From: Parcubacteria group bacterium Gr01-1014_29
Lineage (GTDB): Bacteria > Patescibacteriota > Minisyncoccia > Ryanbacterales > 2-02-FULL-48-12
Direction of reading: 5' to 3'
Assembly: GCA_007376195.1 (NCBI GenBank)
Contig: VMFT01000007.1
Span: 1 to 37,339 of the forward strand
DNA: 37,339 nucleotides
In this document: positions 1 through 37,339 of the stretch, in pieces
Layout of the letters: each line of letters begins with the position of its first letter
Position numbering within the stretch: the first letter of the stretch is position 1
The notes under the pieces: generated by a model
Database searches by the model: none
Seen by the model: only the letters and a program-made list of their open reading frames with translations
What the model was told of the DNA's origin: nothing
Program-made: the position numbers and the translations under genes

Positions 1-21
1 AACAATATTGAAACAAAAGAA

Positions 22-45
22 AATCCCGCATGAGGCGGGATTGTT
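22..45 (-). terminator. Hairpin terminator, probably leftward
   Basis: An 8-bp stem (22-29 with 35-42, loop 30-34) is followed on the minus strand by a T-rich run (complement of 1-21). The plus side has only a short GTT, so it most likely ends a leftward gene lying beyond the window edge. Confidence 0.5.
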
Positions 46-59
46 AGGCGCGGTATACT

Positions 60-68
60 TTATCCACA
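60..68 (+). other. DnaA-box-like 9-mer
   Basis: TTATCCACA is an exact match to the classical DnaA box, followed at once by a partial inverse copy (TTGTGGAG). A single box is weak evidence; there is no dnaA, dnaN or box cluster nearby, so this is not called an origin. Confidence 0.3.
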
Positions 69-141
69 GTTGTGGAGTTTCGTAATTCAAAGTTATTAAG
101 TTTTTTGGATCTATCTTTAGAAAGCTTAAATTTTGGAGCTC

Positions 142-170
142 TTGACAGCTATACAATTATAAGTTATCAT
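142..170 (+). promoter_or_regulatory. Sigma70-type promoter, leaderless mRNA
   Basis: TTGACA (142-147), 17-bp spacer, TATCAT (165-170). The ATG of the next gene is 7 nt beyond the -10 box, where transcription would start, so the mRNA is probably leaderless. Confidence 0.75.
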
Positions 171-177
171 TGCCGCT

Positions 178-411
178 ATGAAAAAAATGATTCTTATAAC
201 AGTGTTTCTTATAGGACTTCTTTCCTTTTCTACATTCGCCGAAGCGCGATCAATTCGTGTGAAGGGTTATTATAAACCCTCAACAGGTACATATGTATCA
301 CCTCATTATCGAACATCTCCGAATAGGTATAAATTTGATAATTACTCAACACAAGGGAACTATAATCCTTATACAGGCAGGAAGGGTTATGTGAACCCCT
401 ACAGGTGGTAA
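178..411 (+). CDS. Small secreted protein, YVSPHYRTSPN type
   Basis: A 77-residue protein with a clear signal peptide (MKK, hydrophobic residues 4-20, Ala-rich cleavage region near SFSTFAEA). The mature part is about 55 residues, Tyr/Pro/Asn/Gly rich, with YVSPHYRTSPN and a NPYTGRKGYVNPY tail. I recognise this pattern from short secreted proteins of many bacteria, where no function is established. The start is fixed by the signal peptide and by a promoter whose -10 box lies 7 nt upstream. It leads a cluster of three or four exported or membrane-anchored proteins with 3-4 nt gaps, which suggests one operon acting at the cell surface. Confidence 0.8.
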   Translation: MKKMILITVFLIGLLSFSTFAEARSIRVKGYYKPSTGTYVSPHYRTSPNRYKFDNYSTQGNYNPYTGRKGYVNPYRW

Positions 412-415
412 GGCA

Positions 416-859
416 ATGGAAGAGCGCAATTACAAATACAATCAAGGTAATGCAGCTGTGTGGTTTCTTATAATTGCAGGGATAGCGTTGTTTTCAATTT
501 TTTCTGGAGGTGGTGAAGAGATGATAGAGAGTGAAGCGTACTTCAAAGGGAACATGTCAAATGTTGGTGGTTCTCCATCATACAGATATGAAGATACGCC
601 TAGTTATGCAGATGACCCATATACTACCAATGATGAAAGTAATGACCAGCCTGTAGGATTTTATGGCACCGACACCATGAATGCGTGTAATCAAAGTTCA
701 GGAAATTGCTATGACTTAGATGTAGATAGTGATGGCGAGAATGTAGAACGAATTTATTTTCCAAAAGGAGGATGGGTTGATGTGAATTCTTCTGCCTGTG
801 AAGATGGATATTGTAACGTAGAAGATGAGAATGGAACAGAGTGGGAATTAGAATACTAA
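416..859 (+). CDS. Membrane-anchored acidic protein, unknown
   Basis: A 147-residue protein with one transmembrane segment near residues 13-30 and a glycine run, then an acidic outer domain. The C-terminal half has a DLDVDSDGEN stretch resembling a calcium-binding DxDxDG loop, and four cysteines (NACNQSSGNC and SACEDGYC) that could form two disulfides. It lies 4 nt after the secreted-protein gene and 3 nt before the TTG alternative start of the next. I do not recognise a family. Surface location and calcium binding are inferences from the sequence only. Confidence 0.7.
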   Translation: MEERNYKYNQGNAAVWFLIIAGIALFSIFSGGGEEMIESEAYFKGNMSNVGGSPSYRYEDTPSYADDPYTTNDESNDQPVGFYGTDTMNACNQSSGNCYDLDVDSDGENVERIYFPKGGWVDVNSSACEDGYCNVEDENGTEWELEY

Positions 860-892
860 TCGTTGGAAAGTAATTACAAAATAAATATTGAG

Positions 893-1630
893 ATGAATAT
901 GAATATAAGACGAAGCGGATTTATTGCATTAGTCACATTAGCGGCCACATTTGTAGCCGGATGGATTATTGTTTCGGCTAGCAATGCCGAACAAATAACA
1001 GCATGCGTAACCAAAAATGGCTCCCTGCAAATAGTTGGCGATGGTTACAATAGAAATGCATGCAGAAAAAACGAAACACTTTTAAGCTGGAATATTAAAG
1101 GTGAGAAGGGTGATAAGGGGGACACTGGGCTAAGCGGAGTTGATGGAAAAAATGCAACAGAGCTTCACTTATTTGACGCAAACGGGCAAGATTTGGGGAT
1201 TTATGTAGGAGAAAATAGTGCAGGCATGCCATCGGAGCAACCGATAACATTTAACACTGGTTTAGGAGTGTTTTTTGGATTTGCGCAATCTGGTGCAGAA
1301 CAAAAAAAAGCTAAATTTGAGCCAAGAGAGACAACGTTGCTCTTTGAGCAAATAGACTGCGGAGGCGATATGTTCGTGCATGTCACTACTGGTCGTCAAG
1401 TTCAAAATATTTTTGCCGTTGATAATGGCGGAAATAATCCACGTAATTTCCCACTATTTCTAATAGAAAAAGAATCTGCATCAAGAACAATCCTTTCTCA
1501 TAGTACAGGGACTCCATCGCCTCGTTGTCAAAATTATTCAGTTCCACAAACAGTAGAAACTCTTGTAGCGACAGAAGTTGTCCTACCATTTACCGAGCCG
1601 CTCGCATGGCCGTTAGAAGTTAGAAATTAG
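893..1630 (+). CDS. Anchored protein with short collagen-like stretch
   Basis: About 245 residues. An N-terminal signal anchor (FIALVTLAATFVAGWIIVSA) is followed by an ITACVTKNGSLQIV...ACRKNETLLSWN segment, a pattern I know from bacterial secreted proteins just before collagen-like regions. Here only a few GXY triplets follow (GEKGDKGDTG). The rest is a beta-rich outer domain of about 150 residues without a recognised family, with cysteines in QIDCGG and PRCQNY. The start is uncertain: ATG 893 is chosen, ATG 899 is equally possible, and a TTG at 863 would add ten residues. No good SD is present, so translation may be coupled to the upstream gene. Confidence 0.7.
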   Translation: MNMNIRRSGFIALVTLAATFVAGWIIVSASNAEQITACVTKNGSLQIVGDGYNRNACRKNETLLSWNIKGEKGDKGDTGLSGVDGKNATELHLFDANGQDLGIYVGENSAGMPSEQPITFNTGLGVFFGFAQSGAEQKKAKFEPRETTLLFEQIDCGGDMFVHVTTGRQVQNIFAVDNGGNNPRNFPLFLIEKESASRTILSHSTGTPSPRCQNYSVPQTVETLVATEVVLPFTEPLAWPLEVRN

Positions 1631-1670
1631 TCTTTATTCTATAAGTATTCTTACGAGTCTCGAAACGATA

Positions 1671-1802
1671 TTGGTGATTGGTTTTGCTCTGGTGGTTTAC
1701 TTGCTTTATGAAATACATAAAGTTCTTATAACCATGAATGAAAATGTTTCGAAGAGCGACGCGCAGAAATACAAAGAAGAAGTTGAATTAGATGAGGAGT
1801 AG
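1671..1802 (+). CDS. Possible tiny membrane protein
   Basis: A short reading frame follows the previous gene with a plausible architecture: a hydrophobic segment (LVIGFALVVYLLYEI) and then a charged tail ending KYKEEVELDEE. The frame is open from about 1617. The best start is TTG 1671 (43 codons); an ATG at 1734 would delete the membrane segment. No good SD is visible. The hydrophobic-then-acidic composition argues for a real single-pass protein of the same surface cluster, but the absence of a clear start leaves this doubtful. Confidence 0.35.
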   Translation: MVIGFALVVYLLYEIHKVLITMNENVSKSDAQKYKEEVELDEE

Positions 1803-1855
1803 AAACTTATAGCTCTATGTATGGATTCTATCTTTTCTTTATTTTCCAAATCCTG

Positions 1856-1861
1856 TATAAT
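1856..1861 (+). promoter_or_regulatory. Probable -10 box of toxin-antitoxin pair
   Basis: A TATAAT hexamer lies 20 nt before the ATG at 1882. The -35 region is only T-rich (about 1833-1838), so the promoter may be weak or regulator-dependent. An AAGAAGAA purine stretch serves as a weak SD. Confidence 0.4.
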
Positions 1862-1881
1862 TATGGTAATAAGAAGAACTC

Positions 1882-2424
1882 ATGAGAATACCGATACCAA
1901 AACTTAAGGCAATGATTCTCTACTTTGCTACTTTTACTGATCCAAGATTGTTGGGAAAAGTGAAGTTGATGAAGCTATTTTACTTTGTGGATTTTACCCA
2001 TGTAAAAAACTATGCTTCGCCCATCACCTTTGACAACTATGTTCGTCTAGAGCACGGGCCAATTCCTTCCATAATTCTTAATTTAGTAGACGCAGTAGAA
2101 GATGATACAGACAATGCGATTCTTGTGGATTCGTTTTCTATAAAAACTAGAGACGGTTCTAATCAAAAAAGAGTAGTTCCTACAAGAGAGTTTATAAGTA
2201 AAGATGAAAAGTACTTCACACCAAGCGAACTTAAGGTGTTAAAGAGTGTTTGTGACAGGTTCGCTGGTAAAACCGGCAAGTTTATTGAGGATAAATCTCA
2301 CGAGGAGGCCGCTTGGAGCAAGACAAAAGAGCTAGAGAGCATACCTTACACGCTTGCGACTGAAGATCCAGATTGTCATGTAAGTAAAGAAGAAATAGAG
2401 TTTGTTTTAGGAATATTTAACTGA
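1882..2424 (+). CDS. Panacea-domain (DUF4065) antitoxin
   Basis: A 180-residue protein of the Panacea/SocA-like family. The family core is visible: KLMKLFYFVDFTH, then PITFDNYVRLEHGPIPS at about residues 47-62, and a later FTPSELKVLKSVCDRF helix with SHEEAAW. Panacea proteins are known antitoxins that neutralise many unrelated toxins encoded beside them. The downstream gene starts 6 nt after the stop, the expected bicistronic layout, so the pair probably forms a PanA-PanT-like toxin-antitoxin or defence module. Family membership is well supported; the antitoxin role for this copy is inferred from family and context. Confidence 0.8.
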   Translation: MRIPIPKLKAMILYFATFTDPRLLGKVKLMKLFYFVDFTHVKNYASPITFDNYVRLEHGPIPSIILNLVDAVEDDTDNAILVDSFSIKTRDGSNQKRVVPTREFISKDEKYFTPSELKVLKSVCDRFAGKTGKFIEDKSHEEAAWSKTKELESIPYTLATEDPDCHVSKEEIEFVLGIFN

Positions 2425-2430
2425 TGGGCC

Positions 2431-2811
2431 ATGATAAAATTTGGAAGCATTTTTAGATACAACGAAAATTATTATGTCTATCTAGGGCAAACGGAGGATA
2501 TTATATATGCTGCGCGGATACTTAATAGAGATCAAACTAAAGAATTGCAAAGATTAGATAAGAATAGTGAGAATAAACATATAAAACGGCCGATAGATGA
2601 CAGCACAATCTTTTGTTTCGTAATTCTTTCAACAGACAATTTTCATGAACAAGCAGCGTCGCTCCATAACTCACAGTACGACACTGATGTCCACCCAGAA
2701 TTGATTGGCGAGTTAAATAGTGAGGACGTTGAAAATCTAAAAAAAGAAATTGAAGAGAAATCTGCTATCCCATCTTCCTTAAAAGAAATTGTCCGTAGAA
2801 CATTCCAATAA
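2431..2811 (+). CDS. Candidate toxin partner, unknown family
   Basis: A 126-residue protein directly downstream of the Panacea gene. The first half predicts as a small beta-barrel (MIKFGSIFRYNENYYVYLG, then IIYAARIL, then STIFCFVILS), loosely reminiscent of SH3-like MazF/PemK barrels. The second half is helical and acidic (NSEDVENLKKEIEEKS). I cannot assign a family. The toxin role is inferred from the position, since Panacea antitoxins sit beside variable toxins. It could instead be an accessory protein. Confidence 0.55.
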   Translation: MIKFGSIFRYNENYYVYLGQTEDIIYAARILNRDQTKELQRLDKNSENKHIKRPIDDSTIFCFVILSTDNFHEQAASLHNSQYDTDVHPELIGELNSEDVENLKKEIEEKSAIPSSLKEIVRRTFQ

Positions 2812-2866
2812 GTTCTGCATTTTATCCTGTTGGTAATAAAAAAGACATCAAAGACCATTTGTAAAA

Positions 2867-2965
2867 CTATTGTACAGCCATAAGTTCCTCAATCTGCCGC
2901 ATAGTAAGCTCCGGATATCCCACAAAATCTTCCCACGTTAAAACTACGGACGGACACAGTAACAT
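2867..2965 (-). pseudogene. Short leftward ORF, possible gene remnant
   Basis: A 32-codon minus-strand ORF reading TWEDFVGYPELTMRQIEEL near its end has protein-like composition but no SD, and an in-frame stop two codons upstream of its ATG. It lies alone in the 2812-3049 gap. It could be the tail of a decayed gene or chance. Nothing else was seen in this gap apart from a TATAAT at 3001-3006 that may serve the next gene. Confidence 0.2.
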
Positions 2966-3049
2966 TGTTCACCGTGCGGAGCTTTTTGATAAAATCTTTA
3001 TATAATGCTACTGTGTGGTGAGGTATTTCATTACCAAGGAGAAATGAGA

Positions 3050-3553
3050 ATGATCAATATACTCGCTTTTCTCGGGTTAACAATACTTGCATGCGTCGTG
3101 TATCGGCTTGGAATTTTACCACGAGGACACTATGTTTCTGCTTTTTATACCGTAGTTATGCTAGATACGTTGTGCGTGTGGCTTGTGTTTCCTTTTTTGC
3201 CTGAAATTCACTCGTCAGTTACGTTCGCTCAAGCTCTCCTCATTTCCTTCCTGAGCGCAGTGCTCATTGGGGGAATATTGTTAGAGGGAGGAGGAAATTT
3301 TGTCATTCAGTGTATGGTGAAGTACGGAGTTAAAGAAGAGGTTGGACTTGTTCTTGTGAAGAATTCTTACGCAACACTTGCCCCTTTACTCAATGCGCTT
3401 GCTCTTATTTTTTGGACATTCTTGTTTCCATCCCTGGGTTTTCATATCCTCTGGCCCGGAGCATTGATTGCGGGTGTGATACTTGACTTCTTAGACCGAG
3501 GAGTTGTTGTGCCGTGGTTCTTTAAATTAGGAGATGCTTTAAAGATAAGTTAG
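3050..3553 (+). CDS. Multi-pass membrane protein, unknown
   Basis: A 167-residue hydrophobic protein with about five membrane segments (roughly 2-17, 28-47, 57-77, 98-120, 133-151) and a short C-terminal tail ending FKLGDALKIS. ATG 3050 is chosen because AAGGAG (3036-3041) lies 8 nt before it; ATGs at 3005 and 3044 are in frame but worse placed. Small loops leave little room for catalytic residues, so it may be a channel-like or structural membrane protein. I recognise no family. It is a single gene closed by a strong terminator. Confidence 0.65.
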   Translation: MINILAFLGLTILACVVYRLGILPRGHYVSAFYTVVMLDTLCVWLVFPFLPEIHSSVTFAQALLISFLSAVLIGGILLEGGGNFVIQCMVKYGVKEEVGLVLVKNSYATLAPLLNALALIFWTFLFPSLGFHILWPGALIAGVILDFLDRGVVVPWFFKLGDALKIS

Positions 3554-3563
3554 TTTCAAAAAC

Positions 3564-3588
3564 AGCCCACGCGATGTGGGTTTTTCTT
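3564..3588 (+). terminator. Rho-independent terminator
   Basis: A CCCAC/GTGGG stem (3566-3570 with 3576-3580) is followed by TTTTTCTT. The complement also has a T run, so it may work in both directions. Confidence 0.7.
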
Positions 3589-3630
3589 ATTTCCCACCTC
3601 TTATGTATAGCGGGAAACTGGGAGGGTAGC

Positions 3631-3658
3631 AAGCCATCCAATCGGGTGGCTTTTTTGT
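3631..3658 (+). terminator. Second terminator 60 nt downstream
   Basis: An AAGCCATCC / GGGTGGCTT stem with loop AATC is followed by TTTTTTG. Two terminators in a row hint at a short transcript between them (about 3590-3655), but I see no convincing promoter for it. Confidence 0.7.
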
Positions 3659-3707
3659 TTATGGTCTGATAGTATTATTAAAAGTATTCTTTGAGAGGAG
3701 TTATAGT

Positions 3708-4088
3708 GTGAAGAACTATGTCATTGAGGCAGAAAGTGAAGCCGAACGCATGAGGATTACAGAAATAATCAAGCGCTTCAGGCTTGAAGAAAATCTCATT
3801 ATTAAACACGCGCCTCAAGCGCAAGCATGTCCAACGGATGTCTCGTGTGTCATAAAAAACGGAGATCACAGCATAAACATTCAAAAAGAAGGCCTCCATG
3901 CGGGACTTCTCATACTCATTGACGAGGAAAAGCCGTCGGTACTTGCTAACAATTGCGGAAACTGTTTTATAGATGCGTATAGTAAGTTCATCGGCATCGG
4001 ATTTGAGGATACTATGGTTATAGTGTGCTTCAAGGGGCATAGGTACAATGCAGACTTTTCGGACGAGGAACCCAGTACAAAGCCATAG
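3708..4088 (+). CDS. Orphan protein with CxxC motif
   Basis: A 126-residue protein with a GTG start, preceded by GAGAGGAG at good spacing. The N-terminal helix (EAESEAERMRITEIIKRF) is followed by a mixed alpha/beta body. Cysteines lie at about 41, 47, 83, 86 and 107; NNCGNC at 83-86 could bind a metal or be redox active. I recognise no family. It has its own terminator and stands alone between the terminators at 3631 and 4098. It belongs to the set of orphan genes in this window with strong SD sites. Confidence 0.6.
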   Translation: MKNYVIEAESEAERMRITEIIKRFRLEENLIIKHAPQAQACPTDVSCVIKNGDHSINIQKEGLHAGLLILIDEEKPSVLANNCGNCFIDAYSKFIGIGFEDTMVIVCFKGHRYNADFSDEEPSTKP

Positions 4089-4097
4089 CAACGACAT

Positions 4098-4126
4098 GCG
4101 CGACTGCAACAAGGTCGCGCTTTTTC
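4098..4126 (+). terminator. Rho-independent terminator
   Basis: A GCGCGAC / GTCGCGC 7-bp stem (4098-4104 with 4114-4120) is followed by TTTTTC. Confidence 0.8.
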
Positions 4127-4229
4127 ATATTAAAGCCAGCAATAGGAAAAGAAGTAGCAAAAACTACCTTTTTCCCTTATAGTAAATTACTATCTCAAGA
4201 GATTTTTGTCACATCTAAACAGGATGGAT

Positions 4230-4988
4230 ATGCTGGCGCTAACCGTAGAAAATTTAAAAAAGCGATATAAAACCGGCACGGAAGCCTTAAAGGGAGTTTC
4301 TCTCACAATACCCGCCGGGGATTTTTTTGGTTTGCTGGGTCCCAATGGGGCGGGCAAAACTACCATAATAGGCATTGTTACCGGGCTTGTTAACAAAACC
4401 GAAGGTTTGGTGTCCGTTTTCGGACATGATATTGACAAAGAGCCAGAACGTGCCAAGGCGCGAATCGGTCTTGTTGGGCAAGAGGTAAACTTTAATCCAT
4501 TTGAGAAACCCTTTGATATTGTGGTTAATCAAGGCGGGTATTATGGTATCCCGCGATCAATCGCTATCCCGCGTGCTAAAAAACTTCTACACGACTTAGG
4601 AATCGGTGAAAAAATGATGCAAGGTTCTATGACCCTCTCCGGCGGCATGAAGCGCAGACTTATGATTGCCCGCGCCTTAATACACCAGCCACGTTTTCTT
4701 ATACTTGACGAACCAACAGCGGGAGTGGATGTGGAACTTCGACGGGGTATGTGGGATTACCTGCGTTCTCTTACGGCGGACGGTCTCACGATTCTTCTAA
4801 CCACTCATTATCTTGAGGAGGCAGAACAATTGTGTAAAAACATTGCCATCATCAATAAGGGTGAGATTGTCGCCAAAGGCACAATGGCAGAGATCCTCGC
4901 TATGCACGAAAGCGCCGAATCAGAAAAAAGTGATTATAGGGGTGGACGGTTGGAAGAAGTATTTATTAAGCTTACACAACAAAAATAA
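4230..4988 (+). CDS. ABC-2 exporter ATPase subunit
   Basis: A 252-residue ABC ATPase of the drug or polysaccharide exporter class (DrrA/YadG-like). Walker A is GPNGAGKTT, the signature is LSGGMKRR, Walker B is FLILDEP, and the H-loop is in LLTTHYLEEAE. It supplies energy to the membrane subunit encoded 2 nt downstream. ATG 4230 (MLALTVENLKK) is chosen because family members begin this way and an ACAGG purine stretch lies about 6 nt upstream; ATG 4224 and TTG 4206 are in-frame alternatives. The exported substrate cannot be told from the sequence. Confidence 0.9.
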   Translation: MLALTVENLKKRYKTGTEALKGVSLTIPAGDFFGLLGPNGAGKTTIIGIVTGLVNKTEGLVSVFGHDIDKEPERAKARIGLVGQEVNFNPFEKPFDIVVNQGGYYGIPRSIAIPRAKKLLHDLGIGEKMMQGSMTLSGGMKRRLMIARALIHQPRFLILDEPTAGVDVELRRGMWDYLRSLTADGLTILLTTHYLEEAEQLCKNIAIINKGEIVAKGTMAEILAMHESAESEKSDYRGGRLEEVFIKLTQQK

Positions 4989-4990
4989 TT

Positions 4991-5773
4991 ATGACACCGA
5001 GAGAACTTTGGACATCTTTTTATACGATGTTGCGCAAAGATATTGTGCGCATGTTCCGTATCTGGATTCAGACTTTCTTGCCGTCTATCATTACCTCCGT
5101 TCTCTATTTTCTTATCTTTGGCACCGTACTCGGTTCACAAATCGGAGAAATGCAGGGCGTTAGTTATATGAAGTTCGTTGTGCCCGGGCTTGTGATGCTG
5201 GCTATCGTTACAACTTCTTATGCTAACACGTCATTTACGTTTTTCGCCTCAAAATTCTTCGCCCGTTCTATTGATGAAATTTTAGTTTCTCCGACTCCTC
5301 CCTGGTTATTAATTGCCGGCTTCGTAGGCGGCGGCATGGTACGGGGTATACTTGTTGGCATGTTGGTGCTTCTTGTTTCCCTGTTTTTTACCGGGCTCCA
5401 CTTGGCCATGTACAATGTTCTTATCATCTTCGGTTTTGCTATACTCACTGCCCTCGTCTTTGCTTTAGCCGGTCTTGTTAATGGCATCTACGCAAAATCA
5501 ATTGATGGTATTAATATCGTGCCGACCTTTATTTTAACTCCACTCGTTTATCTGGGAGGTATCTTTTACTCGGTTCATGATTTGCCAGCTTGGTGGCAGA
5601 ATATCACATATGCCAATCCGCTTTTCTATCTTATAAACGGCTTTCGGTACGGTTTCTTGGGTATAACCGATGTCTCACTCGTTACTTCGATAGGCATACT
5701 CGTGAGTATGGTGGTGATTCTTGTCGCCACTAATTGGTATTTTATCCGCACCGGCCTCGGTTTAAAACAATAA
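4991..5773 (+). CDS. ABC-2 type permease subunit
   Basis: A 260-residue integral membrane protein with about six transmembrane segments: an N-terminal cytoplasmic helix (ELWTSFYTMLRKDIVRMFR), then helices near 27-48, 60-82, 105-133, 139-162, 170-190 and 232-252. This is the ABC2_membrane fold (YadH/DrrB-like). The conserved region before the last helix reads NPLFYLINGFRYGFLG, a motif I associate with this family. It pairs with the ATPase just upstream to form an exporter of unknown substrate, possibly lipid-linked glycans or drugs. Confidence 0.9.
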   Translation: MTPRELWTSFYTMLRKDIVRMFRIWIQTFLPSIITSVLYFLIFGTVLGSQIGEMQGVSYMKFVVPGLVMLAIVTTSYANTSFTFFASKFFARSIDEILVSPTPPWLLIAGFVGGGMVRGILVGMLVLLVSLFFTGLHLAMYNVLIIFGFAILTALVFALAGLVNGIYAKSIDGINIVPTFILTPLVYLGGIFYSVHDLPAWWQNITYANPLFYLINGFRYGFLGITDVSLVTSIGILVSMVVILVATNWYFIRTGLGLKQ

Positions 5774-5778
5774 TAAAT

Positions 5779-5800
5779 GCACTCACGGCGGAGTGCTTGA
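5779..5800 (+). terminator. Hairpin after exporter operon
   Basis: A GCACTC / GAGTGC stem (5779-5784 with 5791-5796) is followed only by TTGATTA, so it is a weak terminator. Confidence 0.45.
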
Positions 5801-5862
5801 TTACACAACATAAATGTGGTTTAGTTCATTTGATTTGAAAGTTTGAAAAAGGAGGATGAGAT

Positions 5863-6252
5863 ATGCGGAAACTTAGTGGGACATTTGTCTGTGTGGCTTG
5901 TCAGTCCAGAAAAAACCCATGTCTCTGGGATGGCTCAGAACTCTGCGAGGACCCGGGCCGGCCGAAGTGGACGTGCGGTGATTTGTTTTGCGCTGCCAAT
6001 GTCCGTCGGATTAGCGAGAAGTCACGACTCAAGTATTTAGCTGACAAGAGCATTGAAATAATCTTCGAGATGAACCTTCTGAATAGCGAGGTTGTGACTC
6101 TGCTGAAGCACTACCCCGGTGCCAGCCGTGTACAGCAGCTTACGCACTACTTCGTGAAAGTATACAAGATTCCACTCGAACATCCGCTCTCCCGGCTACT
6201 TTTAGCCAAAGAAGCATGGATGGAGAGTCGCATTTCCGAGCTGGTGCTCTAA
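5863..6252 (+). CDS. Orphan zinc-ribbon-like protein
   Basis: A 129-residue protein with a strong SD (AAAGGAGG, 5848-5855) 7 nt before the ATG. The N-terminal 45 residues hold six cysteines (10, 13, 20, 28, 38, 43; CVAC, then NPC, LC, TC, FC), likely a zinc-binding knuckle. The rest is helical (KSRLKYLADKSIEIIFEM, then HPLSRLLLAKEAWMES). I recognise no family. A zinc ribbon plus helices could mean nucleic-acid or protein binding, but that is only inference. It is flanked by terminators and so is transcribed alone. Confidence 0.65.
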   Translation: MRKLSGTFVCVACQSRKNPCLWDGSELCEDPGRPKWTCGDLFCAANVRRISEKSRLKYLADKSIEIIFEMNLLNSEVVTLLKHYPGASRVQQLTHYFVKVYKIPLEHPLSRLLLAKEAWMESRISELVL

Positions 6253-6272
6253 TGGCATAGCACGATACCACA

Positions 6273-6333
6273 TCGTCAGACCGAGAGGTCGTCCCACTGG
6301 ATACACTTCTCAGTCTGGCGACTTTTTGTTTTT
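6273..6333 (+). terminator. Long imperfect hairpin terminator
   Basis: An imperfect stem pairs GTC..AGAC..GAGA (from 6274) with TCTCAGTCTGGCGAC (ending about 6322), followed by TTTTTGTTTTT. Confidence 0.65.
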
Positions 6334-6418
6334 GTCTATGTATACCAAAATCTCATCAAATCTTTTCTAATATTTATCCAATCCAAAGTTTTAAACTCAT
6401 TCAGTAGTGCGGAGTACT

Positions 6419-7381
6419 ATGCTCATAGATGAAATTACAATCACAGTAAAATCGGGAGACGGCGGCAGAGGCGGCGTTGCTTTTAATAATGTCATGATGA
6501 GCTTGGGACCGACCGGCGGGAATGGCGGACGAGGCGGCAGCATCTACTTTGAAGGTATTTCTGATTTGGGCGCTCTGGGCCAATTTAGATACAAAAAAGA
6601 TAGTAAGGCAAAAGACGGCGCAAATGGCAAGGGGCAATTTAGCGATGGTCCGGACGCCGCGGATATTATCTTGCGAATTCCGGTAGGTACGGTGATTCAT
6701 GTAATTGAAACAGGAGGAACAAAAGAAGTGTTGAAAATCGGCGAAAGAATCCTCATGGCTAAAGGCGGCCGCGGCGGCAAAGGAAACTATAAATTCCGCT
6801 CACCTAAAAATACGAGCCCCCGAGAGTTTCAAAATGGCCTCCCCGGCGAGCATGTTACTCTCGAGCTTGAACTTAAACTTATTGCCGATGTGGGCATTAT
6901 TGGTTTGCCGAATGCGGGGAAATCGAGTTTGTTAAACGAGCTAACCAAAGCAAAAAGTAAAGTTGCCAATTACGCATTCACCACTCTCGAACCGCATCTC
7001 GGCGCGTACTATGAGCTTATTCTTGCGGATATTCCGGGGCTTATCGAAGGAGCTTCCAGCGGGAAGGGTTTGGGTACCAAGTTCTTACGGCATATTGAGC
7101 GCACAAAAATTTTATTTCATCTTATATCCGCAGAGTCCGCAGATCCGGTAAAAGATTACAAAGTCATCAGGAATGAGCTCGCGTTTTACAAGAAAGATCT
7201 CGTGGAAAAAACGGAGTACGTATTTCTCTCTAAGAGCGATATGATACCTTCTCTGGAAGTTAAGAAAAAAGTTGCCGAGCTGAAAAAAGTGTCCAAGAAT
7301 ATTCTCCCGCTTTCTATTCATGACTGGCAAAGTTTAGAAAAAGTGAAACAGATTTTAAATAAGATTAATGATGAAAAGTAA
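6419..7381 (+). CDS. obg: Obg family GTPase
   Basis: A 320-residue GTPase needed for late assembly of the 50S ribosome and stress signalling in other bacteria. The Gly-rich Obg domain spans about 1-155 (SGDGGRGGVAF, GGNGGRGGSIYF). The G domain follows, with G1 GLPNAGKSS, a G2 region at FTTLEPH, G3 DIPGLIEG and a G4-like LSKSDM in place of the usual NKxD. It ends right after the G domain, so the C-terminal OCT domain of longer Obg proteins is absent. ATG 6419 matches the family N-terminus (MLIDEITITV); an upstream GTG at 6407 is less likely. Only a weak purine-rich SD precedes it. Confidence 0.95.
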   Translation: MLIDEITITVKSGDGGRGGVAFNNVMMSLGPTGGNGGRGGSIYFEGISDLGALGQFRYKKDSKAKDGANGKGQFSDGPDAADIILRIPVGTVIHVIETGGTKEVLKIGERILMAKGGRGGKGNYKFRSPKNTSPREFQNGLPGEHVTLELELKLIADVGIIGLPNAGKSSLLNELTKAKSKVANYAFTTLEPHLGAYYELILADIPGLIEGASSGKGLGTKFLRHIERTKILFHLISAESADPVKDYKVIRNELAFYKKDLVEKTEYVFLSKSDMIPSLEVKKKVAELKKVSKNILPLSIHDWQSLEKVKQILNKINDEK

Positions 7382-7391
7382 TAAGCTTTGA

Positions 7392-7420
7392 TTGACAAAA
7401 TAGTTTGAGCATGATATACT
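7392..7420 (+). promoter_or_regulatory. Promoter of first cold-shock gene
   Basis: TTGACA (7392-7397), 17-bp spacer, TATACT (7415-7420). Start predicted near 7427. Confidence 0.8.
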
Positions 7421-7426
7421 TATCTA

Positions 7427-7518
7427 CATCAATGCAGCGCTGATCCAGAGAAATGGATCGAGTCTCTATTTTCAACGTATTTGCTTGATATCTTATTAGC
7501 TCTTCTTTATATAGCTAT
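7427..7518 (+). promoter_or_regulatory. Long structured 5' UTR of cold-shock mRNA
   Basis: About 92 nt lie between the predicted transcription start and the ATG, unlike the very short leaders elsewhere. It holds a GATCCA / TGGATC hairpin near 7442-7459 and a U-rich end with no clear SD. Long leaders that refold with temperature are known for cspA mRNAs; the same role here is inference. Confidence 0.5.
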
Positions 7519-7722
7519 ATGCAAGAAGGAACAATTGCCCGTCTTACCGATAAGGGATTCGGGTTCATCAAGCGCGAGGGCGTGGAAAAAGATCTCTTTT
7601 TCCACTCTAACGAGCTTGTCGGCGTTACGTTCGACGAGCTTCGCGAAGGTGACAAAGTGACATTTGAAGTTGCCGACAGTCCGAAAGGACCGAACGCAGT
7701 CAAGGTCAGCAAAGTTGCCTAG
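7519..7722 (+). CDS. Cold-shock domain protein
   Basis: A 67-residue single cold-shock domain. RNP1 is KGFGFIKR and RNP2 is LFFHSNEL, the nucleic-acid binding surface of CspA-family RNA chaperones, with the family ending GPNAVKVSKV. The length is typical of the family. It has its own strong promoter, a long 5' UTR and a terminator. A paralogue lies at 9784 and shares the start pattern EGTIARL / EQGTIARL and the LREGDKVTF segment. Confidence 0.95.
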   Translation: MQEGTIARLTDKGFGFIKREGVEKDLFFHSNELVGVTFDELREGDKVTFEVADSPKGPNAVKVSKVA

Positions 7723-7740
7723 GCAATAACGCCAAAGCAT

Positions 7741-7781
7741 AAGCGCCCCTCCCATTAATTGGTGGATGGGGCGCTTTGCTT
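7741..7781 (+). terminator. Rho-independent terminator
   Basis: A 9-bp stem AAGCGCCCC / GGGGCGCTT (7741-7749 with 7768-7776) is followed by TGCTTT. Confidence 0.75.
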
Positions 7782-7793
7782 TAATGCGTGGTG

Positions 7794-7822
7794 TTGTACA
7801 TAGCGCCAGTAGTATGTATAGT
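7794..7822 (+). promoter_or_regulatory. Promoter, leaderless mRNA
   Basis: TTGTAC (7794-7799), 17-bp spacer, TATAGT (7817-7822). The ATG at 7829 lies 6 nt after the -10 box, so the mRNA should start at or next to the start codon. Confidence 0.65.
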
Positions 7823-7828
7823 ATACCT

Positions 7829-8872
7829 ATGGCTAAAATATTTTTATCATTGATGGTTGCGGCTATGCCTTTGATAGCGGCCGCAAAGGTATCTGAAGCG
7901 CAACTTTTTGCGCAATTACAGATTTTGATCAACCAAATACGCCTTGTTGTGGATGATCTCGATAGGCGGGTGCAGGAAGTTGTTCAGGCGCATCGGTATG
8001 CTGGATTTGTCTCGCCGGCAGGGGAGGCATCTACGGTAGTTACTGGCTCGCGCGCCGCACCTCTCGCGAAGCTCACACTAAACGCAGCCGACGAGGATTT
8101 AAAATTATCTAGAGTTACGCTTACACTGGAGGCTTCAGAAGATAATAGCCAAAAAGGCCTTTCAAGTTGTCAACTATGGGATGGCGCCAAGAGCCTAACG
8201 ACAGGTGTGAATCCTGTTCCTTCAAAACAGGATACCGGAAGCGTTGTGTTTCCGTTTAGCAATGAATTCATCCTTGCCAAAGGAACTTCCAAAACGCTTA
8301 CGGTGGCGTGTGACATAACAAAAGAACCTCAAGGTTCTGCCGTTTATACCTGGCGGCTTGGTACGTCGTTCGGGAAAAAGATTACATTGATTCAGAGTGG
8401 GAGTTTTGTTCTTGAGCTTGACTCAACAACCCCCGCCGCGCGCGGTGTTAGTGGCGGGGCTCAAGGAGAGGTGACAACAGTATTTGATTTTTACGCGGCG
8501 GGTGAGGCAGTAGAACTCAAAACTCTGGCATTGCAGATTGATGGAAACCCGAAAGCTATTGCCGCCTACGAGCTTTGGGATGGCAATAGACAGATAGGGG
8601 GAGGCGCTTTATCCGGCGATACTATGTTTATGGCAGTATTGAGCGAACCGTTTGAGATTCCGAATGGCGCGTATAAATCACTTACCGTAAAAGTGAATCT
8701 TAAGCCGTTAGGTGTTGGAGGGCTGGTACATGCGGGAGATACCGTGGCAATAAATTTCAACGGAAACCAAGGCAACTTCAACCTTACATACGGTATTGGC
8801 GCATCTTCCGGCCGCGGCATTGTTCCTAGTATTTTTGCCGATACGGATGCGCCCGCGATGACTCTTCAGTGA
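7829..8872 (+). CDS. Secreted surface protein, two beta-domain repeats
   Basis: A 347-residue protein with a signal peptide (MAKIFLSLMVAAMPLIAAAK), a short coiled-coil-like helix (about 22-50) and two related beta-rich domains. Each repeat carries a LWDG turn (CQLWDGAKSL and YELWDGNRQI) and a later KTLTV or KSLTV strand (GTSKTLTVACDI and GAYKSLTVKVNL), so they are likely tandem Ig-like domains. The start is fixed by the signal peptide and promoter; the frame extends upstream into the terminator. I recall similar repeats in CPR surface or pilus-related proteins but cannot name a family. It probably sits outside the cell and mediates adhesion or envelope structure. Confidence 0.75.
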   Translation: MAKIFLSLMVAAMPLIAAAKVSEAQLFAQLQILINQIRLVVDDLDRRVQEVVQAHRYAGFVSPAGEASTVVTGSRAAPLAKLTLNAADEDLKLSRVTLTLEASEDNSQKGLSSCQLWDGAKSLTTGVNPVPSKQDTGSVVFPFSNEFILAKGTSKTLTVACDITKEPQGSAVYTWRLGTSFGKKITLIQSGSFVLELDSTTPAARGVSGGAQGEVTTVFDFYAAGEAVELKTLALQIDGNPKAIAAYELWDGNRQIGGGALSGDTMFMAVLSEPFEIPNGAYKSLTVKVNLKPLGVGGLVHAGDTVAINFNGNQGNFNLTYGIGASSGRGIVPSIFADTDAPAMTLQ

Positions 8873-8876
8873 AAGC

Positions 8877-9563
8877 TTAATAGTCGGTAAAGTAATTGAT
8901 TTGCGCTTGCCCGCGCAGTGAAGTTATCAATTCCTGGATTTTCTGGCTGAATTTTTGCGCTTTCAGTTCATTTCGTATTTGTTCAGTGAATTCTGCTTCT
9001 TTGCCTGCAGGGATTTCTACTTTGAATTCTTTGATGTATTGACGTATCTCTTCGTCGGTAACTTGCAGCTGGTCGGCGATTAGTTTTTCGGCAGTTTGGC
9101 GAAGCGTGATCTGCGCCTCAAGGTCTTCCCGTGTAATCCCCTGGAGGCTTAGTACCGCCTCCAACGTGTTTCCTTGCGCAGATACTTGCCTTTCGATGCC
9201 TGCAATTTCTTTGTAGGTTTCTTCTTTGCTGACGCTGATACCGCGTTTCTTTGCTTCTCCCAAAACCAGTTTTTCTGCAATGAGAGAGTCAAGCGCGGTT
9301 TTTCCCGACTGCTTTTCAAGCATGCGCAGTACTTCTAACCTGCTTATCGACGTGCCGTTAACGGTGGCGGCAATGAATACGCCCCGAAAGTAATAGAGAA
9401 GTGCGACGATAAGCGCGATAATCAGTATCGTGACGATACGTTTTATCGGCAATCTTGGTTTTGCCGGCTGTTCATGAGAAGGCTGACTTTGCTGATATTG
9501 GCCCGTGGGCGGAGTGTTCTCTGGCGCCGGAGCGGGGTTGATATTCGTTTGTTCTTCATTCAT
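8877..9563 (-). CDS. SurA-N-like membrane-anchored chaperone
   Basis: A 228-residue protein: a Pro/Gln-rich cytoplasmic tail (1-40), one transmembrane helix (about 46-64), then a SurA N-terminal-like helical domain (ATVNGTSISRLEVLRML, LIAEKLVLGEAKKRGI, LQVTDEEIRQYIKEF). No parvulin prolyl-isomerase domain follows, so it should be a holdase or chaperone for exported proteins and not an isomerase. It converges on the surface-protein gene with a 4-nt gap and no separate terminator, and may help fold such exported proteins. Its leader is about 25-35 nt. Confidence 0.8.
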   Translation of the reverse strand: MNEEQTNINPAPAPENTPPTGQYQQSQPSHEQPAKPRLPIKRIVTILIIALIVALLYYFRGVFIAATVNGTSISRLEVLRMLEKQSGKTALDSLIAEKLVLGEAKKRGISVSKEETYKEIAGIERQVSAQGNTLEAVLSLQGITREDLEAQITLRQTAEKLIADQLQVTDEEIRQYIKEFKVEIPAGKEAEFTEQIRNELKAQKFSQKIQELITSLRGQAQINYFTDY

Positions 9564-9595
9564 GGTACTTTAGTATTAAGAGCTTATAATTTGCT

Positions 9596-9623
9596 AGTAT
9601 ACTACATTGTTTTTATCTTGCAA
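9596..9623 (-). promoter_or_regulatory. Leftward promoter of SurA-like gene
   Basis: On the minus strand: TTGCAA (9618-9623), 16-bp spacer, TATACT (9596-9601). Confidence 0.5.
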
Positions 9624-9661
9624 AGAGGATATATGTGCACAGAAGGGACGCATCAAAAAAG

Positions 9662-9691
9662 TTGACAACGCAGGATATGTGGTGGTACAAT
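9662..9691 (+). promoter_or_regulatory. Promoter of second cold-shock gene
   Basis: TTGACA (9662-9667), 18-bp spacer, TACAAT (9686-9691). It gives a 5' UTR of about 86 nt (9698-9783), again long, ending in a U-rich stretch with no SD. Confidence 0.7.
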
Positions 9692-9783
9692 AGAACATGT
9701 CAAATTCGTACTGAAAGAAGAACTAGGTCGGGTTTAATCTTCAGTATAGTATTTGAGATTATTAGATTTAGTTCTTCAAACAA

Positions 9784-9987
9784 GTGGAACAAGGAACAAT
9801 TGCGCGGCTTATGGACAAGGGCTACGGCTTTATCCATCGGGATGGCCAGGAGAAAGATTTGTTCTTTCATTCTACCGAGCTCCAGAACGTTGCTTTCAAC
9901 GATCTGCGCGAAGGTGACAAAGTCACGTTCGACATGGGGCAGGGAATGAAAGGGCCGCAGGCGACAAACGTCAGCCGCGTAGAGTAA
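9784..9987 (+). CDS. Cold-shock domain protein, paralogue
   Basis: A 67-residue cold-shock domain with RNP1 KGYGFIHR and RNP2 LFFHSTEL. It starts with GTG at 9784, the only start that aligns with its paralogue at 7519. Like that copy it has a strong promoter, an approximately 86-nt U-rich leader and a terminator of its own. The weak start codon plus long leader suggest post-transcriptional control. The likely role is binding and unfolding RNA during cold or growth transitions. Confidence 0.95.
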   Translation: MEQGTIARLMDKGYGFIHRDGQEKDLFFHSTELQNVAFNDLREGDKVTFDMGQGMKGPQATNVSRVE

Positions 9988-10000
9988 ATTAGTTACTCTA

Positions 10001-10040
10001 TAACAAAAACAAGCGTCCCCTCACGGGGGCGTTTTGTTAT
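10001..10040 (+). terminator. Rho-independent terminator
   Basis: A GCGTCCCC / GGGGGCG stem extended by ATAACAAAA / TTTTGTTAT arms around the loop TCAC. Confidence 0.75.
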
Positions 10041-10173
10041 CGTTATCTAATGCGTGATTTTCCGGCATATCCTCGTTTTTTATTTAGATATATTTATCCG
10101 ATTGATCTTGATAAGTATTTATGATTATGCTACTAAGATAAGTGAATACTGGCATATCAGAAAGGAGTTTTTT

Positions 10174-10437
10174 GTGGGTATAGAGAACGTTGTTATATTC
10201 TATGTACGAAGTAAGTATCAGGTCGTGGAAGCGTGTGAATGCAATACCGTGCTTCGAATTGGCGAGTACATGGTGTATGCTCACAGTGATGGAAAACCTA
10301 TCGCACTAATGGACGAGATTCTCATAAAATGTCCAAATTGCGGCAAAGAAAACGAAGTTTCAATGCTGTGTGCGTCAGTGGAAGATGCCGAAAAGGCAGT
10401 AAAAGAGCTGAATTCCTGCATCACGCGCACTCCTTGA
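10174..10437 (+). CDS. Small orphan protein with CPNC knuckle
   Basis: An 87-residue protein starting at GTG 10174, with a strong SD (AAAGGAG, 10161-10167) 6 nt upstream; the frame is open further upstream but without an SD. Cysteines at 21, 23, 53, 56 and 66 include IKCPNCGKEN, a zinc-ribbon half, and CEC near the front, so one zinc site is plausible. I recognise no family. It has its own terminator and belongs to the strong-SD orphan class. Confidence 0.6.
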   Translation: MGIENVVIFYVRSKYQVVEACECNTVLRIGEYMVYAHSDGKPIALMDEILIKCPNCGKENEVSMLCASVEDAEKAVKELNSCITRTP

Positions 10438-10468
10438 ATCATTGGCTATTTTGCGGCTCCTTCTCAAT

Positions 10469-10500
10469 TCCTTCAGACTGTGTTCTGGAGGATTTTTCTT
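10469..10500 (+). terminator. Rho-independent terminator
   Basis: TCCTTCAGA pairs with TCTGGAGGA (one mismatch, 10469-10477 with 10484-10492), followed by TTTTTCTTT. Confidence 0.7.
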
Positions 10501-10509
10501 TATTCAAGA

Positions 10510-10539
10510 TTGTGAAACGTACCTTTCGTGTGTGATAAT
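10510..10539 (+). promoter_or_regulatory. Promoter of ABC exporter gene
   Basis: TTGTGA (10510-10515), 18-bp spacer, GATAAT (10534-10539). The leader would be only about 11 nt and has no SD. Confidence 0.5.
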
Positions 10540-10556
10540 TAAAATATTATATTTCC

Positions 10557-12323
10557 ATGAAAAGCAGTCCTTCCATACTTCCGGTGTTGCGCGTGTTTTG
10601 GGAACACGCACGCCGGTATAAACTTGCGGTGTTCCTCGCCGTTTTCTTTTCTATCGGCGTACATGTTGTTGAGATAATTATCCCGCTTTACTATAAGCGT
10701 TTTTTTGACATTCTTGCTATCGCGGGGAGCCCGTCATCGGATGCGTATAGACAGCTTCTTGCTATCCTTGGCAGTATAGCGATATTGTTTGGCGTTTCTT
10801 GGGTGTTTCGGCGGATAGATCAATTTGCTTCAAAATACCTACAACCACATATAATGGCAGATCTCATGCGGACGTCATTCGCGTATCTTGAAGGGCATTC
10901 TTACAAGTTCTTTTCCGACAGTTTTGCCGGTTCCCTTGTGCGGAGAGTCAATCGCATGGCCCGATCGTTTGAGCGCATCGCTGATCAGATCCAGTTTACC
11001 TATATCCCACTTGTGGTGACGATTGGGGGTATAAGTGTTGTGTTGTTTTTCCGGCACGCGCTTTTGGGTAGCATTTTTCTGGGTTGGGTTGTGGTTCTTG
11101 TAATTGTTCAATACGCGCTTGCCCGGTGGAAGTTGAAATACAACATTGCGCTTGCGGCAAAAGATTCCGAAACGACTGGCATACTTTCTGATTCTATAAC
11201 CAACATAACTACGGTAAAAACGTTCACAGGAGAAGAATACGAAAATTCAATTTTTTACAATGTTACGGAAGAACTGCGTCGCTTGCGTTTTAAAACATGG
11301 AGTATTGATGAATATATCAATCTTACACAAGGCCTTCTTTTTATTGCCGTGGAACTTGGTCTTATATATGCAACTCTTCGATTGTGGCGGGAGGGTGTTG
11401 CTACCATCGGGGATTTTGCGCTTATCCAGGCGTATGTGATTCGCGCGTTTGACCACATGTGGCACTTTGGGCAGACGCTGCGTAAATCTTATGAAGATAT
11501 CGCAGATGCCTATGAGATGGTAGAGATACTCGAAAAGCCGCATGGTATTACAGATAAGCCAAAGGCACGGAGGCTCTGCGTTACAAACGGCGCGATTGAT
11601 TTTGCTGATGTTACGTTTAATTTTCAAGAAACACGGAGCGTACTTACAGATTTCAATCTTTCCATCGAGGGTGGGGAAAAAGTCGCGCTGGTGGGGCCGT
11701 CGGGCGCGGGGAAAACAACGGTTACAAAACTATTGTTCCGGTTTTATGACGTTACAAGCGGAAAGATACTTATTGACGGCAAGAATGTTGCCGATGTAAC
11801 TCAAGAGAGCTTGCGTACGGCAGTCTCACTGGTGCCCCAGGAGCCAATTTTATTTCACCGCACGCTTATGGAAAATATCCACTACGGCCGCCGTGATGCA
11901 ACCGACAAAGAAATTATGGAGGCAGCGCGCCAAGCCCACTGCGACGATTTTATCAGTAAGCTTCCCGCCCGATACGATACCTATGTTGGCGAGCGCGGCG
12001 TGAAATTATCGGGCGGCGAGCGGCAGCGCGTTGCCATTGCCCGCGCAATTTTACGTAACGCGCCGATTTTAGTGCTTGATGAGGCGACAAGCAGTCTTGA
12101 TTCCGAGTCAGAAATGTTTATTCAGGATGGGCTCTCTGTGTTGATGGAAGGGCGCACGGTGATTGTTATTGCGCACCGGTTGAGCACTATTATGAAAATG
12201 GATAGGATCATTGTTATGGAAGAGGGAGACATAACGGCGATGGGTACGCATGAAGAATTGCTCCAGCAAGGAGGCACCTACAAAAAGCTTTGGGAGATAC
12301 AGGCCGGCGGGTTTATTGGATAG
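10557..12323 (+). CDS. ABC exporter, fused membrane and ATPase domains
   Basis: A 588-residue half-transporter of the MsbA/multidrug class that should work as a homodimer. The N-terminal membrane domain (about 20-320) has six helices. The ATPase domain follows with Walker A GPSGAGKTT (about 380), signature LSGGERQR (about 484), Walker B ILVLDEATSSLD (about 503) and the H-loop in VIAHRLST. Substrates of this class range from lipids to drugs and peptides and cannot be read here. No partner half-transporter is next to it. The ATG has no SD and a very short leader. Confidence 0.9.
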   Translation: MKSSPSILPVLRVFWEHARRYKLAVFLAVFFSIGVHVVEIIIPLYYKRFFDILAIAGSPSSDAYRQLLAILGSIAILFGVSWVFRRIDQFASKYLQPHIMADLMRTSFAYLEGHSYKFFSDSFAGSLVRRVNRMARSFERIADQIQFTYIPLVVTIGGISVVLFFRHALLGSIFLGWVVVLVIVQYALARWKLKYNIALAAKDSETTGILSDSITNITTVKTFTGEEYENSIFYNVTEELRRLRFKTWSIDEYINLTQGLLFIAVELGLIYATLRLWREGVATIGDFALIQAYVIRAFDHMWHFGQTLRKSYEDIADAYEMVEILEKPHGITDKPKARRLCVTNGAIDFADVTFNFQETRSVLTDFNLSIEGGEKVALVGPSGAGKTTVTKLLFRFYDVTSGKILIDGKNVADVTQESLRTAVSLVPQEPILFHRTLMENIHYGRRDATDKEIMEAARQAHCDDFISKLPARYDTYVGERGVKLSGGERQRVAIARAILRNAPILVLDEATSSLDSESEMFIQDGLSVLMEGRTVIVIAHRLSTIMKMDRIIVMEEGDITAMGTHEELLQQGGTYKKLWEIQAGGFIG

Positions 12324-12343
12324 GGTACTATACATGCTATAGT
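12316..12343 (+). promoter_or_regulatory. Promoter, leaderless mRNA (ZIP gene)
   Basis: TTGGAT (12316-12321, overlapping the end of the previous gene), 16-bp spacer, TATAGT (12338-12343). The ATG at 12352 lies 8 nt downstream, so the mRNA is probably leaderless. Confidence 0.6.
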
Positions 12344-12351
12344 ATCTATAT

Positions 12352-13113
12352 ATGGCATCGGCATATCTCTATGCGTTTTTGAGTGTTTTCTTGGTAAGTG
12401 GCATTTCACTTATCGGCGTCACGGCGCTGTCACTGGGCGCACGGAAGTTGCAGGGTGTTCTTTTTTTGTTTGTTGCGCTCGCGATTGGCGCGCTTTTGGG
12501 GGATGCGTTTATTCATCTGATTCCGGAAGCATTTGAGAAATATGAAAATCCGGTTACCGTATCACTTCTCATAATTGCGGGTATGCTGGTGTTTTTCTGG
12601 TTTGAAAAGTTATTGCACTGGCATCACGGGCATCACGGAGATATTGAGGAAATTGAGGGTGAGCACCACATAAAACCATTGGGCAAGCTGATATTGTGGT
12701 CAGACGGTCTGCATAATTTCCTTGACGGGCTTATTATCGGCGCGAGTTATCTTGTAAATACCCAAGTCGGCATTGCAACAACTCTTGCTGTCATTCTTCA
12801 CGAGATTCCGCAAGAAATCGGTGATTTTGGAGTTTTGTTACACGCCGGTTATACGCAAAAAAAAGCGTTATGGTACAATTTTATTTCCGCGCTTATGGCT
12901 TTTGGGGGAGTGCTTGTGATTGTTGTGGTCGGCCAATCCATAGAGTACGTAATCGGCCTTGTGATTCCGTTTGCCGCGGGAACTTTTATTTATATCGCGG
13001 CGGCAGATCTTGTGCCGGAGCTTCACAAACAGCGAGGTTCCAGCACGGTGCTGGAATTTGTCGCAATTCTTTTGGGAGTGGGGGTAATGTATCTTCTTTT
13101 ATTTCTAGAATAA
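12352..13113 (+). CDS. ZIP family metal transporter
   Basis: A 253-residue membrane protein with about eight helices. The metal-site helices of the ZIP (SLC39) family are clear: DGLHNFLDGLIIG in helix 4 and HEIPQEIGDF in helix 5. A His-rich cytoplasmic loop (HWHHGHHGD) between helices 3 and 4 is typical of zinc sensing or delivery. It probably imports zinc or another divalent metal into a cell with many predicted zinc proteins. Its stop codon abuts the ATG of the next gene, so the two are co-transcribed. Confidence 0.9.
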   Translation: MASAYLYAFLSVFLVSGISLIGVTALSLGARKLQGVLFLFVALAIGALLGDAFIHLIPEAFEKYENPVTVSLLIIAGMLVFFWFEKLLHWHHGHHGDIEEIEGEHHIKPLGKLILWSDGLHNFLDGLIIGASYLVNTQVGIATTLAVILHEIPQEIGDFGVLLHAGYTQKKALWYNFISALMAFGGVLVIVVVGQSIEYVIGLVIPFAAGTFIYIAAADLVPELHKQRGSSTVLEFVAILLGVGVMYLLLFLE

Positions 13114-13830
13114 ATGGAACTCATTCAGTGCTCAAATGCAGACAAAGCTCGCACATACGCGCTCACGGCGTTACAGAATCTATTGTTTGAGAAAAAGCGG
13201 GCTGGCGTTCCTGTGTTGTTGCTTCTTTCGGGCGGATCGGCGTTTTCAATTTTAGAAAATATATCTCACAATGTTTTTGGCCCGCACATGACTATTGGAG
13301 TTCTTGATGAACGATACAGTACGGATGAGAATATAAATAATTTTTCGCAGCTCATGAAAACGGATTTTTACTGTGCTGCACGGAACACCGGAGCTGCTTG
13401 TGTTGATACGCGCGTTGCGAATGAGGAGACGCAGGATACCTTGGCAAAGCGCATGGAGCATGCTTTGCATGAGTGGGTAGAAACGCACAGTGAAGGAGTT
13501 GTCGCGGCAACAATGGGTATCGGAGCGGATGGACACACAGCCGGCATAATGCCGTTTGCCGAAAATGTTGACATATTCCATGAGCTGTTTGAAGACGAAG
13601 AAAAGTGGGTAGTGTCATACGACGCAGGCACGAAAAATTCCTACCCCCTGCGCGTAACGGTAACGTTGCCGTTTCTTCGCAACTATATAGATTATGCGGT
13701 TGTGTATGCTGTGGGTGAAGAAAAAAAGAACGCGCTTTTGCGCGTGCTGGCAGAGAAAGGAAGTTTTGCCGAAACTCCCGCTCGCATATTTCGCGATATG
13801 AAAAACGTGCAACTTTTTACTGAAAGATGA
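13114..13830 (+). CDS. pgl: 6-phosphogluconolactonase
   Basis: A 238-residue enzyme of the glucosamine-6-phosphate isomerase/6-phosphogluconolactonase superfamily. The phosphate loop LLLSGGSA (about 37-44), the DERY segment and GIGADGHTAGIMP (active-site Asp and His) match DevB-type lactonases. It would hydrolyse 6-phosphoglucono-lactone, the product of G6P dehydrogenase, whose gene lies at 25012 with gnd next to it. It is unusual that pgl is 11 kb away, directly fused (TAAATG) to a ZIP gene. NagB-type deaminase is a less likely alternative. Confidence 0.85.
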   Translation: MELIQCSNADKARTYALTALQNLLFEKKRAGVPVLLLLSGGSAFSILENISHNVFGPHMTIGVLDERYSTDENINNFSQLMKTDFYCAARNTGAACVDTRVANEETQDTLAKRMEHALHEWVETHSEGVVAATMGIGADGHTAGIMPFAENVDIFHELFEDEEKWVVSYDAGTKNSYPLRVTVTLPFLRNYIDYAVVYAVGEEKKNALLRVLAEKGSFAETPARIFRDMKNVQLFTER

Positions 13831-13869
13831 TTCCTAAAAAAGTAGACGGTCGTCTAAATTTTTAGGAAT
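13830..13869. terminator. Long A/T palindrome, bidirectional terminator
   Basis: Perfect 11-bp arms (13830-13840 with 13859-13869) enclose TAGAC / GTCTA (13843-13847 with 13852-13856). T runs lie in the arms for both strands. It ends pgl and could also back up the leftward RNA terminator at 13885. Confidence 0.55.
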
Positions 13870-13884
13870 AAGTTTTTGTTTACA

Positions 13885-13998
13885 ATAAAAGAAAAGCTGC
13901 CCGTAGACAGCTTGAGGAGGGGGAGTGCAGGAAAGGAGGGAAACCTGCACTCCCGGGCACACGGAAACCAAGAGTGGAGGTTGGAATCCGTATCTATC
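13885..13998 (-). ncRNA. Predicted small RNA with three CCUCC motifs
   Basis: A leftward transcript of about 110 nt is predicted from a promoter at 14002-14030 and a terminator hairpin AAGCTG / CAGCTT (13894-13899 with 13908-13913) followed by TTTTCTTTT. Hairpin 1 (13991-13961) pairs ACGGA with UCCGU and CCAA with UUGG around the loop CCUCCACUC. Hairpin 2 (13954-13921) has a perfect 11-bp stem and the 12-nt loop UUUCCCUCCUUU. The linker to the terminator reads CCUCCUC. So each unpaired part carries CCUCC, the complement of SD sequences. The layout resembles Listeria LhrC-type RNAs with repeated CU-rich motifs. It lacks a plausible ORF. Confidence 0.6.
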
Positions 13999-14001
13999 AA
14001 A

Positions 14002-14030
14002 AGTGTATCACGAGCATAAGTAACTGTCAA
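14002..14030 (-). promoter_or_regulatory. Leftward promoter of predicted small RNA
   Basis: On the minus strand: TTGACA (14025-14030), 17-bp spacer, TACACT (14002-14007). A second TTGACA lies 11 bp further upstream (14036-14041). Start predicted near 13995-13998. Confidence 0.65.
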
Positions 14031-14045
14031 GAGGGTGTCAAACTG

Positions 14046-14290
14046 GGCTATCCACAATCCCGCTTACTTACGTTGGTAGCCTTGTGACTAGCCAAGCTCT
14101 ACACACGCCGAAGGCGTTGTGGATAGCTTGGCTTGGCACAGGTGTACCTCGATTAACAAAGTTTCTAGGAAACTACGACGAGATATGCCAAGCCGAGCTA
14201 CTCACAACTTCGCTACGCTCGTGTGCGAAGCTCGGCTAGTCACATTCGTGGTTTCTCGCAGAGAGTGTGAGTGGTTACGTGCCGACCACT
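14046..14290. other. Cluster of overlapping inverted repeats
   Basis: This gene-free stretch is packed with stems besides the doublet at 14084-14243: GCTATCCACAA (14047-14057) with TTGTGGATAGC (14117-14127), GGCTTGGCA (14130-14138) with TGCCAAGCC (14186-14194), GTTTC / GAAAC near 14161-14174, and AGTGGT / ACCACT (14270-14275 with 14285-14290). Some pairings exclude each other. The short ORFs crossing it look spurious. Confidence 0.5.
14084..14243. repeat. REPIN-like inverted doublet of hairpin units
   Basis: Two related units of about 50 bp face each other: unit 1 (14084-14132) and unit 2 (14192-14243, reversed). Both begin GTGACTAGCC on their outer edge and form a hairpin: GCCAAGCT / AGCTTGGC in unit 1, GCCGAGCT / AGCTCGGC in unit 2. 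The one difference between the stems is compensated (A-T in one, G-C in the other). The 59-bp spacer has its own small hairpin. This is the architecture of REP doublets (REPINs); no transposase is nearby. Confidence 0.55.
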
Positions 14291-14318
14291 TGACCGCAAG
14301 GTATTTTTTCGCTACATT
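14290..14318 (+). promoter_or_regulatory. Probable promoter of the suf operon
   Basis: TTGACC (14290-14295), 17-bp spacer, TACATT (14313-14318). Start predicted near 14325, just before the leader hairpin. Confidence 0.55.
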
Positions 14319-14332
14319 ATATAGACATTCAT

Positions 14333-14470
14333 CTATATGATCCCGTTAGAAGCCGCGATCGCTTCGCGGGTCAAATAGACACATACTAGCAACTAACAGG
14401 ATTACGAGTTCATGTATATATTCTGCAGACTACGCCTGATCGCGCTCTGCTTCTAACGGGATGAATATAG
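14333..14470 (+). promoter_or_regulatory. suf leader: long stem enclosing sufB start
   Basis: Three paired blocks form one long helix: CTATAT (14333-14338) with ATATAG (14465-14470); the 14-bp block 14340-14353 with 14449-14462; CGCGATC (14354-14360) with GATCGCG (14438-14444), with a 4-nt bulge CTCT. The sufB ATG (14461-14463) lies inside the helix and has no SD. A local hairpin CCGCGA / TCGCGG (within 14353-14370) competes with the third block, so two folds are possible, as in a switch. The 77-nt loop is unassigned. Function as a translational control element is inferred. Confidence 0.55.
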
Positions 14471-15855
14471 GCGAAATAGACAGATCAAAATATGATAGAT
14501 CCGATAAGGCGCAGGAGCGATACCGCGCTGGTTTTGGCGTTACCGAAGATGTAGTGCGGGAAATTTCCCGGCAGAAAGGCGAGCCAGCCTGGATGCTCAA
14601 CAAGCGTCTGGGCGCATATGCACTTTTTTCAAAAACACCTATTCCAACGTGGGGTCCGGATCTTTCCGGCCTTCATCTGGATGAAATTACCTACTTTGTG
14701 CGTCCTGATGCGGCAGAAGCAAAATCATGGGAAGAGGTGCCGGCTGAAATTCGCCGCACGTTTGATCGCTTAGGTATTCCTGAAGCGGAGAAAAATGCTC
14801 TTGGAGGCGTAGGCGCGCAGTATGATTCCGATATCGTGTATCACAATATAAAAGAGGAGTGGGAGAGGCAGGGTGTTGTTTTTGAAAACATGGATACCGC
14901 CGTACAAAAATATCCAGAGCTTGTGATGCGGTATTTTATGACGCGCTGCGTACCCATCAACGACCATAAGTTTGCCATGCTGCACGCGGCGGTATGGTCG
15001 GGCGGCACGTTTATTTATGTTCCCTCCGGCGTGAAAGTTACGCTCCCGTTGCAGGCGTATTTTCGTATGAATGCCGAGCGCGGGGGGCAGTTTGAGCACA
15101 CACTGATCATTGCTGACAAGAATTCTGAAGTTTCTTATATTGAAGGGTGCTCCGCGCCGCGCTATATGACGAGCGCGTTGCATGCCGGGTGTGTGGAGAT
15201 TTTTGTGGGCGAGGGAGCGATTGTGCGGTATTCAAGCATTGAGAACTGGAGCTTGAATACCTATAACCTCAATACAAAGCGCGCGATTGTGGAAAAAAAC
15301 GCTACCATCGAATGGATTAACGGAAATATGGGATCTGGTACTACTATGCTCTATCCCGCGAGTATTTTGGTAGGTGAGGGGGCTCGCTCGGAAAGTCTTG
15401 GTATCGCGGTTGCGGGTCCCGGACAGCATCAAGATACCGGATCAAAAGTTGTTCATGTCTCACCGCGAACATCATCTGTTATTCGCGCAAAAAGTATTTC
15501 GCGCGGCGGCGGCGTCGCGTCATACCGCGGGCTGGTGCGTGTAGGGAGGCGCGCGGACAATACGTCTTCAAGCGTGGTGTGCGATGCGCTTATTCTTGAT
15601 GGGGAATCACAGTCGCATACGTATCCGTTTATCAAGGCCGAAAACAGTGATTCAGACATACTACATGAGGCGCGTACGGGACGTATTGGGGATGACGAAC
15701 TGTTTTATGTGATGAGCCGCGGATTTTCCCCAGAGGCTGCGTTGAAACTTATCGTAGGCGGTTTTGTGGAAGAGGTATCAAAAAAACTGCCGCTTGAATA
15801 CGCGGTAGAGTTTAATCGTCTTATTGAACTCCAGATGGAGGGCGCAGTTGGGTAG
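14461..15855 (+). CDS. sufB: SufB, Fe-S scaffold complex subunit
   Basis: A 464-residue SufB, core of the SufBCD scaffold that builds Fe-S clusters in the cytoplasm. The N-terminal SufB signature is clear (EDVVREISRQKGEPAWML), followed by the long beta-helix and the C-terminal DDELFYVMSRGFSPEAA and LPLEYAVEFNRL. Where E. coli SufB has Cys405 in LFYC, this protein has Val, as far as I can align it by eye; Gram-positive SufB also lacks Cys there. The start is forced: an in-frame TGA lies at 14437-14439 with no other start codon in between. It is the first gene of the operon, under the unusual leader. Confidence 0.95.
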   Translation: MNIGEIDRSKYDRSDKAQERYRAGFGVTEDVVREISRQKGEPAWMLNKRLGAYALFSKTPIPTWGPDLSGLHLDEITYFVRPDAAEAKSWEEVPAEIRRTFDRLGIPEAEKNALGGVGAQYDSDIVYHNIKEEWERQGVVFENMDTAVQKYPELVMRYFMTRCVPINDHKFAMLHAAVWSGGTFIYVPSGVKVTLPLQAYFRMNAERGGQFEHTLIIADKNSEVSYIEGCSAPRYMTSALHAGCVEIFVGEGAIVRYSSIENWSLNTYNLNTKRAIVEKNATIEWINGNMGSGTTMLYPASILVGEGARSESLGIAVAGPGQHQDTGSKVVHVSPRTSSVIRAKSISRGGGVASYRGLVRVGRRADNTSSSVVCDALILDGESQSHTYPFIKAENSDSDILHEARTGRIGDDELFYVMSRGFSPEAALKLIVGGFVEEVSKKLPLEYAVEFNRLIELQMEGAVG

Positions 15856-15880
15856 AAATACCATCAATCTGAAATTAATC

Positions 15881-16711
15881 ATGTCTCACATCGGAACATC
15901 AATTTTCAATAACGAACCGCGCATACGCGCCTTATATGCAGCGCTTGAACATGCGCCTGTTTCTATTCGCATACCGCCGGGCGCGCGTGATTACATTATT
16001 GATATAGAAAAAGTTATTCCGCGCGGGGAGGCGGGCGTGAACATATCCATTGATGCCGGGAGCGGCAGTTCCGCTCGCATCATGGTGCGGCCGGATTCGC
16101 TGCCGCATTCATGCTCAATTGACTTTACCCTAGCCGAAGGAGCAGAAATACTATATGAGGCGGAACATCTGGTGTGTGCGCCGGCATTACTGCTGGTAAC
16201 GGCGCAGGTACATGCCAATGCCAAATATGTTGTGCAGGAACGCGTAACGGCGCATGCATTCTTTTATTCGCGATATAAAGTTGCATTGAGTGGTGAAGGG
16301 GCACTGTTTACGGATGAAATGAGATACAGCGGAGCATCTGCTGCCGTGCTCGATATGGAACGCGCCGTACATCACAGAGCTGGGCAGACACTATCACACA
16401 TGAACGCGCGCGGTGTCGCGAGGGATGAAGCAAAGGTACTGTGGCGCGGCAAAGTTCGCGTGGAAAAACAGGCAAAAAAATCTTCTGCATTCCAGCGGCA
16501 CGACGCAATACTTGCGGGCGCAGGCGCGCATATAGACGCAGCGCCGTATCTTGAAATTTTTACGCACGATGTTTCCTGCAAGCACAGCGCATCGGTTACG
16601 CGCATTCCTCCGGAAAACCTGTTTTATCTGGCAAGTCGCGGCGTGCCGTTTGCGGACGCACACCGCATGCTAACGGAAGGGTTTTTAAGCCTATCTCACC
16701 ATGCGTCCTGA
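15881..16711 (+). CDS. sufD: SufD-like scaffold subunit, short
   Basis: A 276-residue SufB/SufD-family protein, much shorter than E. coli SufD (about 420), with a reduced beta-helix. The C-terminal family motif is present (FTHDVSCKHSASV, then LFYLASRGVPFADA), including the His after Cys that matches the SufD active region. It should pair with SufB and SufC to form the scaffold. ATG 15881 (MSHIGTSIF) lies 25 nt after the sufB stop; a longer frame from 15824 overlaps sufB and is unlikely. It overlaps sufS by 11 nt. Confidence 0.85.
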   Translation: MSHIGTSIFNNEPRIRALYAALEHAPVSIRIPPGARDYIIDIEKVIPRGEAGVNISIDAGSGSSARIMVRPDSLPHSCSIDFTLAEGAEILYEAEHLVCAPALLLVTAQVHANAKYVVQERVTAHAFFYSRYKVALSGEGALFTDEMRYSGASAAVLDMERAVHHRAGQTLSHMNARGVARDEAKVLWRGKVRVEKQAKKSSAFQRHDAILAGAGAHIDAAPYLEIFTHDVSCKHSASVTRIPPENLFYLASRGVPFADAHRMLTEGFLSLSHHAS

Positions 16712-17918
16712 TATAAAAACTGATTTCCCGCTATTTCAAGCGCAATCCGATCAAAAGCCGCTGGTGTTTCTTGATAATGCGGCCGCAAGCCAGATGCCCA
16801 AGCACGTGCTGGATGCGATTACGGAATATTACACTTCGTATAAAGCGAATGTGCATAGTGGCATATACACTATCGGCAGGCGCGCTGTAGAGGCGTACGA
16901 AAACTCGCGCGCTGTGGTTGCGCGGTTTATCGGGGCACAGGCATCGGAAATTATTTTTACCAGCGGCACGACCGCGTCATTGAATATGCTTATGCGGATG
17001 CTGGAAGATACCGTGAATGAAGGAGATGAAGTTATTGTCTCAGGTATGGAGCATCACAGCAACTTCATTCCTTGGCAGGAACTTTGTAAAAAGCGCGGCG
17101 CTCGGTTTACGGTATTGCCACTTCTGCCTGACGGAACGCTTTCTCTTGATATAGTACGTTCTACGTTTTCCGACAAGACTAAAATTATTGCGATAACGCA
17201 TGTGTCGCATGTAACAGGCACGGTGAATGATGTAAAAGAAATATGCCGCATTGCGCGGGAGAAGGGCGCCTATTCTATAATTGATGGGGCCCAAAGCGCC
17301 CCTCATATGCGGGTGGATGTACGAGAAATGGGCTGCGATTTTTTTGCGTTTTCAGGACAAAAGATGCTGGGACCCACGGGAATTGGGGTATTGTTCGGCA
17401 AAAAAGAGTGTCTGGAGAAGTTGGAGCCATCAGGGTTTGGCGGAGGCATGATACGTACGGTCAAGAGCGATATTTCAACATGGGCCGACGCGCCCGCGAA
17501 GTTCGAAGCCGGCACGCCGCATATTGCGGGCGCCATCGGACTTGCCGAAGCTATTCGGTATATCGAGAATGTCGGTGGCGTTGATGAGATTCATGCGCAT
17601 GAATGTATGCTCGCGGCACAAGCGCGTGAGATGCTTGGCAGCATTTCAGAAGTTACGCTCTATGGGCCGAAAGATAGTATACATACGGCAGGAATAGTTT
17701 CGTTTACCCTAAATGGTGTTCATCCGCATGACGTCGCGGAGGTATTAGCTCGCGAAAATATAGCCGTTCGCGCGGGGCACCATTGCGCACTTCCGCTTAT
17801 GGCGCATTTCGGCATTCCTGGCACCGTGCGGGCAAGTTTTTATCTATATAACACGAAGGAGGATGTCAGAAGGTTGGTAGAGGGAGTACAACAGGTAATT
17901 TCTCTATTTCATGGATGA
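16701..17918 (+). CDS. sufS: SufS cysteine desulfurase
   Basis: A 405-residue PLP enzyme that takes sulfur from cysteine for Fe-S assembly. The group II (SufS) type is indicated by the PLP lysine in FSGQKMLGPTG (Lys221) and the catalytic cysteine in RAGHHCA (Cys362) on a short loop. Other marks are YTIGRRAVEAYE, MEHHSNFIPW and the PLP region IIDGAQSAPH. Length is normal for the family. It overlaps sufD by 11 nt and sufU by 8 nt, so translation is coupled. The expected partner is SufU, encoded next. Confidence 0.95.
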   Translation: MRPDIKTDFPLFQAQSDQKPLVFLDNAAASQMPKHVLDAITEYYTSYKANVHSGIYTIGRRAVEAYENSRAVVARFIGAQASEIIFTSGTTASLNMLMRMLEDTVNEGDEVIVSGMEHHSNFIPWQELCKKRGARFTVLPLLPDGTLSLDIVRSTFSDKTKIIAITHVSHVTGTVNDVKEICRIAREKGAYSIIDGAQSAPHMRVDVREMGCDFFAFSGQKMLGPTGIGVLFGKKECLEKLEPSGFGGGMIRTVKSDISTWADAPAKFEAGTPHIAGAIGLAEAIRYIENVGGVDEIHAHECMLAAQAREMLGSISEVTLYGPKDSIHTAGIVSFTLNGVHPHDVAEVLARENIAVRAGHHCALPLMAHFGIPGTVRASFYLYNTKEDVRRLVEGVQQVISLFHG

Positions 17919-18285
17919 TTTATACAAAGAGCATATCTTGAATCATTACCGAAACCCGCGCAACAAGTATGCGCTTGTTGGCGCTGATTTGGTTGGAAAT
18001 GAGACTAATACGCTGTGCGGGGATGAAATTACCATGTATGCGCATATTGATGCCGGTGGAATAATAACGGCGATGTCATTTGTGGGAGAGGGCTGTGCTA
18101 TAAGCCAGGCGGCCGCGTCGCTGTTTACGGACTTTGCAAAAGGAAAACGTGCGGATGAGATACGAAATGTGACGCAGCAGGACATGGAACAGTTGCTCGG
18201 TATTCCGGTGAGTATTATTCGCGCGCGCTGTGCGGTACTTGCGGTGCAAGCGTTTCGCAACGGCTTTAATAAAAACTTGTGTTAG
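17911..18285 (+). CDS. sufU: SufU sulfur-transfer protein
   Basis: A 124-residue SufU/IscU-like protein. In Gram-positive bacteria SufU is a zinc-dependent sulfur acceptor for SufS. The ligands are all present: Cys36 and Asp38 (NTLCGDEI), Cys62 (GEGCAIS) and Cys107 (RARCAVL). The N-terminus LYKEHILNHYRNPRN is typical. It is slightly short compared with the usual 140-150 residues and lacks part of the SufU-specific insertion before the last cysteine, so it is intermediate between SufU and IscU. It overlaps both neighbours. Confidence 0.9.
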   Translation: MDDLYKEHILNHYRNPRNKYALVGADLVGNETNTLCGDEITMYAHIDAGGIITAMSFVGEGCAISQAAASLFTDFAKGKRADEIRNVTQQDMEQLLGIPVSIIRARCAVLAVQAFRNGFNKNLC

Positions 18286-18995
18286 AATTACAAAATATAC
18301 AGGTATCCGTAAATGACGCGGAGGTAGTACACAACGTTTCCATTTTGATACCGAACGGGAAGGTTGCAGCACTCATGGGCCCGAACGGATCCGGTAAAAG
18401 TTCGTTGGTGAACGCAGTGATGGGTCACCCGCGCTACCATCTTACTCAAGGATATGTGGTTCTTGATGGGGAAGATATTACCAATGTGTCGACCGATGAG
18501 AAAGCAAAAAAGGGGATTTTCCTTTCACTTCAGAACCCGCCGGCAATTCCGGGCATTACCGTATCTTCGTTTTTACGGAACGCTGTACAAGCATGGACCG
18601 GAAAAAATATTCCTGTTATGGAATTCAAATCCCTCCTTGAGCAAGAAATGCAAAAGATTGGCATGGAACGCGAATTTGCCTCACGCTATGTGCATGAAGG
18701 GTTTTCTGGCGGCGAGAAAAAGCGTCTGGAAGCGCTGCAGCTTATATTACTTAAGCCGAAATACGCTCTGCTTGATGAGACAGATTCCGGTCTTGACGTT
18801 GATGCGCTCAAAATAATTGCCCGGAACATACAGCGCGTGTCTGCCGAAATGGGCATTTTGCTTATTACGCATTATACGCGCATATTGCAATATCTCGTGC
18901 CGGACGAAGTATACATAATGCGCGAGGGGCGTATTGTGCAGCGTGGTGGAAAAGAACTTGCGGATAAAATTGAGAAACAAGGATATATGGTATGA
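18279..18995 (+). CDS. sufC: SufC ATPase
   Basis: A 238-residue ABC ATPase that drives the SufBCD scaffold. Walker A is GPNGSGKSS, the signature is FSGGEKKRLE and Walker B is ALLDETDSGLD, the SufC-specific form. The start is GTG at 18279, overlapping the sufU stop by 7 nt; the protein begins LELQNIQVSV as expected. In most operons sufC comes first; here it is fifth. It ends with ATGA overlapping the SufT-like gene. Confidence 0.95.
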   Translation: MLELQNIQVSVNDAEVVHNVSILIPNGKVAALMGPNGSGKSSLVNAVMGHPRYHLTQGYVVLDGEDITNVSTDEKAKKGIFLSLQNPPAIPGITVSSFLRNAVQAWTGKNIPVMEFKSLLEQEMQKIGMEREFASRYVHEGFSGGEKKRLEALQLILLKPKYALLDETDSGLDVDALKIIARNIQRVSAEMGILLITHYTRILQYLVPDEVYIMREGRIVQRGGKELADKIEKQGYMV

Positions 18996-19276
18996 AAAAT
19001 GAAATTCAAAAAGCATTAAAAACAGTATTTGATCCCGAGCTTGGTATAGACATCGTAACCCTCGGGCTTATTTATGATGTGCAGGTTTCGGAAGTGGGCG
19101 ATGTGTATATTAAAATGACACATACTACGCCGTTATGTCCGTATGGCAATGAGATTACAAAAAAAGTAAAAGATGCGATTTACCAACACACGCATCCCAA
19201 ATCGCTCAAAATTGAAATAACCTTCGATCCGCCCTGGCAGCCTACGCCGGAGCTTCGCGAGATGCTGGGAGTTTAA
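18992..19276 (+). CDS. SufT-like MIP18/DUF59 protein
   Basis: A 94-residue MIP18-family (DUF59, PaaD-like) protein. The family core is DPELGIDIVTLGLIYDV near residues 15-31 and THTTPLCPYG with the conserved cysteine near residue 47. Proteins of this type (SufT) help mature Fe-S proteins and often close suf operons. Its 4-nt overlap with sufC and the lack of any other gene before the terminator support that role. The operon therefore has the order sufB-D-S-U-C-T. Confidence 0.9.
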   Translation: MKNEIQKALKTVFDPELGIDIVTLGLIYDVQVSEVGDVYIKMTHTTPLCPYGNEITKKVKDAIYQHTHPKSLKIEITFDPPWQPTPELREMLGV

Positions 19277-19278
19277 CT

Positions 19279-19309
19279 AACTGACTAGACACTCGGTGTC
19301 TAGTCAGTT
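19279..19309. repeat. Palindrome, CTAGACAC type, copy 1
   Basis: Perfect 14-bp arms around a TCG centre (core GACTAGACAC / GTGTCTAGTC), 2 nt after the SufT-like stop codon. The same palindrome, with longer arms, is at 33173-33213. The mRNA form would be a stable hairpin but it has no T run; the real terminator follows at 19322. Confidence 0.8.
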
Positions 19310-19321
19310 TCCAGACAGTTG

Positions 19322-19355
19322 GTGGTTCTGCAAGACAGGACCACTTTTTCTTTTC
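19322..19355 (+). terminator. Terminator of the suf operon
   Basis: GTGGT+CTG pairs with CAG+ACCAC (19322-19330 with 19336-19344, one mismatch), followed by TTTTTCTTTTCTTT. Confidence 0.8.
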
Positions 19356-19383
19356 TTTGTATGCATGTGTTAGACTTAGGTAT

Positions 19384-19827
19384 ATGAAAATTTCAAAAAA
19401 CTTGCCGCAGTTTGAGGGGGAGAAGGTATTGCTGGTTGTAACAGGTCGGCAGGAAGCTGATTTTTTCCGCGCGGGAGATGGTGTCATAGAAAAGGTTGCT
19501 GGCTTTATGGTAGAAAAGCCGCAGTATTCGGATCGCAAGGGGTATGTGAAGAGGCGTGGTCATGGAGCTACACTTGCGGCGGGCGCCGTGTATGAAAACC
19601 AGAAAGAAAAAATATTGCAGGATTTCCAGCGCGAGTTTCGAAAAGTATTGAAGAATATTCTTATTACACCACCCGATCATATCTACATTTTTACGCCTGC
19701 ATATCTTGCCGCCGAGATTTCTGGTATGTTTCCAAAACGCATTGCGGATACTATAAAAAAAGTAATCCGTGGGAACCTTTATGGCAGGCACCCGTTTGAG
19801 TTTCTTGAAAAAATGAAAGTAGAATAA
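19384..19827 (+). CDS. eRF1-/host-attachment-like fold protein, tentative
   Basis: A 147-residue soluble protein. The beta strands VLLVVTGRQEADFFRAGDG at the front, the basic middle and the pattern IYIFTPAYLAAEI...IRGNLYGRHPFEFLEKM at the end recall the bacterial eRF1-like and host-attachment protein families, in which a nucleotide-like beta-alpha fold carries variable loops. No catalytic motif is certain. ATG 19384 is chosen; a TAGACT -10-like box 7 nt upstream suggests another leaderless start, though without a good -35. It abuts a VTT membrane-protein gene (TAAATG). The assignment is weak and function unknown. Confidence 0.45.
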   Translation: MKISKNLPQFEGEKVLLVVTGRQEADFFRAGDGVIEKVAGFMVEKPQYSDRKGYVKRRGHGATLAAGAVYENQKEKILQDFQREFRKVLKNILITPPDHIYIFTPAYLAAEISGMFPKRIADTIKKVIRGNLYGRHPFEFLEKMKVE

Positions 19828-20400
19828 ATGACGTATCGGTACAAAAAACAATTCGCGGCATTCAGTTTTTTTCTCTTATTTGTGGCCGCGTGGGGTTTGT
19901 TGGTCTATCAGTTTCCGCCACAGGGAATAGTTGAAACACTGGGGATTAGGAATGGATATCTTGTTGCGTTTATTGCCGGTTTTTTAGGCGGCATCTCAAC
20001 ATTTACATCTATACCTTACACAATTGTTGTGGTAACGCTTGGCGTGGGGGGTCTTCATCCCGTATGGCTTGGCGTTTTAGCGGCGCTTGGCCTTTTTTTT
20101 GGAGATAGCACATCGTATGTGTTGGGATATTATGGGCATCATGTAGTGCCGAATGGTTTGCAGGGAAGGTTTTTGCGCTTACGTATGTGGTTGTTGGCTC
20201 GCAAGCGCGCATGGGTTGTGCCAATTTTTATTTTTCTTTACGGGGCGTTTTTCCCGTTTTCCAATGATCTTGTCGTTATATCGTTAGGACTTGTTCGCTA
20301 TCCATTTTGGCGCGTGATGATACCGCTCGGTCTCGGTAGTATTATCTATAATACCCTTTTGGCATATCTGGGGGCGTACAGCGCGGGGTATTTTTTGTAA
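19828..20400 (+). CDS. VTT-domain (DedA/SNARE-associated) membrane protein
   Basis: A 190-residue membrane protein with about five helices. The VTT/DedA-like region reads FLGGISTFTSIPYTIVVVTL, then LFFGDSTSYVLGYYGHH, and RAWVVPIFIFLYGAFFPFSNDL, matching the family pattern of two re-entrant segments with a Gly/Pro/Asp-rich loop. DedA and VTT proteins are linked to lipid scrambling and envelope homeostasis. Its ATG follows the previous stop directly, so the two are co-expressed. Substrate unknown. Confidence 0.75.
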   Translation: MTYRYKKQFAAFSFFLLFVAAWGLLVYQFPPQGIVETLGIRNGYLVAFIAGFLGGISTFTSIPYTIVVVTLGVGGLHPVWLGVLAALGLFFGDSTSYVLGYYGHHVVPNGLQGRFLRLRMWLLARKRAWVVPIFIFLYGAFFPFSNDLVVISLGLVRYPFWRVMIPLGLGSIIYNTLLAYLGAYSAGYFL

Positions 20401-20421
20401 CTATAGTGCGTTGTTTTGTAG

Positions 20422-20449
20422 AACAAAATCCCCCTCTGATGAGAAGGGG
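20422..20449 (-). terminator. Leftward terminator of thyX-tmk
   Basis: On the minus strand an 8-bp stem (20442-20449 with 20430-20437, one G-U pair, loop CATC) is followed by ATTTTGTTC. Confidence 0.7.
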
Positions 20450-20457
20450 TGTGGTGG

Positions 20458-22146
20458 TTACTTTTTGTGTGTCAGCTTCTTTTGAAGAAACGATTCCTTT
20501 GCAGCGGTTCGTTCGGATTCGCCTCTACGCGCCAACGGGTATTCATTCATGTCTATCCGCATGAATTGGGCAAGCAGGGGCGCTTTTTTTGCAAAGAGAC
20601 GGTATTTTTCCTGTTCAATATGACGATAGTCAGGGTGTCCCTGCGAACCGGTGCGGAGTTCTGTTTCCCAAAACAAAGAAGCAAGATTTTGTTTTTGGTA
20701 AAACCGGATTCTATACGCAAGCGGAACAATGTATTGCGCGAGCAACGTGCTTTCCGATTCCAGTTTTTTGAACAATGGGACAATTGAATCAAGCGCTTTT
20801 CGGTAGGGACGTTCCATGCCAGCCTCTATTATTTCCGGCGAGACGCTATACTTGTGGTAGATGGTAAATGTTTGACGGTCTTGCGTGAGCATACGATGCC
20901 GGTGAAGGTCGCGATACGCTCCTATGTCCATGAGTATCTCAAAACGAACGTCCGCGTTTTCAAGCGCGCGCCCCGGTTTGTACCAGCGTTCTTTTCGTTC
21001 ACGAAAGAAGGAGTCGAGGATTTCCTTTTTTTGCTCGATACCCATCTTTCGGACAAGCAAAGTAATGTCGTTCCAGCTGCGATGCGTGCCGGGCAGTGAA
21101 TAAAGTATACCGGCAATAACGTGTTCTGTTGCGTGCTTGTCGTATTCTACCAAGTGAACTTCCGGTTTTGATACGGATTCATACAGAGACAATTCACTTT
21201 GTAGGCGTTTGGGAAGTTCGCGTTCGGTATCGCGCGCGCAATGCGCGAGATATTCTTGATAATGACGGGATTTTTCATCCTCCGTGCGCAGCAGCAGAGA
21301 AGGGATTTCCGTATCAAGCTCTTCTTTCGAAGTTTCCGCGAGCCATCGGAATTCGCCAAGCTCATGCGCGCGCAGGCGATTGATGAGGTACTCGTACGCG
21401 GCGGCGTTTCCGCGAAACGCTACCTGGCCGACTGTTGCCATCGGAAGAAGGCCGCGCAATGTGTCAAACGCTTTTTTCTCAAGCACGCCCTCCTTTTCAT
21501 CGTACTTGTGTTTGAGCCATTCAACAAATTGCGGTACCAGTATGTTGTATGTATCAAACAATCCATCAAGTGCTTTGGTGTATTCCGTAAGAAGATTCAT
21601 GCGTCGAAGATCGGGTATAGGCGTATAGTACAAATACCTTCCACTCACTTTTTTCCCGAAGTTAACGTAGCGCGTTGATTTTTCAATGGGTTCAAGTCCG
21701 ATACGCTGGTCCTCAATGAATTTCATTGCTACTTGCGAGATGCCCCAGTACACAATATGCGCGCCGGTGTTTTGCGCAATAGAGTCGTCGCCATAGAGAG
21801 AAAGCCATTTGATATAGAATCCTTGCGCGCGCTGGTTGTTGAGAATATTTTTGAAGCCATGCTCGGTGAGAAAATCAACAACGCGGTTGAGTTCTTTCGC
21901 AAGCGCTTTGTCGTCGCCGTCAACAATGGGGTAGATATATTCATTCAGAAAAACGCGTAGCAGCGATTCTTTTGCGCGGCTTGCGCGCGAGCACAGCGCT
22001 CCCACAATTTCCGGTGGAATGCTGTGAAGCACATGCACCAGGCCGTCAATGTTGGTGGCAAACGGCGTTAAGTACTTTCGATCGCGTGGGGACCATTGCT
22101 CGGGTTTGAATGATGGAGCGTATAATGATACTTTTTTGAGCCTCAT
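20458..22146 (-). CDS. thyX: FAD-dependent thymidylate synthase, duplicated
   Basis: A 562-residue ThyX-family protein, about twice the usual 220-300. Two ThyX-like halves can be seen. The first has EDQRIGLEPIEKSTRYVNFG (about 145-165). The second has LHRHRMLTQDRQTF (about 413-427), which keeps the RHR of the ThyX signature but not its full RHRxxSxNxxSxR form. It should methylate dUMP to dTMP with FAD and methylene-folate, if the active site is complete across the two halves. Its start overlaps the tmk stop (ATGA). dUTPase and deaminase genes close by support the dTMP role. Confidence 0.8.
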   Translation of the reverse strand: MRLKKVSLYAPSFKPEQWSPRDRKYLTPFATNIDGLVHVLHSIPPEIVGALCSRASRAKESLLRVFLNEYIYPIVDGDDKALAKELNRVVDFLTEHGFKNILNNQRAQGFYIKWLSLYGDDSIAQNTGAHIVYWGISQVAMKFIEDQRIGLEPIEKSTRYVNFGKKVSGRYLYYTPIPDLRRMNLLTEYTKALDGLFDTYNILVPQFVEWLKHKYDEKEGVLEKKAFDTLRGLLPMATVGQVAFRGNAAAYEYLINRLRAHELGEFRWLAETSKEELDTEIPSLLLRTEDEKSRHYQEYLAHCARDTERELPKRLQSELSLYESVSKPEVHLVEYDKHATEHVIAGILYSLPGTHRSWNDITLLVRKMGIEQKKEILDSFFRERKERWYKPGRALENADVRFEILMDIGAYRDLHRHRMLTQDRQTFTIYHKYSVSPEIIEAGMERPYRKALDSIVPLFKKLESESTLLAQYIVPLAYRIRFYQKQNLASLFWETELRTGSQGHPDYRHIEQEKYRLFAKKAPLLAQFMRIDMNEYPLARRGESERTAAKESFLQKKLTHKK

Positions 22147-22769
22147 GGCATTGCCTCCTTTTTTATTTGCAGAAATTCGTCGAGGTATTTTTTAACGTTT
22201 TTCCATACTACATCAAGAGGTTGTTCTGCGTCCACAATGCGCCAATGGACGGGATCATTCTTTGCTTGCGCAAGAAAACCGTACCGCACGCGATGGTGGA
22301 AGTCCAATGTTTCAGCATCAAATCGGCTGGTTGCTTCTTCGCGTGAAAGAACGGCTGCGGGGTCGGCATCAAGCAGGATGATGAGATTAGGCCACATGCC
22401 GTACCGTGCGGCTGCACTTTTCTTTTTGATAAGCTCAAGATCGATCCCGCGTGCGTACCCTTGGTATGCTATCGTGGAAGGTTCAAAACGGTCGCACAGC
22501 ACAATGGTACCGTTTTCGAGCGCCGGAGCAATTATATTGTTTATATGCAAAGCGCGGTCTCGGCAAAAATAGTCTAATTCTTCTTCGGGTGTGAGTGTTC
22601 CTTTTTTATCCAGTAATTTTTCTCGCAGAGCCGGATCTCCGCCCCCGGGTTCGTGGGTGAGTACGACAGAATAGTATTTTTCTTCCAGAAACTGTTTTGC
22701 GCGCTTGAGCTGGGTGGTTTTTCCTACCTTTTCACCGCCTTCAAAGACAATAAATATGCCACGTTTCAT
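22143..22769 (-). CDS. tmk: Thymidylate kinase
   Basis: A 208-residue dTMP kinase. The P-loop is FEGGEKVGKTTQ (residues 9-20), the DR[YF] motif is LCDRFEPSTIAYQGYARG, and a lid follows near SREEATSRFD. It phosphorylates dTMP made by the ThyX encoded next; stop and start overlap by 4 nt, so production is coupled. A GGAGG SD lies 4 nt before the ATG. It is divergent from dUTPase with only 46 bp between the two start codons. Confidence 0.9.
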   Translation of the reverse strand: MKRGIFIVFEGGEKVGKTTQLKRAKQFLEEKYYSVVLTHEPGGGDPALREKLLDKKGTLTPEEELDYFCRDRALHINNIIAPALENGTIVLCDRFEPSTIAYQGYARGIDLELIKKKSAAARYGMWPNLIILLDADPAAVLSREEATSRFDAETLDFHHRVRYGFLAQAKNDPVHWRIVDAEQPLDVVWKNVKKYLDEFLQIKKEAMP

Positions 22770-22779
22770 ATGACCTCCA

Positions 22780-22808
22780 TTGTAAAGCGTTTAGAAGGAG
22801 TTTACCAT
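22780..22808 (+). promoter_or_regulatory. Promoter of dUTPase gene, leaderless
   Basis: TTGTAA (22780-22785), 17-bp spacer, TACCAT (22803-22808). The ATG at 22816 is 7 nt downstream of the -10 box. Confidence 0.5.
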
Positions 22809-22815
22809 TTATGGT

Positions 22816-23250
22816 ATGAAAATTCAGATAAAACGAATCGATAAAACCTTGCCGCTTCCGGAATATAAAACAAAGGGTGCGGCGGCCTTTGACCTATACG
22901 CGCGGGAGACTTTGGCTATTAAACCGCAATCTTTGGGATACATACCCACGAATTTGGTGGTAAAAACTCCGCCCGGGTATGTGCTTATTATGGCCGCGCG
23001 CTCTAGTACGCCAAAGCGCGGCTTAATTATTCCGCACGGTATCGGTATTGTGGATGCTGATTTTTGCGGCGACGATGATGAGCTTTTATGCCAAGTGTAT
23101 AATATTACAAAAAAATCTGTTGCGGTTACGCGCGGCGAGCGGATTGGGCAGGCGATGTTCGTAAAATTTGGAAAAGTATCACAATGGAAAGAGCAAAAAC
23201 AAATGAATAAAAAAAGCCGGGGCGGGTTTGGGTCAACAGGTATTGCATAA
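22816..23250 (+). CDS. dut: dUTP diphosphatase
   Basis: A 144-residue trimeric dUTPase. The five family motifs are all there: AAAFDLYA (1), ARSSTPKRGL (2), GIVDADFCGDDDE (3), RGERIGQAMF (4) and RGGFGSTG (5). It turns dUTP into dUMP, the ThyX substrate, and keeps uracil out of DNA. The related dCTP deaminase family is less likely because motif 3 has the dUTPase form. It is divergently transcribed from tmk, placing two steps of one pathway on a shared 46-bp control region. Confidence 0.9.
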   Translation: MKIQIKRIDKTLPLPEYKTKGAAAFDLYARETLAIKPQSLGYIPTNLVVKTPPGYVLIMAARSSTPKRGLIIPHGIGIVDADFCGDDDELLCQVYNITKKSVAVTRGERIGQAMFVKFGKVSQWKEQKQMNKKSRGGFGSTGIA

Positions 23251-23309
23251 TTGTTCTCGATATGCAACTATGAGGGAAAACCTGTCGTGTGTACAGAAAG
23301 GAGTACCAA

Positions 23310-23711
23310 ATGGAAAAAGAAGCTACCTCAGTGTTTACCTCAATGCAAATCCGGGAACGGGTTTCAACCCTGGTCCAGCTCATACATGATGCTAAGGGTG
23401 AGCTAGAGAAGCTACGGAAGCAATGCAGTCATGGCGTTCAACGGAAAATTTGGAGAAAGTTGAGTACCGATCGCTACCAGTTTAAAGTGGTGGGGTATCG
23501 TTGTGTCGATTGTACCAGAAACTTTGGTAAGCGGAGAGAAGGAGAGCGGTGTGCAGTTTGTGATGGTAATGAAAAACTTGTCGGGTACATTCCAGGTCAA
23601 GGTGGCGGCGAACACGTGTATAGATGTGAGGATTGTGGAAGGAGTTCTACTTCAGATGAGTATGGCGTTTACCCGCGTAGTATCCCCGAGCATGATTTTA
23701 TGGAAGAATGA
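23310..23711 (+). CDS. Orphan protein with three CxxC pairs
   Basis: A 133-residue protein starting at ATG 23310 behind AAAGGAG. An N-terminal helix or coiled coil (about 12-40) is followed by a cysteine-rich half: CVDC (65-68), CAVC (81-84) and CEDC (106-109). Four of these could form a zinc ribbon, the third pair a half site. I recognise no family. The next gene starts 14 nt after the stop, so the two are likely one operon, with no evident link to the nucleotide genes around them. Confidence 0.65.
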   Translation: MEKEATSVFTSMQIRERVSTLVQLIHDAKGELEKLRKQCSHGVQRKIWRKLSTDRYQFKVVGYRCVDCTRNFGKRREGERCAVCDGNEKLVGYIPGQGGGEHVYRCEDCGRSSTSDEYGVYPRSIPEHDFMEE

Positions 23712-23725
23712 AAGAAGGAGGCCGT

Positions 23726-24235
23726 ATGGAAAGAAAAGTCGTCACGACTATTGGGTGGAAGTTTAGCGGAGTTGATAGCATACATCACACATACTTGGCG
23801 GTTTACGGTTTAATGATTAGGCAGGTGGTGTCCGAGAAAACAGGAGAACTGTACTTCTGGGTGCAGGAAGTTGATGATGGTCAAAACATGCCCAACGAAC
23901 GTTCAATGGAAACGGTCAGGGGTATGGTCCGCAACCTTAGAAAGCAGGTTGAAAGCGGAACGTTTTTATCACTTGAGAAATCTCAAGCCATCAGTGAGGA
24001 TCCTTTCAAATTGACCTTTGAAATTCCAGATGGAGTACATTTTATTGATCATGCCGTGACCCTAAGCAACCTCATCTTTCAGATATTTGATTTGAAAATA
24101 ATGAGTCATAACCTTGACCAAGTGAGGATCACAAACGAAGTGTTCGTTCGAGAATCTTCCGGTGCAGAATTTGTGGAAGAGACAAAGCTTTTGCAACAAC
24201 AATTGAATCGAGCTCTCGAGCGAATAAGGCGATGA
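23726..24235 (+). CDS. Orphan soluble protein
   Basis: A 169-residue protein from ATG 23726, 4 nt after AAGGAGG (23715-23721). A beta-rich front part (VVTTIGWKFSGVDSIHHTYL, then ELYFWVQEV) leads to a helical C-terminus (ETKLLQQQLNRALERIRR). There are no cysteines and no catalytic motif I recognise. It follows the CxxC protein in the same direction and ends at a strong terminator. Function unknown. Confidence 0.6.
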   Translation: MERKVVTTIGWKFSGVDSIHHTYLAVYGLMIRQVVSEKTGELYFWVQEVDDGQNMPNERSMETVRGMVRNLRKQVESGTFLSLEKSQAISEDPFKLTFEIPDGVHFIDHAVTLSNLIFQIFDLKIMSHNLDQVRITNEVFVRESSGAEFVEETKLLQQQLNRALERIRR

Positions 24236-24254
24236 AGGCTTGTAGAATTTTTTG

Positions 24255-24839
24255 CTATAAGACCTCTTTTTTGAGAGGTTCTTTTTTTACGTTCAGCCGA
24301 TATCCCGCGTTTGCGAGAATTCCTCCTTTACGTGTGAGAAGGTCGAACAGCTCTTGGAAAAAATCGGCCCAGTCGATATCGTGGCTGTGCAGTTCTATAT
24401 TTTTTTGTTTTGCGAGCATGCTTAAATGATCTTTACCCAAGGAATTGTCATATTTTCCGACATAATCAATTCGCCGAATGCCTTCCTGTGCAAGGTCTTT
24501 TGCGCAATCGAGACACGGGGTCGCGATGACAATTGCTTGTCCCCCTTGGATATCCTTGCGGTCAGTGTTTGTAATGGCATTGACCTCGCCGTGCCGGGTA
24601 CGTATGCAGTGGTTGTTGTCCAAGAGATGCCCCACTTCATCGCAATGCTCAAGTCCGCTTACGGAGCCGTTGTATCCAAAACCGCGGAGGCGTTTGTTGT
24701 TGATGATACCGCACGCGGTGCGTAGGCGGTCGCAGGTGCCGAGTGCTGAATGAAGTGCTACAGATCCCAGAAATATCTTAAAACGGAGGTCGTCTCGGGA
24801 AAGAGGCTTGTGGCGGCTGTTTAGTAGTTTTTTCTTCAT
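24255..24839 (-). CDS. dCMP/cytidine deaminase-family protein
   Basis: A 194-residue zinc deaminase of the ComEB/dCMP deaminase class. The zinc site is TRHGEVNAI (His and catalytic Glu) with TPCLDCAKDL (PCxxC). The N-terminal substrate region has GTCDRLRTACGII and GYNGSVSG, close to dCMP deaminases. It would make dUMP from dCMP, feeding ThyX. The end of the gene overlaps the terminator of the rightward neighbours, so the hairpin also encodes part of the C-terminal KKEPLKKEVL. Confidence 0.85.
   Translation of the reverse strand: MKKKLLNSRHKPLSRDDLRFKIFLGSVALHSALGTCDRLRTACGIINNKRLRGFGYNGSVSGLEHCDEVGHLLDNNHCIRTRHGEVNAITNTDRKDIQGGQAIVIATPCLDCAKDLAQEGIRRIDYVGKYDNSLGKDHLSMLAKQKNIELHSHDIDWADFFQELFDLLTRKGGILANAGYRLNVKKEPLKKEVL
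24261..24288 (+). terminator. Terminator inside the convergent deaminase gene
   Basis: ACCTCT / AGAGGT (24262-24267 with 24274-24279), then TCTTTTTTT. It lies within the last codons of the minus-strand deaminase. Confidence 0.8.
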
Positions 24840-24878
24840 AAGGTAACTTTATCTTGGTGGTTAATTTAAGACAATAGG

Positions 24879-24903
24879 ATGTTAAACACCCGGTGTTTAA
24901 CAT
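24879..24903. repeat. Palindrome TGTTAAACACC type, copy 1
   Basis: A perfect 25-bp palindrome with a single central C (12-bp arms from ATGTTAAACACC). It lies 39 bp upstream of the leftward deaminase ATG and 6 bp upstream of the zwf -35 box, well placed for an operator. Confidence 0.75.
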
Positions 24904-24909
24904 ATCTCC

Positions 24910-24938
24910 TTGATATAAGTATTTTATGCTTTTACTAT
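24910..24938 (+). promoter_or_regulatory. Probable zwf promoter
   Basis: TTGATA (24910-24915), 17-bp spacer, TACTAT (24933-24938). The leader would be about 67 nt and would contain palindrome copy 2 as a hairpin. Confidence 0.55.
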
Positions 24939-24981
24939 AACTCTAATCGTGATATATTTTATATGTGGAACACTCAATACA

Positions 24982-25004
24982 TGTTAAACACCGGGTGTTT
25001 AACA
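24982..25004. repeat. Palindrome TGTTAAACACC type, copy 2
   Basis: A 23-bp palindrome with 11-bp arms and a central G, ending 7 bp before the zwf ATG. The centres of the two copies are 102 bp apart, with the zwf promoter between them. Either a repressor pair or a hairpin at the ribosome site is possible. Confidence 0.75.
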
Positions 25005-25011
25005 GATATGT

Positions 25012-26442
25012 ATGAAAAATGAAGTTAAACATGATACACCGACAACATTCGTAATTTTTGGCGCAACGGGGGATCTCGCGCGACGCAAACTTCTCCCCGC
25101 GCTTTTTGACCTATCGCGCAAACACATGCTCCCGCGATCGTTCCGCCTTATTGGTTTTGCAAAAACATCCCGCACACATGAAGAATTTCAGGCATTTGTA
25201 CGCGATTCGCTTGAGAACGTGTATGCGGGAGAAGATATTGCTGATGATTGTGATGCGTTTCTCGCGAGCGCCCGATACCGGCAAGGTGAGTTTGAGGATG
25301 CTGCTTCGTACGAGCGTCTGGCGGAACTTTTGATAGAAATAGATGAACGCGATATTGGCGCCTGTTCCAATAAGCTTTTTTATCTTGCCGTCTCGCCTGG
25401 GTTTTATAAAACTATTTTTCAAAACCTTGCCGATTCTGGCCTTACGATTCCTTGCGGGGGAGAGAGGGTCTTGCCCTCCGGAGCCTTGGCGAAGGATGGG
25501 TGGACACGCCTTTTGGTAGAAAAACCATTTGGAAAGGACCTGGCTATGTCTGAAGAGTTGGAACGCATGCTGGCTCTGCTTTTTAAGGATGAGCAGATAT
25601 TCCGCATTGACCATTATTTGGCTAAGGAAACAGTGCAAAATATTCTTGCGTTTCGGTTTTCCAATATTCTCTTTGAACCGTTGTGGTCGCGTGAGTTTAT
25701 TGAACGCGTGGAAATATCTTTGTTTGAAGAAATTGGCGTCGAAGGCCGCGGAATGTTTTACGACAGCGTGGGAGCGTTGCGCGACGTCGGCCAAAATCAC
25801 TTGCTCCAAATGCTTGCGCTTATAGCCATGGACGATCCAAAGGAAATGGAAGCGCCCCGTATCCGTACGGCGCGCACCCAGGCGCTTGGGGCGTTGCGTA
25901 TGGTGAGCGCCGACGATGTGGATGTGCGCGCGCGGCGCGGGCAGTATGAAGGATTTATGCGAGAAGAAGGAGTGCGCGCCGGTTCAACTACCGAGACATC
26001 GTTTCGGGTTGTTGCCTATGTGGACAACGAACGGTGGCGCGGTGTGCCATTTATTTTGGAAGCTGCGAAAAAACACTCCGAAAAAAAAACCGAAATCAAC
26101 ATCTATTTCAAATATACCGAGCGGTGTTTATGCCCGCCTGAAGCGGAGCATCATCACCAGAACGTGCTGACCTTCCGTATTCAGCCGGATGAGGCGATAT
26201 CCGTGGTATTTTGGGCAAAAAAACCGGGGTTTGCTACCGAACTTGAGCCAAAGCGTTTATCGTTTTCCTACAAAGAATCTTTTGAAAAAGAGCGTATCCC
26301 GGATGCGTACGAGCGCGTGCTGTATGATTGCATTCGCGGTGATCAGACGTTGTTTGCGAGTACCGAAGAAGTGCAGGCGGCGTGGAAATTTACAATGTCT
26401 GTTTTAGAAAATTGGAATAGTGTAGAATTAAAAAAGGATTAG
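25012..26442 (+). CDS. zwf: Glucose-6-phosphate dehydrogenase
   Basis: A 476-residue enzyme, normal length, for the first step of the oxidative pentose phosphate pathway (G6P to 6-phosphogluconolactone, making NADPH). The coenzyme motif is FGATGDLARRKLLPAL (residues 17-32), and the active-site motif is FRIDHYLAKETVQNIL with the catalytic His near residue 200. VEKPFGKDL precedes it. The gene lies behind a promoter bracketed by two palindromes, and gnd follows 16 nt after its stop. The cell can probably make NADPH this way. Confidence 0.95.
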   Translation: MKNEVKHDTPTTFVIFGATGDLARRKLLPALFDLSRKHMLPRSFRLIGFAKTSRTHEEFQAFVRDSLENVYAGEDIADDCDAFLASARYRQGEFEDAASYERLAELLIEIDERDIGACSNKLFYLAVSPGFYKTIFQNLADSGLTIPCGGERVLPSGALAKDGWTRLLVEKPFGKDLAMSEELERMLALLFKDEQIFRIDHYLAKETVQNILAFRFSNILFEPLWSREFIERVEISLFEEIGVEGRGMFYDSVGALRDVGQNHLLQMLALIAMDDPKEMEAPRIRTARTQALGALRMVSADDVDVRARRGQYEGFMREEGVRAGSTTETSFRVVAYVDNERWRGVPFILEAAKKHSEKKTEINIYFKYTERCLCPPEAEHHHQNVLTFRIQPDEAISVVFWAKKPGFATELEPKRLSFSYKESFEKERIPDAYERVLYDCIRGDQTLFASTEEVQAAWKFTMSVLENWNSVELKKD

Positions 26443-26458
26443 TTTTTGTATTATAGAC

Positions 26459-27355
26459 ATGAAATTAGGATATATCGGTTTAGGAAAAATGGGGCTCAAT
26501 ATGGTGGAGCGGCTTGTGGAACGGCGGCATGAGGTTGTTGTGTTTGATCAGGATGATGCCGCTATGCAGCAGGCCGCTTGGAAAGGTGCTGCCAAAGCGC
26601 AGAGTATATGGAACTTAGTTGATTCACTCGAGCGTCCGCGGTTGATTTGGCTTATGGTGCCGCATAAAGCGGTGGACGCTGTGTTAAAAGACCTTGTGCC
26701 GCGGCTGCACGATGGTGATACTATTATTGATGGCGGCAATTCGTTTTATAAAGACTCCGAGCGCAGGCATAAAGAATTTGCCGCGCGCGATATTTACTTT
26801 CTGGACGCGGGAGTATCGGGGGGGCCGCAGGGCGCCCGGGAGGGGGCGTGTGTTATGGTTGGCGGGGATGAGAAAATTTTTAAGAAATACGAGACGCTGT
26901 TTAAGGACATAGCGGTAGAAAATGGTTATGCACATGTGGGAAAATCCGGGGCGGGGCATTTTGTAAAAATGGTGCATAATGGCATTGAGTATGGCATGAT
27001 GCAATCGCTCGCGGAGGGTTTTGCGGTATTGAAGAACGCGCCGTATCCACTGAACCTTTCGGAAGTTGCCCGTCTCTACAATGAAAGAAGTGTGATTGAA
27101 TCGCGATTAGTGGGTTGGCTCAAAGAAGCATACGAGAAGCATGGAGAAGAGTTAGACGCCGTTTCAGGGTCAGTTGGGCAAACCGGGGAAGGTATGTGGA
27201 CGGCCGAAACCGCAAAAGAATTTGGCATCTCTGTTCCCGTGATAGAAACTTCTGTGGAATTCAGAAAACAATCAGAGACAAATCCTAGTTATATAGGCAA
27301 GATACTTTCGGCATTGCGGAACACATTTGGCGGACATGATGTTGTAAATTTATGA
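26459..27355 (+). CDS. gnd: 6-phosphogluconate dehydrogenase, short type
   Basis: A 298-residue decarboxylating 6-phosphogluconate dehydrogenase of the short (GntZ/YqeC-like) class, compared with about 470 for E. coli Gnd. NAD(P) motif GYIGLGKMGLNM; substrate region DAGVSGGPQGAREGACVM; catalytic GAGHFVKMVHNGIEYGMMQ with its Lys. It yields ribulose-5-phosphate. Short-type enzymes often prefer NAD. The stop overlaps the next start by 4 nt. A weak TATTAT box lies just before the ATG. Confidence 0.95.
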   Translation: MKLGYIGLGKMGLNMVERLVERRHEVVVFDQDDAAMQQAAWKGAAKAQSIWNLVDSLERPRLIWLMVPHKAVDAVLKDLVPRLHDGDTIIDGGNSFYKDSERRHKEFAARDIYFLDAGVSGGPQGAREGACVMVGGDEKIFKKYETLFKDIAVENGYAHVGKSGAGHFVKMVHNGIEYGMMQSLAEGFAVLKNAPYPLNLSEVARLYNERSVIESRLVGWLKEAYEKHGEELDAVSGSVGQTGEGMWTAETAKEFGISVPVIETSVEFRKQSETNPSYIGKILSALRNTFGGHDVVNL

Positions 27356-28326
27356 TGCAACAAACGATTCGGGATTTTCCGAAACAGTTTTTGTTTGAAC
27401 TGGTGGTGGAGCGCGCGGAACAACTGCAGAAAAAACCTGCGGTTATTGTTTCCGGCATGGGTGGGTCGCATTTGGCGGCGGATCTTTTGAAAAGCGTATA
27501 TACAGACGTGCGTCTTGTTCTGCATTCTGATTATGGTTTGCCGCCGATGCGTGAAGAAGATTTGCAAAAGTGCTTGTTTATCGCGAGTTCGTATTCGGGA
27601 AATACGGAAGAAATTCTGGATGGGTTGGAAGAGGCAAGGAAGAAAGGAATGGCTACGGCAGCTATATCGGTGGGTGGTTCTCTTGAAAAGATGGCTCGGG
27701 AGTATGATGTGCCGTTTGTAAAACTTCCCGATACAGGTATTCAACCGCGTTCCGCCCTTGGATTTAGTTTGCTCGCGTTGATGAAGGTGATGGGTTTGGA
27801 GCAAGAGCTACAGGAAGTGCGCCGTCTTTCCGACATATTGCACGCGGATGAACTTGAGCCACAGGGAAAACGATTAGCCCAAGAGCTTCACGGTCGCATT
27901 CCGGCCATATACACATCGCGGCGCAATGAAGCAGTCGCGTACAACTGGAAAATAAAATGCAATGAAACAGGGAAAATCCCCGCGTTTTATAACGTGTTTC
28001 CGGAATTAAACCACAACGAAATGACGGGCTACGACGTTGTGGAAAAAACGCGTGACCTCTCACGGCAGTTTCATTTTATATTTTTGCGCGATACGGAAGA
28101 TGATCCGCGCATTCAGAAACGGATGGATGTTTGTAAGGAGCTTTACATGCAACGCGGCTTGCCTGTGATGGAAGTTCCGCTAGGAGGTACTACTCGTTGG
28201 GAGCGGATTTTCAATTCTTTGCTTGTTGCTGATTGGTTTTCATTTCACACAGGCGCATCATATGGTGCGGAAACGGAGCAAGTTCCCATGGTTGAGGAGT
28301 TTAAAAAACTTATTAACAATAGATGA
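27352..28326 (+). CDS. Bifunctional phosphoglucose/phosphomannose isomerase-like
   Basis: A 324-residue protein with two SIS domains. Domain 1 has SGMGGSHLAADL and ASSYSGNTEEIL; the second contains FYNVFPELNHNEMTGYD, the His/Glu pair typical of the archaeal-type PGI/PMI family. It probably interconverts glucose-6-phosphate and fructose-6-phosphate (and the mannose pair), joining glycolysis to the pentose route. Its place between gnd and a ROK kinase fits. The start ATG overlaps the gnd stop. Confidence 0.85.
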   Translation: MMQQTIRDFPKQFLFELVVERAEQLQKKPAVIVSGMGGSHLAADLLKSVYTDVRLVLHSDYGLPPMREEDLQKCLFIASSYSGNTEEILDGLEEARKKGMATAAISVGGSLEKMAREYDVPFVKLPDTGIQPRSALGFSLLALMKVMGLEQELQEVRRLSDILHADELEPQGKRLAQELHGRIPAIYTSRRNEAVAYNWKIKCNETGKIPAFYNVFPELNHNEMTGYDVVEKTRDLSRQFHFIFLRDTEDDPRIQKRMDVCKELYMQRGLPVMEVPLGGTTRWERIFNSLLVADWFSFHTGASYGAETEQVPMVEEFKKLINNR

Positions 28327-28634
28327 TCTTTATGGATTTTGATATTTATGTTGCCATAACTTTAGGAAGTGTTGGTTTCCTTATCATACTCGGAATATAT
28401 AATGTTGTTCGTTATAAATTGTATCGGGCGTTGATGTACTCTGTAGGTGGTTTTGTGGCGGGTGTTCTTATAGGGTTATTTTTTGCGGGTTATTTATTAT
28501 CAGGGTTCGGATTACCACCAAGTTTAGGGTTGGGTGGGGCTCTCTTTTTAATTCTTTTAGCTCCAATACCTATTGCTCTTGGTCTTATATGTGCAGTAGT
28601 AGGCGCTTTCATTGGAAGAAGAATTGATAAGTAA
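28323..28634 (+). CDS. Small membrane protein in sugar operon
   Basis: A 103-residue, glycine-rich hydrophobic protein with three predicted helices (about 8-26, 36-60, 75-97). It overlaps the isomerase stop by 4 nt (ATGA); ATG 28332 is an in-frame alternative. No family is recognised. The tight fit in the operon argues that it is real, but a link to sugar metabolism is only positional. Confidence 0.6.
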   Translation: MIFMDFDIYVAITLGSVGFLIILGIYNVVRYKLYRALMYSVGGFVAGVLIGLFFAGYLLSGFGLPPSLGLGGALFLILLAPIPIALGLICAVVGAFIGRRIDK

Positions 28635-28650
28635 AATAAGAGGTGATATC

Positions 28651-29475
28651 ATGTTTCTCCTTTTTGATATAGGCGGCACCAATATGAGAATTGCGGTCTC
28701 AGAGGGCGGCAAGGAAATTGATGCATCAAAATCAGTATTGACTCCGCAGGATTTTGTAGAAGGAATGCGGATATGCGAGAAAATTGCAAAGGAATTGGTG
28801 GGAGAAGAACACATAGAGGCGATAGCGGGCGGCATAGCTGGTACGCTGGATAAGGAACATATGGTTCTTTTGCGTTCTCCGCATATGCCCGGGTGGGTTG
28901 AAAAACCTTTGAAAAAAGAGCTCGGAGAAATGTTTGGAGTTCCTGTATATCTTGAAAACGACGCGGCACTCGCGGGATTGGGGGAGGCTTCCATGGGGGC
29001 CGCCCGCGGGTATGACATAGCCGCATACATAACAGTGAGCACGGGGGTTGGTGGTGTTCGCATTGTGGATGGCGCCATTGACCGCAATGCAATGGGGTTT
29101 GAGATAGGACATCAGGTTATAAATTATGACGACAAAGCCCGTACTCTTGAGGAATGTGTGTCGGGGTCGGGGTTTTTGCGGCGTTTTGGGAAATTGCCGC
29201 AGGACATAGCGGATCAAGCCGTGTGGGAGGAAGCGGCACGATTGCTTGCGGTTGGGCTTCATAACACTATTCTTCATTGGTCTCCTGAAGTACTAGTGCT
29301 TGGCGGGCCGTTGATACTTCAATCCCCATTTCCGTTTGATGTTTTTTCAAAGCATTTCAACGAAAGCGTCTATTCTGTGCTTGCTTGTGTTCCCGAAATC
29401 AAAAAAGTGGAATTGGGGGAGAAAAGCGGATTATACGGAGCGTTGGCGTTTTTATACCTGAAGCATGGAACCTGA
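28651..29475 (+). CDS. ROK family sugar kinase
   Basis: A 274-residue ROK-fold kinase, probably glucokinase-like. ATP/sugar motifs: LFDIGGTNMRIAV at the N-terminus, YLENDAALAGLGEA (catalytic Asp) and TVSTGVGGVRIVDGAI. The zinc-finger of classical ROK proteins (CxCGxxGCxE) is missing; the matching segment reads EIGHQVINYDD...LEECVSGSG. There is no DNA-binding domain, so it is not a ROK repressor. It would feed glucose-6-phosphate to zwf and the isomerase. ATG 28651 follows AGAGGTG; a longer frame from 28612 lacks an SD. Confidence 0.85.
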   Translation: MFLLFDIGGTNMRIAVSEGGKEIDASKSVLTPQDFVEGMRICEKIAKELVGEEHIEAIAGGIAGTLDKEHMVLLRSPHMPGWVEKPLKKELGEMFGVPVYLENDAALAGLGEASMGAARGYDIAAYITVSTGVGGVRIVDGAIDRNAMGFEIGHQVINYDDKARTLEECVSGSGFLRRFGKLPQDIADQAVWEEAARLLAVGLHNTILHWSPEVLVLGGPLILQSPFPFDVFSKHFNESVYSVLACVPEIKKVELGEKSGLYGALAFLYLKHGT

Positions 29476-29559
29476 AACTTGAAACAAAATACATGGAGTA
29501 TTATGATAATCAAAAAGGGTATACATTTCATGTTTCAAGTTACAAGATTAATGTTTCAA
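29471..29559. repeat. TGAAACTTGAAAC repeat with inverted copy
   Basis: CCTGAAACTTGAAACA (29471-29486) recurs inverted as TGTTTCAAGTT (29531-29541; 11-bp perfect arms) and partly again (TGTTTCAAG, about 29552). The same heptamer family is tandemly repeated inside polX at 31880-31908. Confidence 0.55.
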
Positions 29560-29566
29560 GAGAATT

Positions 29567-30403
29567 ATGGACACACAAATTAAAAATCGGGTTGGGTATG
29601 CAGTTGTATTTGCCCTTGTGATGACAAGTGTTGCGTCACTTTGGTATGTAAATACGTACAACCGTGTTTCAGAACCATCGTCGTTCAGGAGTTTTTCTGT
29701 TTCCGCGGATGGTAAAGCGACTGTTATTCCGGACGTTGCAGAGTTTACGTTTGAAGTAATCACGGAGGGCGGCCAAAACCTCACGGAATCTCAAACAGAA
29801 AATACAAAGAAGACAAATGACGCAATTGCATTTGTAAAATCGAAAGGTGTGGACGCGAAAGACATAAAAACACAGAACTATAATGTGGAGCCGCGGTACC
29901 AGTATTTTAATTGTTCACCAACCCCGGTTATCTACTCGGAAGGAGTTGCTGTATCTGGAGGAGTATCCAAGCTGTCTCTGTCCCGCGCGTGCCCACCGCC
30001 GGAAATCGTGGGCTACACGGTGCGCCAGGTGGTTTCGGTGAAAGTGCGGAAATTTGATGCGGTAGGTGATATTCTTTCCGGTGTGGTAGAGAACGGGGCA
30101 AATTCGGTTTCGCAACTATCCTTTACGGTGGATGATCCGACAATGGTTGAAAACGAAGCGCGCGCCCAAGCGTTGATGAAGGCAAAAGAGAAAGCAAAAG
30201 CAATGGCTGACGCGGGTGGGTTTCGTTTGGGGCGATTGTTGAATATTTCCGAGGGTGGCATTGGTCCGTATTATGACAACCGTTTGTATATCGCAGAGGG
30301 TTTTGGCAAAGGCGGCGATGGAGTTGCTGTTCCCGCGCCGTCTATAGAGCCAGGTTCGCAGGAATTCCGTGTTACTATGATGCTCACCTACGAAATTCGG
30401 TAA
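29567..30403 (+). CDS. SIMPL-domain (DUF541) anchored protein
   Basis: A 278-residue protein with an N-terminal transmembrane anchor (about 9-29) and an outer SIMPL/DUF541 domain. FSVSADGKATVIPDVAEFTFEV starts the domain and a helix ALMKAKEKAKAMADAGGFRLG lies near its end, both typical. Between them sits an inserted loop with Cys116 and Cys142 that may form a disulfide. SIMPL proteins are exported and linked to stress or signalling without a firm biochemical role. It has no SD and lies 91 nt after the ROK kinase, behind a repeat-rich spacer. Confidence 0.85.
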   Translation: MDTQIKNRVGYAVVFALVMTSVASLWYVNTYNRVSEPSSFRSFSVSADGKATVIPDVAEFTFEVITEGGQNLTESQTENTKKTNDAIAFVKSKGVDAKDIKTQNYNVEPRYQYFNCSPTPVIYSEGVAVSGGVSKLSLSRACPPPEIVGYTVRQVVSVKVRKFDAVGDILSGVVENGANSVSQLSFTVDDPTMVENEARAQALMKAKEKAKAMADAGGFRLGRLLNISEGGIGPYYDNRLYIAEGFGKGGDGVAVPAPSIEPGSQEFRVTMMLTYEIR

Positions 30404-30411
30404 GTATAGAA

Positions 30412-30440
30412 TTGATTTATTGCTCCGTGTGCGATAGTAT
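30412..30440 (+). promoter_or_regulatory. Probable desaturase promoter
   Basis: TTGATT (30412-30417), 17-bp spacer, TAGTAT (30435-30440). Leader of about 38 nt ending in a strong SD. Confidence 0.5.
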
Positions 30441-30484
30441 AAATTGAAATCAGCATCATTCACATAGGTGAAAAAGGAGGCGAC

Positions 30485-31408
30485 ATGAATGTCGGCATGT
30501 TTATGATTGCTCTTGGCATAGCGTTTTGTGAAAATTTTGGAATTGCATTCTATCTTCGCCGTGGATTGCGCAACATGAATATCAAGAGTCACATAGAGTT
30601 ATCAATGGTGATTCCTCTTTCGCTCATCGGCGGCGGCGTGCTGTATGGCATATGGCATGGTTTTACAGTGGGGTATTCTTTTGGCGCTGTGCTAACTGCT
30701 TTTGTTCTGACACTTTTCAGAGGTCTTGGCATAAGCCTGGGGCTTCATCGGCATGACACGCATAAAAGCTTTAAAGCGCATCCGTTTTTTCAGTTTTTTC
30801 TTGCGATATGCCATTGGACAGGAGGTATGCGGAAAAAAACATGGGTGCCTGACCACGAACAGCACCACCGGTACGAGGATACGATAAGAGACCCGCACTC
30901 ACCCTGGGCACCGTTTAACGGAGGATGGCGCGGTTGGTTGTGGAGTGATGTTGGGTGGCTACTTGTAAAACGGGACTTGCATGTACCCATGCTGACAAAT
31001 CCTTCTTTTCTAAATGTTGAGCGTTATCTATTCCCGCCGTGTTTTGCACTTGGGTTTGCAATACCATGGTATTTTTTTGGACTTGAAGGTTTTCTCCTGT
31101 GCGGTTGTATGAGTGTTGCATATATCTTTAAGACGGCTTTCGGGGTCAATTCGTCGGGACATATGTTTGGTAGAGCTGTAAATAAAAAAAGCAAAAGCCG
31201 AAACGCTTCATGGTTTATTGCGCTCATCACGATGGTAGGCGAGAAATATCATGCGAATCATCATGTCGATCAGAGTTCCGCATTCCTTGGCTGGCGCGCG
31301 TACGACATTGATGCGGGTAAGTGGTTGCTCCTTGGTCTTGAAAAACTCGGGATAGTATATGATGTGAAGCGGCCGAGAAACTATTATCTTATTTCAACAG
31401 CTTCATAA
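30485..31408 (+). CDS. Acyl-CoA/fatty-acid desaturase
   Basis: A 307-residue membrane di-iron desaturase. The three histidine boxes are complete: HRHDTH (88-93), HEQHH (124-128, in DHEQHHRYEDTIRDPHSP) and HANHH (256-260, in EKYHANHHVDQSSA). About four or five hydrophobic helices surround them. The pattern is that of stearoyl-CoA-type delta-9 desaturases, which introduce a double bond into membrane acyl chains. The ATG is 4 nt after AAAGGAGG (30473-30480). Its 3' end overlaps polX by 20 nt, tail to tail. No electron donor or fatty-acid synthesis gene is in the window. Confidence 0.9.
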   Translation: MNVGMFMIALGIAFCENFGIAFYLRRGLRNMNIKSHIELSMVIPLSLIGGGVLYGIWHGFTVGYSFGAVLTAFVLTLFRGLGISLGLHRHDTHKSFKAHPFFQFFLAICHWTGGMRKKTWVPDHEQHHRYEDTIRDPHSPWAPFNGGWRGWLWSDVGWLLVKRDLHVPMLTNPSFLNVERYLFPPCFALGFAIPWYFFGLEGFLLCGCMSVAYIFKTAFGVNSSGHMFGRAVNKKSKSRNASWFIALITMVGEKYHANHHVDQSSAFLGWRAYDIDAGKWLLLGLEKLGIVYDVKRPRNYYLISTAS

Positions 31409-33116
31409 ACTCTTTCAGAGGACGCGTATTTACGACGTCCTCTTTTTTTGCCCAGCCGCGGCGGGCTTCCGCAATGCCGTGTTCAAGAAATGCAAAATGT
31501 TTTTTCGCGTGCGCATCCGAATCAATTGACATTTTTACGCCCGCTTCCACGCATTTGCGGATGTATTCGGCTTTTAGATCAAGCCGCGTGGGGTAGGCGT
31601 CAATTTCAAGAATGGTACTGGTGCGTTTGGCGGCTTTAATAATTTCGTCTATATCAAGAAAAATCGCCTCGCGGGAGTTTATGATGCGCCCCGTAAGGTG
31701 GAAAATAATGTCTACATGAGGGTTTTCCATGGCACGAATAATGCGGCTTGTTTGCTCTTTTTCTGACAGTTTCATGTTGGTATGTATGGCCGCTCCCACG
31801 ACATCAAGCTTTGCGAGCGTTTCGTCATGTATATCGAGCGAGCCGTCTTTGAGAATATTTACTTCAGCGCCTTTTAGAACCTGAAACCTGAAACCTGAAA
31901 CTTGAAACTTTTTATTCACGCGGTCAATTGCCTTGATTTGCTTTTCAAGTTTTTTTTCGTCGGACCCTCCTGTCATGGCAAGACCTTTTGTGTGGTCGGT
32001 TATGGCAATATATTCTAAGCCAAGGCGTTCGGCTTCTCGCGCCATATCTTCAATGGAATTTTCGCCGTCAGTCCAATTGGTTTGTATCTGTAAATCACCT
32101 TTGAGATCATCGTACCCTATAAGTTTGGGAAGTTTTTTGTTACGTGATGCTTCAATTTCTCCGTTCATTTCGCGTAGTTCCGGTTCTATGTATTGTAATC
32201 CAAGAGCTGTATATATCTCTTCTTCGGTTTTGCCCGCAATTTGCGTATGCCCACGGAAAAGACCGTATTCACTGAGCTTCAGCCCTTTTTTAATAGCGAT
32301 TTTTCGCAATTCCACATTATGTTCCTTGGATCCGGTAAAATAATTCAACGCTGCGCCGAACGATTCTTCCGGCACTACGCGTAAATCCGCATCCAGCCCG
32401 TTTTTGAGCCGCACATTTGTTTTTGTTTTACCGCTACCATATACATGCGCTACCTCTGGCAGTTTGCGGAAGCGCTCCATGACTTCCTCCGGTTTATCGG
32501 ATATGGCAAGAATATCTACATCACCGATGGTCTCTTTCCGCCGTCGCACTGAGCCGGCAAGCAGTGCCTTTGTTACACCTGGAAACGACTGGATTGTTTT
32601 TTCCAGCATGCGAAGCTCCGGCAGAATAAGCCCCAAGACTTTCCGTCCGCCGGATTTTTTTAGAAATTCAATGCCTTTTAAAATCTTTTTTTCCGATTGT
32701 TCGCCAAAATGCGGAAGGTTTTTTATTTTTCCTGCTTTGGCTGCTTTTTCCAAGTCTGCAAGATTTCTAATTTTTAACTTTTTCCAGAGTGAGCGCACCA
32801 TTTTAGGTCCTATACCTTCTATACTCGTAAGCTCGGAAATATCAATCGGTATTTTTTTCTTGAGTTGTGTATATTCCGGAAATGTGCCTTTGGTAAGCAA
32901 GCGCTCAATGTGGTCGGCAATACCTCTCCCAACGCCCGGTATTTCTTTTTGCAAAGCATCTACGCCGCCCTTTTTATATATATCAGCGACATCACAGTCG
33001 AGCGCTTCAATATGCTCGGCAACTTTTTCGTATGCGCGCGGCTTAAACGGCACATCGTCCATTTCCAAAAGCAACGCCATTTCCTTAAGGATATGAGCAA
33101 TTTCATGGTTAGTCAT
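31389..33116 (-). CDS. polX: PolX DNA polymerase/exonuclease
   Basis: A 575-residue family X DNA polymerase with a C-terminal PHP domain, for gap filling in repair. Helix-hairpin-helix regions: IPGVGRGIADHIERL and SIEGIGPKMVRSLWKKL. Pol beta-type nucleotidyltransferase: LLAGSVRRRKETIGDVDILA with its Asp pair. The PHP domain has AITDHTKGLAM and, near the end, SIDSDAHAKKHF. A tandem heptamer repeat adds a short odd loop (KKFQVSGFRFQVLKG). ATG 33116 is preferred because a TATAAT lies 6 nt upstream and MTNHEIAHILKEM is the family start; a longer frame starts at 33161. Confidence 0.9.
   Translation of the reverse strand: MTNHEIAHILKEMALLLEMDDVPFKPRAYEKVAEHIEALDCDVADIYKKGGVDALQKEIPGVGRGIADHIERLLTKGTFPEYTQLKKKIPIDISELTSIEGIGPKMVRSLWKKLKIRNLADLEKAAKAGKIKNLPHFGEQSEKKILKGIEFLKKSGGRKVLGLILPELRMLEKTIQSFPGVTKALLAGSVRRRKETIGDVDILAISDKPEEVMERFRKLPEVAHVYGSGKTKTNVRLKNGLDADLRVVPEESFGAALNYFTGSKEHNVELRKIAIKKGLKLSEYGLFRGHTQIAGKTEEEIYTALGLQYIEPELREMNGEIEASRNKKLPKLIGYDDLKGDLQIQTNWTDGENSIEDMAREAERLGLEYIAITDHTKGLAMTGGSDEKKLEKQIKAIDRVNKKFQVSGFRFQVLKGAEVNILKDGSLDIHDETLAKLDVVGAAIHTNMKLSEKEQTSRIIRAMENPHVDIIFHLTGRIINSREAIFLDIDEIIKAAKRTSTILEIDAYPTRLDLKAEYIRKCVEAGVKMSIDSDAHAKKHFAFLEHGIAEARRGWAKKEDVVNTRPLKEFMKLLK
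31880..31908. repeat. Four tandem heptamers inside polX
   Basis: CCTGAAA three times and CTTGAAA once, in perfect register. Read in polX it encodes FQVSGFRFQV-like residues just before the PHP core. Related sequence is found at 29471-29559. Confidence 0.8.
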
Positions 33117-33122
33117 ATTGTA

Positions 33123-33150
33123 ATTATAAAGTATGGGATATGAAGCGCAA
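33123..33150 (-). promoter_or_regulatory. Leftward polX promoter, leaderless
   Basis: On the minus strand: TTGCGC (33145-33150), 16-bp spacer, TATAAT (33123-33128). The ATG at 33116 begins 6 nt downstream. Confidence 0.55.
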
Positions 33151-33172
33151 AGCTTATCCAAATATACCCATG

Positions 33173-33213
33173 ATCACAACTGACTAGACACCGAGTGTCT
33201 AGTCAGTTGTGAT
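33173..33213. repeat. Palindrome, CTAGACAC type, copy 2
   Basis: A perfect 41-bp palindrome with 19-bp arms and CGA centre. Its inner 31 bp match the copy at 19279-19309 in the opposite orientation. It sits between divergent promoters, 18 bp upstream of the -35 box at 33232. Confidence 0.8.
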
Positions 33214-33231
33214 ACCACTTAGATAGGCATA

Positions 33232-33260
33232 TTGACAGTATTAATAAAAAAGTGTATAAT
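33232..33260 (+). promoter_or_regulatory. Consensus promoter of small-protein cluster
   Basis: TTGACA (33232-33237), 17-bp spacer, TATAAT (33255-33260): a perfect sigma70 consensus, the strongest in the window. Confidence 0.85.
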
Positions 33261-33293
33261 GTACAAAAGTCAAGTGCCATAAAGGAGGGCGTT

Positions 33294-33437
33294 ATGGATC
33301 ATTCACAGATTGTTGTTATGACAAGCTGCGAGGCCATGAGAGAGATTATCGACTCGGAAATTTCTTTCGTGCTTAAACTACTCTTTTCGCTTCCAATCGT
33401 AACAATGGTTCTCCTATATTGCGTCTGGAGGCAATGA
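33294..33437 (+). CDS. 47-residue single-pass membrane protein
   Basis: Starts at ATG 33294, 4 nt after AAAGGAGGG (33281-33289), with a perfect-consensus promoter. One transmembrane segment (FVLKLLFSLPIVTMVLLYCV) follows an acidic helix (CEAMREIIDSEIS). An in-frame start further upstream (33252) lies inside the promoter and is not used. No family is recognised. The strong promoter and SD mean high expression unless repressed; the palindrome just upstream could be the operator, and the SD matches the predicted small RNA loop over 9 nt. Confidence 0.65.
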   Translation: MDHSQIVVMTSCEAMREIIDSEISFVLKLLFSLPIVTMVLLYCVWRQ

Positions 33438-33507
33438 TTGGAGGTTCTTTGCAATAATAACCAATAACACTAACGCCCAGTGAGCTGGGCGAGAAAGGGG
33501 GAGCTAT

Positions 33508-34011
33508 ATGGTTTATGAGTTGGCGGTTGTGACTGGAGTGCCAGCGTTGGTAGGTTTTGGAATTCGTTGCCGCTATGCCTCATGGTGGGCGTTAATCTGG
33601 TTGCTTGTTGGTCTGGCCCTACTCTTGGCTCTGTTCTACCATGCCGCTTCGGTGCCGAGAACGTCCTGGTCCATACTTCTCTTTTGCCTTTCTTTGGGCG
33701 GCGGCATCATGGGGTTTCTCTTTCCGGGAATCTGGCGTAATATCATTGCTCCCCACGTCATTACACTTCTATTCTGGGCGGCAGTTGGAGGTTATCTCTA
33801 TTATGCCTGGCATTACCTGCCTGCGGTTGAATTTGCCAGTCAGGTTGCCAGCTTGCGGAGGCCGTTTGATTACATCCTGTGGCTCGCAGCGAAAACGGAT
33901 GAGCCACTAGTGGTAGCGGCAGGAATTTTTGGAGGAGTCGGCCTATGTGTTAAAATCCTCCGAAGCTGGCTTGATCGTCTAGTGGGGCGGCTGCTAGGTG
34001 GCAACTGCTGA
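33508..34011 (+). CDS. Multi-pass membrane protein, unknown
   Basis: A 167-residue protein with about four or five hydrophobic helices (roughly 3-18, 24-44, 53-75, 81-100, 133-150). A CGCCCAG / CTGGGCG hairpin (within 33472-33491) lies just before AAAGGGGGAG, the SD. It follows the 47-residue gene by 70 nt and precedes the 46-residue gene by 65 nt. I recognise no family. Size is similar to the membrane protein at 3050, but I saw no clear similarity. Confidence 0.6.
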   Translation: MVYELAVVTGVPALVGFGIRCRYASWWALIWLLVGLALLLALFYHAASVPRTSWSILLFCLSLGGGIMGFLFPGIWRNIIAPHVITLLFWAAVGGYLYYAWHYLPAVEFASQVASLRRPFDYILWLAAKTDEPLVVAAGIFGGVGLCVKILRSWLDRLVGRLLGGNC

Positions 34012-34076
34012 TCGCGCCGATAGTAACGCTCGAGGAGCGTAACCTGATACGGACGTTCCTCGGAAAGGAGATCTTT

Positions 34077-34217
34077 ATGGTGCATGATGAGACTAGAACG
34101 CAGTTGCTCCGAAAAACGGAGTTGAAGCTCTGGCGGGCGGCGCTAACTGCGCTCGTAATCTTTGACGGAGTGACATATTATGCCCTCCGTCAGTGGTATC
34201 TAACCTGGTGGGGCTAG
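34077..34217 (+). CDS. 46-residue membrane protein
   Basis: ATG 34077 lies 6 nt after GAAAGGAG. The sequence is a charged N-terminal part (DETRTQLLRKTELKLWR), one membrane helix (AALTALVIFDGVTYYAL) and a Trp-rich end (LTWWG). No family is recognised. The strong SD and helix make it credible. It completes a cluster of three small membrane proteins with similar SDs and spacing, which could be co-expressed as a toxin-like, stress or surface module; that is speculation. Confidence 0.55.
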   Translation: MVHDETRTQLLRKTELKLWRAALTALVIFDGVTYYALRQWYLTWWG

Positions 34218-34223
34218 TTTTTT

Positions 34224-34261
34224 GGGGAGGAGTTGTCTATATGACTTGTAAATTCCTCCCC
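34224..34261 (+). terminator. Strong hairpin after the small-protein cluster
   Basis: GGGGAGGA / TCCTCCCC (34224-34231 with 34254-34261) extended by three pairs. Only ACTTCTATT follows, so termination may be partial. Confidence 0.45.
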
Positions 34262-34320
34262 ACTTCTATTATCTCGCTGTCTTATGGAGAGCGGAATTGA
34301 GAAGTTGTGTATAAATAAGC

Positions 34321-34350
34321 TTGACGCGATATTGGTTATATGGATATAAT
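34321..34350 (+). promoter_or_regulatory. Promoter
   Basis: TTGACG (34321-34326), 18-bp spacer, TATAAT (34345-34350), for the gene at 34392. Confidence 0.65.
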
Positions 34351-34391
34351 GTACTTTTGTTCTTCAATTTTTTTTGAAAGGGGATATACGG

Positions 34392-34658
34392 ATGTTTTTT
34401 GAAGGAGGCGAAACACTCTCACGAAAAGAGGTTGGAAAATATTTGGCGCGCGTACCTGGTGTGGTCGCGTTCCGGAAGAAGCGAGACGACGGAACAACAG
34501 GATGGGAAGTTGTTCTGAGAGATGAAAGGATGGAGACGGTATATCAAAATCTTCAACTCTTCAAGTTTTTACTTCAATCTTCCATAGTTCAAAAGACACG
34601 ATGTGTGCGCGTTATCAGGGGAAGGAGTAAACCTCCTTGTGTCCGCCGCCGTATTTGA
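34392..34658 (+). CDS. Small basic orphan protein
   Basis: An 88-residue protein from ATG 34392, 8 nt after AAAGGGG; the frame also has an upstream TTG (34374) that would overlap the SD. An alpha/beta front (SRKEVGKYLARVPGVVAFRKK, WEVVLRD) and a basic C-terminal tail (RVIRGRSKPPCVRRRI) suggest nucleic-acid or membrane contact, but no family is recognised. It has its own promoter and terminator. Confidence 0.55.
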   Translation: MFFEGGETLSRKEVGKYLARVPGVVAFRKKRDDGTTGWEVVLRDERMETVYQNLQLFKFLLQSSIVQKTRCVRVIRGRSKPPCVRRRI

Positions 34659-34680
34659 GATATATATCTCCCCTTGCGCT

Positions 34681-34717
34681 AGAGCTATCAGGAACGTATT
34701 CCTGGTAGCTCTTTTTG
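34681..34717 (+). terminator. Rho-independent terminator
   Basis: AGAGCTA..CAGGA pairs with TCCTG..TAGCTCT, followed by TTTTTG. It faces the leftward terminator at 34718. Confidence 0.85.
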
Positions 34718-34760
34718 TAAAAAAAGAATCCCATGGAGAACTCGGAAAGTTCTCGTGGGG
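34718..34760 (-). terminator. Leftward terminator of the GC-rich RNA
   Basis: On the minus strand: AGAACT / AGTTCT (34748-34753 with 34737-34742, loop of 5), extended by CCC/GGG, then TTCTTTTTTTAC. Confidence 0.75.
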
Positions 34761-35036
34761 GGGAGTCAGTATAGCATAAAAAATTGAAAAAAGGACTGTG
34801 AGACCTGCGCGAGCGACAACCATCGCATCATTTGTCCGACTTTTTCACTTTGCGGACTGTATGATTGCCGCTCGGTAGGCATGCGGTGGACCAGGATTCT
34901 GAAGCGCCGAAGTCTTATGCAACCTTTGGCGCTTCAGGTGTCAACCGCATTGTGGCAGTGGCACTTCAACGAGGTTTGGAACCTCTCCATGTCACTACCG
35001 CAGGGGCCGTGGGCCTGGGTTCATCCCGGCGGTGTG

Positions 35037-35153
35037 TTAGCTGTCATAAAATGCCAACGGGACTGCCCGGCGACCGGGGGGGACGCGACCAGGGAAACCG
35101 CAATTCATACAATCGGACGGGGAACGGGAACTGGACGGACCATAACGAGACAT
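35037..35153 (-). CDS. 38-residue ORF in the structured RNA
   Basis: ATG 35153 is preceded by AGGAGG (35158-35163) with 4-nt spacing, about 85 nt from the predicted RNA start. The product is Ser/Pro/Arg-rich with a CMNC motif (MSRYGPSSSRSP..., then GRVPPGRRAVPLAFYDS). Its stop codon lies in a hairpin stem. The SD is the main support; the composition may just reflect the GC-rich RNA. It could be a leader peptide or small protein, or not be translated. Confidence 0.3.
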   Translation of the reverse strand: MSRYGPSSSRSPSDCMNCGFPGRVPPGRRAVPLAFYDS

Positions 35154-35244
35154 GATGCCTCCTGGCAGGGCTTGGGTTATTGAAATTTTGCCCCTATTTT
35201 TGCTCTGGGGGCAATAAACCAAGCTTTTCTGTGAATTTATCTCC

Positions 35245-35272
35245 ATCATACTCGGTGGGAAATATTTGTCAA
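35245..35272 (-). promoter_or_regulatory. Leftward promoter of the GC-rich RNA
   Basis: On the minus strand: TTGACA (35267-35272), 16-bp spacer, TATGAT (35245-35250). Confidence 0.65.
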
Positions 35273-35287
35273 GGGGGTCAAGTTTAG

Positions 35288-35353
35288 ACGGAAGACAAGC
35301 AGATTGCTGGGGGAAGTTGCCCCGAGAGTAGGGAAATCCACTATGTCTTCCGT
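35288..35353. other. Inverted repeat after the lamin-tail gene
   Basis: ACGGAAGACA (35288-35297) pairs with TGTCTTCCGT (35344-35353), with an inner GGGG / CCCC stem. It lies 48 nt past the stop of the leftward gene at 35401 and just upstream of the next leftward promoter. There is no T run; it could be a processing site or part of a control region. Confidence 0.45.
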
Positions 35354-35400
35354 TGGGCTATTGATACTCTAGATTAGATGGGAAAATAATGCAATAGGCT

Positions 35401-36657
35401 CTAGTATTTTCTCTCATCAACAAATAAGCCGGTGCTGTCGCGCAGCGTGATGATTTCGTGTGTGTTGCGAAATAATTCTGTATCGCGGCCAAGCCATACG
35501 CGCCAACTGTCAAGATAAAATTTCTTATCGTTGCGATGATCGCGGACGCAGCCCGCGTATGTGAGGTGCCCAATCATATACGTTGAACAATCACTTGACT
35601 GCGCAAAAAATTGCGATTGCGTCGGTATGGTGCAACTGGCGATTTTCTTTAAGTTGTTGAGACATTTATCATCTAAGTATAATAACTCGTTTGTGTCCGG
35701 GCGAGGGCATTTTTTGCTTATGGCGGGCTTAAATTTTGTTTGCTCATTGAAATACCCGGTGCAGATGTTTTCGCGGAATGTCGGATATTTTTCCTGCTTT
35801 CCTGCGGCAATGGTTAGTTTGCCGCTCGGCGGAAGTGTTATCGGACGCAGCGGTGAATCCAAAAGACCGGGAATATCGTACGTCTGGGGAATTGTGATAC
35901 GCGACCCCTTACTGGTTTCAATATACCATCCGGTTACGAGTATGGACTCATCTCGCGAGCGGTTGCGGATAACTACGGTTTCGCTGTTGGGATCGGTACT
36001 GCGGCCGCTGAAACTTGCTATGGTTATTTTTTTATAAAAAGTTGATGTCGCTGTTTTGGGGAGAGGATCTGCGAGTGTTGATTCGTCTGGTAAGTCGGTG
36101 GCAGTCAGAATGTCTTGATTGAGATACGCGCGTGTAAGGGCGGTAAACGATCCGTCAGCAGGAACTATGCGTTTTTGTGCTTGGTATGATCGTACTGCCT
36201 CTCCCGTCAGAGAAAAATAGTTTCCGGTGGATTCCGGGTGGGAAAAATGTCCCCGTGCTCGGAGTGTTTCTTGCAGGCGGACAACGTCAGAGTCATTACG
36301 CAATCCAAAAAAGAGATCGCGCATAAAAAGCTCCGTTTCAAATAGTTCTGGCGATGGCTTTTGAGCCGATAGCAGTGTGTTTGTTTTCTTGCGTGTGAGC
36401 GCATTAAATACTCCATTCGCGGGTGTAATGCCATGTGTAAGCTGAAAGCGCAATACAGCACCCTCAGTAACGGTGAAATAATTTCCGGTTGACTCGGGAT
36501 AGGCAAAAAAACCTTCGGCGCGGAGAAATTCTTGCAGCCGCACAACATCAAGATTATTGCGCAGGCCGGGCGCAAGATCGCGCGTAAATTGCGCTTGCGC
36601 TTTCAGGGCAAAGATTGCAGTTAACACAAACGCAAGAATGGATACTTTCTTCATCAT
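35401..36657 (-). CDS. Peptidoglycan-binding and lamin-tail surface protein
   Basis: A 418-residue exported protein. A signal peptide (KKVSILAFVLTAIFALKAQA) is followed by two PG_binding_1-like repeats (DLAPGLRNNLDVVRLQEFLR, then FFGLRNDSDVVRLQETLR, each with YPESTGNYF or HPESTGNYF), then a lamin-tail-like beta domain (about 215-418) with an insert holding six cysteines. The typical lamin-tail end is present (HEIITLRDSTGLFVD). Such proteins are common on CPR cells and would attach to the wall. The start is one of two adjacent ATGs (36657 or 36654). Confidence 0.8.
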   Translation of the reverse strand: MMKKVSILAFVLTAIFALKAQAQFTRDLAPGLRNNLDVVRLQEFLRAEGFFAYPESTGNYFTVTEGAVLRFQLTHGITPANGVFNALTRKKTNTLLSAQKPSPELFETELFMRDLFFGLRNDSDVVRLQETLRARGHFSHPESTGNYFSLTGEAVRSYQAQKRIVPADGSFTALTRAYLNQDILTATDLPDESTLADPLPKTATSTFYKKITIASFSGRSTDPNSETVVIRNRSRDESILVTGWYIETSKGSRITIPQTYDIPGLLDSPLRPITLPPSGKLTIAAGKQEKYPTFRENICTGYFNEQTKFKPAISKKCPRPDTNELLYLDDKCLNNLKKIASCTIPTQSQFFAQSSDCSTYMIGHLTYAGCVRDHRNDKKFYLDSWRVWLGRDTELFRNTHEIITLRDSTGLFVDERKY

Positions 36658-36676
36658 ACGATAAGCTAATACTACC

Positions 36677-37144
36677 ATGTCTAACGCACAAAAAAAGATA
36701 CTGACCCTTTGTCTTGTTTATACCAAAGATAAGATTCTTCTGGGCATGAAAAAACGCGGGTTCGGCATGGGTAGATGGAATGGGTTTGGGGGTAAGATAG
36801 AAAAAGGGGAGTCTATTGCAGATGCCGCAAAACGTGAATTGCAGGAAGAAGCAGGTATTGTGCCGCACGATCTGCAAAGACGCGGCATTTTGAATTTTAC
36901 GTTTATGGGTGATCCTGTCTTGTTGGAAGTGCATGTGTTTAGCGCAAATTCGTTTTCTGGTGAGCCGGCCGAATCAAACGAGATGAGTCCGCAGTGGTTT
37001 TCTCATGCCGATATTCCCTATGATGCCATGTGGCCGGATGACCAGTATTGGCTACCAAAAGTACTCGCGGGGAAGAATATAGAAGGAATATTCCATTTTA
37101 AAGATATACATACGATTCTAAAACACGAAATTCGCGAGGTATAA
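36677..37144 (+). CDS. MTH1-like NUDIX hydrolase
   Basis: A 155-residue NUDIX enzyme. The Nudix box is G39 to I61 (GKIEKGE..., RELQEEAG). The substrate pocket is strikingly like animal MTH1: LLGMKKRGFGMGRWNGFGGK and the WPDDQYW segment, where MTH1 uses Asn33 and Asp119/Asp120. It should hydrolyse oxidised purine nucleotides such as 8-oxo-dGTP and so protect DNA. The gene starts 19 bp from the divergent lamin-tail gene. I matched this from memory of the human protein, not by alignment. Confidence 0.9.
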   Translation: MSNAQKKILTLCLVYTKDKILLGMKKRGFGMGRWNGFGGKIEKGESIADAAKRELQEEAGIVPHDLQRRGILNFTFMGDPVLLEVHVFSANSFSGEPAESNEMSPQWFSHADIPYDAMWPDDQYWLPKVLAGKNIEGIFHFKDIHTILKHEIREV

Positions 37145-37145
37145 A

Positions 37146-37172
37146 AAAGCCCCTATTACCGAAAAGGGGGCT
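37146..37172 (-). terminator. Leftward terminator
   Basis: On the minus strand AGCCCC / GGGGCT (37167-37172 with 37148-37153), then TTTTTTA. It ends the leftward gene at 37185 and lies just past the NUDIX stop. Confidence 0.8.
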
Positions 37173-37184
37173 CGCTCTGTGAGA

Positions 37185-37337
37185 TTATATAAAATTATGT
37201 TGTGCCGCTTCATCAAAAGACTTTTTTATGAGATTTTCTCCATCTACCGCCATTTTCATTGCATAGATAATACACGCTTCGCTATCACAACACCGGATAT
37301 GCGCTCTTCCGTATACCGCTTCCTGTGTGGAAGGCCG
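37185..37337 (-). CDS. C-terminal end of a leftward gene (partial)
   Basis: An open minus-strand frame enters from the window edge and ends with TAA at 37185, followed by a good terminator. The visible 50 residues include AVYGRAHIRCCDSEACIIYA and a helix MKMAVDGENLIKKSFDEAA. Three cysteines (CC and C) might bind metal. I recognise no family, and the rest of the gene is outside the window. Confidence 0.55.
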   Translation of the reverse strand, partial: RPSTQEAVYGRAHIRCCDSEACIIYAMKMAVDGENLIKKSFDEAAQHNFI

Positions 37338-37339
37338 CT

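Follow-up and report, generated by a model that had tools for sequence, protein, structure and literature searches.

A predicted small RNA with three exposed CCUCC motifs in a Parcubacteria genome is a candidate anti-Shine-Dalgarno mimic

The ar14/NfeR1 RNAs (SmelA075, the 'cuckoo' RNAs) of the Rhizobiales are small intergenic RNAs made of several hairpins with an anti-Shine-Dalgarno (anti-SD, aSD) loop in each; the loops are kept, the stems are strongly divergent, and the RNAs pair with translation initiation regions (PMC10746234, PMC3927594). In the case of NfeR1, three redundant aSD motifs silence mRNAs through occlusion of the ribosome-binding site (PMC10746234). A second RNA of this kind of design is CcsR1 (RF02791), a stress-induced RNA of Rhodobacter that has a conserved CCUCCUCCC motif. 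The LhrC sRNAs of Listeria expose several CU-rich sites that pair with Shine-Dalgarno (SD) regions, and the 6C / B11 sRNA of Actinobacteria has two hairpins with C-rich loops before its terminator and pairs near SDs.

We examined a stretch of 37,339 nucleotides (the window) from Parcubacteria group bacterium Gr01-1014_29. A preliminary description had proposed here a leftward unit of about 110 nt, with a TTGACA-17-TACACT promoter and a clean terminator. We recovered both elements (promoter 14030-14002, terminator 13913-13894), and the features of the locus are collected in Table 1. The unit is intergenic and has a promoter and an intrinsic terminator of its own, as a stand-alone sRNA should have. 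The longest minus-strand ORF across it (13854-14057, 67 codons) is unlikely to be coding, since its start precedes that of the transcript and it has no Pfam match. The genome has 1.08 Mb in 52 contigs, of which 503 kb were covered by the scans for such units and for paralogues. The scan for intergenic promoter-terminator units gave 9 entries (8 distinct), and CCTCC was present in one of the 8, the unit at 13997-13885; no paralogues of this unit were seen in the 503 kb. We consider the isolated transcription unit confirmed, in that it looks real; that it is transcribed is predicted from the sequence.

Table 1. Features of the predicted sRNA locus and its surroundings (positions in the window)
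Feature	Position	Strand	Basis
Predicted sRNA transcript, ~112 nt	13885..13997	-	promoter, terminator and fold
Sigma-70-type promoter TTGACA-17-TACACT, extended -10 (TG one base before -10)	14002..14030	-	sequence
Second promoter-like site TTGACA-17-TATGCT, overlapping the first promoter	14013..14041	-	sequence
Hairpin 1: 7 bp, 2x2 internal loop, 4 bp; loop CCUCCACUC	13959..13993	-	predicted fold
CCUCC motif 1, in hairpin 1 loop	13976..13980	-	unpaired probability 0.99-1.0
Hairpin 2: 11 bp; loop UUUCCCUCCUUU	13921..13954	-	predicted fold
CCUCC motif 2, in hairpin 2 loop; with flanks CCUCCUUUC	13935..13939	-	unpaired probability
Single-stranded linker CCUCCUC with CCUCC motif 3 (13920-13916)	13914..13920	-	predicted fold and unpaired probability
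Intrinsic terminator: 8-bp stem, C(UACG)G loop, U-rich tail	13885..13913 (hairpin 13913-13894)	-	sequence and fold
6-Phosphogluconolactonase-family gene, convergent neighbour	13114..13830	+	PF01182
Inverted repeat with T tail, 3' of the 6-phosphogluconolactonase-family gene	13823..13876	+	sequence
sufB, divergent neighbour, first gene of suf operon	14461..15855	+	gene annotation
suf promoter TTGACC-17-TACATT and palindrome ATATAGACATTCATCTATAT	14290..14338	+	sequence

The RNA was predicted to fold into hairpin 1, hairpin 2, a linker and the terminator hairpin. Its minimum free energy was -47.7 kcal/mol, as against -24.7 +/- 3.0 for shuffled sequences (z -7.64), and none of 200 shuffles was equally stable. 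All three CCUCC motifs had predicted unpaired probabilities of 0.97-1.0, so that the fold first proposed for the unit, with CCUCC in each unpaired part of two hairpins and a linker, is borne out. Motif 2 with its flanks repeats the canonical 3'-tail of 16S rRNA. The joint chance of a CCUCC in all three segments was 3.6e-8 at genome composition and rose to 0.005 once the C/U-rich composition of the segments was taken as given. When both strands of 276 kb were scanned, three CCTCC within 75 nt turned up independently about 8 times. The triplet by itself is unremarkable; it is the promoter-terminator context that is remarkable.

Membership in a known Rfam family of other function would speak against the preliminary description, and cmscan of the unit returned no family at threshold. 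The nearest models were both far below threshold: CcsR1 scored 14.0 bits (gathering cut-off 65.3) and Atu_C7 (RF02501) 14.9 bits (gathering cut-off 45). CcsR1 shares with the unit the two hairpins with CCUCC loops, and it aligned with it from end to end, though at this sub-threshold score; its consensus loops differ in being the longer ACCUCCUCCC/CCUCCUCCC. The likeness to ar14/NfeR1 lies in the several anti-SD motifs exposed on one small intergenic RNA. However, those RNAs carry the ultraconserved CCUCCUCCC in three hairpin loops, whereas here CCUCC stands in two loops and a linker with other flanks. The longer motif is absent from the 13997-13885 unit, which does not have the three-hairpin arrangement of ar14/NfeR1. 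There was also no match of ar14 to the unit by cmscan even at E 10, no sequence homology between the two, and the phylum is a different one. In the 6C / B11 sRNA the terminator is likewise preceded by two C-rich hairpin loops, but these are runs of C, and 6C (RF01066) gave no cmscan match to the unit up to E 10. The preliminary description had chosen LhrC as its design parallel. This was not the nearest one: ar14/NfeR1 and CcsR, whose hairpin loops present CCUCCUCCC one after another, come nearer, and LhrC is a multicopy family with UCCC-type motifs, in contrast to the single-copy CCUCC unit, which has no Rfam match to it. Since the scores of CcsR1 and Atu_C7 were far below threshold, we read the resemblance to CcsR/cuckoo RNAs as probable convergence of design rather than membership.

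We also considered the opposite strand. The reverse complement of the unit folds too, with GGAGG in its loops, and a functional plus strand could use these GGAGG/GGA loops as a CsrB-like sponge for CsrA. We found no match to CsrA (PF02599) in this genome, with the control genomes positive, and this largely refutes such a sponge. Moreover, the promoters and the terminator are on the minus strand, and the 6-phosphogluconolactonase-family gene has an inverted repeat and T tail of its own before the region, which likely ends the transcript of that gene ahead of the sRNA. A plus-strand sponge is thus scarcely credible to us. On the other side, SufB has its relatives in Candidatus Magasanikbacteria, to which they assign the host. 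The palindrome ATATAGACATTCATCTATAT lies at the -10 of the suf promoter (14313-14338), and a similar sequence is found upstream of sufB in two relatives (G001, G002); it is possibly the operator of an Fe-S-responsive regulator. A perfect 14-nt inverted repeat (ATCCCGTTAGAAGC / GCTTCTAACGGGAT, at 14340-14353 and 14449-14462) flanks the sufB leader. Between the sRNA promoter and that of suf there is a palindromic REP/MITE-like repeat at 14083-14245 (GTGCCRAGC..AAGCTATCCACA .. TGTGTAGAGCTCGGCTAGTCACA), with other copies at L096:8027-8107, L139:9049-9187, L112:13264-13329 and L144:16577-16644. The genes adjoining the unit gave no clear clue to the signal.

Homologues of the unit were sought at several levels. 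The DNA search in the family matched the window alone. A covariance-model search for homologues with preserved loops had been proposed as a check; our single-sequence model again matched the window alone among 10 order genomes and samples of 384 class and 380 phylum genomes, a set with no congeneric genome, and this counts half against the earlier claim. The weak extra matches of the covariance and DNA searches could be put down to coding DNA, to a terminator of no relation or to a tRNA-terminator pair. A looser descriptor covariance model (A2/R2), with computer-randomised stems and fixed CCUCC, gave 7 weak matches in 384 genomes at E 0.05, where about 19 are expected by chance. Two other Patescibacteria of the class have sRNA-like, CCUCC-bearing hairpin-terminator units (L117:1501-1615 and L119:1501-1611); these are within chance expectation and could not be called homologues. 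The unit was not seen upstream of sufB in G001 and G002, the contig of G001 beginning only 227 bases before sufB, and nothing relevant came from pattern searches of viral contigs or from blastn against phages and plasmids. As judged from these comparisons, the order, class and phylum searches lend no support to selection on stems or loops. A recent, non-functional or lineage-specific transcript, from a terminator-like region whose C-rich loops are accidental and whose promoter arose by chance, would fit the lack of a homologue in the genomes searched. It would also fit the fairly easy yield of CCUCC by C/U-rich loops (the 0.005 above) and an interval that the adjoining REP/MITE-like repeat marks as evolutionarily restless. 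The stability of the fold (z -7.6), the strong extended -10 promoter and a motif exclusive to one of the 8 units argue against it, and we consider this explanation unlikely.

We next compared the motifs with the SD sites of the genome, using 417 genes with crude start calls, so that the SD counts are lower bounds. AGGAG was found upstream of 34 of the 417 genes (5.6 expected), GGAGG upstream of 26 (8.2 expected) and AAGGAG upstream of 24 (2.5 expected), at a normal spacing of 4-9 nt. SD-bearing genes are a minority, about 6-10%. Loop 2 (CCCUCCUUU) could pair over at least 7 nt with 28 of the 417 translation-start regions, as against 6.8 for CCUCC loops with random flanks (none of 200 such controls reached 28), and over at least 8 nt with 9 regions as against 1.7. 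The canonical 16S tail outscored it, pairing over at least 8 nt with 20 genes; this is expected if loop 2 imitates that tail. Loop 1 and the linker matched SDs no better than other CCUCC-bearing sequences in the 417 genes, with nothing beyond the core. Of the three motifs, loop 2 alone shows complementarity to targets beyond the core in these genes. Individual sites named earlier stood up to a re-check: the gene at 33294, a 47-aa ORF, has a CAUAAAGGAGGGCGUU-AUG complementary to loop 2 over 9 nt, and there are 8 nt each at the fatty-acid desaturase gene at 30485 and at an ORF without assigned function at 5863. The ThyX-family gene at 20458-22146 also has 8 nt. SD-bearing genes surveyed by Pfam (in the window and stretches L103, L106 and L138 of this genome) formed a mixed list with no clear regulon. 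Several nucleotide-metabolism genes are in the list: ThyX family, Tmk, IMPDH, OMP decarboxylase, a phosphoribosyltransferase and 5'-nucleotidase.

Our main reading, to which we give a probability of about 0.6, is that the unit is an independently transcribed, trans-acting sRNA that occludes SD sites by CCUCC base pairing. Its three exposed CCUCC sites (two loops and the linker) would mimic the anti-SD sequence, pair with GGAGG-type SDs on a minority of mRNAs and block binding of the 30S subunit. Loop 2 would be the main seed, and loop 1 and the linker may add avidity, redundancy or multi-target capacity. Hfq (PF17209) gave no match in this genome, with control genomes positive, and hence any pairing would be Hfq-independent. 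Another partner is possible in the absence of Hfq, and repeated identical loop motifs are typical of protein sponges. On this view the partner of the C/U-rich loops would be an RNA-binding protein (of the cold-shock, KH or S1-like kind) or another RNA that they titrate, instead of the SDs of mRNAs. However, a specific binder of CCUCC loops was not identified, the motif is the exact anti-SD core, and loop 2 does better than random flanks on the genome's own SDs, a fit for which a C/U-binding protein would have no use. We consider it quite improbable that the RNA is a sponge or binds a protein. SD occlusion by anti-SD mimicry, as for NfeR1, would be the most economical mechanism. An sRNA acting as an aSD mimic is the best-supported explanation, and partly supported at present, with expression, target binding, repression, physiological targets and role being predicted.

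The 16S rRNA of the organism is missing from its bin, and we read the 16S loci of order-mates (L125-L130, from G002, G006, G008, G003, G005 and G009, respectively). The 3' end was without CCUCC in all six order-mates with a complete 16S, the tails being GGAAUUCAUCCUUUU, GGAAUUUCUCCUUUU, GGAUUUUCUCCUAGU and GGAUCAUAUCCUAGU. In one of them (G009) a group I intron lies inside the 16S rRNA gene (L130:2383-2666). In the genome under study, GGAGGT and GAGGTG were enriched in the SD pool, which points to a canonical 16S tail; in the order-mate G002, GGAGG preceded 8 of 115 genes (0.9 expected). Era, the reader of GAUCA and CCUCC, has been lost in most CPR (PMC10582724), and the main text of a survey of anti-SD-less organisms does not mention Parcubacteria (PMC6107228). 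One could imagine that, with CCUCC largely gone from the 16S tails of the order, this anti-SD function resides partly or wholly on a trans-acting sRNA (through CCUCCUUUC), which represses canonical-GGAGG genes or bridges their mRNAs to the ribosome; we regard this as a long shot. The CCUCC-less tails of the six order-mates beside a minority of well-spaced GGAGG SDs (in this genome and in G002) are potentially the bigger story.

We found no paper on regulatory base-pairing sRNAs in CPR/Patescibacteria. If the anti-SD mimic is true, the cuckoo/CcsR design would have been invented independently here, as a multi-aSD RNA that does without Hfq. With SDs as a minority mark and the anti-SDs of order-mate 16S rRNAs degenerate, an anti-SD RNA could regulate selected genes instead of acting globally. 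Together, the sRNA and the CCUCC-less 16S tails pose a testable question, namely how the start of translation is chosen in such cells.
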